DNA of 64,000 nt from Heterotrichella gracilis (lineage: Eukaryota > Sar > Xanthophyceae > Tribonematales > Xanthonemataceae). Within the stretch, counting starts at the first letter, position 1. Each line of letters begins with the position of its first letter. The translations under genes were made by a program, and so were the position numbers. The notes under the pieces were generated by a model that was given only the letters and a program-made list of their open reading frames with translations, did no database searches and had not been told where the DNA came from. Location of the stretch: contig JAULBX010022186.1 in assembly GCA_032358255.1 (NCBI GenBank), positions 62,001 through 126,000 on the forward strand, written 5' to 3'. Below are positions 1 through 64,000 of the stretch, piece by piece.

Positions 1-1
1 T

Positions 2-763
2 TCTGTTGCCCTTATTATTATTGTACTTGTTATGTTTTGGCGCACTACTTTGTCGTTACTTAAAGAAAAACAAATTTCTGAGCACACAACCGATTTTTTA
101 AATAATATGACCCACGAATTTAAAACCCCACTTACAAATATTGGTTTGGCAGGTAAAATGATCACTAAAGAGTCAACGTTAAAACAGGAAGATAAGATCA
201 AACACTATTCAGAAGTGATATTGCAAGAGAACGAAAAATTAAAGGTACAGGTAGAGCAGGTTTTGAGTATGACAGCGCTCGAAAGAGGTGAGATACCTTT
301 ACAAAAAGTAGAGTTAAATGTTCATGAACTTATTAACGAATGTATCAAGTGTATTGCATTACAAATAGAAAACAAACAAGGTAGTTTAAAATTAAATTTA
401 GACGCAACCAGACCTTTGGTTTTGGGCGACAGAACACATCTTACAAATGCCTTGTGTAATTTAATTGACAACTCACTTAAATATTCAAAAGAAAAGCCCG
501 AGTTAGTTATTCAAACATTTAATAACTCTGGCAATTTAACCCTTGTATTCTCTGATAATGGAATAGGCATAGCAGAAAAATATCATAAGAAAGTATTTGA
601 TAAATTTTTTAGAGTGCCAACCGGTAATATACATGATGTAAAAGGTTTTGGTCTTGGATTGGCATATATTAAAAAGATCATTGAATTGCACAATGGAGCA
701 ATAGAAATGCAAAGCGAGAAGGGGCAAGGCACAACATTCACTATTACATTACCAAATGTCTAA
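2..763 (+). CDS. Sensor histidine kinase, C-terminal part (5'-truncated by window edge)
   Basis: This is the cytoplasmic half of a membrane histidine kinase that would autophosphorylate and pass phosphate to the response regulator encoded next. The reading frame is open from base 2 and begins inside a hydrophobic segment (SVALIIIVLVMFW), so the sensor domain lies outside the window. The H-box NNMTHEFKTPL carries the phospho-accepting His (about residue 38 of the visible part). It is followed by the N-box (NALCNLIDNSLKYS), the G1 box DNGIGI and the G2 box GFGLGLAYIKKI, so the HATPase domain is complete. The stop codon overlaps the start of the regulator gene by 8 nt, indicating translational coupling. 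The signal sensed is unknown. Confidence 0.93.
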   Translation, partial: SVALIIIVLVMFWRTTLSLLKEKQISEHTTDFLNNMTHEFKTPLTNIGLAGKMITKESTLKQEDKIKHYSEVILQENEKLKVQVEQVLSMTALERGEIPLQKVELNVHELINECIKCIALQIENKQGSLKLNLDATRPLVLGDRTHLTNALCNLIDNSLKYSKEKPELVIQTFNNSGNLTLVFSDNGIGIAEKYHKKVFDKFFRVPTGNIHDVKGFGLGLAYIKKIIELHNGAIEMQSEKGQGTTFTITLPNV

Positions 764-1457
764 AGAAAAGCTTAAAATATTATTGGCCGAGGATGACCTT
801 AATTTAGGCATGCTGCTGGTAGATTATTTAGAGACCGAAGGTTTTGATGTAAAATTATGTAAAGATGGAGAATTGGCTTATAAAGCGTTTTTGAGCCAAT
901 CTTTTGATCTGTGCTTGCTGGATGTGATGATGCCCAAGATGGACGGATTTTCTTTGGCAGAGGGAATAAGAATGAAGGAGAAAAAGATCCCTGTTATTTT
1001 TATAACAGCAAGGTCTTTAAAAGAAGATAAATTAAAAGGCTATGATCTTGGAGCTGACGATTATATCACAAAGCCATTTGACGAAGAAGAATTACTTTGG
1101 AAAATTAAAGCGGTCATTCGCAGGATCCCTGAAAACATTGCTGAAAGCAAAGTTGAAATTTCTTCAATCGGTAAATTTACTTTCGATTTTAATAATCAGT
1201 CTTTAACTATTTTAGGCAATACTAAACGTATCACTGAAAAAGAGAGCGATATTCTTAACTATTTATCCAAGCACCGTAATAAGGTTATAAAGCGCGAAGA
1301 AATGCTAAAAGATCTTTGGGGCGAAAATGATTATTTTTTTGGCAGGAGCCTGGATGTATTTATTACCAAGATCCGCAAATATTTAAAAGAAGATCCTGAT
1401 CTAAATATTGAGAATGTTTTTGGTGTGGGTTTTATTTTTAATGTACCGGTAAAATAG
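756..1457 (+). CDS. Response regulator, OmpR/PhoB family
   Basis: This is a DNA-binding response regulator and the partner of the overlapping histidine kinase. The receiver domain (about residues 6-118) has the acidic pocket AEDD, the phospho-acceptor Asp near residue 56 in LLDVMMPKMDG, and the conserved Lys near 106 in ITKPF. The C-terminal winged helix (about 130-230) contains ITEKESDILNYLSKH and the recognition-helix region RSLDVFITKIRKYL typical of OmpR-type regulators. The length (233 aa) is normal. In Bacteroidota such kinase-regulator pairs often control envelope or transport genes; no target is evident here. Confidence 0.95.
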   Translation: MSKEKLKILLAEDDLNLGMLLVDYLETEGFDVKLCKDGELAYKAFLSQSFDLCLLDVMMPKMDGFSLAEGIRMKEKKIPVIFITARSLKEDKLKGYDLGADDYITKPFDEEELLWKIKAVIRRIPENIAESKVEISSIGKFTFDFNNQSLTILGNTKRITEKESDILNYLSKHRNKVIKREEMLKDLWGENDYFFGRSLDVFITKIRKYLKEDPDLNIENVFGVGFIFNVPVK

Positions 1458-1548
1458 TATAAGCGCTTCGTATATTTTCTCATAGCATTAACAAAGATAC
1501 TTAATGAAAATAATTTTAAAAGTAAAAAAGAAAGATCAGATCTATCCG

Positions 1549-2337
1549 CTAAAGCCAACCGTTTTTAACAGCTAAAATAATTACATCTGTCATGGTTTGA
1601 CATTTGGTCTTTGCTAAGATACTCTTGCGTTGCGATTTGATCGTTTCTTCACTGCGATTGGTAATATTAGCAATCTCTTTAGAAGACAATCCTTTATGTA
1701 CAAATTTAATAACTTCGTACTCCTTAGGGGTCAAATTATATTCTTCAGCAATATCCGTTAACGAATAAAATCGTTCGTACAATTTCTCCCAACTTCCTTT
1801 AGCATTCAATTGATGAATTCTGCCAAATAATTCGGGTTTTGTATGAATATCCGTTAGATCAGAATTTGTACCCATAATAACTAAAGGGTTAAAATCTTCG
1901 TCAAGCATTAAATGAGAAAATTGCTGCAGGAGTGTTTTATAGGTGCCATTTTTTTGCAATAAGCGGTAACAATAACTTACTTTAATTTTACTTATGTCTA
2001 AACGCTTAATTTGTTTAATAAAGTCATGACCCTCTACAAAAAATTTCGAAGTAATAATGCCGGCATCAAGGGGGTGCATAAGCTCCATAACTCCCATTGG
2101 CCCTATTTTTAAACATTCAGCTTGATCGTATCCAATTACCGAATTGGTATTTGGACTTAGATATAAAAATTTACTGATTCTAAAATCAATAATAAAAACG
2201 TTCCTGTCTAAAAAACCTAAACTCGGATCAAAGTTCTCCAGATTCTCAAAGTGTTTTTCATAATCTGGTACAGTAATCTCGCCAATAGCGTTTTTTGCAG
2301 ATTTTACATACTCAAAAAATTCCGGCAGTTTTTTCAT
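1549..2337 (-). CDS. PAS-fold sensor with LuxR-type helix-turn-helix
   Basis: This is a one-component transcription regulator. Residues about 45-160 read like a PAS fold (FIIDFRISKFLYLSPNTNSVIGY, followed by an arginine- and tyrosine-rich strand pattern). Residues about 200-258 form a LuxR/FixJ helix-turn-helix: NLTPKEYEVIKFVHKGLSSK, then EIANITNRSEETIKSQ. No receiver domain or membrane segment is seen, so it probably senses a small molecule or protein in the cytoplasm. It is convergent with the preceding response regulator and divergent from the unknown gene block at 2455. A perfect 16-bp palindrome lies 7 nt upstream of the start codon, which suggests autoregulation. Confidence 0.85.
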   Translation of the reverse strand: MKKLPEFFEYVKSAKNAIGEITVPDYEKHFENLENFDPSLGFLDRNVFIIDFRISKFLYLSPNTNSVIGYDQAECLKIGPMGVMELMHPLDAGIITSKFFVEGHDFIKQIKRLDISKIKVSYCYRLLQKNGTYKTLLQQFSHLMLDEDFNPLVIMGTNSDLTDIHTKPELFGRIHQLNAKGSWEKLYERFYSLTDIAEEYNLTPKEYEVIKFVHKGLSSKEIANITNRSEETIKSQRKSILAKTKCQTMTDVIILAVKNGWL

Positions 2338-2344
2338 TTTTTAT

Positions 2345-2360
2345 TCACCCTTAAGGGTGA
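2345..2360. promoter_or_regulatory. Perfect palindrome upstream of the LuxR-type gene (candidate operator)
   Basis: The sequence TCACCCTTAAGGGTGA is a perfect 16-bp inverted repeat located between the start codon of the minus-strand LuxR-type gene and the plus-strand gene at 2455. A dimeric LuxR-family protein would be expected to bind such a symmetric site. Its place in the leader of its own gene suggests autoregulation, with possible effects on the divergent block. The binding itself is inference. Confidence 0.5.
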
Positions 2361-2454
2361 TTGCATGTAAATATAAGAAAAATGAAATTTGTGTCATAAA
2401 TAGTAAGTACTCTTTGTTAAATAATTTTTTAAAATAAAAACTATAAATAAAAAT

Positions 2455-2883
2455 ATGATAGATCAAAGCGAATACGTTTATGTAGCCCCGGCCTTTAACC
2501 GAAAACAAGTGGTTTTGGCCACCAAAAAATATTTATACATTTTTGATAGTCAGCACTCAACAGTTGATACTGAAGCCACTTTTTTTATAAAGGGAAAAAA
2601 AATACATGATTATTTTACAGATATACTTGCTGACAGTAAAACAACCTTGGAAAGTTTACATCAGGAGCTCAGTGAATTTAAGGAAAGTAAATCTGATGGA
2701 GTATCTAACGTAAAAATTGTTGAAATAGCTCAACTCAAACATTTTGAGGTTAAAGCCAGTTTTTTTAGCAGTGCTATTTTTGGTGATGAAAAATTTGGCA
2801 TGGGTTATTTACCGCTTGTTTTAAACGTTGGTAAACAAAAACACGATATGAAAGCATTCTATCTAGATCAACTAAAAAAATAG
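2455..2883 (+). CDS. Hypothetical cytoplasmic protein, 142 aa
   Basis: I do not recognise this protein. It has no signal peptide or membrane segment; an acidic, lysine-rich middle part (LESLHQELSEFKESKSDG) separates two beta-rich halves. It is the first of seven plus-strand genes with tight spacing (next start 4 nt after this stop), so it is probably the first gene of an operon. The upstream region is shared with the divergent LuxR-type gene and its palindrome. Confidence 0.7.
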   Translation: MIDQSEYVYVAPAFNRKQVVLATKKYLYIFDSQHSTVDTEATFFIKGKKIHDYFTDILADSKTTLESLHQELSEFKESKSDGVSNVKIVEIAQLKHFEVKASFFSSAIFGDEKFGMGYLPLVLNVGKQKHDMKAFYLDQLKK

Positions 2884-2887
2884 AACC

Positions 2888-3211
2888 ATGTGGGGCTTAA
2901 ATTTAAAACACAAGGAAATTCTAACGTTTAGGCCTGGCGAGCGTAGGGCTTTAATTTTAAAAATAGAAATTAACTTAAAGAAAAATTATTATAAAAACAT
3001 TAAAGTATCAGATCATTTAATTACTGCTGAAAAAAGCACTCCTTTTAAGTTTTATTTTTTTGGAGGCCTAAGCACTCGCACTTACCTTACTATAAGTTTA
3101 ACAGAGGACGGAAACCTTGTTGCAGAAAGCTCTGTAGCTAAAGGGCCTGGAACAGATTGGGGTTATTGTAAAAAGGAAGTTACAAAATTTTTGGCATTAA
3201 TTAGTATTTAA
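2888..3211 (+). CDS. Hypothetical protein, 107 aa
   Basis: This is an unrecognised small basic protein without a signal peptide. The sequence is beta-rich with a glycine-containing turn (FYFFGGLSTRTYLTISL) and a C-terminal GPGTDWGYCKKEV motif. It starts 4 nt after the preceding gene, so the two are probably translated together. No family can be named from the sequence alone. Confidence 0.65.
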   Translation: MWGLNLKHKEILTFRPGERRALILKIEINLKKNYYKNIKVSDHLITAEKSTPFKFYFFGGLSTRTYLTISLTEDGNLVAESSVAKGPGTDWGYCKKEVTKFLALISI

Positions 3212-3271
3212 GTTTATGAATTTGCTTTGTATTTCTCATCACCATACATATACACATTTATAAACTAAAAC

Positions 3272-4225
3272 ATGAAAACAATAGTACTTCTAACTGTTCT
3301 AATACTAACTTGTTTTGAAGACAAAATGCCAGCGCAAAATAAAAGAAATACACTACAAATTAGCGAAGGCGTAATAGAAAAAGAATATAGAAAGGCAAAA
3401 CCGATGAGATACTGCACTGGAATAAAAATTGAAATGGACGCGTTGCAGTACACATACGGAGCGGAAACAACTATCTCCTATAAAATTTACTCTATTCATG
3501 TGCGTAAGAAAAGAACATTTACCTATACTTTTTTTGAAACACCTGATAAAGTCTTTAATCACCTAAATTCAAATAAATTAAATATGGAATTAGACGGCGT
3601 AGACGTCTTACCTAAAAATAATAAAATTCTAATAAAAGAAAATTTAACAAACTGCAAAAACGCCGAATTTATCATTCGGGCAAATTTAAAATCCAATAAA
3701 AAATTGTCGGCTAAAACACATATTGATTTATTAGCGTATAAAAGAATTGGTATAGACCTATGGATGCCAGACGAAGAGCGTTTTATAAAATCTGGTTTAA
3801 ACCCTCAATACAAACGAAAAGACACAAGTAACATTAATATTTATTTTAAAAAATTAAAATCGCCTTTAGGTAAACCACTCATTTACTTTAGTTGCATAAA
3901 CATTGCTCTAAAAGATACAATACGGGGTTTTATGGATACAACCAGCACAATTCAATTTCATTTCTTTAAGCATTTATATCGGGCACATGTGATCGGCGAC
4001 TCAACTGTAAATTTGGATAGATTATATTTTAAATTAATCCGAACAGAGCCCATATACGAAGCTTACAAGCCCGAATGCGAACACCACCCACTTAATGAAC
4101 CAATAGATAAAAATTTGCTAATGTTAGAAAGATACATGCAACTTGCAAAAGAAAATGAGCAGTATATGGAAGATAGAAAAAATATTCAAATAAAAGAATT
4201 GCCCAATTATTTATTCAAATTTTAA
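3272..4225 (+). CDS. Hypothetical secreted protein, 317 aa
   Basis: The N-terminus (MKTIVLLTVLILTCFEDK) resembles a short Sec signal peptide, with possible cleavage before QNKRN. The mature part is rich in lysine and in alternating beta-strand patterns, with two cysteines in the C-terminal half (YFSCINIAL, YKPECEHHP). I recognise no domain. It lies 60 nt after the previous gene and 11 nt before the next, so it belongs to the same transcription block. Confidence 0.65.
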   Translation: MKTIVLLTVLILTCFEDKMPAQNKRNTLQISEGVIEKEYRKAKPMRYCTGIKIEMDALQYTYGAETTISYKIYSIHVRKKRTFTYTFFETPDKVFNHLNSNKLNMELDGVDVLPKNNKILIKENLTNCKNAEFIIRANLKSNKKLSAKTHIDLLAYKRIGIDLWMPDEERFIKSGLNPQYKRKDTSNINIYFKKLKSPLGKPLIYFSCINIALKDTIRGFMDTTSTIQFHFFKHLYRAHVIGDSTVNLDRLYFKLIRTEPIYEAYKPECEHHPLNEPIDKNLLMLERYMQLAKENEQYMEDRKNIQIKELPNYLFKF

Positions 4226-4236
4226 ACTAATAAAAC

Positions 4237-5634
4237 ATGAAAAAAGTAGTATTAATACTAATGACAGCATTATATTTTGTAAATGTATATGGACAAACAG
4301 CTCCACCCAAAGAACAAGTACTAAAAGATGCAAAATCAACAAAGGCTTTGGCAGACATAAATTATACTGCGGTAAAGAAATATACATGGGAGCAATTAAC
4401 CCTTCAATTTAAAGAGTTTGCAAATGGTGATAATCTCTATGATTCACAGTTAAGAACCAGTCAATCAGATCAAGCTAAGCTATTAGGCCTCACTTATGAT
4501 GATTTAGGATATTATTATATTGTAGCTACGACACCAAAAGATAAAGAGGGTGTTTATTACGATGTTAGTGTTCAAGTGCTTTATTATAAAACCAGCCAAA
4601 ATGCGGCATGGGTATTTAAACAATCAAAAATGGAGACTAATGGATATTACCGAAGAGGAACAGCAAAGTTAGACGATGCAACATTAACAAAAGCAATCGA
4701 AATAATGAAAAATTATAAAGGTGACGAAAAACCTGGATCCGATGTATTTAACATGATGAACGCTGGTGATTTTGATTTCATTAAAATTGATGAGATAGTA
4801 AAAAATCCAAAAAAAGATCATTATATAACGTCGTCTCAACACAGTTATTACTTTTATGTTAAGGGTAAGATGGTTGGATATGCTTCGGGCTCTGACAGAT
4901 CTGAAATTGCATATACATATGAAAACGCATTAGTTGAATTAACTATTAGTGAGGAAGCTGATGAAAAGGGCAAATGGAAATTAACCTCCGTTTACATGCC
5001 ACCAAGGATAGAAAATATGGGTGTTGGCCCAGAATATAGCCAGGGATTCAAATCTAATAAGATAGAAGGAGAAGAAAGAACAGCTAAACTACGCGACAAA
5101 CCACTTAAGATTTTTGGATTTAACGAAGTGTATAAAAAACAAAGTACTTATGAGCGGAATTTGTTTTCACAAACAGATGCGGAATTATTTGCAATAAAAA
5201 TCAAGAAATTACAAGAAACATTATTTAATGATATAAACAAAGGAAAAGAACTATTGAAAGAATTTATTAAGCCCGATTTATCAAACAAAGATGAAGTGTA
5301 TGCTTCCTGGAGTACGTTTTTTGAAAAGGCAAAAGCTTACGGCTGTGAGTTAATTGTAAAAGATGGCGGTATTGACCAGTATAACGGAGGCAATTTTAAT
5401 AAGGATAAAACAGTTTATAATTTTTATGGGGGCGTTTCTATTTCGAGAGAAAGTGCTTTTAAAAATAAAGATTTATTGAAAAAGTATAAGTCAATCGGTA
5501 TGTCAAAACAAACATTAGAAAAAAACTATGGAAGTTTAAATTCAGCTAATGCTGAGGATTTTACTGTAGAATTTTACAAAAATAACTGGTACATCTCAGG
5601 TGTTTTAAAATTAAGAAATGAAAGTTGGGATTAA
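4237..5634 (+). CDS. Hypothetical secreted protein, 465 aa
   Basis: A clear signal peptide (MKKVVLILMTALYFVNVYGQ) ending in the G-Q cleavage context common in Bacteroidota directs this protein out of the cytoplasm. The mature region alternates lysine-rich helices and tyrosine-rich strands (YYDVSVQVLYYKTSQNAAW, YYFYVKGKMVGYASG). No catalytic motif or sorting domain is visible. The stop overlaps the ATG of the next gene (TAATG), so coupling is likely. The function is unknown. Confidence 0.7.
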   Translation: MKKVVLILMTALYFVNVYGQTAPPKEQVLKDAKSTKALADINYTAVKKYTWEQLTLQFKEFANGDNLYDSQLRTSQSDQAKLLGLTYDDLGYYYIVATTPKDKEGVYYDVSVQVLYYKTSQNAAWVFKQSKMETNGYYRRGTAKLDDATLTKAIEIMKNYKGDEKPGSDVFNMMNAGDFDFIKIDEIVKNPKKDHYITSSQHSYYFYVKGKMVGYASGSDRSEIAYTYENALVELTISEEADEKGKWKLTSVYMPPRIENMGVGPEYSQGFKSNKIEGEERTAKLRDKPLKIFGFNEVYKKQSTYERNLFSQTDAELFAIKIKKLQETLFNDINKGKELLKEFIKPDLSNKDEVYASWSTFFEKAKAYGCELIVKDGGIDQYNGGNFNKDKTVYNFYGGVSISRESAFKNKDLLKKYKSIGMSKQTLEKNYGSLNSANAEDFTVEFYKNNWYISGVLKLRNESWD

Positions 5635-5885
5635 TGAAAAAACTTGCTTCAATAAACGAGATAGAAAAACTCACAGAGGAATTGACTTGGATGGGTGGTG
5701 ACCCTGAAGGGATGAAAGATTTATTAAGTGAATTTGAATTTACCATGCCAACCATAAAAATAGCAATCGAAAAAGTAATGAATAGCCATTGTTGTAATAG
5801 CACATACCATTCAGCTTTGGCCTGCAAGCGTATTTTAGAATATGAAATAATGGTTTTAGGAAAATCCGCGCTCGACATCAATTAG
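5634..5885 (+). CDS. Small hypothetical protein, 83 aa
   Basis: This is a small, probably helical cytoplasmic protein (KKLASINEIEKLTEELTWMG; then MPTIKIAIEKVMNSHCCNS). I choose the ATG at 5634, which overlaps the stop of the previous gene; a TTG three codons upstream is the alternative. A Cys-Cys pair and a later Cys (LACKRIL) stand out. It follows a secreted protein of unknown role and has no recognisable family. Confidence 0.55.
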   Translation: MKKLASINEIEKLTEELTWMGGDPEGMKDLLSEFEFTMPTIKIAIEKVMNSHCCNSTYHSALACKRILEYEIMVLGKSALDIN

Positions 5886-5902
5886 CCTTAATACAATTTA
5901 AT

Positions 5903-6232
5903 ATGCACCTTGCATTCTTTGCCTTTTGGATTAGCTCTGTTGTAATTACTATAAGTTTTGTGTTGTTAATTATTAGCTTGATAGCTAAAAATAGGACGCT
6001 AAAAAGAATAACTTTTGCATTGCTCTTAATTTCAATCATTATATTCGTACTTTCAATAAGATCGTGTACAGAAAAAGTAAAGTCCGATTTTGGCTACAAA
6101 GAAAAAACAAAGGATGACAGTATTAGAGACAGTGAAAATTTAATTAAAACAAAACAGGTTATAACACAATTCGACTCAATTGAGCATATTTTTGACAGCA
6201 TAAAACACCAGCAATTGCAAAATGGAAAATAG
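5903..6232 (+). CDS. Small membrane protein, 109 aa
   Basis: Two hydrophobic helices (AFWISSVVITISFVLLIIS and RITFALLLISIIIFVLSI) form a membrane hairpin, followed by a charged C-terminal tail (KEKTKDDSIRDSENLIKTK). It overlaps the next gene by 11 nt. It is unrecognised, but its place in a tight run of genes with two secreted products suggests an envelope-associated function. Confidence 0.6.
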   Translation: MHLAFFAFWISSVVITISFVLLIISLIAKNRTLKRITFALLLISIIIFVLSIRSCTEKVKSDFGYKEKTKDDSIRDSENLIKTKQVITQFDSIEHIFDSIKHQQLQNGK

Positions 6233-6647
6233 TGTAGCAAAAGCGCGTCATTTATTTAATACGGCCCATCTTAAAAAAGACGACTGCAAGATGTTGATGG
6301 AACTAGCGAAGACTAGTGAGAACTTTGTAATAAGAGGATACTATGCTGCTGCAATGATGGTTTCAAGCAAATACCTTATTAACCCATTTAAGATCTCTAA
6401 AGTATTTAACGAAGGCAAGGAGTTGCTAGAGGATCTGATAAGCGAAAATTTTGATGATATTGAAATAAGATACCTGCGTTATACAATTCAGTTAAACACC
6501 CCTAAGTTCGTTGGCTATTTTAAGAATGTGGAACAGGATAGGGTGGTGCTAATAGACTATATTAAACATAATCCGGAGACGGAACTTACCAGTCACATGA
6601 TGGTTTTTATTAAAGACACTAACGATGCGATCTTAAAGTTTATTTAG
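6222..6647 (+). CDS. Conserved-looking helical protein, 141 aa
   Basis: This is an all-helical protein without a signal. The segment IEIRYLRYTIQLNTPKFVGY with preceding GYYAAAMMVSSKYLINPF resembles a protein I recall as widespread in Bacteroidota but without known function; I cannot give a family name. It overlaps the preceding membrane-protein gene by 11 nt and ends the seven-gene plus-strand block. The following 148 bp to the convergent gene at 6796 show nothing I recognise. Confidence 0.65.
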   Translation: MENSVAKARHLFNTAHLKKDDCKMLMELAKTSENFVIRGYYAAAMMVSSKYLINPFKISKVFNEGKELLEDLISENFDDIEIRYLRYTIQLNTPKFVGYFKNVEQDRVVLIDYIKHNPETELTSHMMVFIKDTNDAILKFI

Positions 6648-6795
6648 TTGTATTTCTATTTGAAATTATTTTTCTACTTGCTGCGTAAATGTTAGTTTTT
6701 TGGGTTTCTAGGATACCTTCATTCTCATACCAGTAAGGTAGATTTTAACAACGGTATTGCTTAGGTCTAATAACATTCCTAATTTTTTAAACAGT

Positions 6796-7221
6796 TTAAT
6801 TCTGACCCTCAAACCTATCTTTTATTGCCGCTTCAAGTATATCAAGGTTTATGTCTTTTAGCGCTTTGAATTTTATGCAATACCCTGTAACGGTAGCCTT
6901 GCCAAGGTTTTTTCCATACGTTTTAGTTAAGTAGGATTTATCGCTTAGGCCAAGTATATAAACTGATATCCCCGTTGTGTTAGCGCTTAAACCAACTCGA
7001 TAGAACTCTTTACTTGTTCCATCTGCATATTTTATGGTATAAGACCCATATCCTATATTTGGATTGGAAACAGTTTTACCTTTACTGTCTTTGCCATCTA
7101 AGAACCATAATTTACATTTTGCTGATGCTTTAAGAATGACCTTGTGCAAAGCTTGCATATCATTGCATTTTGCTTCAGGTTGACTGGTAATATATTCTTT
7201 GATCTGCGCTTTTACGTTCAT
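6796..7221 (-). CDS. DUF1801-like (YdhG-type) protein
   Basis: The N-terminal phrase VKAQIKEYITSQPEAKCNDM, followed by a helix and the GYGSYTIKYADGTSKEFYRVG core, matches the general pattern of DUF1801 (YdhG/YjbR-like fold) proteins, about 110-140 aa and common in Bacteroidota. The biochemical role of the family is not established. It stands alone on the minus strand, 56 nt from the 3' end of the next minus-strand gene. Confidence 0.65.
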   Translation of the reverse strand: MNVKAQIKEYITSQPEAKCNDMQALHKVILKASAKCKLWFLDGKDSKGKTVSNPNIGYGSYTIKYADGTSKEFYRVGLSANTTGISVYILGLSDKSYLTKTYGKNLGKATVTGYCIKFKALKDINLDILEAAIKDRFEGQN

Positions 7222-7277
7222 AATACATAAAGTTATTGATTATTTTACAATCAACTATTCATTTTTTGCCAAGTGAT

Positions 7278-8075
7278 TTACACGTTATTCGGCGTTTCTT
7301 TTTGTGCCTTATTTGAACTGATTAAAGGTTTGCCTTGCAATGCTTGAATAAGTGTTACCAAAGCCAACAGTCCGTAAACAATTGAAAGGCCAACTGTTAA
7401 TTTTGTGTTTTTTAGAAGATAATATGAAAGCAAGGGTAATATTTGTAAAGCGTGCATACCGATAAAATGTGAAACTCTCAGATCACCTACTGTCTTGCTC
7501 CAACCAACAATGAACCAATTTGAGTTATCGTTTACGGCTCCAACACTATGATTTAGCCTTGAACCCATTGCAAATCCCTCAAAAGAGAAGACAACAAAAA
7601 TGATGATCCCTAAACGAATAGCCCACAAGTAATAATTAGGAAGGTCTGGAAAATCGTATTTGAAAAATAGCAGGCCAACATAGGCTGTGTATAAAGTTAC
7701 GGCAGTAGCAGCTAATGCCATTAATGAATACAAAATTGAATAAACCGGTGTAGATAAATTGTAATGCGACAATTGACCTTTATTTGCTTGAAATGCGATA
7801 TAAAATATTTCAAAACCCAATAAAATCACAACCGACCAATTGAATAACTTGATATTAAAATTTGGCAGGTAATAGCAATACCAAGCCATAGCCCAAGCAA
7901 ATAGAAAGGTTGAAAAAGCAAATTTAAAAGGCTTGTACCAAGCGTTCACATTGTAAACCTGAGTAGTTGTATATTTTGTAAGAATAATAAAAATAAGGGA
8001 TAATGCTAGGCACAACAAACCATAATAGAATAGGGTTTCATTTCGGTGTTTGAGTTGTTGAATAAAGTCCATCAT
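7278..8075 (-). CDS. Polytopic membrane protein, 265 aa
   Basis: This is a membrane protein with about seven hydrophobic helices (for example LFYYGLLCLALSLIFIIL, SVVILLGFEIFYIAF, LWAIRLGIIIFVVF). Between two helices sits a conserved-looking polar stretch with several histidines (GDLRVSHFIGMHALQI), which could bind a metal or haem, but that is inference. The start overlaps the stop of the upstream SDR gene by 4 nt, so the two form an operon and may act together. Confidence 0.75.
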   Translation of the reverse strand: MMDFIQQLKHRNETLFYYGLLCLALSLIFIILTKYTTTQVYNVNAWYKPFKFAFSTFLFAWAMAWYCYYLPNFNIKLFNWSVVILLGFEIFYIAFQANKGQLSHYNLSTPVYSILYSLMALAATAVTLYTAYVGLLFFKYDFPDLPNYYLWAIRLGIIIFVVFSFEGFAMGSRLNHSVGAVNDNSNWFIVGWSKTVGDLRVSHFIGMHALQILPLLSYYLLKNTKLTVGLSIVYGLLALVTLIQALQGKPLISSNKAQKETPNNV

Positions 8076-8851
8076 TTTTTTATACTAGCTAAGTTAAGTT
8101 TAATTTTCATCATCAATTGATCAGGCGTTACCCTTGGTAAGTTACTTAAAAACCAATTCATAAAACCAACAATCTTCTTGCTCTTTCCATTTAGAAATAA
8201 TTCAACCCCGGCTTTGGCAACAATGTCTGCCGACATTGGTTTGTTGGCGCTCATTGCATTCGTTTTTCGCATAGCTTCTGTATGAAAAGGTGTTTCTACC
8301 GTTCCTGGGCAAAGAGCAGTTACTGTTACTCCTGTTTTTTTCATTTCAGCGGAGACAGTTTCTGTAAAAGCCAATACAAAACTCTTGGTTGCCGAATAAA
8401 CCGAGTAGTAAGGGAATGGTAGAAAAGAAAGTAGAGAAGCTACATTCATAATTCTGCCTTTCCCTGCTTTTATCATATCAGCACCGAATAACTTTGTTAA
8501 TCCAACTAATGCGGTAATGTTAACAGCAATCATTTCTTCATCTCTTTTCAAAGGCATTTCAATAAACTTGCCATAATCCCCAAAGCCCGCATTGTTAATT
8601 AAGCCTGTAACTGTATAATGATGTTTTTTTATTTCACTATGTAAATCTTGGGCAGAGTTTGGCTCTGACAGATCATAAAGGAAATAATGCACTTCAATAC
8701 GAAATTGCAATTTTAATTCATTTTTAAGCGTTTCCAATTTATCTTGACTACGCGCCACTAAAATTAGATTGTGATTTTTGGATGCTAATTGTTTAGCAAT
8801 TTCATAGCCAATGCCTGTGCTTGCTCCGGTAATTAATGTGAATTCTATCAT
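8072..8851 (-). CDS. Short-chain dehydrogenase/reductase (SDR)
   Basis: This is an NAD(P)-dependent oxidoreductase of the classical SDR family. The cofactor motif TGASTGIG is at residues 8-15, NNAG near 86-89, the catalytic Ser in NVASL and the YSATK pair (Tyr152, Lys156). The length (259 aa) is typical. It resembles the DltE/YqjQ-like group by the PGTVETPFH segment; the substrate cannot be assigned. It is translationally coupled to the membrane protein that follows. Confidence 0.9.
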   Translation of the reverse strand: MIEFTLITGASTGIGYEIAKQLASKNHNLILVARSQDKLETLKNELKLQFRIEVHYFLYDLSEPNSAQDLHSEIKKHHYTVTGLINNAGFGDYGKFIEMPLKRDEEMIAVNITALVGLTKLFGADMIKAGKGRIMNVASLLSFLPFPYYSVYSATKSFVLAFTETVSAEMKKTGVTVTALCPGTVETPFHTEAMRKTNAMSANKPMSADIVAKAGVELFLNGKSKKIVGFMNWFLSNLPRVTPDQLMMKIKLNLASIKK

Positions 8852-8934
8852 TTAAGTGATTTTTTTGTTACAATTTCTTTTAAATTATAATTCAAAGATC
8901 ACTTACTTATAACGTTTTAAACGATAACAAATGT

Positions 8935-9513
8935 TTATAGTTTTTCAATTTCAGTTTTTTTTAGCCTACTTAAATGAATAGGAGTAATACCTAAATAAGA
9001 AGCTATCATATGCTGAGGAACTCGATTGTGTATGTTTGGAAAAACGTCTGTTATACTATCATATCGTTGTTTAGGTGTTCTTACATAAGTGTTTTTAATG
9101 CGGTCGTCTTGATAAATGAAATAATATTCAGCAATAAATCGACCCATTTTTTGTCCGTCTGTCAGGTTTTTATAACCCCATTCAATTACGGAACGAGGTA
9201 AGATAACTACCTGCGTTTCTTCCAATGTCTGTAAAGTATAGATTGAAGGTTTCTGTTGAATAAAGTTAGAATAGTCGGCTATGAATTGGTTTTCGAGTGC
9301 AAAATGTATTGTGTGCTCAATTCCTTCGTTGTCGGTAATCAAAACTCTAATAATTCCTTTATTGATAAAAAATATTTCGTTTGGTATAGCGTCTGGCAGG
9401 CTTAAAATTTCTTGTCGCCTAAAAGTTTTGGTAACAGTTTGATTAAGGAAGTCGTTTAACTCGTCTTCCGATACGCTAATCATCTGTTTCATTATCTGTT
9501 TAATTTGCTCCAT
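8935..9513 (-). CDS. Crp/Fnr-family transcription regulator
   Basis: Residues about 25-115 form a cyclic-nucleotide-binding-like beta barrel (FFINKGIIRVLI ... HTIHFALENQFIADY), and the C-terminus is a short winged helix ending HMIASYLGITPIHLSRLKK. This layout (192 aa) is typical of the Bacteroidota Crp-like regulators that usually lack cAMP-specific residues. It lies 83 nt upstream of the SDR/membrane-protein operon in the same direction and may control it. Confidence 0.88.
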   Translation of the reverse strand: MEQIKQIMKQMISVSEDELNDFLNQTVTKTFRRQEILSLPDAIPNEIFFINKGIIRVLITDNEGIEHTIHFALENQFIADYSNFIQQKPSIYTLQTLEETQVVILPRSVIEWGYKNLTDGQKMGRFIAEYYFIYQDDRIKNTYVRTPKQRYDSITDVFPNIHNRVPQHMIASYLGITPIHLSRLKKTEIEKL

Positions 9514-9695
9514 TTAAGTGTGTCAATAGTGGTTGGTTTTGGCCGCCAGCACTGCTACCTTCAAAGGTTTTTTATGCTATTAAAAATTTATTTTACAATT
9601 CAAGAAAATACATAATAAAGATAATAATTTTACTTTGTAGTTCTTTCTCTGGGCTAAAGTGTAAATATCAGAGGTCTGCCAAACTCCACCTTTTA

Positions 9696-10568
9696 TCAAT
9701 TCGGTTCAATATGTATTAACACATGACCCAATTGTGGTATTTCGTTACGTAATGTGTCTTTCAGGTTATGAGCAATTTCATGTCCGTGTTTAACCGTTAG
9801 GTTCGCATCAACTATAGCATGTAAGTCAACGTGATATTTCATTCCCGCTTTTCTTATAAAACATTTTTCAGTTCCAACTACTCCCTCAACAGTCATTGAT
9901 ACTTTTCTTATGTCTGCAACAAGATCGTCATATAAATGCTCGTCCATTATTTCTCCAAGAGCAGGCCTGAAAATTTTATAGCTGTTATAAAGAATAAAAC
10001 CTGAAGCAAATAATGCGGCCCAATCGTCTGCTGTTTCGTAACCTTTGCCAAAATATAAAGCAATGGATATTCCAATTAATGCAGCAATTGAGGTAATTGC
10101 ATCGCTTCTATGATGCCAGGCATCAGCTTTTAACGAAGAACTATTTGTCTCTTTGGCTTTTTTCATTACTAAGCGAAATGAAATTTCCTTCCAAATAATT
10201 AATGGGGCAAGAATAAACAACGTCCATACTTTTGGCAAATCATGTGGCGTACCAATGTTTTTTATGCTTTCGTAAGCAATGATCGATGCAGAAGTAATTA
10301 AAAAGCCTACTACTAAAAAAGTGATCAATGGTTCGGCTCGCCCGTGGCCATACGGATGGTTTTTATCAGCAGGACGACTCGCATATTTTAGCCCGAATAA
10401 AACCAAAAAAGAAGCAAAGATATCTGTTGTCGATTCAATAGCATCTGCAATTAAAGCGTACGAATTACCGAAAAAGCCTGCAAGTCCTTTTATAATTGCC
10501 AGGCTGGTATTTCCTGCAATGCTAAAATAGGTCGCCTTTATTGCTGTCTGTTCGTGGGGCGTTGTCAT
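9696..10568 (-). CDS. Cation diffusion facilitator (CDF) family metal transporter
   Basis: This is a divalent-cation/proton antiporter in the inner membrane (Zn, Co, Mn or Fe export in known members). About six membrane helices are present. The metal site is visible: ADAIESTTD in helix 2 (Asp42, Asp49) and ADAWHHRSD in helix 5 (Asp149, His152/153, Asp156). The HPYGHGRAEP loop is typical. The C-terminal cytoplasmic domain (about 205-290) has the histidine-containing strands DLHAIVDANLTVKHGHEIAH. It is probably monocistronic; a relic recombination hairpin lies just upstream. Confidence 0.93.
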   Translation of the reverse strand: MTTPHEQTAIKATYFSIAGNTSLAIIKGLAGFFGNSYALIADAIESTTDIFASFLVLFGLKYASRPADKNHPYGHGRAEPLITFLVVGFLITSASIIAYESIKNIGTPHDLPKVWTLFILAPLIIWKEISFRLVMKKAKETNSSSLKADAWHHRSDAITSIAALIGISIALYFGKGYETADDWAALFASGFILYNSYKIFRPALGEIMDEHLYDDLVADIRKVSMTVEGVVGTEKCFIRKAGMKYHVDLHAIVDANLTVKHGHEIAHNLKDTLRNEIPQLGHVLIHIEPN

Positions 10569-10592
10569 TTTTTATGGTCCATCTATAATTTT

Positions 10593-10720
10593 GTGCATAA
10601 CGTTTTGTGGCTTTTAGTCGTTGGCGTTTAAAACACTCAACTGTCTTTAACCACAAATGGTTTTTTAAAGATACAAAATTTATAGAACTTCGTCTTTGAC
10701 AGCTACTGGTGGGTACTTTT
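10593..10720 (-). repeat. Relic attC-like recombination site (left part well preserved)
   Basis: The left core GTGCATAACGTTTTGTGGC, followed by GTTGGCGTTTAAAACACTCA and then ACAAATGGTTTTTTAAAGAT, closely matches the left half of the cassette-array hairpin at 26912-27100 (same order, same spacing). The right half is weak; only a rough CTACTGGTGGGTAC remains. It lies upstream of the CDF gene, in the 217-bp gap between two minus-strand genes. Confidence 0.6.
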
Positions 10721-10785
10721 AGTAGTTGGTTACTGCAGGTAGCTGCAGTTAGTTAACGTGCCCTCATGATTAGTTTGCTCTTATG

Positions 10786-11691
10786 TTAATTTAAGCTTCT
10801 GTATTCAATGGGTGTGTGTCCTGTTTTTTGTTTAAAGAGTTTACTGAAATATTGAGGATACTCAAAGCCTAGCGAATAAGCAATTTCGCTTACTGAATTG
10901 TTAGAGTTAAGCAATATGTTTTTTGCTTCTTCAATTAAGTAATAATGAATGTGATCTTGTGCATTCATTCCGGTTTCTTTTTTCAATAAATCACTTAAAT
11001 AACTTGCTGATAAGTGCACATGGTCTGCTAAATATTTAACAGTAGGTAAGCCAGTCTCTTTTAATTTATCTGATGTAAAATAATTTTTTAATAGATTTTC
11101 AATTTGGGAAACCACTTTTGAGTTGCTGTTTTTGCGCGTAATAAATTGCCGTCCGTAATAACGCGAAAGGTAATTTAATAGAAGTTCAATGTTTGTGACA
11201 ATTAAGTTTCGACTGTGACTGTCAATATTTTCCTGTAATTCGGTCTCAATTTTTTGCACACAATCGTACAGGGTTTGTTTTTCTTTATCAGAAAGGTGCA
11301 ACGCTTCGGAAGTTTCGTAAGAAAAATAAGTGTATTCATTCATTTTGCTGCCTAACGATGTGCCACGAAGTAGGTCAGGGTGAAAGAACAAACCCCAACC
11401 CATCATATTTTCTTTTTTTTCAATTTCGTTATCCATTGTAAGCACCTGCTTTGGAGCAATGCAAATTAAATTACCTTCTTGAAAATCGTAGGATTGTCGG
11501 CCGTAACGCAATTTATTAGTGCAATAATTTTTAAACATTATAGAATAGAAGTCTGCACTTATCCTTGTTCCCTCTTCTATATATTCATCCGCCTTGCTAA
11601 AATCTACTACCGCAACCAAGGGATGATTTGTTTTACTTTTTACAAAGTTGTTGATGTCGGAAATGTTATGTAATTGAATAATTGGTTTCAT
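10786..11691 (-). CDS. AraC-family transcription regulator
   Basis: The C-terminal third (about residues 205-300) carries the two AraC helix-turn-helix motifs: YLADHVHLSASYLSDLLKKE and the signature SEIAYSLGFEYPQYFSKLFK ending in GHTPIEYR. The N-terminal 200 residues would be the effector-binding or dimerisation domain. It starts 1 nt after the stop of the upstream SDR gene, so both form an operon and the regulator may respond to the SDR's substrate or product. Confidence 0.92.
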   Translation of the reverse strand: MKPIIQLHNISDINNFVKSKTNHPLVAVVDFSKADEYIEEGTRISADFYSIMFKNYCTNKLRYGRQSYDFQEGNLICIAPKQVLTMDNEIEKKENMMGWGLFFHPDLLRGTSLGSKMNEYTYFSYETSEALHLSDKEKQTLYDCVQKIETELQENIDSHSRNLIVTNIELLLNYLSRYYGRQFITRKNSNSKVVSQIENLLKNYFTSDKLKETGLPTVKYLADHVHLSASYLSDLLKKETGMNAQDHIHYYLIEEAKNILLNSNNSVSEIAYSLGFEYPQYFSKLFKQKTGHTPIEYRSLN

Positions 11692-11692
11692 A

Positions 11693-12511
11693 TTATACCT
11701 GGCTCATTACTATTTTATCAAATAATTTATCACCTAAATATACTCGCATCCATACCATTGGTTTGGCCCATAAACCAACCCTATATCTTGTTTTAGGGCT
11801 TGTCGCGTTTATAATTTTAGTTACAGTTTTCGAAATTATTGTTGTTTTTGATCCTTGTCCGCTTTCATACATTTTTTTTGTAGCTGCTACAAGTTTGTTT
11901 GTAAGTGAAGAGTAGGCGCCTTTTGCTGAAAACTTACTTAAGTTATTAAGCATAACATCACCAAACTCAGTTACAATAATTCCCGGCTCTAAAACCACCA
12001 CCTTAATATTAAATTGTTTAAGCTCTAGTCTTAAGCAATCGCTAAACCCCTCAACAGCGTGTTTACTGGCATGGTACCAGGCACCCATAGGTGTATACAT
12101 TTTTCCACCCATCGAAGAGGTGTTGATGATCGTACCATTATTTGCTTTACGCATGTGCGGAACAACTTTTTGTGTGATAGCTGCTAAACCAAACAAATTT
12201 ACTTCAAATTGTTTTCGGGCCTCGTCCACAGGCACATCTTCAACCGAACCATAAAGCCCATAACCTGCATTATTCCAAAGAACATCAATTTTTCCTTCTT
12301 GCTTAATAATTGTGTCCACCACATTTTGAATGTCAGTTTCTTTGGTAACATCCATTTGAATGGGTTTGCCACCCATTGTTTTCAGATCTTGCATTTGATC
12401 AATGCGTCGTGCAACGGTATAAACTGTATGTCCTTGCTGGATAAGTGCTTTTGCAGTTTCTTTACCCATTCCTGAACTTGCACCTGTTATTAAAATTACT
12501 TTTTTGCTCAT
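11693..12511 (-). CDS. Short-chain dehydrogenase/reductase (SDR)
   Basis: This is a classical SDR oxidoreductase. I start it at the ATG at 12511 (MSKKVILITG) rather than nine codons upstream because this places the nucleotide-binding motif TGASSGMG at residues 9-16. NNAG, NTSSMGGK and the catalytic pair in WYHASKHAVEGF are present. The C-terminal region is longer than in minimal SDRs. It forms an operon with the AraC regulator; the combination is common for SDRs induced by a small organic compound. The substrate is unknown. Confidence 0.9.
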   Translation of the reverse strand: MSKKVILITGASSGMGKETAKALIQQGHTVYTVARRIDQMQDLKTMGGKPIQMDVTKETDIQNVVDTIIKQEGKIDVLWNNAGYGLYGSVEDVPVDEARKQFEVNLFGLAAITQKVVPHMRKANNGTIINTSSMGGKMYTPMGAWYHASKHAVEGFSDCLRLELKQFNIKVVVLEPGIIVTEFGDVMLNNLSKFSAKGAYSSLTNKLVAATKKMYESGQGSKTTIISKTVTKIINATSPKTRYRVGLWAKPMVWMRVYLGDKLFDKIVMSQV

Positions 12512-12817
12512 TTTTTTGATTTTTAAATTATGATGCAAATGTCAGTCTAATGACTGGTTGTTTGTTAATACTAATTCAAGGTTGTTGTATACTTTTTACG
12601 GTTTGTTGTTTTTTAACTTACTTTCAATTTTTACAAGAAAGTATTGGTTTTGCTTTGTTAAGTTACACATTTGAGTGCTAACCCACAAAAAATGGCAGCA
12701 AAACCCTTGTTAGCGCCTGGCACCACAAACGAATACGATTTTTTACCGGTGCTTGCAACCTATGAATCCGGCGTTGAACGAACAGTCTATGGTTTGACGT
12801 AATAGATGAAATTAAAC
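12512..12817. other. Non-coding stretch with a relic attC-like site
   Basis: No gene is supported here. The region contains a decayed short-class recombination hairpin (12640-12725, listed separately). I see no tRNA, insertion sequence or convincing terminator in the rest. Confidence 0.6.
12640..12725 (-). repeat. Relic attC-like site, short class
   Basis: The central part ACACATTTGAGTGCTAACCC, followed by ACAAAAAATGGC and the right core CTTGTTAGCG, matches the short-class array sites at 28518-28616 and 31273-31372 (CATTTGAGCGCTAACCCGC). The left core has lost its AACG. A downstream CACCACA resembles the CACACAG that follows active sites. It lies 3' of the CutA-like/TolC operon. Confidence 0.6.
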
Positions 12818-13117
12818 TCAAACGGCCTTTAAGGAACCTCTTAGCAATTCTCCATGTTCTTCATTAATATGACTTACAGGCGTTGCGTACAAGATAATGT
12901 CTTTTGAAAAAAACTCTTTTTTTACTTCACGTTCTATTGCGTTATATAAATGGGCCTTTGTAATAAAAAAAAGTCGAATTGTTTGAAGTACCTTTTTGTT
13001 GTTTAAAATTTTGTTCGTATCAATATGAACTTGAAGTGCGTATTTCTTTTTTATCAGATATAAAGAAATATCCTCCGCTTTTTCTTCATTGGCTAGTATA
13101 ATATTACATACTATCAT
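12818..13117 (-). CDS. Small protein resembling CutA divalent-ion tolerance proteins
   Basis: This is a 99-aa protein without a signal peptide. Its strand-helix pattern (MIVCNIILANEEKAEDISLY, then QVHIDTNKILNNKKV, then LFFITKAHLYNAIEREVKKE, then DIILYATPVSHINEEHGELL) follows the order of the ferredoxin-like CutA1 fold. The family's hallmark tryptophan/tyrosine trimer contacts are not clear, so the call is tentative. Its ATG overlaps the TolC stop (ATGA), making it the third gene of the efflux operon, which would fit a metal- or stress-related role. Confidence 0.45.
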   Translation of the reverse strand: MIVCNIILANEEKAEDISLYLIKKKYALQVHIDTNKILNNKKVLQTIRLFFITKAHLYNAIEREVKKEFFSKDIILYATPVSHINEEHGELLRGSLKAV

Positions 13118-14514
13118 AGGTTATAATTTAAGTTTCCGTTTAAATAGATGATGTTTAAAAAAGTTTTAATAAACTTTAATTTGTATTCCGCTAGTTTTAA
13201 TTCTGATTCTAACCATTTATTTTCTCGTGTGTTTACCATAAATAAGGAGCTCTCGCCATTTGAGAATTTTAACTTTTCAGCATCAACCAATTGTTTGCTG
13301 TAATTGGCATTGCGTTCAGCGTTTACAAGTTGCTCTGATAAAATATTAATTGTTTGTTTTAACGTTGCAATTTTAAAGTTTAACTCATTAGTTTTATTGG
13401 CAAGTTCGAGGCTATTATTTTGCGAAATAACTTTTGCCATTTTATATTCGTTAGTAGAATTTCTCAGGAGTAAAGGAAAAGAGAGATTTAAACCCCACTT
13501 GTAATTATTGTTTGAAAAAGCCGGATTAAATGACGACGAATTATTGGAAAGGAAATTGTATTTTACATTTAGGTTTGGCTTTATCATTTCTTTCTTTAAT
13601 CTGTTTTCTATTTGCAGTACTTTTTGAAAAGAATTGTACTTAGAAATTACGGGATTATTTACCTCATTTTGATTTAAGGTTTCTGTTAAAAGTGCCTTTG
13701 CTTTATTAAAGTATGTATCAAGACTATCGGTTGGCTCATACTTGCTTAATACATTAATGTTATTACCATTTTGCCAGTTGAATGAAGAGATGTCGTTTAG
13801 TCCTTTCTGATAATCGATAAAAGCGCTTTGTAGATCTAATAAACGCGTTTGAAAAAGAATAGCCGCCTCTATTGTATCAACAGCAGCTTTCTCACCTATG
13901 GCGGCAAGGGCCTCTATACCCTTCAATCTCTGGCGGGCAGCTTCCATAAAGTAATTATTTAATGCTATTTGTCGGGCGCTATACAACCAGTCAAAGTAGC
14001 GTTGTGATGATTCAAACAGTAAAGCATTTAGTTGTATTTGTTTTTCTGCATCGTAATAGTTAAGGTATTCTTTTGATTTTAAAACTTCAGCGCGGCGCTT
14101 ATCAATTACTAGGCCCTGCAAAACACCGACCTCTAAACCTACATAGGGGAGCCCTTGTTGTGAAGTTGATAGTTCAGGATTAATGTACGTTCCATTACCA
14201 TATTCATATCCAAACTTTAAGTATTGCGAAGTGAATATTGGTTGTTTTATTTCACTATTCAAAGTTGTAAAATAATTGGTTCCGTTAAATTGTTTTTGAT
14301 CATAATTTCCGCTCACAAATGGGTCGTAGTTGCCTTTAGCAGCTTTGTATTGTAATTCACCGTATTTTTTTTCATTCTCGGCTCTTTTTGCCAAGGGATT
14401 ATTTTGCAGAACATTTGCTACGAAGTCGGCGTAACTCAATTTAACTGTTTGTCCATTCGATTGAATAGAATAAAAAAGAATGAGCATTACTATGAACAGC
14501 TTATTATTTTTCAT
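13114..14514 (-). CDS. TolC-family outer membrane efflux protein
   Basis: This is the outer-membrane channel of a tripartite exporter. It has a signal peptide (MKNNKLFIVMLILFYSIQSN), followed by long amphipathic coiled-coil helices and two repeat halves typical of the outer-membrane efflux family. The second half starts near NLNVKYNFLSN and contains WGLNLSFPLLLR, a strand pattern common to TolC-like barrels. The start overlaps the end of the adaptor-fusion gene by 11 nt, and the stop overlaps the CutA-like start. Confidence 0.9.
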   Translation of the reverse strand: MKNNKLFIVMLILFYSIQSNGQTVKLSYADFVANVLQNNPLAKRAENEKKYGELQYKAAKGNYDPFVSGNYDQKQFNGTNYFTTLNSEIKQPIFTSQYLKFGYEYGNGTYINPELSTSQQGLPYVGLEVGVLQGLVIDKRRAEVLKSKEYLNYYDAEKQIQLNALLFESSQRYFDWLYSARQIALNNYFMEAARQRLKGIEALAAIGEKAAVDTIEAAILFQTRLLDLQSAFIDYQKGLNDISSFNWQNGNNINVLSKYEPTDSLDTYFNKAKALLTETLNQNEVNNPVISKYNSFQKVLQIENRLKKEMIKPNLNVKYNFLSNNSSSFNPAFSNNNYKWGLNLSFPLLLRNSTNEYKMAKVISQNNSLELANKTNELNFKIATLKQTINILSEQLVNAERNANYSKQLVDAEKLKFSNGESSLFMVNTRENKWLESELKLAEYKLKFIKTFLNIIYLNGNLNYNL

Positions 14515-16750
14515 TTTTGCTTTTTATTACTGTTTTAGGTGTTGTATAAAATTCAGGAGGAAAACCGTTTACTTTCCGCCATAGTTCGTAGAACAGAGGA
14601 ACATTGTTTAATAGCGCAAAGCCCTTTACACCACCGCCAATTTGAATAGCTTCCGGCCACTTATAACCATGATTTTTTGCTAGAATTCTAAACTTCCCGT
14701 TGTCCGATAAAACTTTATCATATGCAACAATCTCTGCAGTATAGGTGCCATAACTAATACCTGGCCAACCCGAGAACACAAAAGCAGGCCAACCATCAAA
14801 TTGGAGTTGAACCTTTTGCCCTTTTTGAATAAGTGGCAGATCTACCGGATTTATATATAGTTCAACAGCCTGTTCGCTTTGAACGGGAACGATATTACAT
14901 AGTGGCGAGCCTTCTTTAAGAATTTCGCCAATACCTTGTGTGTTTGTTTTAGCAATATAACCATCTTGCGGTGCAAGAACATAATAATAGCCTTTTCGCA
15001 TATTGTAATTAGCTAGTTGATTTTGAAGTTTTGTTAATGAACCTTCGCCTTCGTATAATAGTGAGAGTGATGAAAATTTATCTGACTCAGCTTTCATTAG
15101 TTTTTCCTGAAATTCTTGTTGAACTGAATTTAAGTCGATCTCCGAATTCAGGAGCTCATTTTTAGTTGAAAGGAATTTATTGTCGGCAGCTGTTTTCTTA
15201 GCCAGGGCTTCCTGAACTTTAACGCGTCGGTTTTCTAAGTCAGTTTTAGAAACCACTCCTTTAATAACGAGTTCTTCATACCTTTTTAATTGTTCTTCGG
15301 CTACTTTAAAGTTATTGTTTGAAGTGTGCGCCTCTATACTGTCTGTTGAAACTTTTATTTTTGCCTGTATTATTTTATTTCGCGCTTGTTGCATTTTTAG
15401 AACCAAAGTTTTGTTTAAGGCATCTATTTGAGAATTGACAGCATCAATTTTATCTTCGTAAGATTCAAGAGACGTTTCCTTCGATTTTATGATTTGCTCC
15501 GAACGACTAATTAATTGAGGATCCATATAATCATCCTTCACTTCTGATATGAAAGCGATAGTGTCATTTTTGCGAACAAAATCTCCTTCGTTTATATACC
15601 ACTTTTCAATTCTCCCGGCAATACGGGTTGTAATTGTTTGCGGACGGTTTTCAGGATTAAGCGTTGTAACTTTACCTGCCGACTCAACGCTTTGCGTCCA
15701 TGGCATTAATAAGGTAATAAAACCAATAAGGAAGATAAGAAATAAGGAATACTTGATGGCTTTTGAGTAAGTTTTAGAATAGATGGCAGATAGGCTATTC
15801 AACGATTTGTTTTTTCCAGATATAAAGGAGTATTCTTTTTTGCCTTCAAATATTCCTTCAATTTTGTAAAGCGCAGTAACAATATCATAACATGTATTTA
15901 AGCTTCCCGTCAGTTTCTCTATTGAGTTTAAAACCAAAAATATAATAATTTCAGAAGCAACAAATTGTCCAATATTTAGCTCACCTTTTTGAACTAAGTA
16001 AGCGCCAAAAAAAAGCAACATACCTACAAATATTACTTTAAAAATGATGATCCCTTTAAACTGCTTTTCTATGATAGAGTAATAATTATTTCGATGGGAG
16101 AAGTAGTTCCGTAAATTGGCTTCCGTGTTCAATATTGTATCTAATTGTTCTTTCTGCAATGCATGTTCCTGAAACCCGTCTAGCAGTTTATACTTCTCGT
16201 TAGAGGTTTGTATGTTGGCATCAATTCCTTTTTTTCCATAATAGGCAATTATAAGATAAAAGGTTGCGCTCAGTAAAACAGTAAACACAAGAAACCAAGA
16301 ACTGTACATGGGCAGTATGATCAAGCCAAATACTATGCTGATAATTGAGAACGAAAAGTCCAGTAATATTTTACTTATTCCCTTTTGCAAGGTTACTACT
16401 TCAGTAAACCTATTTAATTTAGAAAGTGTTTCTTGCGAGGGAGAATTTTCAGTTAAGTAGAAATTTATCTTTGAGGATAAGTCGCCAAATATTTTTTGAT
16501 GCAGGGTTTCGTTAATACGCATTTGCCATAACTGAAAGAAGCCAATGAAAACAGTAACCAAAATAGTTATACTGCAAAGTAAAATAAGTGAAGCCGAGAA
16601 ACTTCCAGCCATTATATAGGTTATAATGCCTTGTATGCCCAAAGGTATGGCCAAGTACATTAAACCTTGCAAGAGGGCTAAGATATAAATGCGGTATATT
16701 ATTGCCTTTTCTTTATATAACCAATTAAATAACAGTTTCGCCTTATTCAT
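14504..16750 (-). CDS. ABC-exporter membrane domain fused to HlyD-type adaptor (no ATPase domain)
   Basis: This is an unusual fusion of about 748 aa. The first 300 residues contain about five or six hydrophobic helices in the layout of a type I ABC exporter membrane domain (AIPLGIQGIITYIM; IAYYGKKGIDANIQTSNEKY; GQFVASEIIIFLVLNSIEKL). No Walker A or signature motif follows. Instead comes another membrane helix (YSLFLIFLIGFITLLMPW), then a HlyD barrel-sandwich half (AGRIEKWYINEGDFVRKNDT), a long coiled coil and the second half (APQDGYIAKTNTQGIGEIL). I prefer the ATG at 16750 over a GTG five codons upstream. It shares an operon with TolC and is divergent from a TetR regulator. Confidence 0.85.
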   Translation of the reverse strand: MNKAKLLFNWLYKEKAIIYRIYILALLQGLMYLAIPLGIQGIITYIMAGSFSASLILLCSITILVTVFIGFFQLWQMRINETLHQKIFGDLSSKINFYLTENSPSQETLSKLNRFTEVVTLQKGISKILLDFSFSIISIVFGLIILPMYSSWFLVFTVLLSATFYLIIAYYGKKGIDANIQTSNEKYKLLDGFQEHALQKEQLDTILNTEANLRNYFSHRNNYYSIIEKQFKGIIIFKVIFVGMLLFFGAYLVQKGELNIGQFVASEIIIFLVLNSIEKLTGSLNTCYDIVTALYKIEGIFEGKKEYSFISGKNKSLNSLSAIYSKTYSKAIKYSLFLIFLIGFITLLMPWTQSVESAGKVTTLNPENRPQTITTRIAGRIEKWYINEGDFVRKNDTIAFISEVKDDYMDPQLISRSEQIIKSKETSLESYEDKIDAVNSQIDALNKTLVLKMQQARNKIIQAKIKVSTDSIEAHTSNNNFKVAEEQLKRYEELVIKGVVSKTDLENRRVKVQEALAKKTAADNKFLSTKNELLNSEIDLNSVQQEFQEKLMKAESDKFSSLSLLYEGEGSLTKLQNQLANYNMRKGYYYVLAPQDGYIAKTNTQGIGEILKEGSPLCNIVPVQSEQAVELYINPVDLPLIQKGQKVQLQFDGWPAFVFSGWPGISYGTYTAEIVAYDKVLSDNGKFRILAKNHGYKWPEAIQIGGGVKGFALLNNVPLFYELWRKVNGFPPEFYTTPKTVIKSKNEK

Positions 16751-16790
16751 AGTAGTATTTTCCACAAATATAGTAAAAACATTTTTAATA

Positions 16791-16803
16791 ATAGTAATAC
16801 TAT
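16791..16803. promoter_or_regulatory. Palindromic candidate operator between efflux operon and TetR gene
   Basis: ATAGTAATACTAT is a perfect 6-1-6 palindrome lying 41 bp upstream of the efflux start and 54 bp upstream of the TetR start. A partial second copy (ATAGTAGTATT) overlaps the efflux start codon. TetR repressors normally bind such sites between divergent genes, so this is the likely operator; binding is inferred. Confidence 0.5.
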
Positions 16804-16856
16804 CATATTTTAAGTTATTTTAATATTTTGTATATTTATACTTTCAAATATGAACT

Positions 16857-17534
16857 ATGGATTTAGACATTAGAATTAAGATGAACGACAAGCTATTCCT
16901 CCGTAACCCGGAAGAATCTGCTTTGGGCAAGAAAATAGTAAAACAAGGACTAATTTTAATAAATAAGCTTGGTTTTGAGGAGTTTACATTTAAAAAACTT
17001 TCTATTGAGATCAATACAACCGAAGCAAGCATTTATAGGTATTTCGAAAATAAACATAGATTGTTAGTGTATCTCACAACTTGGTACTGGAGCTACCTTG
17101 AATATAAAGTTATGTTTGGGTTAAATAATATGACGGATACAGAGCTAAAGCTTAAAACGATCATCAGGTTGATTACCGAAGAACCTGCGAACAAGAGTTT
17201 AAACTCAGATTTTTTATCGGAATATGAGGCATACAAACTAGTATTAGGCGAAGGTTCAAAAGCTTACCTGACCAGAAATATAAGTAAGGATAATAAGGAT
17301 AGGTTATTTAAACCATATAAAGATCTGTGCGAGAGGTTTTCGCTAATTATTAAAGAATATAATCCAAAGTACAAGTATCCGCATTCTTTGGCCAGCACAA
17401 TATTGGAGATGGCGCACGCCCAAAAGTTCTTTAAACAAAACCTTCCTGCTCTGACTGATTTTCCGAAAGAAACGGATGACAAAAAAATAATTTTGTTTTT
17501 AGAATCGTTACTTTTTAATTCGATAAAAGTTTAA
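16857..17534 (+). CDS. TetR/AcrR-family transcription regulator
   Basis: This is a repressor-type regulator divergent from the efflux operon that it probably controls. The N-terminal helix-turn-helix (about residues 22-70) reads GLILINKLGFEEFTFKKLS, then EINTTEASIYRYFENKHRLL, ending in the typical YxYFxxK-like turn. The rest (about 75-225) is a helical ligand-binding domain of Bacteroidota type. The ligand is unknown but should be an efflux substrate or an inducer of envelope stress. Confidence 0.9.
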   Translation: MDLDIRIKMNDKLFLRNPEESALGKKIVKQGLILINKLGFEEFTFKKLSIEINTTEASIYRYFENKHRLLVYLTTWYWSYLEYKVMFGLNNMTDTELKLKTIIRLITEEPANKSLNSDFLSEYEAYKLVLGEGSKAYLTRNISKDNKDRLFKPYKDLCERFSLIIKEYNPKYKYPHSLASTILEMAHAQKFFKQNLPALTDFPKETDDKKIILFLESLLFNSIKV

Positions 17535-17834
17535 CAAATGAATTGAAAAATTGGCATACGCCGCTGTGTCACTTTGTGGCAGAGTGAGTGTAAGTGGTAA
17601 ATAAGTTCAAAGCGCTTATTCTTTGTTTCAGGATTAATCGATTGTGCTGGATTTATTGAATTAGTTAAATAAAGTCCAAAGGCATATTACCTGTTATGTT
17701 TCGTGGTTACAAGTAATAAATGTTTTTGGCGACTGAACTATTATAACCACATAAGGTTTTTTAAAAGATGCAAAAGTTATATTACCATGTAGGCGCCAAT
17801 GAGTGTTAGAAGAAGTTAGGTGCATGGGGCTTCA
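17535..17834. other. Non-coding region with a degenerate attC-like remnant
   Basis: No gene is supported in these 300 bp. Around 17738-17812 the string ATAACCACATAAGGTTTTTT, followed by AAAAGATGCAAAAG and then GCGCCAATGAGTGTTAG, resembles the inner part and right arm of the long recombination hairpins (compare 10650-10690 and 27070-27100). Both cores are weak. The rest shows nothing recognisable. Confidence 0.4.
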
Positions 17835-18599
17835 TTAGTTTACTTTTTCAAATTTAATATCGTCAGCCCAAACTACCAAGTCATTGTCTTTTGAATTAGC
17901 TGTAATTCCAATTTCGCAACTGCTGTACATTCCTTTTGTTCCCTGTTGAAAATACAATAGGTCTTTGGGCAAAGTTCTGTTATTTTTACTATCAATAATA
18001 AGTTGTCCATTTTGCCAAAGACGAACTGACCCTTTGTTTTTTTGAGAAAGCTTTACTTCCCAAACCAACTCTACCCATTGGTTTCTTGGAAGATCAATTT
18101 CTTTTCCCGTCGGTTGGGTAATGTCTTTCTCGTTAAACTTATATTCAACTCTTAATTTATTATTTACTAAGGCCAGTCTCATTCCCGGCCCGGCGCCAAT
18201 TGCAGTTTGCTCTTCCAGATCCATTAAAAACAGCCACTCAAGCGCATTTGTCCCTTCGATAAAATACCAAGCGCTTATTCTTATTGTCTCTCCATCCCAA
18301 AATGCCATATTTTGTTTTGAGATACTCGATTTAGAAGCTCCCTCACTGTCCGATTTTTTCGCAACAAATTTTAAAGATTTAGTTCCTGAATGAAACTTTG
18401 TAGTGTCAACATTGATATTATTTTCGCTTCTTGTAAGCTGCGTAAAAGACCAGAATTTGTCATTGGGCAAGAGCAAGTCGCTCAACGTAGAATAGGACTC
18501 AAAGTCATCTTGATAAAAATCTGGTCCGTCAAAAAACTTTTCTTTTTTGCATCTACTAAATATAACTAAGCTAATTATTACAATTAATATTTTTTTCAT
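17835..18599 (-). CDS. Lipoprotein with polysaccharide-lyase/lectin-like jelly-roll domain
   Basis: The N-terminus (MKKILIVIISLVIFSRCKK) is a lipoprotein signal with Cys near residue 17. The mature region is a beta-sandwich with the pattern DDFESYSTLSD, RISAWYFIEGTN, LPRNQWVELVWEVKLSQKN, GSVRLWQNGQLIIDSKNNR, and ends ADDIKF. This is how heparin-lyase-I-like and concanavalin-like domains look, so carbohydrate binding or cleavage is plausible. Catalytic residues cannot be confirmed. It overlaps the upstream gene by 4 nt. Confidence 0.65.
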   Translation of the reverse strand: MKKILIVIISLVIFSRCKKEKFFDGPDFYQDDFESYSTLSDLLLPNDKFWSFTQLTRSENNINVDTTKFHSGTKSLKFVAKKSDSEGASKSSISKQNMAFWDGETIRISAWYFIEGTNALEWLFLMDLEEQTAIGAGPGMRLALVNNKLRVEYKFNEKDITQPTGKEIDLPRNQWVELVWEVKLSQKNKGSVRLWQNGQLIIDSKNNRTLPKDLLYFQQGTKGMYSSCEIGITANSKDNDLVVWADDIKFEKVN

Positions 18600-19087
18600 T
18601 TTATCTTTTTATTAAAAGTATAGCCAATGCTAAATCCGCCCCACTGTTGAATTTGAAAGTCCACGAGGTAAGAGATTAATGGAGTGTAGGTAACTCTGTA
18701 AAACCAATTTTTTGTTTCGGACTGATAACGATAGCCGATTGCCGCAGTCGTTAATGCAAAAAAACTTCCTTTTGTTGTAATTGTAATTCCTTGTCCTAAA
18801 CCCAATTCAAGTTTGTGTGAATTTTTACCTATTAGTGTATTAATCATAAGTGGAAACACTATTCCTGTACCATTGTTCTTATCTATAGGCGCAAAACTTA
18901 AACCCGCCCGCCAGGTTAACTCAGTATTATTTTTCTTTAGAAAAAGCTGCTCATAATTAAAAGAGCCGGCTCCGCCACTTCCGGCAATTTCTAAGAATAC
19001 CGATTTTCTTTTACCTAAGTTAGTCTGTTGTCCAAATGTCGAATAGGAGGCTAGAGTAAGAATGAATATAAGAAGTGTATACTTCAT
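18596..19087 (-). CDS. Hypothetical outer-membrane or periplasmic beta-barrel protein
   Basis: I start it at the ATG at 19087, giving a good signal peptide (MKYTLLIFILTLASYSTFGQ); an upstream ATG would add eight polar residues. The mature part has alternating hydrophobic strands with glycine-rich turns and ends in an aromatic-containing strand (WGGFSIGYTFNKK), as in small outer-membrane barrels. It is coupled to the following lipoprotein gene by a 4-nt overlap, suggesting a joint role. Confidence 0.65.
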   Translation of the reverse strand: MKYTLLIFILTLASYSTFGQQTNLGKRKSVFLEIAGSGGAGSFNYEQLFLKKNNTELTWRAGLSFAPIDKNNGTGIVFPLMINTLIGKNSHKLELGLGQGITITTKGSFFALTTAAIGYRYQSETKNWFYRVTYTPLISYLVDFQIQQWGGFSIGYTFNKKIK

Positions 19088-19112
19088 AATTTTTTTATGG
19101 TCTATAGACATT

Positions 19113-19212
19113 GAGCATAATTTTTCCAGGAGTCATCAGTTTTTTTGCCGGCCCAAGTTATGTATTTGGGCAATAACTCGCAAAAAATGTTCCGTTACCG
19201 CTGTTAACGGCT
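19113..19212 (-). repeat. Relic attC-like site, short class (full length)
   Basis: This is a 100-bp element aligning over its whole length with the array sites at 28518-28616 and 31273-31372. It has a left core GAGCATAA, the inner CAAGTTATGTATTTGGGC, then AATAACTCGCAAAAAATG, and an intact right core GCTGTTAACGG. The left arm has drifted so the outer stem is poor. It lies directly downstream of the small YciI-like gene, exactly where an attC would sit if that gene had been captured as a cassette. Confidence 0.65.
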
Positions 19213-19286
19213 GTCAGGTAACCAGAATTAATCAGTTGTAAATAGCCCCATAAAAGTAAAACGAAAAATACTTGTTTGCTATTGCT

Positions 19287-19538
19287 TTATCTCAAAGCAA
19301 TTATTTCAATTTTCATATATGGATAGTAGGGTAGAGTGGAGAGTTTTTTATCTGCGTCAGACTTGTCGTTAGCCGTCAATACAAGATATATCCCGGCAGT
19401 TTCAGCTTTTATATAAGAAGCCAAAAGCGTTCCGTTTTCTTCCCATTCTTTTATTATTTCTTGTTCTTTTGGTAATAATTTCAGTCTTGTTTCATTGTCT
19501 ATTCCTTGTAAAAGGATATCGATCATAAATTTATTCAT
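19287..19538 (-). CDS. Small YciI-like/dimeric alpha-beta barrel protein
   Basis: This is an 83-aa protein starting at the ATG at 19538 (MNKFMIDILLQGIDNETRLK). The pattern beta-alpha-beta-beta-alpha-beta (LLPKEQEIIKEWEENGTLLA, AGIYLVLTANDKSDADKKLS, LPYYPYMKIEII) fits the ferredoxin-like fold of YciI and muconolactone-isomerase-like proteins. No catalytic His-Asp pair of YciI is evident, so the function is open. The relic attC just 3' of it suggests it is an old captured cassette. Confidence 0.6.
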   Translation of the reverse strand: MNKFMIDILLQGIDNETRLKLLPKEQEIIKEWEENGTLLASYIKAETAGIYLVLTANDKSDADKKLSTLPYYPYMKIEIIALR

Positions 19539-19879
19539 TGTCGTTTTTTTTAGTTTATTCTTTTGCACTAGTCTTTCAAAGTACTAATATATTTAAGCTA
19601 CAAAAAGTGTGTTAAAGATACTTATTTTATTAGTGAGCCGCAAACAGAATTTCCAAAAGAGGCCGCTGGCTAGCGCACGAAAGTCGACCGAGTCCGACCG
19701 CTGACGTTTACTGCTCTTATGCTTTGACGTTTTGTTTTCATATATATATAGAAAAAAAAAGCGAACAAGAATTTTCATTCTGCCCGCTTTAATGTAAAAC
19801 GTTAAAGGGTTTATTTCTTTTTATTAAACTCTTTTAGGTACGCTTTATATATTTATTTTTCTCTTTTTCAGGCAACATA
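19539..19879. other. Non-coding stretch; one terminator-like hairpin
   Basis: No gene is supported. A hairpin (19758-19790, arms GCGAACAAGAAT and ATTCTGCCCGC with the loop TTTC) is followed on the minus strand by a run of T. It would terminate minus-strand transcription from the fragment at 19880-20248. The rest is unexplained. Confidence 0.5.
19758..19790 (-). terminator. Rho-independent-like terminator
   Basis: Read on the minus strand, an imperfect stem (AAAGCGGGCAGAAT paired with ATTCTTGTTCGCTTT) with a 4-nt loop is followed by nine T. It lies about 90 bp downstream of the T9SS-domain fragment. Confidence 0.5.
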
Positions 19880-20248
19880 TCAATCTTCAAAATTATTTGT
19901 AGCCTTTGACAAATAATCTTTGATAATTTTTCCAGTTGTTTTTTGCCCTTTGTTGCAATTGGAAACAATATATAAGCCTGTTTTTAAGTTTAAATTAATG
20001 CTAGTTGATCTTTCCTTTATTATTTCACTATACATTAATTCACCCATTAAATTATGAACTGATAATTGGCAGTTTTCCATGTTTTCAGGTTTTTCAATTG
20101 TCATTTGTCCGTTAGATGGATTAGGCGATATAGAAAAGGAATCAACAAAATTATTTTCATTTAAGTTTGTAGCTAAAAGTTGATATTTGAAAATGGTGCC
20201 ATTTGCAGCGCCAACATAAATTATTTGCTTTAATTTAAAGCGACACAA
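19880..20248 (-). pseudogene. Orphan C-terminal fragment of a T9SS-secreted protein
   Basis: Only the end of a cargo protein remains. Residues about 38-115 form a type A sorting domain (FSISPNPSNGQMTIEKPE, CQLSVHNLMGELMYSE, INLNLKTGLYIVS), and before it is a short piece (IIYVGAANGTIFKYQ) as found in WD/beta-propeller ends. There is no ATG or signal peptide; the frame begins with a TTG just at a GC-rich palindromic spot (20263-20278). A deletion or recombination has probably removed the rest. Confidence 0.65.
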
Positions 20249-20344
20249 TTGCTTGCAAAATGTGCGGTGGGTACCCGCTGGTGAAAGGGTTTAGGTCTAT
20301 ATATTTTAGTATAATATTTCAAAGAAAATTACGTTATTAACGTA

Positions 20345-20971
20345 TTGAAAAAAAATCTTGTTATAATAGCAATTTTTAATTGTGTCTGGCTATGCGCTCA
20401 GCATGGCTACAAGGCACCATATCGCGTTGGGCTTAAGTTGGGATATTCGCTTCACACAATGACGGGAGATCTTACTAAAACTCAACCTGGCGGAAACTTG
20501 TTAGGAGGATTCTGGTTCCAACTAAAAATGAACAAAAAATGGATGGCACAAACAGAGCTTTTACTTTTAGATAAAGGAATCGGTGTTAGGGGGACCGGAA
20601 AGAGTCCACATTTTGTCAACCTCCATTATTTTGAAGTGCCAGTCCTATTTCAATACCATATAAAGAATATTTATTTTGAATTTGGTCCGGGTTTGGCATA
20701 TATGATCAATTATCGTGAAAATATATATAGTAATGAAACGCCGGAACTAGTAAATAATTATCCGTTTATGAGAAGCGAACTTTCATTTAACGTTGGTATC
20801 GGTTGCGCATTAAATGAGAAGTGGTCACTCGGATTAAGACTTAGCCATTCTTTATTGCCAGTGAGGGGCACTGTTCCTTCAGTCTCTAAAGAGTCTTATA
20901 ATCGCTTATTAGCTTTAAGCGTAACTCGTCAGCTAAAGAAAAAGAAAGCAAGTAATCGACAAGAAGGATAG
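20345..20971 (+). CDS. Outer membrane beta-barrel protein (OmpW/PorT-like), 208 aa
   Basis: The start codon is TTG (20345), giving a signal peptide (MKKNLVIIAIFNCVWLCAQH). The mature part has about eight amphipathic strands: YRVGLKLGYSLHTM, LLGGFWFQLKMNKKWMAQTE, YFEVPVLFQYHIKNIYFEFG, ELSFNVGIGCALNEKWSLGL. This is the PorT/OMP_b-brl layout frequent in Bacteroidota, in which FEVPVLFQY is a recurrent motif. It is a surface barrel of unknown cargo, convergent with the DUF4249 gene. Confidence 0.8.
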   Translation: MKKNLVIIAIFNCVWLCAQHGYKAPYRVGLKLGYSLHTMTGDLTKTQPGGNLLGGFWFQLKMNKKWMAQTELLLLDKGIGVRGTGKSPHFVNLHYFEVPVLFQYHIKNIYFEFGPGLAYMINYRENIYSNETPELVNNYPFMRSELSFNVGIGCALNEKWSLGLRLSHSLLPVRGTVPSVSKESYNRLLALSVTRQLKKKKASNRQEG

Positions 20972-20987
20972 CAAGTAAAACTGTCGA

Positions 20988-21830
20988 TTATTTCTTTTTA
21001 TACCTAACCATACTACGTGTATAGGCTCCAAAACAACCAAAACCACCATTTACATTGGTGTACATGAGTGTTGGCTCGGCTGGAGAAGGAAAACTGATTC
21101 CTACTCCTGAGTAATTTTTAAGCGACTTATAAAAATTGTAATACGATTCGCTACAATTATAAAGAAAAACATCGTAATACTTAGTAGAATCAGATGTCTG
21201 ATAAAATCTTCCGGCCAATGAAGCGTTCTCACCATCATGGTTTATGTCGCTATACAATTCATTCATGCGCGTATCATCTGCTATTGTATCCGCTTGCAAA
21301 GTGTAAACAAAAGCATATAAGGCTGCTATTCGATAATAATTCACTCTACCTGGCTCATCGGTAAAAGAAACTTTGATGCGATCGCTTGTTTGGTAATTTT
21401 CAGGAATGGTTTCTACCATTACCGTGTTTATGGGAACGGTTGTGAATGGCACTTGTGTTTCCGCTGTTGCCACATCACCATTTATTGTTGTTACAGTCAT
21501 TTTATAAGTTTGCCCAGGCACAATAGGGTACGAATTTGTTTTTAATTCGTAATACCCTGTAGTTTGATTAAAAATAAGTTGTGCTGTTCCTTGTGCGCTG
21601 CCGATCTTTACATCCCCATCGGAAACCGCAGCCAGCACATCTATTTGATTGCTGGTAAATAAAGGCGAAGACGACATTAATTTTAAACGGATAACCGAGT
21701 CTGTTGGGCATATATACGAATACATCACCGGCAACGATTTTGTTTCCGGTAATTTCACGTTCGCTTCTTTTGTACACGAGAGAAACAAAAAACAACTATT
21801 TATCAATATTATGAAAAATATTTTCATCAT
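20988..21830 (-). CDS. DUF4249-type lipoprotein, partner of the TonB receptor
   Basis: A lipoprotein signal (MMKIFFIILINSCFLFLSCT) is followed by a beta-sandwich with the YELKTNSYPIVPGQTYKMTV motif, as in DUF4249 proteins, which are nearly always encoded beside a CarboxypepD_reg/TonB receptor. The C-terminal NFYKSLKNYSGVGISFPSPAEPTLMYTNVNGG is typical of the family. It lies immediately downstream (stop/start adjacency) of the receptor and probably forms its surface or periplasmic accessory; the ligand is unknown. Confidence 0.85.
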   Translation of the reverse strand: MMKIFFIILINSCFLFLSCTKEANVKLPETKSLPVMYSYICPTDSVIRLKLMSSSPLFTSNQIDVLAAVSDGDVKIGSAQGTAQLIFNQTTGYYELKTNSYPIVPGQTYKMTVTTINGDVATAETQVPFTTVPINTVMVETIPENYQTSDRIKVSFTDEPGRVNYYRIAALYAFVYTLQADTIADDTRMNELYSDINHDGENASLAGRFYQTSDSTKYYDVFLYNCSESYYNFYKSLKNYSGVGISFPSPAEPTLMYTNVNGGFGCFGAYTRSMVRYKKK

Positions 21831-24185
21831 TTAAAATTTATAACTCCATGAAACACTTGGTAAAATTGGAAACAAAGAAGCTTGCATCAATTTGTTCTTC
21901 TTTGCATTTTGATCGTAATCTATATAATAGAAGAATGGATTTTGACGACTGTAAACATTATAAAGACTAAATTCAAAGGTGCGAACACAACGCTTTAATT
22001 TCTTATGGAACTGGATGCCAATATCCATGCGATGATAAGAAGACATGCGGAAAGAATTCTTTTTTCCATAATCACCGGCTACGCTGTAAGGCCAAATACC
22101 ACCAGTAGCTGGCTGCATTTGTTGTGCCCCCGGAACAGCATGTTGCTCTATGCCATAAGAAGCAATCGGCAGAGTAATTGCGTTTCCTGTGCCATACACC
22201 CAAGTTGAAGAAAGAGTAATGTGATCGTTTATTTTATAAATGCCAACAACTGAAATATCATGCCTTCTGTCATAACGTGCCGGGAATCTTTCTCCAAAGT
22301 TTAATGAATCAAATTGTAACCAGGTCCACGATAAGGTGTAACCGATCCACCCGGTAAATTTTCCAACTTTTTTTTGGATCAAAAACTCAGCACCATAACT
22401 TAAACCGTTGCCTGAGACAACTTTGGTTTGCCAATCATTTTGTGTTTCGGCATTGCTATTATCACCTACATTCAAAAAGCTTGCGCCTTCTTTATAGTTC
22501 AATACATTTTTCATCCATTTATAATAGCCTTCAACAGTAATGGTTATTTTTTTGCCAGGCAAGTCCTTTGCTAAACCCAGAGCTACTTGTTGCGATTGCT
22601 GTGGTTTTACTTTATTGGTTGCCGGCACCCAAAGATCAGTTGGTAATCCGATTCCTGTATTGGATAATAAATGTAAGTATTGATTCATCAAGGCATAAGA
22701 GCTTTTCAAAGAAAAATCATTTCCTAATAAATATCTCACCGCCGCTCTTGGTTCAGGATTAATAAAATTAGTGCCATAACTAGAGAATGTAGAAAGTCTA
22801 AAGCCAATATTCGTTTTAAGTTTTGAAGTCACTTTCCAATCGTCTTCCACAAAGATCCCTCCTTCATACGTGTCAATATTTTGCGATTTGTTATTTAGCT
22901 CGTTGACAGGATCGGAAGATTTAATGACTAAAGCTTGGGGAACAAAATGATGCCAGGTAGCATTTATACCGAACCGGATGTAATGATTTGGATGCGGCAT
23001 AAAATCAAAATTGTATTTTGCGCCAAAATCACGGATGTTAGATACATATTTCAAATTGTAATAGTCACTGCCGTATTTATCCTGGCTCTCGATGCCCAAT
23101 TGATAATTTGTAAAAATAAGAGAGAGGTTTGAAAATAAACGATTATTGAATAAATGGTTCCACCTTAAAGTACCGGTGGCATTTCCCCAATCTAAGCCGG
23201 CTTTGCTTTCCGAATTATTAGCTTTTGTTTTTAAATAAAATTTATCTTTTCCGAAATATCCGCTCAAATACAAACGGTCTTTATCATTAAATACATAATT
23301 TATTTTTGCATTCATGTCATAAAAGTAATATCCCACTTTGCCATCTTTAGGAAGAAATGGATAAATAAGTGCGTCAATATAGGTTCTTCTGGCAGAAACA
23401 AGAAAAGAGCATTTGTTTTTTATGATAGGTCCTTCCAGCGTAAGACGAGATGATATAATACCAATGCCTGCTTCTCCATGAATTTTTTCTTTATTCCCAT
23501 CCTTCATTTGAAGATCGATCACTGATGAAAGCCTGCCACCGTAGCGCGCGGGGAAACCACCTTTAATAAGCTCAACACTTTTTAATGCATCCCCATTAAA
23601 TACAGAAAAGAAACCGAATAAATGATTGGCATTGTATACTGGCGCTTCGTCAAGAATAATTAAATTCTGGTCGGGGCCACCGCCACGAACGTAAATACCC
23701 GCGCTGCCTTCACTTCCTTTTTGAACACCGGGCATTAATTGTATTACTTTTAGGACGTCCTTTTCTCCCATTAACGCGGGAATTTGTTTTATCTGTTCAA
23801 TAGGAATGTCAACGCTACTCATTTGAGTTTCCTCGCTTACTTTTTTTGTTTGCTCGGCAGTTACGGTTACTTCCTCAAGATCTTCAGCACCCATTTCAAC
23901 ATTGAAGCTGATATTTTTGTCTAGATAGAAACTCAACTTTTTTGCTTTAAAGCCTACATAGCTAAAAATCACTTCAACTGAATCTTTTGGTAAGGTAATA
24001 GAGTAGAAGCCGTAATTATTGGAAGTTGTGCCTAGTTTTAATTTGGGAATATAAACTGTAACGCCGGGAATATTTTCCTTACTGCCTTTTTCGTTGATAT
24101 AACCGCTAATAGTGAATTTGTTTTGCGAATGAATGCCCTGAAAGGCCATTAAAAACAAAAAAAGATAAATGGTTTTTATGGGCAT
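21831..24185 (-). CDS. TonB-dependent receptor with N-terminal carboxypeptidase-regulatory-like domain
   Basis: This is an outer membrane importer of 784 aa. Order of domains: signal peptide (MPIKTIYLFLFLMAFQGIHS); a CarboxypepD_reg-like domain (about 25-105, ISGYINEKGSKENIPGVTVY); the plug (about 120-225) with LMPGVQKGSEGSAGIYVRGG and a DEAPVYNANHLFGFF loop; and a 22-strand barrel ending in ASLFPILPSVSWSYKF with a terminal aromatic. No TonB box is certain. In Bacteroidota such receptors with DUF4249 partners import unknown nutrients or siderophore-like ligands. It borders the distal end of the cassette array. Confidence 0.92.
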   Translation of the reverse strand: MPIKTIYLFLFLMAFQGIHSQNKFTISGYINEKGSKENIPGVTVYIPKLKLGTTSNNYGFYSITLPKDSVEVIFSYVGFKAKKLSFYLDKNISFNVEMGAEDLEEVTVTAEQTKKVSEETQMSSVDIPIEQIKQIPALMGEKDVLKVIQLMPGVQKGSEGSAGIYVRGGGPDQNLIILDEAPVYNANHLFGFFSVFNGDALKSVELIKGGFPARYGGRLSSVIDLQMKDGNKEKIHGEAGIGIISSRLTLEGPIIKNKCSFLVSARRTYIDALIYPFLPKDGKVGYYFYDMNAKINYVFNDKDRLYLSGYFGKDKFYLKTKANNSESKAGLDWGNATGTLRWNHLFNNRLFSNLSLIFTNYQLGIESQDKYGSDYYNLKYVSNIRDFGAKYNFDFMPHPNHYIRFGINATWHHFVPQALVIKSSDPVNELNNKSQNIDTYEGGIFVEDDWKVTSKLKTNIGFRLSTFSSYGTNFINPEPRAAVRYLLGNDFSLKSSYALMNQYLHLLSNTGIGLPTDLWVPATNKVKPQQSQQVALGLAKDLPGKKITITVEGYYKWMKNVLNYKEGASFLNVGDNSNAETQNDWQTKVVSGNGLSYGAEFLIQKKVGKFTGWIGYTLSWTWLQFDSLNFGERFPARYDRRHDISVVGIYKINDHITLSSTWVYGTGNAITLPIASYGIEQHAVPGAQQMQPATGGIWPYSVAGDYGKKNSFRMSSYHRMDIGIQFHKKLKRCVRTFEFSLYNVYSRQNPFFYYIDYDQNAKKNKLMQASLFPILPSVSWSYKF

Positions 24186-24312
24186 TGTAGTTAAACGTTA
24201 AATATGGAGTTTTAGTATGCAATGAATGCAATAAAATGGCGATAAGTCGCGGTTAGAAGCGAGACGCTTTTTTGTTAAGATGAATTGTCTACGAAGAATG
24301 TGTGCCCCTATG

Positions 24313-24446
24313 CGTGCTAACGGTTTCGGGCTTTGTTTTCGGGTGGGTTTCGGAGCACAAAGTTTCAATTTATAACTAAAGTTTATTTGAAGCACAAAGC
24401 TTTAAGTTTGCACGTCAGCCCACTAACGCAAAACCCGTGTTAGCGG
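24313..24446 (-). repeat. attC-like hairpin 1 (distal end of array)
   Basis: Left core and arm GTGCTAACGGTTTCGGG pair with right arm CCCGTGTTAGC. A left-arm inner segment CACAAAGTTTCAATTTATAA and the right inner segment CACAAAGCTTTAAGTTTGCA add partial pairing. It is the most divergent site, 134 bp long, and closes the array 128 bp from the TonB receptor gene. It belongs to the GNAT cassette. Confidence 0.7.
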
Positions 24447-24462
24447 TTCGTTGTTTTCTTGC

Positions 24463-25008
24463 CTATAGTTTGCATATCATTACATTTCTTCTTGTCCCTG
24501 CCTTTTTCAAAAAAGTGAAATCAACTTTTTCGAATGTCTTTACAAATCCCATAAACCTATAACTTGGAGAGTCTGGGTCGACAGGATAAGCCTCCAGATA
24601 TTTAGCCCCATTTTTTTTCGCGTATTTTTTTGCATTCTCAATTAGTAGGTCTATTAGCCCCATATCTCTAAATTCTTTCTTTATGTAAAAACAGGCAATC
24701 GACCAAACATTTTCAAAACTCTCATCACCGCCAAGTCTTTGATATGTTTCTCTTGGCGCAACAGAACACCAGGCAATTGGCTCACTATTCATATATGCCA
24801 AAAGTCCGATTGGTGTTTTATCCATTACTCGCTGTTGAATGAACTTCTTTCTATTGGCCGAAGTGTTTTCTTTTAACTCTTCCTTTGTCATACGCCAAGC
24901 CATACACCAACAGTAGCTGGGTCCACCTTGTGACTGAAAGAGTGCTTCAAAGTCGGCCCAGTTTCTTTTGTCGACCGGTTTTATTTTTATGTTTTTAAGT
25001 GACGTCAT
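24463..25008 (-). CDS. GNAT-family N-acetyltransferase (cassette 9)
   Basis: This is an acetyl-CoA-dependent acetyltransferase fold, 181 aa. Motif A is visible in VWSIACFYIKKEFRDMGLID, followed by LLIENAKKYAKKNGAKYLEA, and the QSQGGPSYCWCMAWRMTKEE stretch near the N-terminus is characteristic of a GNAT subgroup common in cassettes and soil bacteria. The acceptor is unknown; members of the fold can modify antibiotics, proteins or metabolites. It is the last cassette, with hairpins on both sides. Confidence 0.88.
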   Translation of the reverse strand: MTSLKNIKIKPVDKRNWADFEALFQSQGGPSYCWCMAWRMTKEELKENTSANRKKFIQQRVMDKTPIGLLAYMNSEPIAWCSVAPRETYQRLGGDESFENVWSIACFYIKKEFRDMGLIDLLIENAKKYAKKNGAKYLEAYPVDPDSPSYRFMGFVKTFEKVDFTFLKKAGTRRNVMICKL

Positions 25009-25016
25009 AAATGACC

Positions 25017-25239
25017 GCTAACGTTTTGCGGCCTTGACCAGTGAGGCTTGTGAAACAGTCAAACTGTCTACAACTGCAAACTTAAATTAAAAGTACAAAT
25101 GTTTTACTGCAAAGCCAAATGGGCAAAGTCCGGTGGACTTTGAGCCAGCCTGTGCGAGGCTTAAGTACAATCGGCCGGACAAAAATTAGCTTTGTGATGC
25201 GCCGAAAAGCCGCATTGCGCCATGGCTTGCTGTTATAAC
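25017..25239 (-). repeat. attC-like hairpin 2 (long class)
   Basis: The 223-bp site has left core GCTAACGTTTTGCGGCC and right core GGCTTGCTGTTATAACC. The inner stem is GCAAAGCCAA (25109-25118) with TTAGCTTTGT (25186-25195). A second inner stem AAAGTCC/GGACTTT (25125-25141) covaries with AAAGTGC/GCACTTT in the next site. The left arm fits hairpin 6 better than its own right arm, suggesting it is a hybrid of two sites. Confidence 0.75.
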
Positions 25240-25276
25240 CTAGGCCGCCACACACAGTTTATTTTTGCTGTCCTTG

Positions 25277-26143
25277 TCAATATATTGCGAACCCGAGCGT
25301 AATGCCATATCGAGTGTCCGTACCGTATTTATTGATAAAATTTGTATTGACCATTTTGTCAAAACGCATACTGTCGAAGGTCGCATTTTTTAACTTAATT
25401 TGTTCGCAATAAAAACCGACAGTAATAAATTGCCAGAAGTCTACGGGATCAAGATCTCCGAGATTAACATTTCCCTTGCGAAAAAATGTCGCAGGTTTGA
25501 TCTTAATTTCAATTGCGTAAATGTTGCTGAAGTCAAGAAGAATATTTTCCCGTTCACCGTCTTTTAGGTATTTATTTCCATAGGTCCCGAAAATGGGATA
25601 ACCGCGATAGCCTTTTTTTACACAAATCATTACCCCGCCATACTTTTGAGGAAATGGAGAAAACATAACACCATAATCACCATAATAATTTCCCCAAAAA
25701 CCGTGGCGAGTAACACTATTGATGGCGTCTTTTACCGTATACGCTCTCGCAGAGTCAGCTTGATCGCTGTATGTTGTGATGAAACTATTATTGAAATCAT
25801 TAATAAATTCATTTGAAAGTCTTTGTTGTGTGAAGCCTTTTATACCTTTAATGTCAGCGAAGAGACCTAGTACAAATTTGTTAGAAAAAAAGCGGGCTAA
25901 ATTAATTCCAATTGAGGGATGCATTCCTCCGGTCCTAAAAGTTTTGCCCCATGGAGAAGGAGAATATAAATACTGCCAACCAATTGTCAGCATAGTTGCT
26001 TGTCCGTTATCTCCAGGCTCAGATAGGAACTTGAAATATTTATGCTGGTCTATAAATGACGTGGTGTCGCTCTGCGTGTCCTGTCCGAACGAACTGAGTA
26101 CAAGAGACGAAAGAAATATTATAATGATGAATTGTCTTTTCAT
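25277..26143 (-). CDS. Hypothetical secreted protein, 288 aa (cassette 8)
   Basis: A signal peptide (MKRQFIIIIFLSSLVLSSFG) is followed by a beta-rich mature protein with patterns of an outer-membrane barrel (TMLTIGWQYLYSPSPWGKTF, GGMHPSIGINLARFFSNKFV, KYGTDTRYGITLGFAIY at the end with a terminal aromatic). I recognise no family. It is flanked by hairpins, so it is a single-gene cassette. Its last strand suggests integration into the outer membrane, but that is inference. Confidence 0.7.
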   Translation of the reverse strand: MKRQFIIIIFLSSLVLSSFGQDTQSDTTSFIDQHKYFKFLSEPGDNGQATMLTIGWQYLYSPSPWGKTFRTGGMHPSIGINLARFFSNKFVLGLFADIKGIKGFTQQRLSNEFINDFNNSFITTYSDQADSARAYTVKDAINSVTRHGFWGNYYGDYGVMFSPFPQKYGGVMICVKKGYRGYPIFGTYGNKYLKDGERENILLDFSNIYAIEIKIKPATFFRKGNVNLGDLDPVDFWQFITVGFYCEQIKLKNATFDSMRFDKMVNTNFINKYGTDTRYGITLGFAIY

Positions 26144-26163
26144 TCCGATGTACTGGCGGCTTA

Positions 26164-26377
26164 GTTATAACGTTTGGCAAGCTTGCGCTTGCGGCTAATG
26201 AAACATTGTCTGCCGAAACGTTTTTTTAAAGATATGTGTTTTTTAGTCTTTTGCAAAATGGGCAAAGTGCAGTGCACTTTGAGCCAGCTGTTGCGAGGCT
26301 TTACCGGAAAAGCGACCTTGAATTTGCAAAAGCCTTGCACGTCCGCCCGCATTGCGCCATGGCTTGCTGTTATAGGC
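26164..26377 (-). repeat. attC-like hairpin 3 (long class)
   Basis: Left arm GTTATAACGTTTGGCAAGC pairs with GGCTTGCTGTTATAGGC. Inner stem CTTTTGCAAA (26248-26257) pairs with TTTGCAAAAG (26323-26332), replacing the GCAAAGCCAA/TTGGCTTTGC stem of other sites. AAAGTGC (26264-26270) pairs with GCACTTT (26274-26280). It lies 3' of the gene at 26424. Confidence 0.8.
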
Positions 26378-26385
26378 AGTAAGCG

Positions 26386-26421
26386 CCACACAGGTTCGAC
26401 ACGTTTACGTGTCCGCCTGTG
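26386..26421. repeat. Conserved cassette-end palindrome
   Basis: CACACAGGTTCGACACG and CGTGTCCGCCTGTG form an imperfect hairpin between the attC-like site and the stop codon of the gene at 26424. Closely similar versions occur at 28627-28660 and 31382-31415, and a trace at 30700. Shorter CACACAG remains at other sites. No T-run follows, so it is not an ordinary terminator. Confidence 0.6.
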
Positions 26422-26423
26422 CC

Positions 26424-26864
26424 TTATTTTAGGCGTGGATTGAAATATGTAATAATGTCTTTATGAGTTTTGCAGTTATTTATTTCTTTCGATATTTCGT
26501 CTACTGTGTCTAATGCTGCCCAGGCTTTTGGTTTTCTTGAGACAGTCTCTATTATTAGTTTTTTGAAGTCGTCGAGTGAAATACTTTGTACTTCACCGTC
26601 TAGGTTTGGCAATACTTCTTTTACAGGTGAAAAATATTTTATACTTGTCCAAAGCTTAATTTTACCAACTGGTTCAACATTTTTTATCTTAAGCAAAGTC
26701 CCCTTTGCATCAATGATTATTATGCCCTTATAAGCTTTGCTTTCAAGTCCTGAAGTACAGAAAAGGAAATTTTCAGATCTAGCATCGATTTCACTCCTTT
26801 TAATGTCGATGTAAATTGTCGGAGAAGTTAAGGTCTGTCGTATTTTTTCTGAAGTCAAAGTCAT
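26424..26864 (-). CDS. Hypothetical protein, 146 aa (cassette 7)
   Basis: I do not recognise this protein. It has no signal peptide. The first half is beta-rich (TIYIDIKRSEIDARSENFLF, YKGIIIIDAKGTLLKIKNV) and the second half is helical (ISLDDFKKLIIETVSRKPKA, TVDEISKEINNCKTHKDIIT), which is a plausible single soluble domain. Flanking hairpins mark it as a cassette. Confidence 0.65.
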   Translation of the reverse strand: MTLTSEKIRQTLTSPTIYIDIKRSEIDARSENFLFCTSGLESKAYKGIIIIDAKGTLLKIKNVEPVGKIKLWTSIKYFSPVKEVLPNLDGEVQSISLDDFKKLIIETVSRKPKAWAALDTVDEISKEINNCKTHKDIITYFNPRLK

Positions 26865-26911
26865 TTTGTCTGCCGAATGTTTTTTGTCTTACGGAATCGT
26901 CCGCGCTTATT

Positions 26912-27100
26912 GCCTATAACGTTTGGCGGCTACCAGTAGTTGGCGTTTGGAACACTCAACTGTCTATACCCACAAATGTTTATTTAAAGATACAAATGTT
27001 TGTTAGCAAAGCCAAACGAAAATAAAAGTCTGCGAAGCAGGCAATAAATTGGCTTTGCGGTGACCACGTCCGCGCCAATTACTGGTAGGTGCTGTTATGT
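26912..27100 (-). repeat. attC-like hairpin 4 (long class)
   Basis: Left arm GGCTACCAGTAGTTGGCG (after GCCTATAACGTTT) pairs with right arm CGCCAATTACTGGTAGGTGC, then the core TGTTATG. The inner stem is GCAAAGCCAA with TTGGCTTTGC. The outer stem sequence is unrelated to its neighbours, yet still pairs. Its left half is the closest relative of the relic at 10593. Confidence 0.8.
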
Positions 27101-27120
27101 TTTGCCAGCCGCACACAGTT

Positions 27121-28449
27121 TTATTCGTTTCTGCTTGAGTGTTCAATTCTGCCGTCCTCGTAATAAGTTATTATTTCTTTGATGTCGCCTTTTGAATTTG
27201 AAATAAATTCAACTGTAAACGAGTCATTACCGAGAAGTCGCATTTTATTTTCTGTCATTGAAACTAAAGGGAATTTTGTCCTGCCAACTCTTTCGTAATA
27301 CAGATTATTACCTGAGAAAGAAATGTCAATATAACTATATGTCCCTATTCGTTTTTTAAGTTTGAGGGAGTCTATTTGCGGTGGATTATTTTTTGCTTTT
27401 AAAAGTTCAAGTTGCCATTTCAAATAATTTCTTTCACTAGAGTCTTTTGCGAATTTAAAATAACTTTCAAATATTTTTACTTCGGCAACTTCTAGCGCTT
27501 TGGCTGCCGTTGTTTTTATGTCAGGCGAAATACCAACACCTTCCCAATTTGTTTTCGTTGTTCTAGAATATGCTTTACCGTGTGGCAAAGCGATAATAAA
27601 ATCATTATAAAGAAATGATTTTGGTGCATTATGAGCGCCGCCCCTTGTTTGTTCACCTACAATGGTGACTCTTTTTTCAGTTTTGAGAAAATAGGTTAAC
27701 ATTTCAGCAGCAGAAAATGTCTTATAACTAGTCAAGATATATAGAGGCGTTTCATAGAGACCAGTATAATTTGGATCGGGCTCGCAATATAAATTATAAT
27801 TTTTTTCACGATTGCGAAGCGTTAATTCAAACATATGTTTCCTTTCTTTTATAAAATGCTTAGCAATACAGGCAACCATTTCGGGCTGTCCGCCCATACC
27901 ATAACGCAGGTCGATAATTATTGCTTTGCAATTTGAAAGAGTTTGAAATGAAGCGTCGGCAACTTTTTCAGATTCAGGATTTAAATAAGCAAAATAGCTA
28001 ATGTCAACATAGCCAATATTGCCATTTAAAACTTCTATTTTTTTAAATCCGTGATTTTTAGATCTGTCAAGTTTTAATTGCTTAGCCCAATAAACGGAAT
28101 CCCGAGGCAAACTTAATTCCAGAGATAAGTTAGGATTATATTCAATATAAAAGTGTTCGTCATTGTGTACGCTTAAAACGTCTTTAGTTAAAATGTCGGC
28201 AAGAATGCTTGGGTTTGTAATTTTGTTGTAAAGTCCTTCTTTGTATTTTTTATTAATAAATGCACTCATTTCAGTCCCTTTGTCTGGAAGCACATAATTG
28301 TGTTCAAGTTTAAAGGTAAGGGTGTCAATAATTTCGTTTAGATTTTTTTGATTAAGAATTAATGAGGTATTTGTCTGTGAACTTAAGCTTAATAAGAATA
28401 TGATTTGAAAAACGAAAAAGAGTCGGAGCGTTTTTAACTGAATTGTCAT
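27121..28449 (-). CDS. S41-family (C-terminal processing/tricorn-like) peptidase (cassette 6)
   Basis: This is an exported serine peptidase of 442 aa: a signal peptide (MTIQLKTLRLFFVFQIIFLL, cleaved near SLSSQ), an N-terminal helical cap, and the S41 catalytic core starting GNIGYVDISYFAYL with AIIIDLRYGMGG. The nucleophile is in KTFSAAEML, followed by VGEQTRGG. The Lys of CtpA-type enzymes is replaced here, so it may be of the Ser-His subgroup. The C-terminal 100 residues (FSGNNLYYERVGRTKFPLV) form an extra beta domain. It is the largest cassette. Confidence 0.85.
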   Translation of the reverse strand: MTIQLKTLRLFFVFQIIFLLSLSSQTNTSLILNQKNLNEIIDTLTFKLEHNYVLPDKGTEMSAFINKKYKEGLYNKITNPSILADILTKDVLSVHNDEHFYIEYNPNLSLELSLPRDSVYWAKQLKLDRSKNHGFKKIEVLNGNIGYVDISYFAYLNPESEKVADASFQTLSNCKAIIIDLRYGMGGQPEMVACIAKHFIKERKHMFELTLRNREKNYNLYCEPDPNYTGLYETPLYILTSYKTFSAAEMLTYFLKTEKRVTIVGEQTRGGAHNAPKSFLYNDFIIALPHGKAYSRTTKTNWEGVGISPDIKTTAAKALEVAEVKIFESYFKFAKDSSERNYLKWQLELLKAKNNPPQIDSLKLKKRIGTYSYIDISFSGNNLYYERVGRTKFPLVSMTENKMRLLGNDSFTVEFISNSKGDIKEIITYYEDGRIEHSSRNE

Positions 28450-28517
28450 AGAATTTATTAAATGAATGTCGTCATATTTTAGTAGAATGTCTTTACCGGT
28501 CTACGTCCGGCTGGTTG

Positions 28518-28616
28518 AACATAACGTATAGCGAATTTGCGCCGTTTTTTGCTTGTCCAAGTTATGCATTTGAGCGTTAACACGCAAAAAATGGACGCGA
28601 GTTTGCTGTTATAGCG
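28518..28616 (-). repeat. attC-like hairpin 5 (short class)
   Basis: The 99-bp site has left core AACATAACG, and left arm AGCGAATTTGCGCCGTTTTT pairs with AAAATGGACGCGAGTTTGCT, then TGTTATAGCG. The loop holds CAAGTTATGCATTTGAGCG. The short class shares the loop with 31273-31372 and with relics at 12640 and 19113. Confidence 0.8.
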
Positions 28617-28626
28617 TCGTTGCCGA

Positions 28627-28660
28627 CACACAGGTGCCACACGCTTAAGTGTCCGCCTGC
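28627..28660. repeat. Conserved cassette-end palindrome
   Basis: CACACAGGTGCCACACG and CTTAAGTGTCCGCCTG form the same imperfect hairpin as at 26386, directly before the stop codon of the gene at 28665. The loop differs while the arms are kept. Confidence 0.6.
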
Positions 28661-28664
28661 GAAA

Positions 28665-29135
28665 TTATTTTTTGAATTGCTCAAGTAGTAAAATGGAATT
28701 GTCTTGTGATAAAGTAAAATTAACAGCCCATTTAAAGTCTGTGTCGAAAACAATAAGAATAGTGTCACCGCCTTGTTCCGCTCTGTCTTGATCGAGATAA
28801 GTAGTGATAAAACTTAACCAGTCACCGTCAAGATTTAAATGGCCTATACCAATATATTCGTTGAGTGCTTGGTCAATTACGTTTATTCTATACCAGAGCG
28901 GTCTGTCGTCCGGATGTTTGTAAAAGGTTTGAATGAATTTAATTATAGATTTTGCCTCGCTGTCTAAAAGGTTTCGGTCGAAAAGAGTGGGGCTGTCAAG
29001 GTTTGCTTTTACAATTGCCTCGTCAGTTTTTGTCCCGAGTTTAGTTAGGTCGATACCGCAATGATCAACAATGAAATTTGTCTGGATGAAGTTGTCGTAG
29101 TGTCCGAACGAATTTATGTTTCTTATTTCTGTCAT
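28665..29135 (-). CDS. Hypothetical protein, 156 aa (cassette 5)
   Basis: This is an unrecognised soluble protein. It is acidic with a histidine-containing start (MTEIRNINSFGHYDNFIQTN) and ends with beta strands (GGDTILIVFDTDFKWAVNFT) that look like an interaction module. No signal peptide is present. It is flanked by hairpins 5 and 6, hence a cassette. The fold could be of the SMI1/immunity type, but I see no decisive motif. Confidence 0.6.
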   Translation of the reverse strand: MTEIRNINSFGHYDNFIQTNFIVDHCGIDLTKLGTKTDEAIVKANLDSPTLFDRNLLDSEAKSIIKFIQTFYKHPDDRPLWYRINVIDQALNEYIGIGHLNLDGDWLSFITTYLDQDRAEQGGDTILIVFDTDFKWAVNFTLSQDNSILLLEQFKK

Positions 29136-29166
29136 GTTGTCTTACGGAACGTCTATCCTCGGTAAT

Positions 29167-29359
29167 GCGCTATAACGTTTTGCGGCCTTGCCCAGTGCGG
29201 ATTTTGAAACCGTCAAACTGTCTACAACCTAAAACTTAAATTAAAAGTACAAATGTTTTTTAGCAAAGCCAAATGAAAAAAAATTCCGGTGTCGACCGGA
29301 CAATAACTTGGCTTTGCGACCACCCGTCAACCCGCATTGGGCAAGACCGCTGTTAGCAG
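29167..29359 (-). repeat. attC-like hairpin 6 (long class)
   Basis: Left arm GCGGCCTTGCCCAGTGCGG pairs with CCGCATTGGGCAAGACCGC, flanked by cores CTATAACG and TGTTAGC. The inner stem is GCAAAGCCAA (29263-29272) with TTGGCTTTGC (29308-29317). The tip is TCCGGT/ACCGGA (29285-29300). This is the best-paired site. Confidence 0.85.
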
Positions 29360-29417
29360 TAGTTAATTCGCCCAAAGTTTAAACCCAGTTTAAGTGTCTG
29401 CTGATAAATAATTGTCA

Positions 29418-29834
29418 TTAATTGATTACTGGAAGAGAGTCCCAACCTGTTATTTTAAAATGCGTCATTGTATCTGGAACAATTTTGTCAAAAAGTATTT
29501 CGCAAATATCAGGGTCGTCTGGATAAAACTTAATAAAAAATCTGTGTTCAATTTTATATTTCTGTTTGTCCCCTTGAGTTAATGCAAACGAAGGTCTATA
29601 AGTTGAATTATTTACAAAAAAATAAACGTCTGCCATTTCACCGCCGTCAGCTGGCCAAACAAATTTTTTTAAAAACCCGATTGTATATTTATGTTTTGAT
29701 TCCAGTTTTTTGTCCCGAATATTTTGTCTATAAGTAAAGAACCAAATTGTCACGCCGAAAACTAATATAGTAACATATAATGCAACTTTTTTGTCTGCTC
29801 GAGAAGTTTTTTCTTCAATCATGTCTGTCCGCAT
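29418..29834 (-). CDS. Hypothetical membrane-anchored protein, 138 aa (cassette 4)
   Basis: One hydrophobic helix (KVALYVTILVFGVTIWFFTY) near the N-terminus, preceded by a short polar tail, anchors a soluble beta-rich domain (KYTIGFLKKFVWPADGGEMA, EHRFFIKFYPDDPDICEILF). I recognise no family; topology suggests an exported C-terminus. It is flanked by hairpins 6 and 7. Confidence 0.65.
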   Translation of the reverse strand: MRTDMIEEKTSRADKKVALYVTILVFGVTIWFFTYRQNIRDKKLESKHKYTIGFLKKFVWPADGGEMADVYFFVNNSTYRPSFALTQGDKQKYKIEHRFFIKFYPDDPDICEILFDKIVPDTMTHFKITGWDSLPVIN

Positions 29835-29842
29835 TAATTACT

Positions 29843-30032
29843 GCTAACGTTTGGCAAGCTTGCGCTTGCGGCTTATGAAACTTCCTGTGTCTGCCCGCCG
29901 AAACGTTTATTAAATGTACAAATGTTTATTAGCAAAGCAAAATGAAAAAAAGAATCTGGCGTCGGCCAGGCAAAAAATTTGCTTTGCGATGCGCCGAAAA
30001 CCCGCATTGCGCAATTGCTTGCTGTTATAGGC
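29843..30032 (-). repeat. attC-like hairpin 7 (long class)
   Basis: Left arm GGCAAGCTTGCGCTTGCGG pairs with CCGCATTGCGCAATTGCTTG, then CTGTTATAGGC. The inner stem GCAAAGCAAA (29932-29941) pairs with TTTGCTTTGC (29978-29987), a compensated variant of hairpin 6. The tip is CTGGC/GCCAG, again compensated. Confidence 0.85.
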
Positions 30033-30080
30033 AGTAAACTCGCACCAAGATTAAACACAGTCTGCGTGTCTGCTTATAAA

Positions 30081-30479
30081 TTAGTCTAAAAACCAATATA
30101 AAGCTGTCAAGGGATTATTACTGTCGAGAGAGTTTGTCGGTGAAGAGAAAAAATATAAAGCAAAAAATAGAACGTAACAACCTGATAAGGTCAGAGTAAT
30201 TGTCCAACTGAATTCTTTCTTTTTGATAAATCTTAAATAAATGAAATAAAAAATTATTATAGGGCTTATAAGAATAGTCAATGTATATGTTGTCAAAATG
30301 ATAGGTTCGAGAAATTGATATATTGAGCCGAGATATTTTGGATCGCGAAAATTTAGAGGGTAATTGTCGGGTGCGCTTAAAACATGTTTTAATTCTATTA
30401 ACCATAAGACATAAAGAGAAGCAAGGAAAATTATCACCGGAAGTCCAAAAGTCGAAAGTATCTTATCGTTTCTTGTCAT
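30081..30479 (-). CDS. Small polytopic membrane protein, 132 aa (cassette 3)
   Basis: Three hydrophobic helices are visible (LPVIIFLASLYVLWLIEL, ILTTYTLTILISPIIIFYFI, WTITLTLSGCYVLFFALYFF). No family is recognised. The short loops and lack of charge motifs fit a small inner-membrane protein, not a transporter with a clear pore. It is flanked by hairpins 7 and 8. Confidence 0.65.
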   Translation of the reverse strand: MTRNDKILSTFGLPVIIFLASLYVLWLIELKHVLSAPDNYPLNFRDPKYLGSIYQFLEPIILTTYTLTILISPIIIFYFIYLRFIKKKEFSWTITLTLSGCYVLFFALYFFSSPTNSLDSNNPLTALYWFLD

Positions 30480-30511
30480 TGGAAATACAACGTAGTTCGT
30501 CCGAGTTTATT

Positions 30512-30690
30512 GCCTATAACGTTTTGCAAGCAGGCGCATGCGGGTTTATGAAACACTGTCTGCCGAAACGTTAATTTAAAGATACATGTTTCTTAGTCTT
30601 TTGCAAAATGAAAATGTCTGTCCGCGAAGCGACCTTAAATTTGCAAAAGCCTTATTCGTCTGCCCGCTTGCGCTTGCTTGCTGTTATGCA
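30512..30690 (-). repeat. attC-like hairpin 8 (long class)
   Basis: Left GCCTATAACGTTTTGCAAGC, then AGGCGCATGCGGG, pairs with CCCGCTTGCGCTTGCTTGC, then TGTTATGC. The inner stem CTTTTGCAAA/TTTGCAAAAG is as in hairpin 3. The site is 179 bp. Confidence 0.8.
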
Positions 30691-30696
30691 CTGGCT

Positions 30697-31248
30697 TTAC
30701 CACACTGGGCGATACGATGACGCGTCGGTAGTAATTTGTTTTAAGTACTTTCTTTTGTATAAGCCTTCCATGTCTGCTAAAATAGTGTCGCCATTAAAAC
30801 TAAATTTTATTGTGAACTTACCATAAGTATTACTATCTGTTTCTAATCGAGTAAATACATCTCCTAATATTTCACCTTCCTTTAAATAAAAAACTCCTCG
30901 CCATCCATTGTATGCTGGGTCTAGTTTTTGATTATTTGCTATATTACTATTAGGTAGATAAAATAAATTAAAGTATCCGTTTCCGTAAAATTTGTATACA
31001 CCAATTTTATTTCTCATGTAGGGACGCTTTTTGTTATCAATAATTTCGTCACTTTCAACCCTTATTTCTTTGTAGATTACAGCAGTGTCAATGCTTTTTA
31101 GAATGGTTTTGTCAAAGTAAATTTTGTTTTTATAAAACTTAGCGTCTTTTGGAACCATTACTCGCCCGTCGCCCAATGTCATAACATGTATGCAGTTAGT
31201 CAATAAGAAAGTAAATACTAAAATTATAGATCTTTTAATAAAGGTCAT
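30697..31248 (-). CDS. Hypothetical lipoprotein, 183 aa (cassette 2)
   Basis: A lipoprotein signal (MTFIKRSIILVFTFLLTNCI) with lipobox LLTNC places the protein in the envelope. The mature part is beta-rich (GVYKFYGNGYFNLFYLPN, WRGVFYLKEGEILGDVFTRL, YGKFTIKFSFNGDTILADME), reminiscent of small lipocalin-like beta barrels, but no family is certain. The 3' end contains a remnant of the cassette-end palindrome. Confidence 0.7.
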   Translation of the reverse strand: MTFIKRSIILVFTFLLTNCIHVMTLGDGRVMVPKDAKFYKNKIYFDKTILKSIDTAVIYKEIRVESDEIIDNKKRPYMRNKIGVYKFYGNGYFNLFYLPNSNIANNQKLDPAYNGWRGVFYLKEGEILGDVFTRLETDSNTYGKFTIKFSFNGDTILADMEGLYKRKYLKQITTDASSYRPVW

Positions 31249-31272
31249 TTGTCTGAGAGTCTTTTAAAGCTT

Positions 31273-31372
31273 GTGCATAACGTTTGGCGGCTAGGCGTCC
31301 GTTTTTGCTAAGTCCAATTTACGCATTTGAGCGCTAACCCGCAAAAATGGCGCTTAAGCCGCTGTTATAAAC
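31273..31372 (-). repeat. attC-like hairpin 9 (short class)
   Basis: Left core GTGCATAACG; arm GGCGGCTAGGCGTCCGTTTT pairs with AAAATGGCGCTTAAGCCGC, then TGTTATAA. The loop CATTTGAGCGCTAACCCGC is shared with other short sites. It belongs to the cassette nearest to the recombinase. Confidence 0.8.
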
Positions 31373-31381
31373 AGTAGCGGG

Positions 31382-31415
31382 CACACAGGTGCGATACGCT
31401 CACGTGTCCGCTTGA
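31382..31415. repeat. Conserved cassette-end palindrome
   Basis: CACACAGGTGCGATACG with CTCACGTGTCCGCTTG is the third good copy of the cassette-end element. It overlaps the stop codon of the gene at 31400, so it is part of the coding end here. Confidence 0.55.
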
Positions 31416-31885
31416 TACTGATTACTATATTTTTTGTGGTATTTAATTAGGTCATTAAGAAACTCTGTTGTCTTACATTTTATTGCATTATGAGGAATTT
31501 GAATAACAGTGTCGGTGTCATTAAGGATGATGGCTGAATGTCCACCAAACGCATTTTTTCCTTTGTTTCGTCTATAAGTTATTTCTTTTATCTCCGTCCA
31601 TTTAAAAGTCCGTTTATTTATGTTGTCAATAAGCTCGTCTTTACGTATTATAACAGCAGGTCGATTTATGATAACAGAATATAAGAAGTTAACATACCTT
31701 GGTAAGGAAACAACAAACATAAAAACTAATACTGCAGCGAATAATATCGAAAGTCCGATGTTGTCATGATATGAAGCCACCATTAGTGTCGTAAAAATAA
31801 TAGTGAATACCAAAAGTAAAAGAGTCGCGAATGTCAATGATTTTTTTGAGAAGAAATATTCAATATTTAACTGTGTCTTTGTCAT
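31400..31885 (-). CDS. STM3941-like membrane protein (cassette 1, next to recombinase)
   Basis: Two membrane helices (SLTFATLLLLVFTIIFTTLM and IGLSILFAAVLVFMFVVSL) are followed by a PH-like domain with the pattern RPAVIIRKDELIDNINKRTF, then KWTEIKEITYRRNK, typical of the STM3941/YcxB-like group. The biological role of that group is not established. As the first cassette after the recombinase it would be the most recent insertion in a classical integron. Confidence 0.75.
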   Translation of the reverse strand: MTKTQLNIEYFFSKKSLTFATLLLLVFTIIFTTLMVASYHDNIGLSILFAAVLVFMFVVSLPRYVNFLYSVIINRPAVIIRKDELIDNINKRTFKWTEIKEITYRRNKGKNAFGGHSAIILNDTDTVIQIPHNAIKCKTTEFLNDLIKYHKKYSNQYQADT

Positions 31886-31902
31886 ACGAAATGTCAGTCT
31901 CG

Positions 31903-31990
31903 CTATTGGTTATAACTTCCTTATAGGGGTGACTTTATGGCTCCAATCTGGTAAATTTTGCAAGATTGGGGTGACAAACTCACCCTTTTC
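31903..31990 (-). other. Candidate primary integration site (attI-like)
   Basis: Between the first cassette and the recombinase stop there is a single core GGTTATAACTTCC (31908-31920) without a hairpin partner. It is followed by an inverted repeat CCAATCT/AGATTGG (31943-31969, 13-bp centre), which looks like a tyrosine-recombinase binding site, and by direct repeats GGGGTGAC at 31926 and 31968 with an inverted CACCC at 31981. A simple double-strand site of this type is what an attI needs. Use by the recombinase is inferred. Confidence 0.55.
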
Positions 31991-32014
31991 GGATTATTAA
32001 ATATAACTATTTTA

Positions 32015-33139
32015 TTACAAGGTATCAAAAGGAGATACTACTTTTTGAATACTTTTATTGCTTACATGTGTATAAATTTCAGTCGTTGTACTCCTGCTAT
32101 GACCTAAAATTTCCTGAATATATCTTAGGTCAGTTCCATTTTCCAACAAATGAGTGGCATAACTGTGTCTTAACCAATGTAAAGTTACCGGCTTGTTTAT
32201 ACCACTTTTTTCAAGCGCCTGTTTAAGTACGTTAGCCAAACTTCTTTCGTCATATTGTCCTATACCATTCTGCCCCTCAAATAAAAATTCTTTAGGCTTA
32301 TAAGCTGTATAATAATCCCTAAGCATTTGTAACACCTTCATCGAAAGTGGAACTATTCTATCTTTTTTTCCTTTGGCCTGCCTTATCATTACCAATCCAC
32401 GGTTTGAGTCAATATCTTTTAATTTTAAATTCAACAGCTCACTCCGTCTCAATCCGCAACTATAAATTAAACTCAACATGGTTTTGTGTTTGATGTTCTT
32501 TTGCGCCGTTAAGATCAACTTAATTTCTTCTTTGCTTAATACGTTAGGTAAAACTAGTGCTCTTTTTGGCCGGTGAACCAATTCGGTTTCCATGTTTTTC
32601 GATTCTATTGTTCTAAAGAAAAGTTTCACAGCATTTACTACCTGATTTTGATACGATGACGAGAACTTGTTTTTTAAAATGTATTCATTATTAAAAATAA
32701 TTACATCGTTATTATTTATTTCAGAAACCGTTTTGTGAGCATAAAAGCGTAAAAATCTTCTTAATGCATCTGTATATGTGCCAATAGTGCTAATGCTGTA
32801 GCGCTTAGAGCGCATCCAGTTCTCAAACTCTTTTACTTTTTTCTGCGTTTCTTCGCTTAATTCGGTTAGCGCGTTTGAAGGCCGTAATTCTTTATGTGTT
32901 TTTGATTTTTCAACTTCTTTAAGACCATCTTTAAACAAAATACTATTGCCTTCGTTCAATAATTTGCAAACTTCGTTTATAAGCTGCTGGCTGTAGGGTA
33001 ACAACCAGGCCTTTTGAGTATAACTCCACCGTGCGCCAGTAAATTTCCTTAGTTGATTTGATATAATTGTGTCATACTTAAATTTAACCGCAATACACTC
33101 TTTATCATTATGCCATAGTCTTTCTAATGTTATTTCCAT
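32015..33139 (-). CDS. Tyrosine site-specific recombinase (integron-integrase-like role, Xer-like sequence)
   Basis: This is a 374-aa tyrosine recombinase with a core-binding domain (about 95-185) and a catalytic domain (about 200-374). Catalytic residues are visible: Arg231 in SCGLRRSELL, Lys256/258 in AKGKKDR, His321 and Arg324 in LHWLRHSYATH, His347 in LGHSRSTTTE, nucleophile Tyr356 in IYTHV. The first 60 residues (GARWSYTQKAWLLPYS) are an extra small domain. The distance Arg231-His321 is 90 residues, as in XerD and not as in IntI, which has an insertion there. It lies 60 bp downstream of the MBL gene in the same direction and may be read from that operon. Confidence 0.93.
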   Translation of the reverse strand: MEITLERLWHNDKECIAVKFKYDTIISNQLRKFTGARWSYTQKAWLLPYSQQLINEVCKLLNEGNSILFKDGLKEVEKSKTHKELRPSNALTELSEETQKKVKEFENWMRSKRYSISTIGTYTDALRRFLRFYAHKTVSEINNNDVIIFNNEYILKNKFSSSYQNQVVNAVKLFFRTIESKNMETELVHRPKRALVLPNVLSKEEIKLILTAQKNIKHKTMLSLIYSCGLRRSELLNLKLKDIDSNRGLVMIRQAKGKKDRIVPLSMKVLQMLRDYYTAYKPKEFLFEGQNGIGQYDERSLANVLKQALEKSGINKPVTLHWLRHSYATHLLENGTDLRYIQEILGHSRSTTTEIYTHVSNKSIQKVVSPFDTL

Positions 33140-33199
33140 AACATAAAGAAAAATAAAAATAGAATAGGGGGTGGCTACAATTTATAGTAAAGTCGATCT

Positions 33200-34039
33200 T
33201 TATATCTCGCTCAACAAAAAACTATCTTTTTTTCTAACGCCTTTTTCATTCTTTTCAAGACTAACACATTCAATTTCTTTATCGTGTTCAAAAAACAACT
33301 TCCAGTTGTTCTCCGCAGCTTTGTTTAAGATCAGTTCTTTTTCCTGCATCGTGGCAAGCGGGCGCATATCGTAGGCCATTACGTAGGGTAGGGGTATGTG
33401 TGCGGCGCTTGGTATTAGATCTGCCATATAAGCTATTGTGGTATCTTTATAATTAATAATTGGCAGCATCATGGCTTCTGTATGCCCGTTAACTTCTAAA
33501 AAAGTTAAACCCGGTATTAATTCTGTGGCGCCGTCAATAAAATTTAATTGTCCGCTTTCTTGTATAGGTAAAATGTTCTCTTTCAAAAAACTTGCTTTCT
33601 CTCGCGGGTTTGGGTTTATAGCCCAGTCCCAATGTTTTTTGTTACTGTAATATTTTGCGTTCTTAAAAGCCGGTTCCAGTTTTGTGCGGTCGCTATTGTA
33701 TTTTATACTTCCGCCACAATGGTCAAAGTGCAAATGCGTCAACACCATATCCGTTATATCATCGCTGGTAAAACCGTATTTGTTTAACGATTTTTCTAAT
33801 GTATCGTTACCATGTAAATAATAATAACCAAAAAATTTAGCATCTTGTTTGTTGCCCATGCCATTATCAATTAAGATAAGGCGGCCATTGTCTTCAATTA
33901 ATAAACAACGCATGGCCCAACTGCACATGTTGTTCTCGTCGGCCGGGTTTAATTTGTTCCACATTGATTTTGGTACCACGCCAAACATTGCGCCTCCATC
34001 CAGTTTAAAATGTCCGGTGTTTATTGAGTATAGTTTCAT
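33200..34039 (-). CDS. MBL-fold metallo-hydrolase
   Basis: This is a cytoplasmic metallo-beta-lactamase-fold hydrolase, 279 aa. The metal-binding motif HLHFDHCGG is at residues 102-110. A further His in VNGHTEAMM, the Asp in AYMADLIPSA and the late His in FFEHDKEI complete the expected site of lactonase/AttM-like enzymes. The substrate could be a lactone or thioester; this is not decided by sequence. It starts 5 nt after the lipoprotein gene upstream. Confidence 0.9.
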   Translation of the reverse strand: MKLYSINTGHFKLDGGAMFGVVPKSMWNKLNPADENNMCSWAMRCLLIEDNGRLILIDNGMGNKQDAKFFGYYYLHGNDTLEKSLNKYGFTSDDITDMVLTHLHFDHCGGSIKYNSDRTKLEPAFKNAKYYSNKKHWDWAINPNPREKASFLKENILPIQESGQLNFIDGATELIPGLTFLEVNGHTEAMMLPIINYKDTTIAYMADLIPSAAHIPLPYVMAYDMRPLATMQEKELILNKAAENNWKLFFEHDKEIECVSLEKNEKGVRKKDSFLLSEI

Positions 34040-34044
34040 AGGCT

Positions 34045-34731
34045 TTAAAGTTGGTTAACCAGTTTTTGTGCAATAAGTTGGCAAGCGTTGGTTGTGTTAA
34101 TATCATATAAATTTACAAAATCTTCAACAAATTTTTTTCTGCTTTCGTATGAATTTTTTAATGTGTATAAGTTTGCTATCTGTTCTGTTAACTCGCCTTG
34201 TTTAATAATACTTTGCGTGGTCTTATCTCTAACAACATAATTTAGTTTTATAAAACCAATTGGACTATACGTTTCGTTTTTATTTGTGTAAAACGTAAAA
34301 CCAAAAAATAAAAATTGTAAAGAAACAACCTGATGTTTGTAACTGTGATTGAACGAGTTTGGAATGCTTGTATACGAGATCTCTATTTGCTTGTTATCCA
34401 GTTTTTCTTTATTGCTTTCTAACAATTTATTTATTTCATTGTTAGTGGCATTAACATAAATGTTTGGATTTACCTGGCAGCGTATTATTTCTCTTGAAAA
34501 GAAATAAACCAATAATGGCACTGTATAAAAGCGTTGGTAGCTGCTTCTGCAATAACCCGGCACCGGACGAATTAGATCTGTATTGATCTTTAAATTATCA
34601 ACATTTACAGGTTTTAAGGCTTCTTTTTTTGCGTAGTGGTCTGTAACAATTTTAGTCATTTTACTTTTTAGCATACAGCTTTGTAAAGCAATAAAAACTA
34701 AAAATAAAATGGTAATTCTTTTTAAAAACAT
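34045..34731 (-). CDS. Hypothetical lipoprotein, 228 aa
   Basis: I start at the ATG at 34731 (MFLKRITILFLVFIALQSCM), which gives a lipoprotein signal with Cys at residue 19; the longer frame would begin inside the terminator hairpin. The mature part is helical and polar with a central region RSSYQRFYTVPLLVYFFSRE. No family is recognised. It is coupled to the MBL hydrolase. Confidence 0.7.
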   Translation of the reverse strand: MFLKRITILFLVFIALQSCMLKSKMTKIVTDHYAKKEALKPVNVDNLKINTDLIRPVPGYCRSSYQRFYTVPLLVYFFSREIIRCQVNPNIYVNATNNEINKLLESNKEKLDNKQIEISYTSIPNSFNHSYKHQVVSLQFLFFGFTFYTNKNETYSPIGFIKLNYVVRDKTTQSIIKQGELTEQIANLYTLKNSYESRKKFVEDFVNLYDINTTNACQLIAQKLVNQL

Positions 34732-34767
34732 ATTATTTGGTGTTACTTGTATATACCTAAAACAAAA

Positions 34768-34791
34768 AACCCATCCTTTTTGGGATGGGTT
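34768..34791 (-). terminator. Rho-independent terminator
   Basis: On the minus strand, AACCCATCC and GGATGGGTT form a perfect stem followed by TTTTTTGTTTT. It ends transcription of the M43 protease gene and separates it from the lipoprotein/MBL pair. Confidence 0.85.
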
Positions 34792-34811
34792 CAAAGTTAG
34801 ATATTAATTTT

Positions 34812-37109
34812 TTAATGCGTAATAATTACTTTTTTGATAACGCGCTCTGTGCCATTATTTACTTCAATAAAATAAATGCCATCAGCTCTGCCGCTCAGGT
34901 CAATGTTTATCATGTTATTAGTTACGTTCTCCAACCTGTCTGATGAGATCTGTTGCCCGATCGGATTAAAGATCCTCACATTCACATCTTCGGGTTTTGT
35001 TAACGTAAATATTAAACTTACATGCCCTGTGCTTGGGTTAGGCATTACATTGATGTTAGAGTTAAATGTTGTAAGGTTTTCTTGTATGCCAACTATTGGT
35101 CTGCAGGTAATTTGTGGTAAAATAGCCAGTTGTACTTTTGCACTTCTATTGTAACGCAAAGTTCTCCAGTTATTGCCAAATTGCAACAACCAGCTGCTTG
35201 AATCGTTATTTAAAGTTGTTTTAGTATTACTAAAGATCTTAATTGAATCTTGTAAAGACCCATAAGGTGTTTGCACCGCGGCAAAGAATCCGCTGTTTGG
35301 AATTTGTACCGGAGGGTTAAATGTGTATTTCCAAGGAATTATTTTTGTTGTAGTAAATGTGTAGGTTGGGCTTCCACAGAACTTAACAGTAACTGTTTTG
35401 TTTGTAGCGGCAGCAATTTTCCCTAAGCTATCACCTTTTTGTACAATTAACGAGTTTGGTCCCGAACCCGAAGTTCCACCATAGATCTTGCAATAGATCT
35501 GTGTGCCGGCACCGGTAGGGCCCGCTTTTGTTCCTAAACTATCAAATAATACAATAACCGAATTTACTTGTGGTACCGGTGTATCGCTGTAGGTTGTAGA
35601 AGGGTAGTACTGAGCAAACTCTTTGTCTTTATAACAATTGGTTCCTGTTAAGAAGCCTGCATAACCGGTTTGGCAACCAATGATCAAAGTATTGTTAGGC
35701 GCAGTATAAGTTTTTAAAGTATCTGCACTTTTTATCATACGCAACGTATCAATACACACTGCAGGTTTTGGGCAGGTTTGTAATGGGCCCATTACCACCT
35801 GGTAATTTGAAACGTTTACAGAATTGGTTGCAGTTAAAAATAAGGTGTAGGTTGTTAAACTGCCAAAGGTAATTGATGGCGATGCAACATTCGCGTTTGG
35901 TGTAAAGGTAACTGTGTTTGGTGAAGCACTCCATGCAAAGGTTGGAGTTGGTCCGCCGGTTGAAGTATTGTTTGGAGTTACCGGTTGCCCTACGCAAGGG
36001 TTTTGAATATCAAATGCTGCGTTTGCAGGCCCCGGTGTTGGAGGTGTTGTAGTACAAAGACCATGAGTACCTAATAAACTGCGGAATGTGCCCTGGCTCA
36101 TGGTAGTTTGCATACGCGTTCTTTGATCGGGCGTAAACATGAACATACAACGGTCATCAGAATAATCCATAATATTTTGTGTCATTTCACCTTGCGGGCT
36201 TTGACCAGCACCACATGAATTTACATGAAATGGGTAACTGCTTGGACAACCAAAGTTAGCGGCCGTTGCAGGCGGAGTATCTGCACAAAAATCTGTTAAA
36301 CAATTACCATCACCCCAAACGTGGCGTAAACCTAACCAGTGTCCTGCTTCGTGAGAAAGTGTTCTTCCAAGATCGTAATTTGAAGCGTAGTTCGGACCCG
36401 GCGCATAACCCGGCGCATTTGATCCTACAGAATTTGTAACACACCAGCAACCATCATTAGTTGCACCGCCACCACCGGCAATACCCGGTAACGAAGTACC
36501 TGCGGGGAATGTAGCATAACCTAATAATCCACTGCTAGGACTTTGATCACTGATCCACACATTAAAATACTGTGTAGGATTCCAGATCGTAGCCGGCTTT
36601 ACAGTATTGTTGATGAATGTTTGAATGGCGCTTACTGTTGAAGGATTGGTTGCAAACTGAGTAAGAGCATCTATCCTGTCTATACCTTTTTCAGCTAAGA
36701 CACCACCGGTTGGATTTTTTACAGCTAAACAAAATTGAATATTTGTGTTTGCAATTAATGCAGAGAATGTATTGATACCTGCAGGCTGACCCGGCGCGAT
36801 ATAACCAATTCCGCCGTAATCTTCGTTCAATACTTTTATTTGTGCTTTTATCCTGTTCGAATCAATGTTTGGATAGGTTCCAACAGCCTGCCCTGAGTGT
36901 ATTACGTGAAATATCACTGGTATAGTGTAGTTGGTCATTTGAGCCTTGCCCGTTTGTAAATTAGCTTTAAATTTTTCAACCTCTTTGTTGAACCAGTCAT
37001 TCCATTCTTGAGACGGAGGAGGTGTTCCACAGGTACGATTTAATATCTGTGCGTTAGAAAATGTAAAGCTTAAAAAAGCAAAACCTGAAATGAGTAATTT
37101 TTTGATCAT
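34812..37109 (-). CDS. Secreted M43-family zinc metalloprotease with PKD and T9SS sorting domain
   Basis: This is a T9SS-exported protease of about 765 aa. I start at the ATG at 37109 because MIKKLLISGFAFLSFTFSNA is a good signal peptide; an upstream frame start would add polar residues. The pappalysin-type M43 domain (about 20-340) has the zinc motif HEAGHWLGLRH and the Met-turn NIMDYSDD. A PKD-like domain (about 360-450) follows, then a module (CIDTLRMIKSADTLKTY onward) shared with the next protein, and a C-terminal type A sorting domain ending in YFIEVNNGTERVIKKV. The likely role is extracellular proteolysis. Confidence 0.9.
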   Translation of the reverse strand: MIKKLLISGFAFLSFTFSNAQILNRTCGTPPPSQEWNDWFNKEVEKFKANLQTGKAQMTNYTIPVIFHVIHSGQAVGTYPNIDSNRIKAQIKVLNEDYGGIGYIAPGQPAGINTFSALIANTNIQFCLAVKNPTGGVLAEKGIDRIDALTQFATNPSTVSAIQTFINNTVKPATIWNPTQYFNVWISDQSPSSGLLGYATFPAGTSLPGIAGGGGATNDGCWCVTNSVGSNAPGYAPGPNYASNYDLGRTLSHEAGHWLGLRHVWGDGNCLTDFCADTPPATAANFGCPSSYPFHVNSCGAGQSPQGEMTQNIMDYSDDRCMFMFTPDQRTRMQTTMSQGTFRSLLGTHGLCTTTPPTPGPANAAFDIQNPCVGQPVTPNNTSTGGPTPTFAWSASPNTVTFTPNANVASPSITFGSLTTYTLFLTATNSVNVSNYQVVMGPLQTCPKPAVCIDTLRMIKSADTLKTYTAPNNTLIIGCQTGYAGFLTGTNCYKDKEFAQYYPSTTYSDTPVPQVNSVIVLFDSLGTKAGPTGAGTQIYCKIYGGTSGSGPNSLIVQKGDSLGKIAAATNKTVTVKFCGSPTYTFTTTKIIPWKYTFNPPVQIPNSGFFAAVQTPYGSLQDSIKIFSNTKTTLNNDSSSWLLQFGNNWRTLRYNRSAKVQLAILPQITCRPIVGIQENLTTFNSNINVMPNPSTGHVSLIFTLTKPEDVNVRIFNPIGQQISSDRLENVTNNMINIDLSGRADGIYFIEVNNGTERVIKKVIITH

Positions 37110-37249
37110 GTGGTTATTTTTTTTGATGGATAAATTTAAGAAAAAGCAACTGCATAACAAATTTTTTCACTCATTCAGAATGACTTTTAACTCATTACAC
37201 TTCTAAAAATTTAGATTTAATTTGGGGAAATAAAAAAAGTTTGTAAAAA

Positions 37250-37271
37250 AAAGCCTCCAAAAGGAGGCTTT
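37250..37271 (-). terminator. Rho-independent terminator
   Basis: AAAGCCTCC and GGAGGCTTT form a perfect stem with a 4-nt loop, and on the minus strand it is followed by a run of eight T. It ends the gene at 37277. Confidence 0.85.
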
Positions 37272-37276
37272 AAAAT

Positions 37277-38542
37277 CTAATTGGTTAATATTATTTTCTT
37301 GGTAACCTTTTCATTTCCGTTGTTTATCTCTACAAAATAAATTCCGGTGGGCCTATTTCTTAGATCTATGTTGATCACGTGATTGGCAACATTCTCTAAC
37401 CTGTCGGATGATATTTGTTGCCCGAGAGGATTTACTATTTTGACGATAATATTTTCATGTTTCAAAAATGTAAATATTAAACTGAATTGTCCGCTGCTTG
37501 GATTTGGCATAACGGTAATGTTTGAATTAAAATCTGTTTTGTGATCTTCAATTCCCTGAATAGCCTGGCAGGCAATAATCGGTAAAATAGCTAATTGCAC
37601 TTTGGCATTACGGCCATAACGTAATGTTCTCCAGTTATTGGTGAACTGTAAGAACCAACCGCTCGAATCGTTACTTAAATTGGTTTTGGTATTACTAAAG
37701 ATCCTTATTGAATCGAGCGCCGAAGAGTAGGGCGTTTGAACCGAAGCAAAAAATCCGGATGTAGGAACAACTATTCCGCCGAAATTAAATTTCCACGGAA
37801 TTATTTTTGTACCCGTAAATGTATAAGTTGGACTACCACAGTATTTAACTGTTACCGTTTTATTTGTAGCACCAGCAATGGAACTTAAAGGATCAGATAC
37901 CTGGTTGATCAATGAGTTGGGTCCGGCACCCATTGTGCCTCCATACAATTTGCAATAAATTGGCACACCTGATGGTGACCCCACTTTTGTGCCTAAACTA
38001 TCAAACAAAACAATTACACTGTTAACTACTGGCAATGGCGTATTACTGTAACTGGAAGACGGATAATATTGAGCAAATTCTTTATCCTTATAACAATTGG
38101 TTCCAGTTAAAAAGCCCGCAAAACCTGTTTGGCAGCCTAACACTAATGTGTTATTGGTTGCTGCATATTTTGCTAAGGTATCAATGCTCTTTATCATTCT
38201 TATGGTATCTAAACAAGCAGGGCAGGTTGTAACACCTGTAAATGCTTGCGAGTAGCTGGATGTGCCAAGAGAATTTGTTGCTACTAAAGTAATTGTATAA
38301 TTACCCGAGCCTAATGTAATTGTTGGACTGGCAGCGGTTGCAGACGGAAGTATAGTATTTGTTGCAGGAACAATTGACCAGCCGAAAGTTAACGTTGGAC
38401 TTCCTGTTGAAGTATTTGTTGGCTCAAAAGCGCCATTGATACAAGGTTGGCCGGCTAACGTAAAACCGGCAACAGGGGCTTGCGCATTCACAAAAAATGA
38501 ACAAAGTAATGCCAGACAAATTAATTGTAATTTTTTTCCCAT
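37277..38542 (-). CDS. T9SS-secreted protein, protease-less relative of the M43 enzyme
   Basis: This is a protein of 421 aa with signal peptide (MGKKLQLICLALLCSFFVNA), a PKD-like domain (about 22-105), the same 220-residue module as in the neighbouring protease (CLDTIRMIKSIDTLAKY onward, with GCQTGFAGFLTGTNCYKD), and a type A sorting domain (MPNPSSGQFSLIFTFLKHEN). The two genes are tandem paralogues over the C-terminal two thirds; this one has no catalytic domain. It may serve as a surface adhesin or binding partner. Confidence 0.85.
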   Translation of the reverse strand: MGKKLQLICLALLCSFFVNAQAPVAGFTLAGQPCINGAFEPTNTSTGSPTLTFGWSIVPATNTILPSATAASPTITLGSGNYTITLVATNSLGTSSYSQAFTGVTTCPACLDTIRMIKSIDTLAKYAATNNTLVLGCQTGFAGFLTGTNCYKDKEFAQYYPSSSYSNTPLPVVNSVIVLFDSLGTKVGSPSGVPIYCKLYGGTMGAGPNSLINQVSDPLSSIAGATNKTVTVKYCGSPTYTFTGTKIIPWKFNFGGIVVPTSGFFASVQTPYSSALDSIRIFSNTKTNLSNDSSGWFLQFTNNWRTLRYGRNAKVQLAILPIIACQAIQGIEDHKTDFNSNITVMPNPSSGQFSLIFTFLKHENIIVKIVNPLGQQISSDRLENVANHVINIDLRNRPTGIYFVEINNGNEKVTKKIILTN

Positions 38543-38602
38543 TATTAAATTTTAATTTTATTAAAGATATAAAAAAAAACAATAAAAATTACAAAGATCT
38601 GA

Positions 38603-41026
38603 TCAGACCTTATTTAAGCGCGCAAATTTTAAAAGTAAATTTTTTGTGCCTTCTTTTTCAAACTGAATAGTTGCTTTGGTTTCGGGCCAATTTCCCTCTA
38701 ACAAAACTATCTGGCCTTTGCCAAATTTTTCATGCGAAACAAAATCGCCTTGTTGCAAGGCTTTATTTAAAGAAAGATCTACCGGGGTAGAGGTACTAGT
38801 TGCAAATTTTGAATTTAAACTAATTAATTTTTTTTGCGGCGGATTAAAATTCAAGGTAGACCCTGATTTGCTGTCAATGTTTTTATTTTTCCCGAAACCA
38901 ATATCTTTTTTTGATCCGGAATTAAAATCATTTCTGAATTTATCAAAGGTATCATCACCAAATAGCGGCGTGCTTTGCTCTTCGGGATAATCTAAAAACT
39001 TACTGTCTATCTCATCAATAAAACGGCTTGGTTCGCAATACAAAACATTGCCATAACGGTATCGCATGGTGGCAAAGCTAAGTGTGGCTTGCTTTTCGGC
39101 GCGGGTAATGGCAACATAAAACAAACGTCTTTCTTCTTCAAGATCGCTGCGACTATTCAAAGATAGTTGTGATGGAAATAAATTCTCTTCCAAACCAACT
39201 ACAAAAACATATTTAAACTCCAAGCCCTTTGCAGCGTGAATGGTCATTAAACTAACCTCATCTGCATTTTTATTATCGTCTTTATCTTTATCTGTAAGCA
39301 GGGTAATTTCCTGCATAAACTCATCAAGCGTTTTTAATTTTGTATCTGTTTCTTCAGCAAATAAATTTTCTTCATCTTTTTGTAAGGAAGCTTTTATCAC
39401 ATCGTTCAGCTCTTCTTCCTGCGGTGTTCTTGGTTGTTCAACAAAATCTTTTAAGCCATTTAATAACTCCTGAACGTTCTCATACCTGGCAACTCCTTCA
39501 GGGGTTTTATCAGAATACAATTCTTTTACTATCCCCGAGTTTACTGCAATTTGGTTTCCTAATTCAAACGCATCTTTATAAGGAATCAATAAACTGTATG
39601 ATTTTATTTGTGCTACAAAATCAACTATTTTTGAAGCTATGCCTGCATTGATACCGAGACCTGAATTAAAATCTTTTAAATTACTGATCACCATCCACAT
39701 GCTGATATCATGCTCTGCAGCCGCAACGCTTATTTTGTCGAGTGTACTTTGGCCAATACCTCTTGCGGGATAATTAATGATACGTTTTAAACTCTCATCA
39801 TCACTATTGTTTATTGTAAGACGGTAATACGCCAATACATCTTTTATTTCTTTACGTTGGTAAAAACTTAAACCACCATATATCCTGTATGGAATATTTA
39901 GGCGTAACAAAGATTCTTCAAAGGCTCTGGATTGTGCATTGGTACGATAGAGTATTGCAAAATCACTATTCAAAGCATTTTCGCTCATACGAATTTCAGA
40001 CAGGCTTGCTACTATTTTTTGCCCTTCTTCGTTATCCGTACTTGCTTTTATTATTTTTATTTTTTGCCCATCCTCGTTATCCGTAAAAACATTTTTTTTG
40101 AATTGCTCCTTATTGTTTGCAATAATGTGATTGGCTGCGCCAACAATGGTTTTTGTACTGCGGTAATTTTGTTCGAGCTTAAATGTTTTTAGATCGGGAT
40201 AATCTTTTTCGAAATTTAAAATATTCTGTATGTTGGCGCCGCGAAAGGCGTAGATACTTTGTGCATCATCGCCCACAACACTAATGTTCTCGAACTTTGC
40301 AGCCAATTGCTTAATAATTACATACTGAGAAAAATTCGTATCCTGGTACTCATCTACCAAAATATATTTGAATTTTGTTTGGTATTTTAATAATACATCC
40401 GGAAAATCTCTTAGTAATACGTTAGTTTGATACAAAAGGTCATCAAAATCCATCGCGCCAGCCTTAAAATTTCTTTTTTGATAATTTAAATACACCTGGC
40501 CAAGCATGGGCTTTCTGCTGGCTTGATCTTCAGCTTGCGTAATGGGATTGTTTAAATAAGCGCCTGCAGAAATTAATTTGTTTTTTGCATCACTAATTCT
40601 ATTCAAAACCAATGAAGGTTTATAGATCTTATCGTCGAGATTAAGTTGTTTTAAAATTTCTTTTATTACACTCTTACTATCATCCGTATCGTAAATGGTA
40701 AAGTTGTTGGGATAGCCTAATTTCTCAGCCTCAATACGCAATATTTTTGCGAAGATGCTGTGAAAGGTGCCCATCCAAAGATTCTTTGCTTCTTTTTCGC
40801 CCACAATTCGGGCAATACGGGCCTTCATCTCGCGAGCAGCCTTATTGGTAAAAGTTAGTGCCAAAATATTAAAAGAGTCAACACCTTTTTCCATTAAATG
40901 GGCAATGCGATATGTTAAAACCCTTGTTTTTCCTGAGCCTGCGCCTGCAATGATCATTACCGGACCCTCGGTAGCTATTGTAGCAGCGCGCTGCGCGGGG
41001 TTAAGTTCGTCAAGATAATGGTCCAT
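38603..41026 (-). CDS. UvrD/PcrA-type ATP-dependent DNA helicase
   Basis: This is a superfamily 1A 3'-5' helicase of 807 aa acting in nucleotide-excision and mismatch repair and in removing proteins from DNA. Motifs in order: Q-motif LNPAQRAA, Walker A GAGSGKTR (28-35), Ia LTFTNKAAREM, II ILVDEYQDTN, III VVGDDAQSIYAFRGA, IV LEQNYRSTKTI, V VSLMTIHAAKGLEFKYVFVVG, VI ITRAEKQATLSFA. The C-terminal Tudor-like part (KALQQGDFVSHEKFGKG) is as in PcrA. The length is slightly above the family norm. It is probably monocistronic. Confidence 0.95.
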   Translation of the reverse strand: MDHYLDELNPAQRAATIATEGPVMIIAGAGSGKTRVLTYRIAHLMEKGVDSFNILALTFTNKAAREMKARIARIVGEKEAKNLWMGTFHSIFAKILRIEAEKLGYPNNFTIYDTDDSKSVIKEILKQLNLDDKIYKPSLVLNRISDAKNKLISAGAYLNNPITQAEDQASRKPMLGQVYLNYQKRNFKAGAMDFDDLLYQTNVLLRDFPDVLLKYQTKFKYILVDEYQDTNFSQYVIIKQLAAKFENISVVGDDAQSIYAFRGANIQNILNFEKDYPDLKTFKLEQNYRSTKTIVGAANHIIANNKEQFKKNVFTDNEDGQKIKIIKASTDNEEGQKIVASLSEIRMSENALNSDFAILYRTNAQSRAFEESLLRLNIPYRIYGGLSFYQRKEIKDVLAYYRLTINNSDDESLKRIINYPARGIGQSTLDKISVAAAEHDISMWMVISNLKDFNSGLGINAGIASKIVDFVAQIKSYSLLIPYKDAFELGNQIAVNSGIVKELYSDKTPEGVARYENVQELLNGLKDFVEQPRTPQEEELNDVIKASLQKDEENLFAEETDTKLKTLDEFMQEITLLTDKDKDDNKNADEVSLMTIHAAKGLEFKYVFVVGLEENLFPSQLSLNSRSDLEEERRLFYVAITRAEKQATLSFATMRYRYGNVLYCEPSRFIDEIDSKFLDYPEEQSTPLFGDDTFDKFRNDFNSGSKKDIGFGKNKNIDSKSGSTLNFNPPQKKLISLNSKFATSTSTPVDLSLNKALQQGDFVSHEKFGKGQIVLLEGNWPETKATIQFEKEGTKNLLLKFARLNKV

Positions 41027-41197
41027 AGCGCAAAATTAGATAAACTTTTGCAGTGATTTTGTGTTTCATTTTTAGAAGATTTAAACAAATGTGTTTACTC
41101 AACAGAGAAAGGGTTTCAGTAAATATAACTTGCACTTTAAACTATAATGAAAATTGCGGGTATAATTTGAATTATTTTTACTAAAACATTACCCTCA

Positions 41198-44100
41198 ATG
41201 AAAAAGTCTTTCATATTATTAGTTATCTCGATCTTTATTAATTGTTCAGCATTTTGTCAACCACCAAGTTGCCCGAACAACTCAATTTACATTCATAACG
41301 GAAGCTCCATTTCGCAGCAAGCTGTTAATCCTCCGGGAGCGCCAGCCAGTGTTGTAGTTACAGGTTTACCTGCAGGAGCCAGTGGTTTAGCTTGCGGACC
41401 AGCATTTGCTTTTCCTGCTCCAAACCCAACGTGGTGGACTACTTCAGGTGGAACCTACTGGTACATGAATAATGGCGGAACATGGTCAAACACCGGACAT
41501 ACTGCGGGTGGTGTTAATATTGGCGGCGGCGGCGGTTTTTTATTTAACATAGTTGGCGGTTCCGGTCAGATCTGGCGATATAACGGAACGGGAAATGCAG
41601 TATTGATACTTACCATTGCAACCTTCGGAGGTGGCGGCCCTTACGACCTTGTTGTTGATGCTGCAGGAAATTTTTATGTTCTAAAATTAAATGGTCCTCA
41701 AAACTTAACGGTTTATAATTCTAACGGTGTACAGCTTTGCAGTTATAACCTGGCAAATGCTCCTATTTCTTCTGCCGGTGGTGGTTTTGCTATTGTAAAT
41801 AATCACGTTTATTATTCAAGTAGTAGTTCGCAGGCTGGAAACATTATACCTGGTAATAGTACGATCACTTTTACGCCACAAGCGTTAGCAAGTGGTGGCG
41901 ACTGGGCCAACTGTGAATTACCGGTACCTACAAGCAGCATTATTGCACCTCAGGGTGGAACGTTAACCTGCTCTTTACCATCGTTACAATTGGTAGCAAT
42001 GATCAATCCAAATGGAGCTGTTGGTATGGCAAGTGTTGCACCGGCATCTACCTTAAATGTTTGTACTTATACATGGTCTGGTCCTGGTATTATTGCCGGA
42101 CAATTTACGCCTACGATAACAGTTAACCAGCCAGGCGTATATAGTTATACAACCTGTACCGGAAGTTGCCCTTCTTATTCAATTAATAATTCATACACGG
42201 TCGTTGGTCAGCCTTCTGTTCTTAATCCTACAATAACTGCGCCTACCTGTATGTCGGGTAACGGTGTGTTAACAGTTATGCCAAACAATACTACAACAAA
42301 TACAATTTTATGGGCCGGACCTGGTATTACGTCCGGGCAAGGAACACCGACAATAAATATTAATACAGCCGGTTTGTATTCTGTTACAATTACTGCTAAC
42401 AGTAGTCCGTGCGCCGGAACTGCAACTGTAAACGTTTTAGCTAGCCCTACTTTAGCAATTCTTTACAGCAGCCCAACTGTTTGTGCGCAGAACTTAAACA
42501 ACTCACCCAACACAATTACTTTAACTCCTTCCGGAGCAACCAATTATACTTTATTGACAAGCAGTAATTATTCAACACCAACGCCTAATGGTCCAACTAT
42601 GGTATTAACGCCATTGCCGCCATATTCAGCAAATGCTGCTGTTGCTAGCAGCACGTTGATCGGTTCAAATGGTGTGTGCTCTGCTACTATCAATTCTAAC
42701 TTTTCTATTTTACCAAATCCAACAATAACGGTTGCTCCAACTGCAACAAGTATTTGTCAGGGAGGTAACTTTACATTTAATGCTAATGGTGCTGCGGGCT
42801 ATGCGTGGTCGCCTGCTACCGGCTTAAATACAACTGCCGGCCCTGCTGTAATTGCAAACCCAACTGTTACCACTGTGTATGCGGTTATGGGGTCGAGTTT
42901 AGGATGTAATAGTGCAACTCAAAATGCAACGCTAACGGTTTTACCAATACCAACTGTTACTATTACGCCAGGCACGCCAACGATCTGTGCAGGAAGTAAT
43001 ATTAATTTAACTGCTAACTCAAATGCAACAGGTTTTAGCTGGGCCCCTTCAATTGGTTTAAGTAATACTACTAATGCTAATGTTAATGCAAGTCCTTCTT
43101 CTACACAAAACTATACGGTTGTTGTTAGTTTAAATAGCTGTACAAATTCAGCAGCTGTGCAGGTTTCTGTTATTGTCGTTCCAAATTTACAAACCACAAT
43201 TACTGAACCTATTATTTGCGCAGGTAATACTTCAAATTTAAATGTAAACGGTGCAAACGGTTATGTTTGGACACCTTCAACAGGTTTAAGTTCACCAACC
43301 GGTGCTTTTGTGGTAGCGTCTCCTGCAGTAACTACTGATTACACGGTAACAGGTTTTAATGGTGTTTGTACAGCATCTGCTAGTATATTGCTACAGGTTG
43401 TTCAGCGTCCTAATCTATCCATCAGTTCACCAGAGTATCAAATATGTTACGGTAGTTCAACACCAATTTACGCATCGGGAGCACAAAATTATACATGGTC
43501 GCCAAGTACAGGTTTATCAAACACTAACAGTTCGGCAGTTGTTGCTACGCCGAGTGCAAATGTACATTACACGGTTGTAGGTTATAATCAAACGGGTACT
43601 GTGGTTTGTCCGCAACAAATGAGTTATTCTGTAATTGTGGTTCCAATTTCTGTTCCTGTAGTTTCACCAAGCGTAGCAATATGCGAAGGAGAAAAAACAA
43701 CCATTACTGCAAGTGGCGGTAACACTGTAATTTGGACTCCAACGGTTGGATTAAATTCAGGTACAGGAGGAGGCGTTGTTGCCAGCCCACCCATTTCTAC
43801 AATGTATACGGTAAATGTTTCTACGGATGGATTCTGCGGAGCTAAGTCAACCGTTTTTGTAAAAGTAAATCCAAATCCAAAAGTAACTGCGGGTAGGGAT
43901 ACGATAATAAATTTAGATCAACCTATGTTCTTAAGCGCTATTGGCACCGGTACAATGACATGGACAGATGGTGAAGCTATTATGTGCAATGTTTGCCCTA
44001 ATAGTCAGGTTTATCCGCAACGTAACAGCTGCTATACAATTGAAACTATAAATGATTTTGGTTGTAAAGCCAAAGACGAAATGTGTATCGAAGTAACAAA

Positions 44101-44377
44101 AGAGTTTGGCATCTATGTTCCAAATGCTTTTACACCAAATGGTGACGGTATTAATGACGAGTTCTTAATGTCGGGCTACAATATTACAGATGTAACCATG
44201 GAGATCTTTGATCGTTGGGGCGAAAAACTTTTCACTTCAAAAGAATTAACCAGTGGTTGGAAGGGAACTTACAAAGGTCAACCGTGCGAGCAAGCGGTTT
44301 ATGTTTACAAAATAACTTACAAAGGCTTAGATGGCAAAAAAGTAAACAAAACAGGCCATGTAACCATAAACAGATAA
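41198..44377 (+). CDS. Giant T9SS type B (gliding-motility CTD) surface protein A
   Basis: This is a surface or secreted protein of 1059 aa. The signal peptide is MKKSFILLVISIFINCSAFC. The N-terminal 200 residues look like a beta-propeller-type head (GGPYDLVVDAAGNFYVLKLN). Then come about eight repeated Ig/PKD-like modules of about 80 residues with the recurring phrase (W-P-TGL-TT-ANPTTVY). The last 90 residues are a type B sorting domain: VPNAFTPNGDGINDEFLM, MEIFDRWGEKLFTSKE, GHVTINR. It probably acts in adhesion or gliding. Confidence 0.9.
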   Translation: MKKSFILLVISIFINCSAFCQPPSCPNNSIYIHNGSSISQQAVNPPGAPASVVVTGLPAGASGLACGPAFAFPAPNPTWWTTSGGTYWYMNNGGTWSNTGHTAGGVNIGGGGGFLFNIVGGSGQIWRYNGTGNAVLILTIATFGGGGPYDLVVDAAGNFYVLKLNGPQNLTVYNSNGVQLCSYNLANAPISSAGGGFAIVNNHVYYSSSSSQAGNIIPGNSTITFTPQALASGGDWANCELPVPTSSIIAPQGGTLTCSLPSLQLVAMINPNGAVGMASVAPASTLNVCTYTWSGPGIIAGQFTPTITVNQPGVYSYTTCTGSCPSYSINNSYTVVGQPSVLNPTITAPTCMSGNGVLTVMPNNTTTNTILWAGPGITSGQGTPTININTAGLYSVTITANSSPCAGTATVNVLASPTLAILYSSPTVCAQNLNNSPNTITLTPSGATNYTLLTSSNYSTPTPNGPTMVLTPLPPYSANAAVASSTLIGSNGVCSATINSNFSILPNPTITVAPTATSICQGGNFTFNANGAAGYAWSPATGLNTTAGPAVIANPTVTTVYAVMGSSLGCNSATQNATLTVLPIPTVTITPGTPTICAGSNINLTANSNATGFSWAPSIGLSNTTNANVNASPSSTQNYTVVVSLNSCTNSAAVQVSVIVVPNLQTTITEPIICAGNTSNLNVNGANGYVWTPSTGLSSPTGAFVVASPAVTTDYTVTGFNGVCTASASILLQVVQRPNLSISSPEYQICYGSSTPIYASGAQNYTWSPSTGLSNTNSSAVVATPSANVHYTVVGYNQTGTVVCPQQMSYSVIVVPISVPVVSPSVAICEGEKTTITASGGNTVIWTPTVGLNSGTGGGVVASPPISTMYTVNVSTDGFCGAKSTVFVKVNPNPKVTAGRDTIINLDQPMFLSAIGTGTMTWTDGEAIMCNVCPNSQVYPQRNSCYTIETINDFGCKAKDEMCIEVTKEFGIYVPNAFTPNGDGINDEFLMSGYNITDVTMEIFDRWGEKLFTSKELTSGWKGTYKGQPCEQAVYVYKITYKGLDGKKVNKTGHVTINR

Positions 44378-44407
44378 GAATTTTATAGCGTTTTGTGTTT
44401 GTCTAAA

Positions 44408-44433
44408 AGGTGTGGGTTTGTGTACCTGCACCT
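44408..44433 (+). terminator. Terminator hairpin
   Basis: AGGTGTGGGT and ACCTGCACCT form a stem followed by TTTTTCTTTT. It lies 31 bp after the stop of the first giant gene. It closely resembles the terminator of the second copy (47748-47773), confirming duplication including the 3' flank. Confidence 0.75.
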
Positions 44434-44605
44434 TTTTCTTTTGATAAATTCTCTAGAACCTGCATGAGTAAGCAGTTATAAACAATCTTTTTAACATAAC
44501 TCTTTACTCATGCAAACCCATTGTTTAATAACTATAAATTGTATTTTAAATTTTTGTGAAAAAAACATGTGAAATATGCTTTAAATTTGTTTAAAATCGA
44601 TTTAA

Positions 44606-47600
44606 ATGAAATTTTCAACCAAAATAGCCTTTGCACTCATCCTGTCAGTATTTGCTTTTAAAGGTACTTCTCAAAATTGTCCAAATTTAGGCCCTGATCA
44701 GTTTTTACCATGCGGTATTCAATCTACTGTATTAACCGCAAACATGACGGCTTGTAACGCTACAACTATCACTCCAAATCAAACCAATACCTACAGCGTA
44801 ACTAATATTCCTTTTGCACCCTATGCAAATACTGGTACAGGAGTTAGTTTAACTGATGACTCTCAAACGGGCGTATTACCTATAGGTTTTACTTTCTGTT
44901 TTTTCGGTAATACTTATACCCAATTTTATATTGGTTCAAATGGTTGGATCGCTTTCACCGCAGGTCAACCGGTTACTTTTGCTTCCTCAGCTATTCCAAG
45001 TGCAGGTGGCGGTATCCCGAAAAATTGTATCATGGGCCCATGGCAAGATTGGCATCCAGGTCTTGGTGGTACTATCAAATATCAAACTCAAGGTACAGCG
45101 CCTTGTAGAAGGTTAGTAGTTAGCTGGACAAACGTTCCAATGTATTCTTGTACGAACTTAAACGGAACGTTTCAAATTGTAATTTACGAAGGAACAAACC
45201 TTATAGAAAACCATATCACTAACAAACCTAACTGCCCGGCATGGTCTGGTGGAACTGCGGTTCAGGGTATTCATAATATAACTGGTACAATTGGAATTAC
45301 AGTTCCCGGAAGGAACTCAACGCAATGGGTTACAACGAACAACTCTTATCGTTGGTCGCCTTCTGGTGCACAAGTTATTCCTACTTTAACATGGTTTGCT
45401 GTTGGTAACCCGGTTCCATTAGGAACAGGACCAACATTAACCGTTACTCCTCCCGTTGGTGGTCAGCAATATACTTGCCATAATGTTTACCCAGCTTGTT
45501 ATGCAGGCTTTGATGGTTGTATACCAAGTTTTGGTAACTCGCCTGATACTGTTTTAGTTGTTCCTGGTTTAGCGGGTATTAATCCAACGATCACTGCGCC
45601 AACATGTATTAATGGACCGACGCCAATTTCGGTAGCACCAAACTCTGCAACAAATATTGTTCAATGGACAGGCCCAGGTATTGTTGGATCAAGCACAACA
45701 CCAACTATTACAGTTAATGCAACAGGTATGTATTCTGTAGTAATTAGTAACGCTGTAAATACATGTACCGGTTCGGCAAGTGTTCTGGTTTCGCAAACAC
45801 CAACTTTGGTTATTGCTTCTACTTCAAATACCATGTGTTCTTTTGGTTCAAACGGGTCGTTAAACACGGTTAGTTTAACCGCAAGTGGTGCAACAACTTA
45901 CACCTGGACGGGTATTTCGGGTATGGCAAATACGGCCGGTTCGGTAAATAATCCGGCTATCTCATTTGTTGCAAATCCCGGATTTGCAACCGGCTCGGTT
46001 TCACTTGTTGGTGTTAATGGTCCATGTTCAAATACGGTATCATATAACATTGCCATTATTCCAAATCCAACTATTACTGTTACAAGTGCCAGCGTTTGTC
46101 AGGGACTGGGTAATCAATTAGTAGCAAATGGCGCAACAAATTATAACTGGTCACCTTCAGCAGGCCTTTCCGCAACTAGCGGCGCTACAGTTACAGCAAA
46201 TCCAAATGCTACAAGCGTTTATAATATTATAGGAAGCAGCTTAGGTTGCAACAGTACAACAGAAAATGCAACATTAACTGTTGTGCCAAATCCAACCATT
46301 ACAGTTACGCCCTTAACAAATACAATATGTGTTGGTGGTAATATAAATTTAACTGCCAATGGAGCTTCAACATATAACTGGGCTCCAAATACAGGTCTAA
46401 ATACTACTTCGGGTGCGGTTGTTAATGCGAGCCCGAATACAACAACAAATTATACAGTAATCGGTTCCGCTGCTTCTTGTACAGGATCTGCTGTTTATCA
46501 GGTTTCGGTAATTGTAGTTCCCAATTTGATCACAAGCATTTCGGAGCCAATCGTTTGTTCGGGAAATCCATCTAACTTAAATGCAAATGGCGCCAGCAAT
46601 TATGTTTGGTCACCAACTACAGGATTAAGTTCTCCTACTGGTGCTTTTGTTATTGCATCTCCTGCTGTAACTACTAATTATACAGTAGCAGGTTTTAACG
46701 GTATATGTACTGCTACCGCAAGTATTTTGGTTCAGGTTGTTCAACGTCCAAATTTATCTATTAGTTCACCAGAATATCAAATATGTTATGGTAATTCAAC
46801 ACCTATCTATGCATCAGGCGCACAAAATTACACATGGTCACCAAGTATTGGTTTATCAAATACCACAAGTTCAGTAGTTGTTGCAACACCAAGCGCTAAC
46901 GTACATTACACCGTTGTTGGATTTAACCAACTTGGTAATGTGGTTTGTCCGCAACAAATGAGTTATTCTGTGATCGTTGTGCCAATTGCTGTTCCCCTAG
47001 TTTCGCCTAGTGTTACAATATGCGAAGGTGTAAAAACAACTTTAACGGCAAGTGGTGGTAACACAGTATTATGGACTCCTACAGTTGGGTTAAGTAGTAG
47101 TGTTGGCGGCGGAGTAGTTGCCAGTCCGTCTGTTTCAACAATGTACACGGTAGATGTTTCAACTGATGGATTCTGCGGAGCTAAATCAACTATATTTGTA
47201 AAGGTAAATCCTAACCCAAATGTAACTGCCGGTAGAGATACAATAATAAATTTAGATCAACCGATGTTCTTAAGCGCTATTGGCACTGGTACAATGACGT
47301 GGACAGACGGCGAAGCTATTATGTGTAGTGTTTGTCCTAATAGTCAGGTTTTTCCGCAACGTAACAGTTGTTATACAATTGAAACTGTAAATGAATTTGG
47401 TTGTAAAGCGAAAGACGAAATGTGTATTGAAGTAACAAAAGAATTTGGCATCTGGGTTCCAAATGCATTTACGCCAAACGATGATGGTATAAATGATGAG
47501 TTCTTAATGTCAGGTTTCAACATTTCAAACGTAACTATGGAGATCTTTGATCGTTGGGGCGAAAAACTTTTTACCTCGAAAGAACTTACAACTGGCTGGA

Positions 47601-47716
47601 AAGGAACATTTAAGGGGCAGCCATGTGAACAAGCAGTTTATGTATACAAAATAAGTTATACAGGTTTAGATGGCAAAAAAATTAATAAAACAGGCCATGT
47701 AACTTTAAACAGATAA
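44606..47716 (+). CDS. Giant T9SS type B (gliding-motility CTD) surface protein B
   Basis: This is a paralogue of the preceding gene, 1036 aa. The signal peptide (MKFSTKIAFALILSVFAFKG) and the N-terminal 320 residues are different: a head with LPIGFTFCFFGNTYTQFYIG and GSNGWIAFTAGQPVTF, as in nidogen-like/cell-surface beta domains. The middle Ig-like repeats and the last 400 residues are almost the same as in protein A, with the sorting domain VPNAFTPNDDGINDEFLM and GHVTLNR. It has swapped its head while keeping its secretion and stalk parts. Confidence 0.9.
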   Translation: MKFSTKIAFALILSVFAFKGTSQNCPNLGPDQFLPCGIQSTVLTANMTACNATTITPNQTNTYSVTNIPFAPYANTGTGVSLTDDSQTGVLPIGFTFCFFGNTYTQFYIGSNGWIAFTAGQPVTFASSAIPSAGGGIPKNCIMGPWQDWHPGLGGTIKYQTQGTAPCRRLVVSWTNVPMYSCTNLNGTFQIVIYEGTNLIENHITNKPNCPAWSGGTAVQGIHNITGTIGITVPGRNSTQWVTTNNSYRWSPSGAQVIPTLTWFAVGNPVPLGTGPTLTVTPPVGGQQYTCHNVYPACYAGFDGCIPSFGNSPDTVLVVPGLAGINPTITAPTCINGPTPISVAPNSATNIVQWTGPGIVGSSTTPTITVNATGMYSVVISNAVNTCTGSASVLVSQTPTLVIASTSNTMCSFGSNGSLNTVSLTASGATTYTWTGISGMANTAGSVNNPAISFVANPGFATGSVSLVGVNGPCSNTVSYNIAIIPNPTITVTSASVCQGLGNQLVANGATNYNWSPSAGLSATSGATVTANPNATSVYNIIGSSLGCNSTTENATLTVVPNPTITVTPLTNTICVGGNINLTANGASTYNWAPNTGLNTTSGAVVNASPNTTTNYTVIGSAASCTGSAVYQVSVIVVPNLITSISEPIVCSGNPSNLNANGASNYVWSPTTGLSSPTGAFVIASPAVTTNYTVAGFNGICTATASILVQVVQRPNLSISSPEYQICYGNSTPIYASGAQNYTWSPSIGLSNTTSSVVVATPSANVHYTVVGFNQLGNVVCPQQMSYSVIVVPIAVPLVSPSVTICEGVKTTLTASGGNTVLWTPTVGLSSSVGGGVVASPSVSTMYTVDVSTDGFCGAKSTIFVKVNPNPNVTAGRDTIINLDQPMFLSAIGTGTMTWTDGEAIMCSVCPNSQVFPQRNSCYTIETVNEFGCKAKDEMCIEVTKEFGIWVPNAFTPNDDGINDEFLMSGFNISNVTMEIFDRWGEKLFTSKELTTGWKGTFKGQPCEQAVYVYKISYTGLDGKKINKTGHVTLNR

Positions 47717-47747
47717 AAAATTTCTAGCGTTCTGTGTGTTTAATAAG

Positions 47748-47773
47748 AGGTGTGGGGTTGTGTTCCCACACCT
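47748..47773 (+). terminator. Rho-independent terminator
   Basis: AGGTGTGGG and CCCACACCT form a perfect 9-bp stem followed by TTTTTCTTTT. It ends the second giant gene. Confidence 0.85.
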
Positions 47774-47860
47774 TTTTCTTTTGGTGCAATCAAAAATTGG
47801 CTGTTAAAAACATTCTTTTTCTATTATTTCCGGCTTTTTTATTAAGGCTAAATTAGGAGG

Positions 47861-50794
47861 ATGAATAAGCTCTCCATATTTTTACTTTCTTTCATAGTTT
47901 TTGCCGCATTTTCTTTCCAGGATCCGCCTCACAAAATAAAAACAGAACCGGACTTTTTAAAGTCACAAAATAAATGGGTCGATTCCGTTTTTAACTCTTT
48001 AAGTCCAAACCAACGCATAGCGCAACTATTTATGGTTGCTGCATACAGTAATAAAGATCTTAAACACGCAAAAGAAATAAAAGACCTTGTGGTTAATTAC
48101 AATATTGGTGGTTTGATCTGGATGCAGGGCGGCCCGGTTAGACAAGGTAAACTAGCTAACTATTATCAAAGTGTTGCAAAGACACCATTGCTATATAGTA
48201 TCGATGGTGAATGGGGTTTAGCTATGCGGTTAGACAGTACTATTCGCTATCCAAAACAAATGACGCTGGGCGCCATACAAAACGATTCGTTAATTTATTT
48301 AATGGGAAAACAAATTGCGAAGGAATGCAAGCGCATTGGTATTCACGTAAATTTTGCGCCTGTTGCCGATGTAAATAATAATCCATTGAATCCTGTTATT
48401 GGTATGCGCAGTTTTGGTGAAAATAAATATAAAGTGGCACAAAAGGCGTACATGTACATGCAGGGTATGCAGGACGAAAAAGTAATGGCTAACGGAAAAC
48501 ATTTTCCTGGTCATGGTGATACGGACAGCGACTCACATAAAACCTTGCCATATATTTCACATTCAAAAGAGCGTTTGGATTCGTTAGAACTTTATCCGTT
48601 TCAATATTTGTTCGACAGAGGTTTGGCAAGTATTATGGTGGCGCATTTAAATATCCCAAGTTTAGATACTACAAAAAATTTAGCATCAACGTTATCACCA
48701 AATGTAGTGAATGATCTTTTAAAAAATAAAATGGGCTTTAAAGGTTTGGTTTTTACAGATGCATTAAATATGAAAGGCGTTTCAAAGTTCTATGGTCCGG
48801 GAGCTGTTGATGTAAAGGCACTTTTAGCAGGTAACGATGTGTTATTATTTAGCGAAGATGTTCCAAAAGCAATTGAAGAAATAAATAAAGCCATTACCGA
48901 AGGAAAAATAAGTCGTAGTGATGTTGAGGAACATTGCAAGAAAATATTGATGGCAAAATACTGGTGCGGCTTAAATGTAAAGCCTGAAATTGTTACACGT
49001 AATTTATATAAAGAATTAAATACTAAAGCAGGTGAGGAACTTAATTATAAACTGGCAGAAGCATCTATAACTTTATTAAAGAATGAAAATGATTTTTTGC
49101 CAATAAAAAAATCTGACAGTTTAAAAATTGTTGAGGTATCTTTTGGTGTTGAAGAAGAAAATTCGCTTTATACTACGATAAAAAATTATGCTTATGTGGA
49201 GCATATCGGACTATCGCACGATGCAAAGCTCCCCGCAATTAATACTGTATTCGAAAAAATAAAAAGAGCAGATGTAGTTATTCTTCAATTGAACAAGGCT
49301 ACGTTAAAAGCAGAGAATAATTATGGAGTAGGCAACCAAACGCTGAGGTTAATGGATTCTATCGCTGCTTTAAAGCCAAGTGTATTGGTGCTGCTTACTA
49401 ATCCATACATTTTAAATAAAATTACCTCTGTTTCTAATTACAAGGCTGTTATTTTGGGTTATGAGTATATGCCAACCATATTAAAAGCAACCGCCAACGC
49501 TATTTTAGGATTTGGGAAGGTAAACGGTAAATTGCCGGTAAGCACAAACATGTTTAAAGCCGAAACGGGTTTAAATTTAGAACCTTCTTTTTTTCCGAAA
49601 CAAAAATCGATAAAGGAAAATTTCAAAAAAAAAAAGTTTGGCGCGATAGATAGTTTGGCATTGTATGGGATAGAGGAGAAGGCTTATCCCGGTTGCCAGA
49701 TAGTTGCATTTAAAGATGGCGAGTTGATCTACCAAAAGTCATTTGGAAATTTTACCTATGATCCCGATTCAAAACCGGTAGACGATGGTACTATTTACGA
49801 CCTTGCAAGTGTTACTAAAGTTTCCGCTTCTGCGCTAGCGCTTATGAAATTAAAAACCGAAGACCTTATTGATTATAAAAAAACTTTAGGCTTTTATTTA
49901 CCCGAATTAAAAGGAACGAATAAAGACAGTCTAATCATTGAAGATGTGTTAACGCATCAGGCGGGCTTGCAGGCCTGGATTCCTTTTTATTTAAAGACAC
50001 TTAAAAAGAATGATGAATATAAACCCGGGTTCTACAATAAAAAAGCAACCGATAAATATCCAACCCGCGTGGCTAAGAATTTATATGTTGTAAAAGGATT
50101 TAACGATTCTATTTATAAACGCATTATCAATTCTAAATTAGAAACACCGGGTAAATATTTGTACAGTGATCTGGGTTATTATTTTATTCAGAAGATAATT
50201 GAACAACAATCTAAAAAGAGGTTAGACGAATATGTTAGTGATATTTATTTTAAACTGGGACTTCAACTTACTTACCAGCCCTTAAAAAAGTATTCAATTA
50301 CGCAAATAGCACCAACCGAGAATGACTCAAAATTCAGAAAACAAATAGTGCAAGGTTTTGTACACGACCCCGGAGCGGCTTTATTAGGAGGTGTTGCAGG
50401 TCATGCAGGATTGTTTGGAAACGCCTTAGATGTTGCCAAATTAATGCAGCTCTATTTAAACAAAGGACAATTAAATGGCATAAGAGTTATTGATACTGCT
50501 GTTGTAAGGGATTTTACGTCTTGTCATTTCTGTCCAAATAACAGGCGTGGCCTTTGCTTTGAAAAACCCGAACCTGATGATAAAAAAGATAGTCCTGTTA
50601 CAGGTGAATGCAGTCCCGAAAGTTTTGGTCATAGTGGTTTTACAGGTACATTTGTTTGGGCTGACCCTAAGAATGGTTTGGTATATGTGTTTTTAAGTAA
50701 CAGAGTTTATCCAGATGTTGATCCAAATAAATTAGCGAAGTTGGGAATAAGAGGTAAGATACATAAGGCATTTTACGATGCATTAAAAAACTAA
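47861..50794 (+). CDS. GH3 beta-N-acetylglucosaminidase fused to a beta-lactamase-like serine hydrolase
   Basis: This is an exported two-enzyme protein of 977 aa. Signal peptide (MNKLSIFLLSFIVFAAFS). GH3 domain (about 40-370) with KHFPGHGDTDSDSH (213-226) and the region FTDALNMKGV with the nucleophile Asp, as in NagZ. C-terminal GH3 subdomain (about 390-570). Then a class C beta-lactamase/PBP-like domain (about 590-977) with SVTK (SxxK motif), YSDLGYYFIQ (YxN region) and HSGFTGT. GH3-beta-lactamase fusion is known in Bacteroidota and implies peptidoglycan recycling. A strong AGGAGG precedes the start. A cysteine cluster (SCHFCPNNRRGLC) is unusual. Confidence 0.92.
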   Translation: MNKLSIFLLSFIVFAAFSFQDPPHKIKTEPDFLKSQNKWVDSVFNSLSPNQRIAQLFMVAAYSNKDLKHAKEIKDLVVNYNIGGLIWMQGGPVRQGKLANYYQSVAKTPLLYSIDGEWGLAMRLDSTIRYPKQMTLGAIQNDSLIYLMGKQIAKECKRIGIHVNFAPVADVNNNPLNPVIGMRSFGENKYKVAQKAYMYMQGMQDEKVMANGKHFPGHGDTDSDSHKTLPYISHSKERLDSLELYPFQYLFDRGLASIMVAHLNIPSLDTTKNLASTLSPNVVNDLLKNKMGFKGLVFTDALNMKGVSKFYGPGAVDVKALLAGNDVLLFSEDVPKAIEEINKAITEGKISRSDVEEHCKKILMAKYWCGLNVKPEIVTRNLYKELNTKAGEELNYKLAEASITLLKNENDFLPIKKSDSLKIVEVSFGVEEENSLYTTIKNYAYVEHIGLSHDAKLPAINTVFEKIKRADVVILQLNKATLKAENNYGVGNQTLRLMDSIAALKPSVLVLLTNPYILNKITSVSNYKAVILGYEYMPTILKATANAILGFGKVNGKLPVSTNMFKAETGLNLEPSFFPKQKSIKENFKKKKFGAIDSLALYGIEEKAYPGCQIVAFKDGELIYQKSFGNFTYDPDSKPVDDGTIYDLASVTKVSASALALMKLKTEDLIDYKKTLGFYLPELKGTNKDSLIIEDVLTHQAGLQAWIPFYLKTLKKNDEYKPGFYNKKATDKYPTRVAKNLYVVKGFNDSIYKRIINSKLETPGKYLYSDLGYYFIQKIIEQQSKKRLDEYVSDIYFKLGLQLTYQPLKKYSITQIAPTENDSKFRKQIVQGFVHDPGAALLGGVAGHAGLFGNALDVAKLMQLYLNKGQLNGIRVIDTAVVRDFTSCHFCPNNRRGLCFEKPEPDDKKDSPVTGECSPESFGHSGFTGTFVWADPKNGLVYVFLSNRVYPDVDPNKLAKLGIRGKIHKAFYDALKN

Positions 50795-50806
50795 ACAAAT
50801 TGTAAT

Positions 50807-52030
50807 TTGAAACTCCTCATCTTAACACAATATTTTCCACCGGAAGTTGGCGCTCCTCAAAACAGGTTATTTGAGCTGGCGGTGCGCTTGCACAAACTAG
50901 GAGTTGATATAACGGTTTTGACTGCCATGCCCAATTATCCGCAAATGGAAATATATAAGGACTATATTGGGAAAGATTATGTTTACGAAGAGGTGGAAGG
51001 TTTAAAAGTTCACCGCTCTTCTATTTACGTTTCAAAAAGTAAAGCCATAGTAGATCGTTTACGGAATTATTTTTCGTTTGTCATATCAAGCGCTAAAGCA
51101 GGGAATAACAAACTTGGTAATTTTGATTTTTTGTTGTGTGAATCGCCGCCTTTATTTTTAGGATATAGTGCCATGCGTTTAGCGAAACAAAAAAAAGCCA
51201 AACTTATTTTTAACGTAAGTGATCTTTGGCCGGAGAGTGCCGAAAAATTAAATGTGGTAAATAATAAAATGCTTTTAAAACTGGCCTATAATTTAGAAGC
51301 AAAATTATATAAACGTTCAGTCTTAGTTACTGGTCAAACACAAGGCATTTGCGCGAGTATAAATTCCCGTTTTCCTTCTGTAAAAACCTATTGGTTGCCA
51401 AATGGAGTAGATCTTAATTATTACGACCCATCTAAAGTAAAAGAAAGTGATTGGCGTGAAAAGAATAATTTCTCTAAAGAGGATGTTATTTTGTTGTATG
51501 CGGGAATTATAGGTTTAGCACAGGGCTTAGAGATCATTTTAACCGCTGCAAAGAATTTAAAAGATAATACGGATTTAAAATTTGTGTTTATTGGCAGCGG
51601 GCCTGAAAAAGAAAAGCTGTTAAAAATAAAGGCAGAACAAAAGTTAGATAATGTATTTTTTTTAGATGCGATCTCTAAAAAAGAAATGCCGGCAGTTTTA
51701 AAAACTGTTAACGCTGCTATTATCCCTTTGCGTAAACTGGAATTATTTCTTGGTGCCATTCCTTCAAAAATATTTGAGAATCTGGCCATGGAAGTGCCCG
51801 TTTTATTAGGCGTTGATGGTGAGGCTCGCAAATTATTTATTGACAAGGGCAACGCTGGTATTTATTTTGAACCTGAAAATGCAGAAAAACTTACAAAAGC
51901 TATTTTGACTCTGATAGCTGATAAAGATCTAGCTCTTCAAATGGGAAAAAATGGTCGTCGTTTTGTAAACGAGTTCTTTAACCGGGAAAATATAGCGCAG
52001 CAGTTTTATGAGCGTTTAAAAGAGCTGTAA
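50807..52030 (+). CDS. Glycosyltransferase family 4 (WcaI-like)
   Basis: This is a GT-B glycosyltransferase for surface-polysaccharide synthesis, 407 aa. It starts at TTG (50807), 13 nt after the GH3 gene. N-terminal domain: LILTQYFPPEVGAPQNRLFE, typical of the WcaI/GT4 group; C-terminal domain: LLYAGIIGLAQGLEIIL, FIGSGPEKEKLLK, and the donor site around IPSKIFENLAMEVPVLLG. The sugar is unknown. It is followed by an O-antigen ligase gene, in line with capsule or LPS assembly. Confidence 0.92.
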   Translation: MKLLILTQYFPPEVGAPQNRLFELAVRLHKLGVDITVLTAMPNYPQMEIYKDYIGKDYVYEEVEGLKVHRSSIYVSKSKAIVDRLRNYFSFVISSAKAGNNKLGNFDFLLCESPPLFLGYSAMRLAKQKKAKLIFNVSDLWPESAEKLNVVNNKMLLKLAYNLEAKLYKRSVLVTGQTQGICASINSRFPSVKTYWLPNGVDLNYYDPSKVKESDWREKNNFSKEDVILLYAGIIGLAQGLEIILTAAKNLKDNTDLKFVFIGSGPEKEKLLKIKAEQKLDNVFFLDAISKKEMPAVLKTVNAAIIPLRKLELFLGAIPSKIFENLAMEVPVLLGVDGEARKLFIDKGNAGIYFEPENAEKLTKAILTLIADKDLALQMGKNGRRFVNEFFNRENIAQQFYERLKEL

Positions 52031-52104
52031 TGCTTTTAATTGTTGGTAATTTTTTTAGATACCTTCTGTTTGAATTTATATCTTAGGCTTGCAAAAATTT
52101 ATTA

Positions 52105-53322
52105 ATGGATCTAACCCTTAAACAACGACTTTTTTATTTTTTCCCGACGCTGTTTTGCTTTTGTCTGCCCTTCGGTTCGTTGCTGCTTTCCGGTTTAATT
52201 GTTTTATGGACAATAGTTTCGTTATTGAATATTGATAAAGAACAATTTAAAAAAGGATTACGCAATCAACATTTTTGGTGGTTACTTAGTTTTTTTATTT
52301 GTACGGCAATCAGTGCTCTGTTCTCAACCAATAAGACCGAAGCGGGTTTCAGTATTGAAATTAAATTGTGTTTTATCTTGTTTCCTTATTTGTTTTTTTG
52401 TTTTAAATGGCCGATACAGATCATTAAACGTTGTGTGGTATCATTTGTTTCAGGTTGTTTTTTTGCTTGCCTTGTATTAATTGTTAGAGCTGGTTATTAT
52501 GCGGCAACGGGTCACCCTGAATACTTTTTTTATACGCAATTCTCGTTTTTCATTCATGCATCTTATTTTGCCATGTATCTTGTGTTGGCTATTGCTCTTG
52601 TTGTTTTACTATATCCTACCTGGTTTAAAACGCAAACAAACATTACCTATACCTTTTACCTTTTCGTGCTTACGTTTGTAGTGACAATATTTTTATGTTC
52701 GTCAAAATTAGGCCTAATAAGTTTCTTTATTTCAGCGCCCTTGATCTTGCTTTATAAATACCGTAGTTTTTTAAATGTAAAAAAAGTAAGTTTTTTAGTT
52801 TTGGGAATTCTTGTACTTGGTTTTTTTGCTTTTAAATTGTTTCCAGAGGCATTCAGTCGTTTATCTTCTTTAACTACCATTTCTTCTGGTACATTGGATA
52901 AAACATCTTCTGAAAGTACCACTGTTAGAATTTTGATCTGGGAGCAATGCCTTCGTATCATGAAAGATAATTTTTGGTTTGGCACAGGAGTGGGCGATGC
53001 TAACGATGCGCTCTACAATGCTTATGATGCAAACGGTTTAACCGGTGCTTTTTCTCATAAGTTTAATGCGCATAACCAATATTTTCAAACCTTTATTGGT
53101 TTGGGGGTTATTGGTTGTTTAATTCTCTTCGTGATTACTTTTGGTTATTTAATAAAAGGCATTCTTAAAAAACATTTTTTGTTATTCTTATTTTCTTTAT
53201 TGATCGTACTTAATTTTGCAGTTGAAAGTATGTTGCAGGCGTCTGCCGGCGTTTTATTCTTTGTATTCTTTTTTTGTTTTTTTAATTTGGTAAGCGAGGA
53301 GGAGCTGTTGCGTGAAGAGTAA
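52105..53322 (+). CDS. O-antigen ligase/Wzy-type membrane protein
   Basis: This is an integral membrane protein of 405 aa with about twelve helices (for example FLFLFSLLIVLNFAVESML near the end). The periplasmic loop carries the Wzy_C-type motif KFNAHNQYFQTFIGLGVIG with the conserved His. Such proteins ligate undecaprenyl-linked polysaccharide to lipid A or polymerise it in the periplasm. It overlaps the M23 peptidase start by 11 nt. Confidence 0.85.
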   Translation: MDLTLKQRLFYFFPTLFCFCLPFGSLLLSGLIVLWTIVSLLNIDKEQFKKGLRNQHFWWLLSFFICTAISALFSTNKTEAGFSIEIKLCFILFPYLFFCFKWPIQIIKRCVVSFVSGCFFACLVLIVRAGYYAATGHPEYFFYTQFSFFIHASYFAMYLVLAIALVVLLYPTWFKTQTNITYTFYLFVLTFVVTIFLCSSKLGLISFFISAPLILLYKYRSFLNVKKVSFLVLGILVLGFFAFKLFPEAFSRLSSLTTISSGTLDKTSSESTTVRILIWEQCLRIMKDNFWFGTGVGDANDALYNAYDANGLTGAFSHKFNAHNQYFQTFIGLGVIGCLILFVITFGYLIKGILKKHFLLFLFSLLIVLNFAVESMLQASAGVLFFVFFFCFFNLVSEEELLREE

Positions 53323-54982
53323 GATCAGCGTAATATTATTTCTGGTAAGCCTTTTCTCTTTTTCTCAAGACAATGCTTACCGTTGGCCAATTGATTCGCC
53401 GCACGTAATAACCGGTAATTACGGAGAATTGCGTCCCAATCACTTTCACACGGGAATAGATTTTTCAACAAATGGTTTAATGAATTTGCCGGTGTATGCC
53501 ATTGAGAACGGTTATGTTTCGCGTATAAAGATAAGTTCCGGCGGTTATGGTAAATCTGTTTACGTAACACATCCTAACGGAAAAGTATCGGTGTATTGTC
53601 ATTTGAATTCATTTAATCCTGCATTGGCTGAAATGATAAGAAAGGAACAGTATGCTAAACAGAGTTTTGAGGTAGAAATATTCCCTAAACCCAAAACTGT
53701 TGTTTTAAAAAGAGGCGAACACTTTGCTTTGTCTGGTAACACTGGTAATTCCACCGGGCCACATTTGCATTTTGAGCTACGTGATGAAAAGACAGAAATG
53801 CCTTTAAACCCATTACAACATTTTGAAATTACAGACACAGTATTGCCAACCATTCAGCATGTGGCTTTTTATAATTTGGCTGATACTGCTTCTCCTAAAT
53901 ATTTAATTTCTTTTCCTGTAAAAAAATTAAAGAACGACAGTATCGCTATTTCTAAAGATTCTATTATTTTAAAGAGTTCCATTTTAGGCTTTGCTTTTTC
54001 AGCATTCGATCAATGTATTCCAAAAGGCAATCCCAACAATGTTTATAGCGCGAATGTTTTTTTTGATGGACGTTTGGTATATTCACATTCCATGAACGGT
54101 ATTAGTTTTGAAAATGCACGTTATGTAAATGAATTCAGTGAAACTATAGAAAAATCAAAAACTGAGAAAATAAAATTTCAGAAATGTTTTGTACCAACGT
54201 TATATCCGGAAGGTTTTTATGAAAATTGTTTTAATAAAGGTCGTATTATGTTATTAGATACCAATTATCACTCTATTAAATTAGTTGTATTTGATGAGTA
54301 TGCTAATGAACGCGCTGTTAAATTCTATTTTAAGACCAGGAAATTTAATTATTATTCAAAGCCATCTATAAACAGCGATGTGTTTGTGAATTGTTCTAAA
54401 GATTTTATGATCAGTAAAAACAAATTGCAGATCTATATTCCTGCTAAAACTCTAAGCTATTCAACCGGACTGATCTTTGAAAACACAATTGAAACTACCG
54501 GGAAACTGATTATTTTGCCTTCCGAGGCTAATCTTAAATCCACTTCTATTGTTGGTTTTGAAGTGCCTCAAAAACTACTTAAATATAAGAGCAAACTTAT
54601 TTTAAAAAGCGGTTCTTCAACATTTAATCCAATAGTTAATAAGGATTCTGTTTTTTATTCTGTAAGAAACTTTGGTTGGTTTCAGTTAGAGGCTGATACC
54701 ATTGCGCCAAAAGTAAAAACAAAATTAAGTGCGAGCCAGATATTAAAAACAAAAAAGTGGGAGAGCTTTTCTTTTGTAATATCTGATAACTTAAGCGGCA
54801 TATATAGATATAACCTCTATCTGAATGATAAATGGGTCATTGGCGAGTACGACGCTAAATCAGATCTGCTCACTTACTATTTTGATACGGATACGCCGCC
54901 CGGAAATTTACCATTTAGGCTGGAGGTAGAGGATAGGGTAGGTAACAGAACCGTTTTAGAATATCTCTTAAAGCGAAAATAG
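53312..54982 (+). CDS. M23-family (LytM-like) metallopeptidase
   Basis: This is an exported endopeptidase of 556 aa starting at GTG (53312). Signal peptide (MKSKISVILFLVSLFSFSQD). LytM/M23 domain (about 22-170) with zinc motif NHFHTGIDFS and GPHLHFELRD; both histidine sites are intact, so it should cut peptidoglycan cross-links or another glycine-rich substrate. The C-terminal 380 residues contain a bacterial-Ig-like part (DNLSGIYRYNLYLNDKWVIG). It is coupled to the O-antigen ligase gene. Confidence 0.9.
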   Translation: MKSKISVILFLVSLFSFSQDNAYRWPIDSPHVITGNYGELRPNHFHTGIDFSTNGLMNLPVYAIENGYVSRIKISSGGYGKSVYVTHPNGKVSVYCHLNSFNPALAEMIRKEQYAKQSFEVEIFPKPKTVVLKRGEHFALSGNTGNSTGPHLHFELRDEKTEMPLNPLQHFEITDTVLPTIQHVAFYNLADTASPKYLISFPVKKLKNDSIAISKDSIILKSSILGFAFSAFDQCIPKGNPNNVYSANVFFDGRLVYSHSMNGISFENARYVNEFSETIEKSKTEKIKFQKCFVPTLYPEGFYENCFNKGRIMLLDTNYHSIKLVVFDEYANERAVKFYFKTRKFNYYSKPSINSDVFVNCSKDFMISKNKLQIYIPAKTLSYSTGLIFENTIETTGKLIILPSEANLKSTSIVGFEVPQKLLKYKSKLILKSGSSTFNPIVNKDSVFYSVRNFGWFQLEADTIAPKVKTKLSASQILKTKKWESFSFVISDNLSGIYRYNLYLNDKWVIGEYDAKSDLLTYYFDTDTPPGNLPFRLEVEDRVGNRTVLEYLLKRK

Positions 54983-55039
54983 TTTCTTGCCTATTTTCGA
55001 CATTTTTTAATTACATTTACTTATAATAATAACTTAAAA

Positions 55040-56617
55040 ATGAAAAAATATTTATTCTACACATTATTGTCATTCGTTCTTGTAAATAATTTAAGATCTC
55101 AAATTTTTTATAAAGATGTGGCACATATTTTTTATGCCCGTTGTACAAGCTGTCATCATACCGGACAGAATGATTATAGTTTTATGAATTATGCCGGCAC
55201 AGCCTATATGGCAAGTTCAATTCAAAACGATCTTATATCGAATAAAATGCCACCTTGGAGAGCAGATACATTGTACACACGCTTTCAACATGAAAGGATC
55301 ATCTCAAGTTCTGAGAAAACGCAAATTTTAAACTGGATAGCCGGTGGAACTCTGAAAGGCGATACTACGCAGGCACCGCCTGCACCTGTTTACACATCTC
55401 AATATCAATTGTATGGTAATGCAGATCTAACACTTGGTATTGGAACATTTACAAGTACTTCTGTTACTACGGATAAATATTTTTGTTTTTCAATCCCATC
55501 GGGTTTAACACAAGATAGAATTTTAAGGGCCTTTGAAGTTGTTCCGGGTAATAAAGCCATAGTGCATCACGCAGTAATTACTGCAGATACAACAGGAACA
55601 TTTACCAGTGATCTATCAGGCAACTGTTATAATATTCCCGGTAACCTTGGTATTGGTACTTATGCACCCGGATCTAAAGCAACGGTATTTCCCGGACAAG
55701 CGCCTTTAAAAGCAGGGATGTTCATTAAAGCAGGTTCGAAAATTATTATTCAATTGCATTATCCTGCCGGAAGCAGCGGAGAGGTTGATAGTACAAAGAT
55801 CAGACTTTTCTTTTATCCTGTTGGTACAACGGGTGTGAGAAGAATTTACTCTACAACACCTCTTCAAAACTGGTCAATGGCCATACCTGCAAATTCTGTT
55901 GTGCCTTATTCAGCATGGTACCCTTCTCCGTCTACAGGTTTACCTTTAACGCTTTCTGCCTTTGCTGTAATGCCACACTCTCATTTATTATGCACAAGTA
56001 TTATTTATTATGCTGTTCAGCCAAACGTTGACACTATTCCTTTAGTTAGAATTAATAAATGGGATTTTGAATGGCAGGATTATTACACATTCAGAAAATT
56101 AGTGAAGATCCCGGCAGGTTATAAATTGTATTCAAAACACGTTTATGATAATACTTCAAGCAATCCTAACAACCCTAATACGCCTCCAATAACCGTATAT
56201 TCAAATACAGGTACGCATGACGAAATGTTATTTGATGGCATGATGTATATGTATTATCAGCCCGGCGATGAACTGGTGGATATAGAATCTATTATTAACA
56301 GCGATCCGTTATTGGGAGTTAAAGAAAATAAAACGAACAATTCAATTGTAAGCTGTTTTGTTTTTCCAAACCCATTCAATAATGCGGTTAGCCTGCGTTA
56401 TTCATTAACACAAGCAGCTGATGTTAGTGTTGAAGTTACTGATCTTTTAGGACGTAAAGTTGTTTCTTATGAACTGGGCAAGCAAGCTGACGGCACACAC
56501 GTGTGGGACTGGGATGGCAAAGATTCTCGGGGAACTAAAACATCTTCTGGGGTTTACTTTTATAAGATCAAAGCAAATAATTTCTCATTCGAAAACAAAA
56601 TAATAAAACAAGATTAG
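55040..56617 (+). CDS. T9SS-secreted cytochrome c fused to a copper type II (PHM-like) monooxygenase
   Basis: This is an exported protein of 525 aa: signal peptide (MKKYLFYTLLSFVLVNNLRS); a haem-c site CTSCH (35-39); and a peptidylglycine-hydroxylating-monooxygenase-like pair of domains. In these the copper ligands are recognisable: His176/His177 (VHHAV), His240 (QLHYP), His313/His315 (MPHSHL), Met396 (HDEML). It ends with a type A sorting domain (FPNPFNNAVSLRYS, GVYFYKIK). Family knowledge: PHM hydroxylates C-H bonds with ascorbate as reductant; here a haem could supply the electrons. The substrate is unknown. Confidence 0.85.
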   Translation: MKKYLFYTLLSFVLVNNLRSQIFYKDVAHIFYARCTSCHHTGQNDYSFMNYAGTAYMASSIQNDLISNKMPPWRADTLYTRFQHERIISSSEKTQILNWIAGGTLKGDTTQAPPAPVYTSQYQLYGNADLTLGIGTFTSTSVTTDKYFCFSIPSGLTQDRILRAFEVVPGNKAIVHHAVITADTTGTFTSDLSGNCYNIPGNLGIGTYAPGSKATVFPGQAPLKAGMFIKAGSKIIIQLHYPAGSSGEVDSTKIRLFFYPVGTTGVRRIYSTTPLQNWSMAIPANSVVPYSAWYPSPSTGLPLTLSAFAVMPHSHLLCTSIIYYAVQPNVDTIPLVRINKWDFEWQDYYTFRKLVKIPAGYKLYSKHVYDNTSSNPNNPNTPPITVYSNTGTHDEMLFDGMMYMYYQPGDELVDIESIINSDPLLGVKENKTNNSIVSCFVFPNPFNNAVSLRYSLTQAADVSVEVTDLLGRKVVSYELGKQADGTHVWDWDGKDSRGTKTSSGVYFYKIKANNFSFENKIIKQD

Positions 56618-56640
56618 TACAAAATAGATCCAAAAAAAAA

Positions 56641-56664
56641 GGTTCAAAGTAAATGCTTTGAACC
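56641..56664. terminator. Bidirectional terminator
   Basis: GGTTCAAAG and CTTTGAACC form a perfect stem; A-run on the left and T-run on the right serve both the plus-strand gene before and the minus-strand gene after (56688). Confidence 0.85.
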
Positions 56665-56687
56665 TTTTTTATTTTAGAGAAATGCTA

Positions 56688-57095
56688 TTACTTGGCTTTC
56701 ATTTTATTTCCTTTAGCTTCGTGTGTTACTTCTGCTAAACCAAGTTTTTCCATTAATGGTGGAATGTACATGCCAACTCTTCCGCGCAAACCCTTCTTTA
56801 AACCATACCAACCACCAACCGGATTTTTCGCAGAACGTCCCCAGGCTTCAACAGTTCCGTCTTTTGCGGGCTTTTGTTCGTCGGCACTGCCGAGCTCCAT
56901 CCAGTCGCCATGCTTTTTAAGCATCGCGTGGAGATCGGTTAGTATGCGCATATCGTAATGCAAAACGGTTTTACCAACGGTGCAAACTAAAATGTCTTTA
57001 CCATCTTTTTCATCAGCATGCATAGTAAATTCTGAAGATAAAGGTGGTGTTTTTAAAACCGTTGGTTTTTCTTTTGTTCCAATTTTATTTTTCAT
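56688..57095 (-). CDS. Hypothetical basic protein, 135 aa
   Basis: No signal peptide is present. The middle region (FTMHADEKDGKDILVCTVGK, then LHYDMRILTDLHAMLKKHGD, then WGRSAKNPVGGWYGLKKGLR) looks conserved and reminiscent of Bacteroidota housekeeping proteins with nucleic-acid or nucleotide context, but I cannot name a family. It ends in a lysine-rich tail. It overlaps the MORN-like gene by 11 nt. Confidence 0.65.
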   Translation of the reverse strand: MKNKIGTKEKPTVLKTPPLSSEFTMHADEKDGKDILVCTVGKTVLHYDMRILTDLHAMLKKHGDWMELGSADEQKPAKDGTVEAWGRSAKNPVGGWYGLKKGLRGRVGMYIPPLMEKLGLAEVTHEAKGNKMKAK

Positions 57096-57684
57096 TTTTC
57101 TTTGGGGCTGCTTGATATATTTCTTTGTATTCTTTTACAAAAATGCCGTTGTTATATTCTTCCATTAACGTGATCATTTGATTTCCGTCATAATGGTAGG
57201 TCATGCCGTGCGGCTTGCCATCTTTAAAATTTACAAGCATTACGATCTTATTGTTGCTATATAATTTGAGTTCTCCTTCTGGTTTGCCGTTAATACATTT
57301 TCCTTCTCTTTCTTTTGTTCCGTCCGCATTGTAAAAAACAAAATTACCTTCGCTTACATTTCCACCCGGATCGAAGCACATTCGTCCCCCATACATTTTA
57401 TCATCTTTGTATTCGCAGGTATATTTGATATTACCGTTCTCGTGATAAAGGATTGTAGGTCCGTTTCGTTTTCCGTATTTATGTGAAGTTTCACTATGTT
57501 TGATGCCGTTATAATTAAAATAAATTCGTTTTGTTAGCAGACCATCCGTTTTAAAATCTATTGTTCTGATTTTTGGTGAACTTGCACTTCTATAAAAAAA
57601 AGTATCAATTGTAGTATTTTCTTGTGCAAAATAATTATTAATCAAAAAAAATGAGGCGAAAAATAGAATCAGTTTTGCTTTCAT
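57085..57684 (-). CDS. Secreted MORN-repeat (YwqK-like) protein
   Basis: I start at the ATG at 57684 (MKAKLILFFASFFLINNYFA), giving a signal peptide. The mature part contains about five MORN-like repeats (KRNGPTILYHENGNIKYTCE, DGTKEREGKCINGKPEGELK, FKDGKPHGMTYHYDGN). The database name 'YwqK family antitoxin' is often applied to such proteins, but there is no toxin gene nearby and the protein is exported. It is probably a surface or periplasmic scaffold. Confidence 0.8.
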   Translation of the reverse strand: MKAKLILFFASFFLINNYFAQENTTIDTFFYRSASSPKIRTIDFKTDGLLTKRIYFNYNGIKHSETSHKYGKRNGPTILYHENGNIKYTCEYKDDKMYGGRMCFDPGGNVSEGNFVFYNADGTKEREGKCINGKPEGELKLYSNNKIVMLVNFKDGKPHGMTYHYDGNQMITLMEEYNNGIFVKEYKEIYQAAPKKNEK

Positions 57685-57702
57685 GGTCAATAATTTAAGT
57701 TA

Positions 57703-58866
57703 TTATTTAACAATTAATTTTCCCTGTCTTACTTCTTTATTTAAATTTGTTAGACGGTACGTATAAACACCTTTGTCTTTTCCTTCAAGATCAATTAAGA
57801 TTGAATTATCTTTTGCTGTAGCTTCTAAAATTAATTTGCCATTAATATCAAACACTTCAATGGTATTTCCTTTTTCAATATTCGAGAAAGTAAATTTGCC
57901 GGTACTTGGATTTGGATAGATCACTGGCTGTTCGGCAATAAGTGAATTTTGTTTTATACCCACATCTATTACAGGCGCCATAGTTGTAAAATGCCAAACA
58001 GGAGAGTATGCGCTAAAATGACCACCATTATTGGTGCGTACCCGCCAAAAATACTTTGTGTTTGGCGGTAAAAGTCCTGATGATACATACTGCAGGTTGC
58101 CGGTATTAAGTGTAGTTGTACCTGTTGCAAATGTTGAATCTTGCGAAAAATGTACGGTATAAATGATGCCATCACTTTGTGGCGCCCATTTTAAGATAGC
58201 TTGTGTAAGTGTATCAACATTAGTTGCGCCATTAACTGGCGTTGTTAAAGTTGGTGGATTTGGAATTGTGTCGTTAGAGCCAATATATGTAACAAACATT
58301 TCTATTTTTTGTAATGGACGATCAGCCGCGTTGCGCGGCGCATTTGCAATTGTATCTACATATTGTATACCTGATGTTACACGGCCATAAACAGAGTATT
58401 GTCCGTTAAGGCTAGCTGCGGCTGCGTGACAAATAAAAAATTGCGAAGTGGCAGAGTTAATATTTGTAGATCTTGCAGCAGATAAAATACCTCTTACATG
58501 TTTTGCAGCAGAAAATTCTGCATTAACAGTTGGTTGCCCTGCTTGTCCTTGTCCCCATGTTGATACAGCCCCATGCCTTGAGTTAGGGTCGCCACCCTGG
58601 ATTACAAAACCCGGAATAACACGATGAAATGCAGTAGTATCATAAAAACTTTTGCTCACCAAACTGTCAAAGTTACGTGTATGTTTTAGTGCAATGTTTG
58701 GAAATAACTCAACGTTTATTATACCCAATACAGCGTTGTTACGTTTGGTTAAAATTTGAAATCTTGGTTTGCCGGTATAAACACCTGTGTAGGTATACGA
58801 TGTTTGAGAATAAATTTCTCCAATAAAAAATATGGCTACAATTAAAAGGGCAATTTTTTTGATCAT
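57703..58866 (-). CDS. Secreted cyclophilin-type peptidyl-prolyl isomerase with T9SS sorting domain
   Basis: This is a 387-aa protein. Signal peptide (MIKKIALLIVAIFFIGEIYS). Cyclophilin domain (about 25-200) with active-site region TAFHRVIPGFVIQGGDPNSR and TSQFFICHAAAASLNGQYSV; the catalytic Arg of FHRV is present. Then an FN3-like domain (about 205-295, ATNVDTLTQAILKWAPQSDG) and a type A sorting domain (YPNPSTGKFTFSNIEKGNTI). It would act outside the cell on T9SS cargo or in the outer-membrane space. Confidence 0.9.
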   Translation of the reverse strand: MIKKIALLIVAIFFIGEIYSQTSYTYTGVYTGKPRFQILTKRNNAVLGIINVELFPNIALKHTRNFDSLVSKSFYDTTAFHRVIPGFVIQGGDPNSRHGAVSTWGQGQAGQPTVNAEFSAAKHVRGILSAARSTNINSATSQFFICHAAAASLNGQYSVYGRVTSGIQYVDTIANAPRNAADRPLQKIEMFVTYIGSNDTIPNPPTLTTPVNGATNVDTLTQAILKWAPQSDGIIYTVHFSQDSTFATGTTTLNTGNLQYVSSGLLPPNTKYFWRVRTNNGGHFSAYSPVWHFTTMAPVIDVGIKQNSLIAEQPVIYPNPSTGKFTFSNIEKGNTIEVFDINGKLILEATAKDNSILIDLEGKDKGVYTYRLTNLNKEVRQGKLIVK

Positions 58867-58948
58867 GTGTTTTATATTAATGTTAGTTAAATGTACAAAA
58901 TTTGCTGCTTTATTACAAATTTTTACCGCACAGCCTCATAATCTAAAA

Positions 58949-59095
58949 ATTTAACCACATAGGCACATAGGTTATTTGGCTGTTTAAAGTTCTCCAAAAG
59001 TAAAACATAGTATTTTCTTCGCTTGCGAAAAAAATTTATGTGAACCTTTATGCGTTTTGTTGAGCCCTTCTTCTATGTTTCTATGTGGTTAAAAA
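58949..59095. repeat. MITE-like palindromic repeat element
   Basis: TTAACCACATAGGCACATAG (58951-58970) at the left and an inverted counterpart CTATGTTTCTATGTGGTTAA (59073-59092) at the right form about 20-bp terminal inverted repeats with two mismatches, enclosing about 100 bp without an ORF. Elements starting with AACCACATAG or similar occur dispersed in Bacteroidota genomes from memory. It lies in the 244-bp gap between the cyclophilin and WbqC genes. Confidence 0.6.
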
Positions 59096-59110
59096 AATAA
59101 ACAATTCTCA

Positions 59111-59734
59111 CTAGATTTTTAGGTATTCAACCGTATCCAACCCTTTGTTAAAAAGCAGGTCGATGATACTTAAATTGGGCTGAAAAGGAAATTTACTTTC
59201 GAAGGTTTGGTAATAAGGAGTCTTTAATTTATTGGCCACAACTTGGTCTTCAGTAAATGGGATTTTTGGGTGAATTGAATTTCTAAGGTCAATATGCGTT
59301 GAAGTTTCTTTTTCAAAAATAGAGGTGAAAGAAATATCTTTTTTTATTTTCAATAATTTTAAGACCAGTTTTAATTGCTCGGTATTAAATTCCATTAAAA
59401 ATTTAAATTCTTTGTTATAGAAATAATGTATCTCTTCTTCAAAAAAATCAAAGTAAGGTGAGTTCTTATAGGCGCTTGTAATGGCCCGCCGGTGGTTAAT
59501 TTGCCAGTTTTCGGTATAAGAAATTTCTACATCTTTAATTAATTCTTTTGTGTTTATTTTTTTTACCGGGATAGAAAGATCAAGCTTTCCATTAGCAGTT
59601 AAAATTTGCGTACGGTTGCGAAAACTTTGTTTGTGATAATTCTCGTAACTTTCAATTACAACACTTTCAGAATTTAAAAGGTAATAAAAATAATGTAGGT
59701 TGGGCCAATAAGCGGTACTTAGTAATGCCTTCAT
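59111..59734 (-). CDS. WbqC-family protein
   Basis: This is a cytoplasmic protein of 207 aa of the WbqC-like family (beginning ALLSTAYWPNLHYFYYLLNS, with YHKQSFRNRTQILTANGKLD and KDVEISYTENWQINHRRAIT). Family members are linked with O-antigen/polysaccharide gene clusters; the reaction is unknown. In Bacteroidota it is regularly next to lepB, as here: its ATG overlaps the stop of the LepB paralogue (ATGA). Confidence 0.9.
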   Translation of the reverse strand: MKALLSTAYWPNLHYFYYLLNSESVVIESYENYHKQSFRNRTQILTANGKLDLSIPVKKINTKELIKDVEISYTENWQINHRRAITSAYKNSPYFDFFEEEIHYFYNKEFKFLMEFNTEQLKLVLKLLKIKKDISFTSIFEKETSTHIDLRNSIHPKIPFTEDQVVANKLKTPYYQTFESKFPFQPNLSIIDLLFNKGLDTVEYLKI

Positions 59735-60612
59735 TTTTTTTGTTGCTTAATTACCCAAACACTTTTGCCGACAATATAATTCTCCGGTAAAAATCCCCAT
59801 TTCCTTGAATCATTTGCATTATCGCGGTTATCGCCAAGCGTAAAATAATAGTTCTTTTTAACGGTGTAGGTCTTTGTATAAACATCATTTATAAAAATAC
59901 TATCTTCTTTAATTCTTAGTGTATTTTTTTCGTGATCCTGTATCATCTTTTTATAAAAAACAATATTGGTTGTATCTAAAATTAAAATATCATCTTTTTT
60001 TGGAATATATAAATTCCCATAATTATCCATATTCCACTTATAATAAATAGAGTGGGGGAAACAGGAAAGATCGGAGGTGTTTGCTGTTTCCGTTTCAAGT
60101 TCTATTGTTTCAATACTTGCTAAACGTTTTAAACTATCGGCTTTATATTTTGTAAGTGAAAAACTATAATCGTTCTTTTCAGAAATAGCACTGCCCTCCG
60201 TTAAATTATGTTTAGCGCGAATTATGCTATCCATATAATTGGCAGTTTTAACATGGTAGTTGTGTTTAATAGTAATGCTGTCTTCTATGGCCATACCATT
60301 TATATAAACCACTTTATCAATTATGGCAATACTATCGCCGGGCAGGCCAATTAAACGTTGAAAGAAATAGGTTGTGGGTACAGTAGAGTCTTTACCGGGA
60401 AATTCAAGATAAATAATGTCGTTGGTATTTAAGCTAATGCCAAATTTTCTAATAAGTAACACATCTCCTTTGCGAAATGTTTCCTGCATGTCCATGCTAT
60501 TCACTTTCCGAATATCGAAAATAAATTTTCTTAAAAGTATAAATGAGAGCAGGGCTATTAAAGCGGCAAAAAACCAGGTTTGTTTTTTTACAAATTCAAA
60601 TATGTTGTTTAT
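59731..60612 (-). CDS. Signal peptidase I paralogue lacking the catalytic lysine
   Basis: This is a type I signal peptidase homologue. Seen: a Ser-Met motif (NSMDMQETF), a box QRLIGLPGD, and the C-terminal box GDNRDNANDSR. The general-base Lys of the YxKRxxGxPGD motif is replaced by Gln (codon CAA on the minus strand, near 60356), so activity is doubtful. No ATG lies before the Ser: a GTG at 60504 would leave Ser at residue 3 without a membrane anchor. The upstream frame encodes an anchor (WFFAALIALLSFILLRKF) and is open to 60624; the likeliest start is an ATA at 60612, which overlaps the stop of the preceding lepB. Confidence 0.8.
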   Translation of the reverse strand: MNNIFEFVKKQTWFFAALIALLSFILLRKFIFDIRKVNSMDMQETFRKGDVLLIRKFGISLNTNDIIYLEFPGKDSTVPTTYFFQRLIGLPGDSIAIIDKVVYINGMAIEDSITIKHNYHVKTANYMDSIIRAKHNLTEGSAISEKNDYSFSLTKYKADSLKRLASIETIELETETANTSDLSCFPHSIYYKWNMDNYGNLYIPKKDDILILDTTNIVFYKKMIQDHEKNTLRIKEDSIFINDVYTKTYTVKKNYYFTLGDNRDNANDSRKWGFLPENYIVGKSVWVIKQQKK

Positions 60613-62468
60613 TTGATCGATGATTTTTGCTGTTTAAGTTTTCGGCGGTTGTTCCACTTATTTAAACCCCAAATAAGTAAAATGGTTACAATAAATGGAA
60701 TTTTTATTGAATGTAAATTACCGTCGTCAACATAACATAAAAAACGTTCCCATCTAAACTTGCCTTCTTTACTGTTCTTAAACAACGAACCTAATACTGA
60801 TTTTCCACTAATAGGGTTGTTCTCAGAATACTTCATGCTAAACCAAACAAAGAAAGGCGAGCCCACAACGTGATCGTATGGCACCATGCCCCAGCTTCTG
60901 CTATCGGCAGAATTGTGGCGGTTATCGCCCATCATAAAATAATAATCCTGTTTAAAGGTGTAACTTGTTATGGGCTTACCATCGTATAACACCTGACCAC
61001 CTTGTTTACTTACCTGGTGTATTCCATCATCATAAGTATTTAATATTTTTTCGTATAAACAAATATTATGCGTGTCAATTGGCATGGTCATGCCTGCTTT
61101 TGGAATTACCAATGGACCAAAAAAATCGTTATTCCATGGATACGTTGTGTTGTGAGGAAAGATACTATTCTCATAAGCATCTTTCATATCCACTCTTTTA
61201 AACACCTGATAAACATTTGGATCGCTCTTTATTTTAGCTGCGCTCTCAGGCGTCATGTTTAAGCAATATACAAACGTATCTTTAGTAGTAAATGTGTTCT
61301 TAAAAATTGTGTAATCGTAATTTTTTAATGGAATGTAACGGCCGTTACCACCGGTTATAGGCTCCAAAAATACAGAAGGTTTATCGTCTGAGAGACCAAC
61401 GGATGTAATTAACGCTTCAGTAACATACACATCTAAATTATCAAGATACTCGAGCGTAATAAAATTAGATTTTGCTTTTACGAAATAGTGGTGCTGTGCC
61501 TTTTCTGGCATTTTTTGTTGTTTGTCGTTAATATAAACATCACCGCCACGTACTTCTAATTTATCGCCGGCAATACCTACGCAACGTTTTACATAGTGTT
61601 CACGCTTATCAACGGGGCGCGCCACAATATCTCCAAATTGCGAAGGTGTTGAATTCACATATTCCCAAACCTGTTTTGTAACGACATTACGGTTTAAATT
61701 TTTGCCTTTGCCTTCCGCCATTTCATTATCAACTATATCGCGAATAATTTGATAATAACTTTGATTCTGTTGTTTTAAAGCAACGGTATCGCCATCAGGG
61801 TAATTAAATACAACAATGTCGTCATTCTTTACTGAACCAAAACCCGGTAACCTAAAGTAGGGAAGTTTGATCCACTCTAAATACGATTTTTTTGTTTCGC
61901 TTAAAGGCAAAGTGTGATGCGCAAAGGGAAATGCTAATGGTGTTTGTGGGATCTTTGGTCCATAAGCAAATTTATTTACGAATAAAAAGTCACCCACCAT
62001 TAACGATTTTTCTAACGAGGAAGTTGGAATAGTAAAGGCTTCAATAAAATAACCGCGAATAATAGAAGCTGCAATAACGGCGAAGATGATAGGGTCTACC
62101 CAGTTCTTAATAATTTTACTAGGCTCGATAGTGAATTTACTTAAACCAACAAATTTGGCGGTATCATCAAATCCAATTTTTACAAAAAAGATATAGGGTA
62201 AAATAGACGCAAAAAGCAGATCCTGATTACTTGGTTTATTAAAAGCACGGGCCACATTAAAACCATAAACACCATACATTAAAATATTAACGCCTGGTAC
62301 GATCATAATAAGGCACCACCACGATGGTTTACCAAGAAGTTTGGCAAGTACATAAAAATTGTAAACCGGTACCCAGGCTTTCCAGCTTTCTAAGCCGGCT
62401 TTTGTAAATAGTTTGCTAAGGCCAAAGAATGAGGCAAGAACTAAGACTAAAAAAATGTAATTTCCCAT
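60609..62468 (-). CDS. lepB: Signal peptidase I with extended N-terminal membrane region
   Basis: This is the active type I signal peptidase that cuts Sec signal peptides on the outer face of the inner membrane. At 619 aa it is about twice the usual length. The N-terminus (about 1-130) has three or four membrane helices (WWCLIMIVPGVNILMYGVYG), as in DUF5684-like proteins; the catalytic core has the Ser in PTSSLEKSLMVGD, the Lys in HYVKRCVGIAGD and the box GDNRHNSADSRSWG. A large insertion (about 350-470) lies between, and a C-terminal membrane helix ends the protein. Its stop overlaps the presumed start of the paralogue. Confidence 0.93.
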   Translation of the reverse strand: MGNYIFLVLVLASFFGLSKLFTKAGLESWKAWVPVYNFYVLAKLLGKPSWWCLIMIVPGVNILMYGVYGFNVARAFNKPSNQDLLFASILPYIFFVKIGFDDTAKFVGLSKFTIEPSKIIKNWVDPIIFAVIAASIIRGYFIEAFTIPTSSLEKSLMVGDFLFVNKFAYGPKIPQTPLAFPFAHHTLPLSETKKSYLEWIKLPYFRLPGFGSVKNDDIVVFNYPDGDTVALKQQNQSYYQIIRDIVDNEMAEGKGKNLNRNVVTKQVWEYVNSTPSQFGDIVARPVDKREHYVKRCVGIAGDKLEVRGGDVYINDKQQKMPEKAQHHYFVKAKSNFITLEYLDNLDVYVTEALITSVGLSDDKPSVFLEPITGGNGRYIPLKNYDYTIFKNTFTTKDTFVYCLNMTPESAAKIKSDPNVYQVFKRVDMKDAYENSIFPHNTTYPWNNDFFGPLVIPKAGMTMPIDTHNICLYEKILNTYDDGIHQVSKQGGQVLYDGKPITSYTFKQDYYFMMGDNRHNSADSRSWGMVPYDHVVGSPFFVWFSMKYSENNPISGKSVLGSLFKNSKEGKFRWERFLCYVDDGNLHSIKIPFIVTILLIWGLNKWNNRRKLKQQKSSIK

Positions 62469-62681
62469 ATATGTAAAAGGTAAAAATAAGGATTTAAAGA
62501 AACATTAAACGATTGTTTTTTAAGCATATTATTTTATGGTTGTTAATATTTGTTACTCATTAAGTTTACAAATGGCTAACGGTTAAAAAAAATTATCGAC
62601 GGAAATTAGTGTATTTAGTAGCGAATAACTATCTTTACTCTTGAAAATTAAACCTGCTTTGTTTGCAGGTAAATAAAAAAT

Positions 62682-64000
62682 ATGATAAAAATAACTCTCC
62701 CCGATGGTTCTGTTCGCGAGTACGAAAAAGGAACTTCATCAATGGACATCGCTAAAAGCATTAGCGAAGGCTTAGCCAGAAACGTATTAGCCGCAAAAGT
62801 AAACAACGAAGTTTGGGATGCATCACGCCCCATTAACTCAGATTCTACCTTAAGTTTATTAACGTGGAATGACGCACTTGGTAAAGAAACCATGTGGCAC
62901 TCATCTGCACACATTATGGCAGAGGCTTTGGAAGCCTTGTATCCCGGTGTTAAATTTTGGGTTGGTCCACCGTTAGAAAATGGTTTTTACTACGATGTTG
63001 ATCTTGATGGACAAGTTCTAACACCTGCTGATTTTGAAAAGATCGAGCAAAAAATGTTAGAACTGGCAAGACAAAATAATTCATTCATTAGAAAAGAAAT
63101 TTCTAAATCTGATGCGGTAAAATATTTTGGCGATAAGAAAGATCTTTATAAACTGGACCTCTTAGAGCGTTTGGATGATGGCGGAATTACTTTGTACACA
63201 CAAGGTAACTTTACCGATCTGTGTCGCGGACCGCACATACCTAGCACGGGTTTTATTAAAGCTGCTAAAATTTTAAATATTGCCGGCGCTTATTGGAAAG
63301 GCGACGAAAAAAATAAAATGCTTACGCGTATTTATGGTATCACTTTTCCAAAAGATAAAGAATTAAAAGAATATTTAGTTCTTTTAGAAGAAGCTAAAAA
63401 ACGCGATCACCGTAAACTTGGTAAAGAATTAGAGTTATTTACTTTTTCTGAAAAAGTAGGTATGGGCTTGCCATTATGGTTACCAAAAGGTGCTATGCTG
63501 CGTGAGCGTTTAATTCAATTCATGCAAAAGGCGCAATTAAAAGCAGGCTATTTACCGGTGGTAACGCCACATATTGGGCAAAAAGAATTATATGTTTGTT
63601 CGGGACATTATGAAAAATATGGAGCTGATTCATTTCAACCAATTAAAACCCCGCACGAAGGTGAAGAGTTTTATTTGAAACCAATGAATTGTCCGCATCA
63701 TTGCGAAATTTATAAATCATCCCCAAAATCATATAAAGATCTGCCGCAACGTTATGCAGAGTTTGGAACAGTTTACCGTTACGAACAAAAAGGCGAACTA
63801 CATGGCTTAACCCGTGTAAGAGGTTTTACACAGGATGATGCGCATTTGTTTTGCCGTCCCGACCAGGTGAAGGAAGAATTTTTAAAAGTAATTGATCTTG
63901 TATTGTATGTTTTTAATGCATTAGATTTTAAAGAATATACTGCGCAAATTTCGCTACGCGATCCTGAGAATAAGACAAAATATATTGGTACAGATGAGAA
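62682..64000 (+). CDS. thrS: Threonyl-tRNA synthetase (3' truncated by window edge)
   Basis: This is the class II synthetase that charges tRNA-Thr. It starts at the ATG at 62682; 439 residues lie in the window. Domains in order: TGS domain (about 1-62, [20 protein letters not shown]), editing domain (about 65-230) with the HSSAH motif and later the conserved CRGPHI, then the catalytic core with [20 protein letters not shown] (class II motif region) and [11 protein letters not shown]. The upstream 213-bp leader shows no clear T-box. In Bacteroidota infC often follows; it is outside the window. Confidence 0.97.

Follow-up and report, generated by a model that had tools for sequence, protein, structure and literature searches.

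A cassette array with integron-like organisation beside a non-IntI tyrosine recombinase in a Bacteroidota chromosome

A nine-cassette array behind a tyrosine recombinase

Can an array of gene cassettes be an integron when the recombinase at its head is not IntI? The question is posed by a stretch of DNA of 64,000 nt (hereafter the window), in which an integrase, an attI-like site and nine single-gene cassettes occupy positions 24314-33139 of the minus strand. The region looks like a gene-collecting platform in a Bacteroidota chromosome that follows integron rules and holds nine exchangeable cassettes. The integrase gene (32015..33139, minus strand) encodes a tyrosine recombinase of 374 residues, identified from its ORF, family matches, alignment and tree. 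The adjoining attI-like site (31913..31976, minus strand) lies 99 nt behind the integrase and ends in a GTT core (TATAAGGAA|GTTA), with the predicted crossover at G 31916; it was assigned from the sequence and from homology with a related locus (L008), which ends at 31913.

All nine cassettes are on the minus strand. Cassette 1 (31281..31915) carries a gene at 31400-31885 that bears a weak resemblance to STM3941 (34.6 bits, where the cut-off is 40). The gene of cassette 2 (30520..31280; gene 30697-31248) matches nothing in Pfam or NCBIfam at E<=0.1, and those of cassette 4 (29176..29847; gene 29418-29834), cassette 5 (28525..29175; gene 28665-29135) and cassette 7 (26171..26919; gene 26424-26864) have no family match. 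Judged by eye, cassette 3 (29848..30519; gene 30081-30479) encodes a small membrane protein and cassette 8 (25022..26170; gene 25277-26143) an exported protein, the latter without a family match. Cassette 6 (26920..28524; gene 27121-28449) encodes a member of the S41 peptidase family and cassette 9 (24321..25021; gene 24463-25008) a GNAT acetyltransferase. These genes and the integrase face one direction, which bears out the reversed transcription direction reported in the initial annotation; in relatives, the longest ORF runs in the integrase direction in 60 of 64 locus cassettes.

An attC-like hairpin ends each cassette, 3' of the gene and flanked by a left core ending in TAAC and a right core CGTTA. 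The ORFs, the core pattern, a permutation test, a covariance model and a comparison of hairpin arms all agree with the array coordinates first proposed, including nine minus-strand genes with a hairpin 3' of each. The core bases had been called constant; this holds for TAAC/GTTA, but the next bases differ among cassettes and match inside one cassette. The covariance model (R1) was built from window site 9 together with 44 sites from other genomes. At E<=0.01 it matches seven of the nine sites in the window, and six of these played no part in the training. The matched sites, all on the minus strand, are site 1 (31274..31371, short class, 40.5 bits), site 2 (30513..30690, 42.6 bits), site 3 (29841..30031, 21.6 bits), site 4 (29169..29359, 54.4 bits), site 6 (26913..27101, 53.3 bits), site 8 (25015..25239, halves of two types, 20.8 bits for the right part only, 25013-25139) and the training member, site 9 (24314..24446, 99.8 bits), which resembles an Algoriphagus site (L045:11775-11912). 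Sites 5 (28518..28615, short class) and 7 (26164..26376), also on the minus strand, have no R1 match at E<=1. An isolated attC-like site lies outside the array (10592..10717, minus strand, 35.1 bits, E 3.6e-6).

Cassette ends are complementary and the sites are predicted to fold

Comparing the start of each window cassette with its own end gives 156 complementary positions out of 225. Permuted pairings average 95.6 (sd 10.1), and none of the 362,880 permutations other than the true one reaches the observed value. Such own-cassette complementarity is, as read from the sequence, the mark of putative circular units that would enter at G^TTA. Canonical IntI cassettes, used as a control, also have terminal complementarity. 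The two types differ at position 11 of the cassette start, which is A in 73 of 73 window-type cassettes and in 2 of 27 canonical ones; the canonical set was drawn from the same phylum sample and includes near-copies (L124). Position 11 formed no part of cassette selection, and all 29 candidates near attI have A there, compared with 419 of 1151 in shuffled sequence. Beyond it, positions 12-15 of the 73 cassettes re-pair at 0.75-0.89 and pairing in canonical cassettes drops to 0.41 at position 12, a comparison that leans toward a separate lineage because the 64 locus cassettes were selected by 7 exact bases and a minimum of 11-12 matches in 20. This raises their match rates at positions 8-20; the window's nine and the 27 canonical cassettes were chosen without such a threshold.

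The attC-like sites form hairpins of about 118 nt, in which the cassette ends carry R'' (AAC), R' (GTT) and a covarying stem set off by an asymmetric spacer (the L-stem). When the two arms are compared locally, pairing in six of the nine window sites begins 1 nt beyond the left core on one side and 5 nt short of the right core on the other. The 4-nt asymmetry is kept in sites 5 (0 and 4) and 6 (5 and 9), and no L-stem was found in site 8. Compensatory changes occur at 18 of 18 L-stem pairs, with a covariation of 0.654 against 0.169 in shuffled and at most 0.108 in slid alignments. Canonical attC differs in lacking this 1 against 5 nt asymmetry as well as the A facing C at position 11 and the re-pairing to position 15. 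By folding energy, 67 of the 73 circle forms favour the bottom strand. The bias is present in 46 of 73 when the R boxes are left out, so that part of it is independent of the R boxes, and adding position 11 barely alters it (mean difference -3.26 to -3.35 kcal/mol).

Hairpins that fold well and lie 3' of each gene could also be terminators or REP-like repeats between ordinary genes. We regard this as extremely improbable: the complementarity joins the two ends of one cassette, the circle form is more stable than the array form in 72 of 73 cases, and homology between loci breaks at GTTA. Exchange of cassettes on double-stranded DNA, with no folded single strand involved, is a stronger competitor, since the folded substrate is deduced here from folding and covariation and the segment to which hairpin recombination is ascribed in IntI is missing from the integrase. 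It nevertheless seems unlikely, as the L-stem changes and the stability of the bottom strand point to selection on a folded strand. From the strand bias in the circle forms we infer that the folded bottom strand is the recombination substrate.

The reading we favour, recombination of folded cassettes, would proceed as follows. A free circular cassette would carry one attC, whose two cassette ends would pair over about 9 bp, leave an A facing C at position 11 and pair again over about 4 bp, followed by the short asymmetric spacer (1 nt against about 5 nt) and the long L-stem. The integrase would recombine this circle with attI at G^TTA, with the cassette gene oriented like the integrase. Entry at attI would leave the newest cassette next to the integrase and push earlier ones away, and attC x attC recombination would remove cassettes.

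Arrays differ between relatives at the predicted crossover

The gene order is not fixed among relatives. Litoribacter ruber and L. populi are 90% identical over the integrase region, and between conserved flanks the one has 9.9 kb with seven sites and the other 1.7 kb with one site. Arrays vary likewise among other close relatives, a comparison across relatives of the window species rather than across its own strains. In four pairs (L026/L047, L038/L039, L021/L044 and window/L008), homology breaks off no more than 4 nt from the start of the first cassette, and past this GTTA breakpoint near relatives carry other cassettes. Of 70 loci, 32 have a candidate cassette start in the first 200 nt that follow the integrase; shuffled sequences give a mean of 6.6 such loci and at most 13. 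The attI-like site has a rather constant distance from the integrase stop, about 90-110 nt in most loci, in an alignment built from loci whose start falls 40-130 nt after the integrase, together with six that were added manually.

The integrase belongs to a clade separate from IntI

In known integrons, the IntI-specific segment in the patch III region is regarded as essential and as serving hairpin recombination. This segment has 65 residues in 21 of 21 IntI proteins, but 24 in the window integrase and 23-24 in 73 of 73 aligned relatives; the alignment excluded 23 locus ids, 7 of them from the 80 relatives (fragments) and the others fusions or duplicate copies of these genes. The insertion is thus missing, as had been suggested. 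In the phylogenetic tree, the window integrase family and IntI form separate clades, both with 100/100 support, and eight Bacteroidota Xer sequences form a further 100/100 clade. The 21 IntI in the tree all come from the phylum sample, XerA was left out, and the array labels (30 loci and the window) were assigned by hand. The best PDB match of the window integrase is XerA (5hxy).

A canonical integron with a diverged IntI would share the cassette logic seen here and would explain why the IntI model TIGR02249 matches the window integrase in two pieces (210.3 bits) and why the PDB entry for IntI4 is among its best sequence and fold matches. That score is below the family cut-off of 265, which none of 11 genomes carrying the window integrase family passes. 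Together with the segment lengths, the separate clades and the canonical attC model R2, which has no match on the window at E<=0.1, this makes a diverged IntI very improbable. R2 was built from 27 sites of six loci in one phylum sample; on the other window-type loci given to it there was one weak match, and R1 and R2 hardly cross-match among the 25 sources given. We consider it highly probable that the window holds an integron in the functional sense, run by a Bacteroidota tyrosine recombinase lineage separate from IntI that would act on folded cassettes at G^TTA. This matches the earlier proposal of a separate cassette-capturing lineage, and a separate, overlooked integron lineage is our best reading.

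An extra N-terminal domain, also anticipated, covers residues 1-70 (32930..33139, minus strand), has strands and helices in the order b-b-a-b-b-a-b and is perhaps weakly HARP/XPB-like. Foldseek gives weak matches (E 0.2) to 5tnu and 4o66, VIA-align 2 rows were tied in the fold comparison, and the Pfam HARP family matches 3 of 28 family members (best E 0.0011) and is absent from the window protein. The extension is present in 31 of 33 integrase loci with 3' arrays, counted on hand-made lists of 33 and 5 loci that leave out L006, L050 and L068 (sites 3', same strand) and L080 (sites 5', other strand, integrase fragment). The domain may help to read the folded junction.

Sites and integrase co-occur across Bacteroidota

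Consensus-free and model searches found the same organisation in many Bacteroidota, and the covariance-model search placed hairpins beside homologous recombinases in other genomes. Among 296 sampled genomes of the phylum, the integrase family (match at E<=1e-60) is present in 98 and R1 sites in 150, the phylum-wide searches having scored 11, 6 or 7 candidates per genome depending on the search. R1 sites occur in 85 of the 98 integrase-positive and 65 of the 198 integrase-negative genomes (p 2.7e-19), leaving 13 integrase-positive genomes without sites. Canonical IntI shows no association with R1 sites in the genome sample (p 0.095). A walk along the loci gave an array in 30 of 80, or 29 after doubtful sites were removed; 56 of the 80 contigs are cut downstream. 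The position of contig ends counts in favour of the integron reading: 16 of the 80 contigs stop no more than 400 nt behind the integrase, 2 no more than 400 nt before it. Seven of 71 walked sites were dropped as spurious by eye from the analyses of cassette ends, ORF direction and folding (L007_3, L026_7, L036_3, L040_1, L040_4, L058_1 and L058_2), and other doubtful ones are retained, for example L037_1, L063_1, L068_1 and L073_1-3.

The neighbouring integrase could be a bystander in an array moved by another recombinase, be it a distant IntI or the host's XerCD, which acts on pdif modules. The 65 genomes with sites and no matching integrase would fit this, as would a second recombinase in the window's own assembly (at C331, 34% identical); for 97 of the 150 listed R1 sites, there is no integrase within 45 kb on the same contig. 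Yet sites co-occur strongly with the window integrase family and not with IntI, of the 53 listed sites that share a contig with an integrase at a distance of 45 kb or less, 48 lie 3' on the integrase strand, and the attI-like site keeps its distance behind the integrase stop. Further, the dif site is short, unlike hairpins of about 118 nt. A bystander role is therefore highly improbable, and the neighbouring integrase is, by inference, the acting enzyme.

Relation to known systems

The window resembles sedentary chromosomal IntI integrons in its integrase, attI, single-gene cassettes, attC hairpins 3' of the gene, GTT core, terminal complementarity and variable arrays, and departs from them in an integrase of another clade that lacks the IntI segment and in its family mostly has the N-terminal extension. 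XerA, XerC and XerD also have no long insertion; the window family differs from them in being linked to cassette arrays. The window protein exceeds the cut-off of NCBIfam NF040815 (site-specific tyrosine recombinase/integron integrase) by 0.9 bits, and one plasmid relative bears this name, but NF040815 is a broad name-giving model (also recomb_XerA_Arch) that does not set the window lineage apart.

In the literature searched we found no description of Bacteroidota integrons with a non-IntI integrase. IntI-based surveys describe integrons as rare in Bacteroidetes; IntegronFinder 2.0 (PMC9024848) names one complete case, in Salinibacter ruber. If our reading is confirmed, a large mobile gene pool has been overlooked, and the need for the IntI insertion in folded single-strand recombination becomes testable. 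As a tentative proposal, to which we give somewhat less than an even chance, integrons are not one IntI-defined lineage: there would be another lineage, either older or parallel, that is widespread in Bacteroidota, extends to Ignavibacteria and Balneolota, and captures folded-strand cassettes with an enzyme that lacks the IntI insertion. Within the main clade of this lineage, the added HARP/XPB-like N-terminal domain would accompany a relocation of attI and the array to a place 3' of the integrase. The mismatch at position 11, where A faces C and, on the bottom strand, T faces G, would be peculiar to the lineage and may contribute to strand choice.

In Treponema integrons, as reported in PMC3607928, the integrase is transcribed toward attI, in the cassette direction, and the enzyme is reported as IntI. 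Treponema thus shares the same-direction layout with the window but not the enzyme class, and some members of the window integrase family have the usual divergent layout, so the layout alone is not new. Plasmid NZ_CP094530 carries the integrase and an attI-like sequence, with no R1 match on the plasmid. One family example with sites is itself plasmid-borne.

A cassette array behind a tyrosine recombinase

A tyrosine recombinase of 374 residues is encoded by an ORF at 33139-32015 on the minus strand of the window, and nine genes follow it, all in its direction, each with a hairpin of about 98-225 nt on its 3' side. The initial annotation had described the recombinase, the nine same-direction genes and a hairpin behind each, and both its description and its coordinates are correct. 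Cassette 1 starts with the G at 31916, 99 nt past the recombinase stop codon, and is preceded by TATAAGGAA; at the array's far end, hairpin 9 ends at 24314. For each cassette, we took the 25 nt that follow the crossover and matched them against the reverse-complemented 25 nt that lead up to its own left core. Own ends of the nine cassettes matched at 156 of 225 positions, against a mean of 95.6 (sd 10.1) for permuted pairings, and the true pairing alone attained 156 among 362,880 permutations. With the common GTTA removed, own ends matched at 120 of 189 positions versus 59.6 when permuted, a value attained by 1 of 362,880 permutations. Neighbouring ends facing each other in the array matched less than own ends in 9 of 9 cases. 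Complementarity between a cassette's own ends is the trace expected from circles entering at G^TTA.

An isolated attC-like site lies far from the array (10592-10717, minus strand), between AraC-like and cation-efflux-like genes (named by eye); it scores 35.1 bits (E 3.6e-6) with R1, our covariance model of window-type sites. Site 8 (25015-25239, minus strand) looks chimeric, with 28 nt of its left half identical to site 7, a right half similar to site 4 and no L-stem (long hairpin stem) found. A similar chimera is suspected by eye at 16028-16165 of L045, a locus from another genome.

Shared anatomy and variable arrays in other genomes

A genome scan with the integrase as query returned 80 loci. 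A search for terminal complementarity, which used no attC consensus, placed a cassette start no more than 200 nt past the integrase at 32 of 70 loci (shuffled mean 6.6, maximum 13). Walking from candidate starts yielded 71 sites in arrays at 30 of the 80 loci; after seven were discarded on visual inspection, 64 sites at 29 loci remained. The most frequent length of walked sites was 138 nt, counting 20 nt of flank. The longest ORF runs in the integrase direction in 60 of the 64 cassettes, which have a median length of 856 nt and a median coding share of 0.90. Common to the loci is an attI-like sequence, TATAaacAA|GTT, in which each TATA position is kept in 30-31 of 33 aligned rows and the final A before the core in 30. 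In two close relatives, the integrase is separated from the attI-like site by phage antirepressor-like genes, judged by eye to be ORF6N-like and BRO-like (L003:11112-11684 and L005:11153-11977).

We compared eleven locus pairs for homology breakpoints. Collinearity of Litoribacter ruber and L. populi spans the integrase and runs to base 4 of the first cassette (GTTA); beyond it, L. ruber has 9.9 kb with seven R1 sites versus 1.7 kb with one site in L. populi, after which the two run parallel again at 87%. L038/L039 (98% identical) break at the same base, L021/L044 within GTTA, and L048/L049 and L065/L066 11 nt past the cassette start, while contig L057 runs out about 4 nt past it. Five pairs were uninformative (L023/L058, L060/L062, L037/L062, L032/L050 and L069/L071): either the contig runs out, or the homology stops at or in the integrase. 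Between the window and locus L008, homology extends to base 4 of cassette 1 (31913). The window and L003 or L004 match at 81-85% along the 4 kb that end at the integrase stop, past which only attC pieces match. At 16 of the 80 loci the contig runs out no more than 400 nt behind the integrase, and at 2 the break falls no more than 400 nt ahead of it, the pattern that variable or repetitive arrays would cause. The window system works like an integron and has the anatomical features of one.

Position 11 and folding of the recombination sites

Position 11, counted from the crossover at the cassette start, is A in all 73 cassettes (64 from the loci and the window's nine). In 58 of the 73, the reverse complement shows G at the opposite base, so the A faces a C of its own strand; seen from the bottom strand, this is T opposite G. 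Pairing picks up again at positions 12-15 (0.89 to 0.75). In the control of 27 cassettes adjoining canonical IntI genes from the phylum sample, pairing extends to positions 10 (0.89) and 11 (0.67) and drops to 0.41 at 12, and position 11 is A in 2 of 27; the two sets were chosen by different selection, with position 11 itself not a criterion. Near attI, position 11 is A in 29 of 29 candidates versus 419 of 1151 in shuffled sequence. In six of nine window sites, 1 nt separates the left core from the L-stem and 5 nt separate the L-stem from the right core; the 4-nt spacer asymmetry is retained in two more, site 8 being the one without an L-stem. The A at position 11 and the asymmetric spacer distinguish window-type sites from canonical attC.

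Across 45 aligned sites, 86.9% of L-stem cells are paired and changes occur on both sides in 18 of 18 pairs. The covariation score is 0.654 versus 0.169 when shuffled and at most 0.108 with partners slid, a comparison somewhat favoured by a structure derived from the same alignment. Circle forms gave a mean z of -5.30 for the bottom strand (72 of 73 below -2) and -3.72 for the top strand; array forms gave -2.66 and -1.78. Of 73 circle forms, 67 were more stable as the bottom strand, as were 53 of 73 array forms. This preference was seen in 46 of 73 without the R box (the paired cassette ends), 61 with 7 nt of it, 62 with 10 nt and 63 with 11 nt. Most of the bias therefore comes from the R box and not from position 11 by itself. 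The predicted folding is consistent with a folded bottom strand as the recombination substrate but is no proof of it. Association and folding suggest that the neighbouring integrase moves the cassettes, and that this movement would act on folded single strands.

The integrase is Xer-like and differs from IntI

Pfam, NCBIfam and PDB comparisons group the window enzyme with simple Xer-like recombinases. IntI4 aligns to it in two pieces, the intervening part being absent from the window enzyme. In an alignment of the window enzyme with 73 relatives, 21 IntI and 8 Xer proteins, the IntI-specific region is 65 residues long in IntI; the window enzyme has 24 residues there, its relatives 23-24 and the Xer proteins 27-31. 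A 103-row tree places the window and 60 relatives in one clade (support 100/100) that includes 30 of the 31 rows to which an array label was given by hand; separate clades, each with 100/100, are formed by IntI and by Xer. The window system is not an IntI integron.

The N-terminal domain of about 70 residues has a predicted fold of good confidence, with top Foldseek matches to XPB helicase and the SMARCAL1 HARP domain (both E 0.2). Among 28 members, three match Pfam HARP (best E 0.0011) and 13 match DUF5710 (best E 0.0005); the window protein matches neither. Of 33 loci with 3' arrays, 31 encode an integrase with an extension of at least 55 residues, as does one of five with 5' arrays, where it looks unrelated. 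The extension is not required by all, because L048 has an array without it.

In the window's clade, the array lies behind (3' of) the integrase. The ordinary integron layout, with the R1 sites 5' of the integrase and on the opposite strand, occurs in Ignavibacteria (L076, L077, L081), Aureitalea (L071), Balneola (L078) and a Bacteroidetes contig that carries an integrase fragment (L080). The array-behind-integrase layout is already known from Treponema integrons, which have IntI (PMC3607928). According to two reviews, Bacteroidota are one of the phyla in which integrons occur (PMC8618304, PMC9668308), and an early survey reports intI in the Bacteroidetes/Chlorobi group (PMC2426708). Bacteroidota are absent from a set of 11 taxon-specific attC models (PMC8352920). 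Our literature search for a window-type integrase/cassette lineage found no description.

Distribution, plasmids and source assemblies

R1, built from 45 sites including window site 9, matches seven of the nine window sites at E<=0.01, site 8 in its right part only, and also 10592-10717. R2, built from 27 canonical sites and run on 25 sources, gave 35 matches on canonical loci, none in the window and a single weak one (24.6 bits, in L045) at other window-type loci. R1 reached at most 29.7 bits on the canonical loci of these sources.

In a phylum sample of 296 genomes, R1 matched 150, the integrase profile 98 (E<=1e-60), and 84 passed the TIGR02249 cut-off for IntI; canonical IntI is itself not rare in this sample. 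Counting genomes as rows and ignoring kinship, integrase and R1 co-occur in 85 genomes, with 13 integrase only, 65 R1 only and 133 neither (p 2.7e-19), and IntI and R1 in 36, with 48 IntI only, 114 R1 only and 98 neither (p 0.095). Of the best-scoring 150 R1 sites, integrase-positive genomes contribute 120. An integrase occurs on the same contig, no more than 45 kb away, for 53: 48 of these are 3' of it on its strand, four are 5' of it on the opposite strand, and one is arranged otherwise. In a Bacillota sample, R1 matched 6 of 149 genomes (G347, G348, G356, G402, G426 and G433) weakly, at up to 59.6 bits and more than once in five of the six; these are possibly other attC arrays.

The Chryseobacterium plasmid NZ_CP041688 encodes an integrase 54% identical to the window's, annotated as a site-specific tyrosine recombinase/integron integrase; behind it lie four full-length R1 sites (43.5-106.6 bits). 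Plasmid NZ_CP094530 carries an integrase, an attI-like sequence and a VOC gene, and an R1 search of it gave no match. Plasmids of Klebsiella, Aeromonas and Acinetobacter carry recombinases 48-50% identical over window enzyme residues 126- or 138-374. Such plasmid recombinases (matches H8-H12, H14 and H15) are perhaps partners of IS91 transposases, as in locus L136:10942-12884.

Contigs with Bacteroidota-type integrases are titled Kuenenia (L060) and Desulfobulbus (L053); L060 is 93.5% identical to L062 over 8.7 kb, and both titled contigs are likely misbinned. The window is C222:62001-126000, part of a contig of an assembly (G000) of 68.5 Mb in 903 contigs. Since this is far larger than a bacterial genome, the window belongs to a bacterial contig in what looks like a eukaryote or mixed assembly; the contig is Bacteroidota DNA, probably from a companion of a sequenced eukaryote or from a mixed assembly. 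A search of this assembly found one copy of the window integrase.
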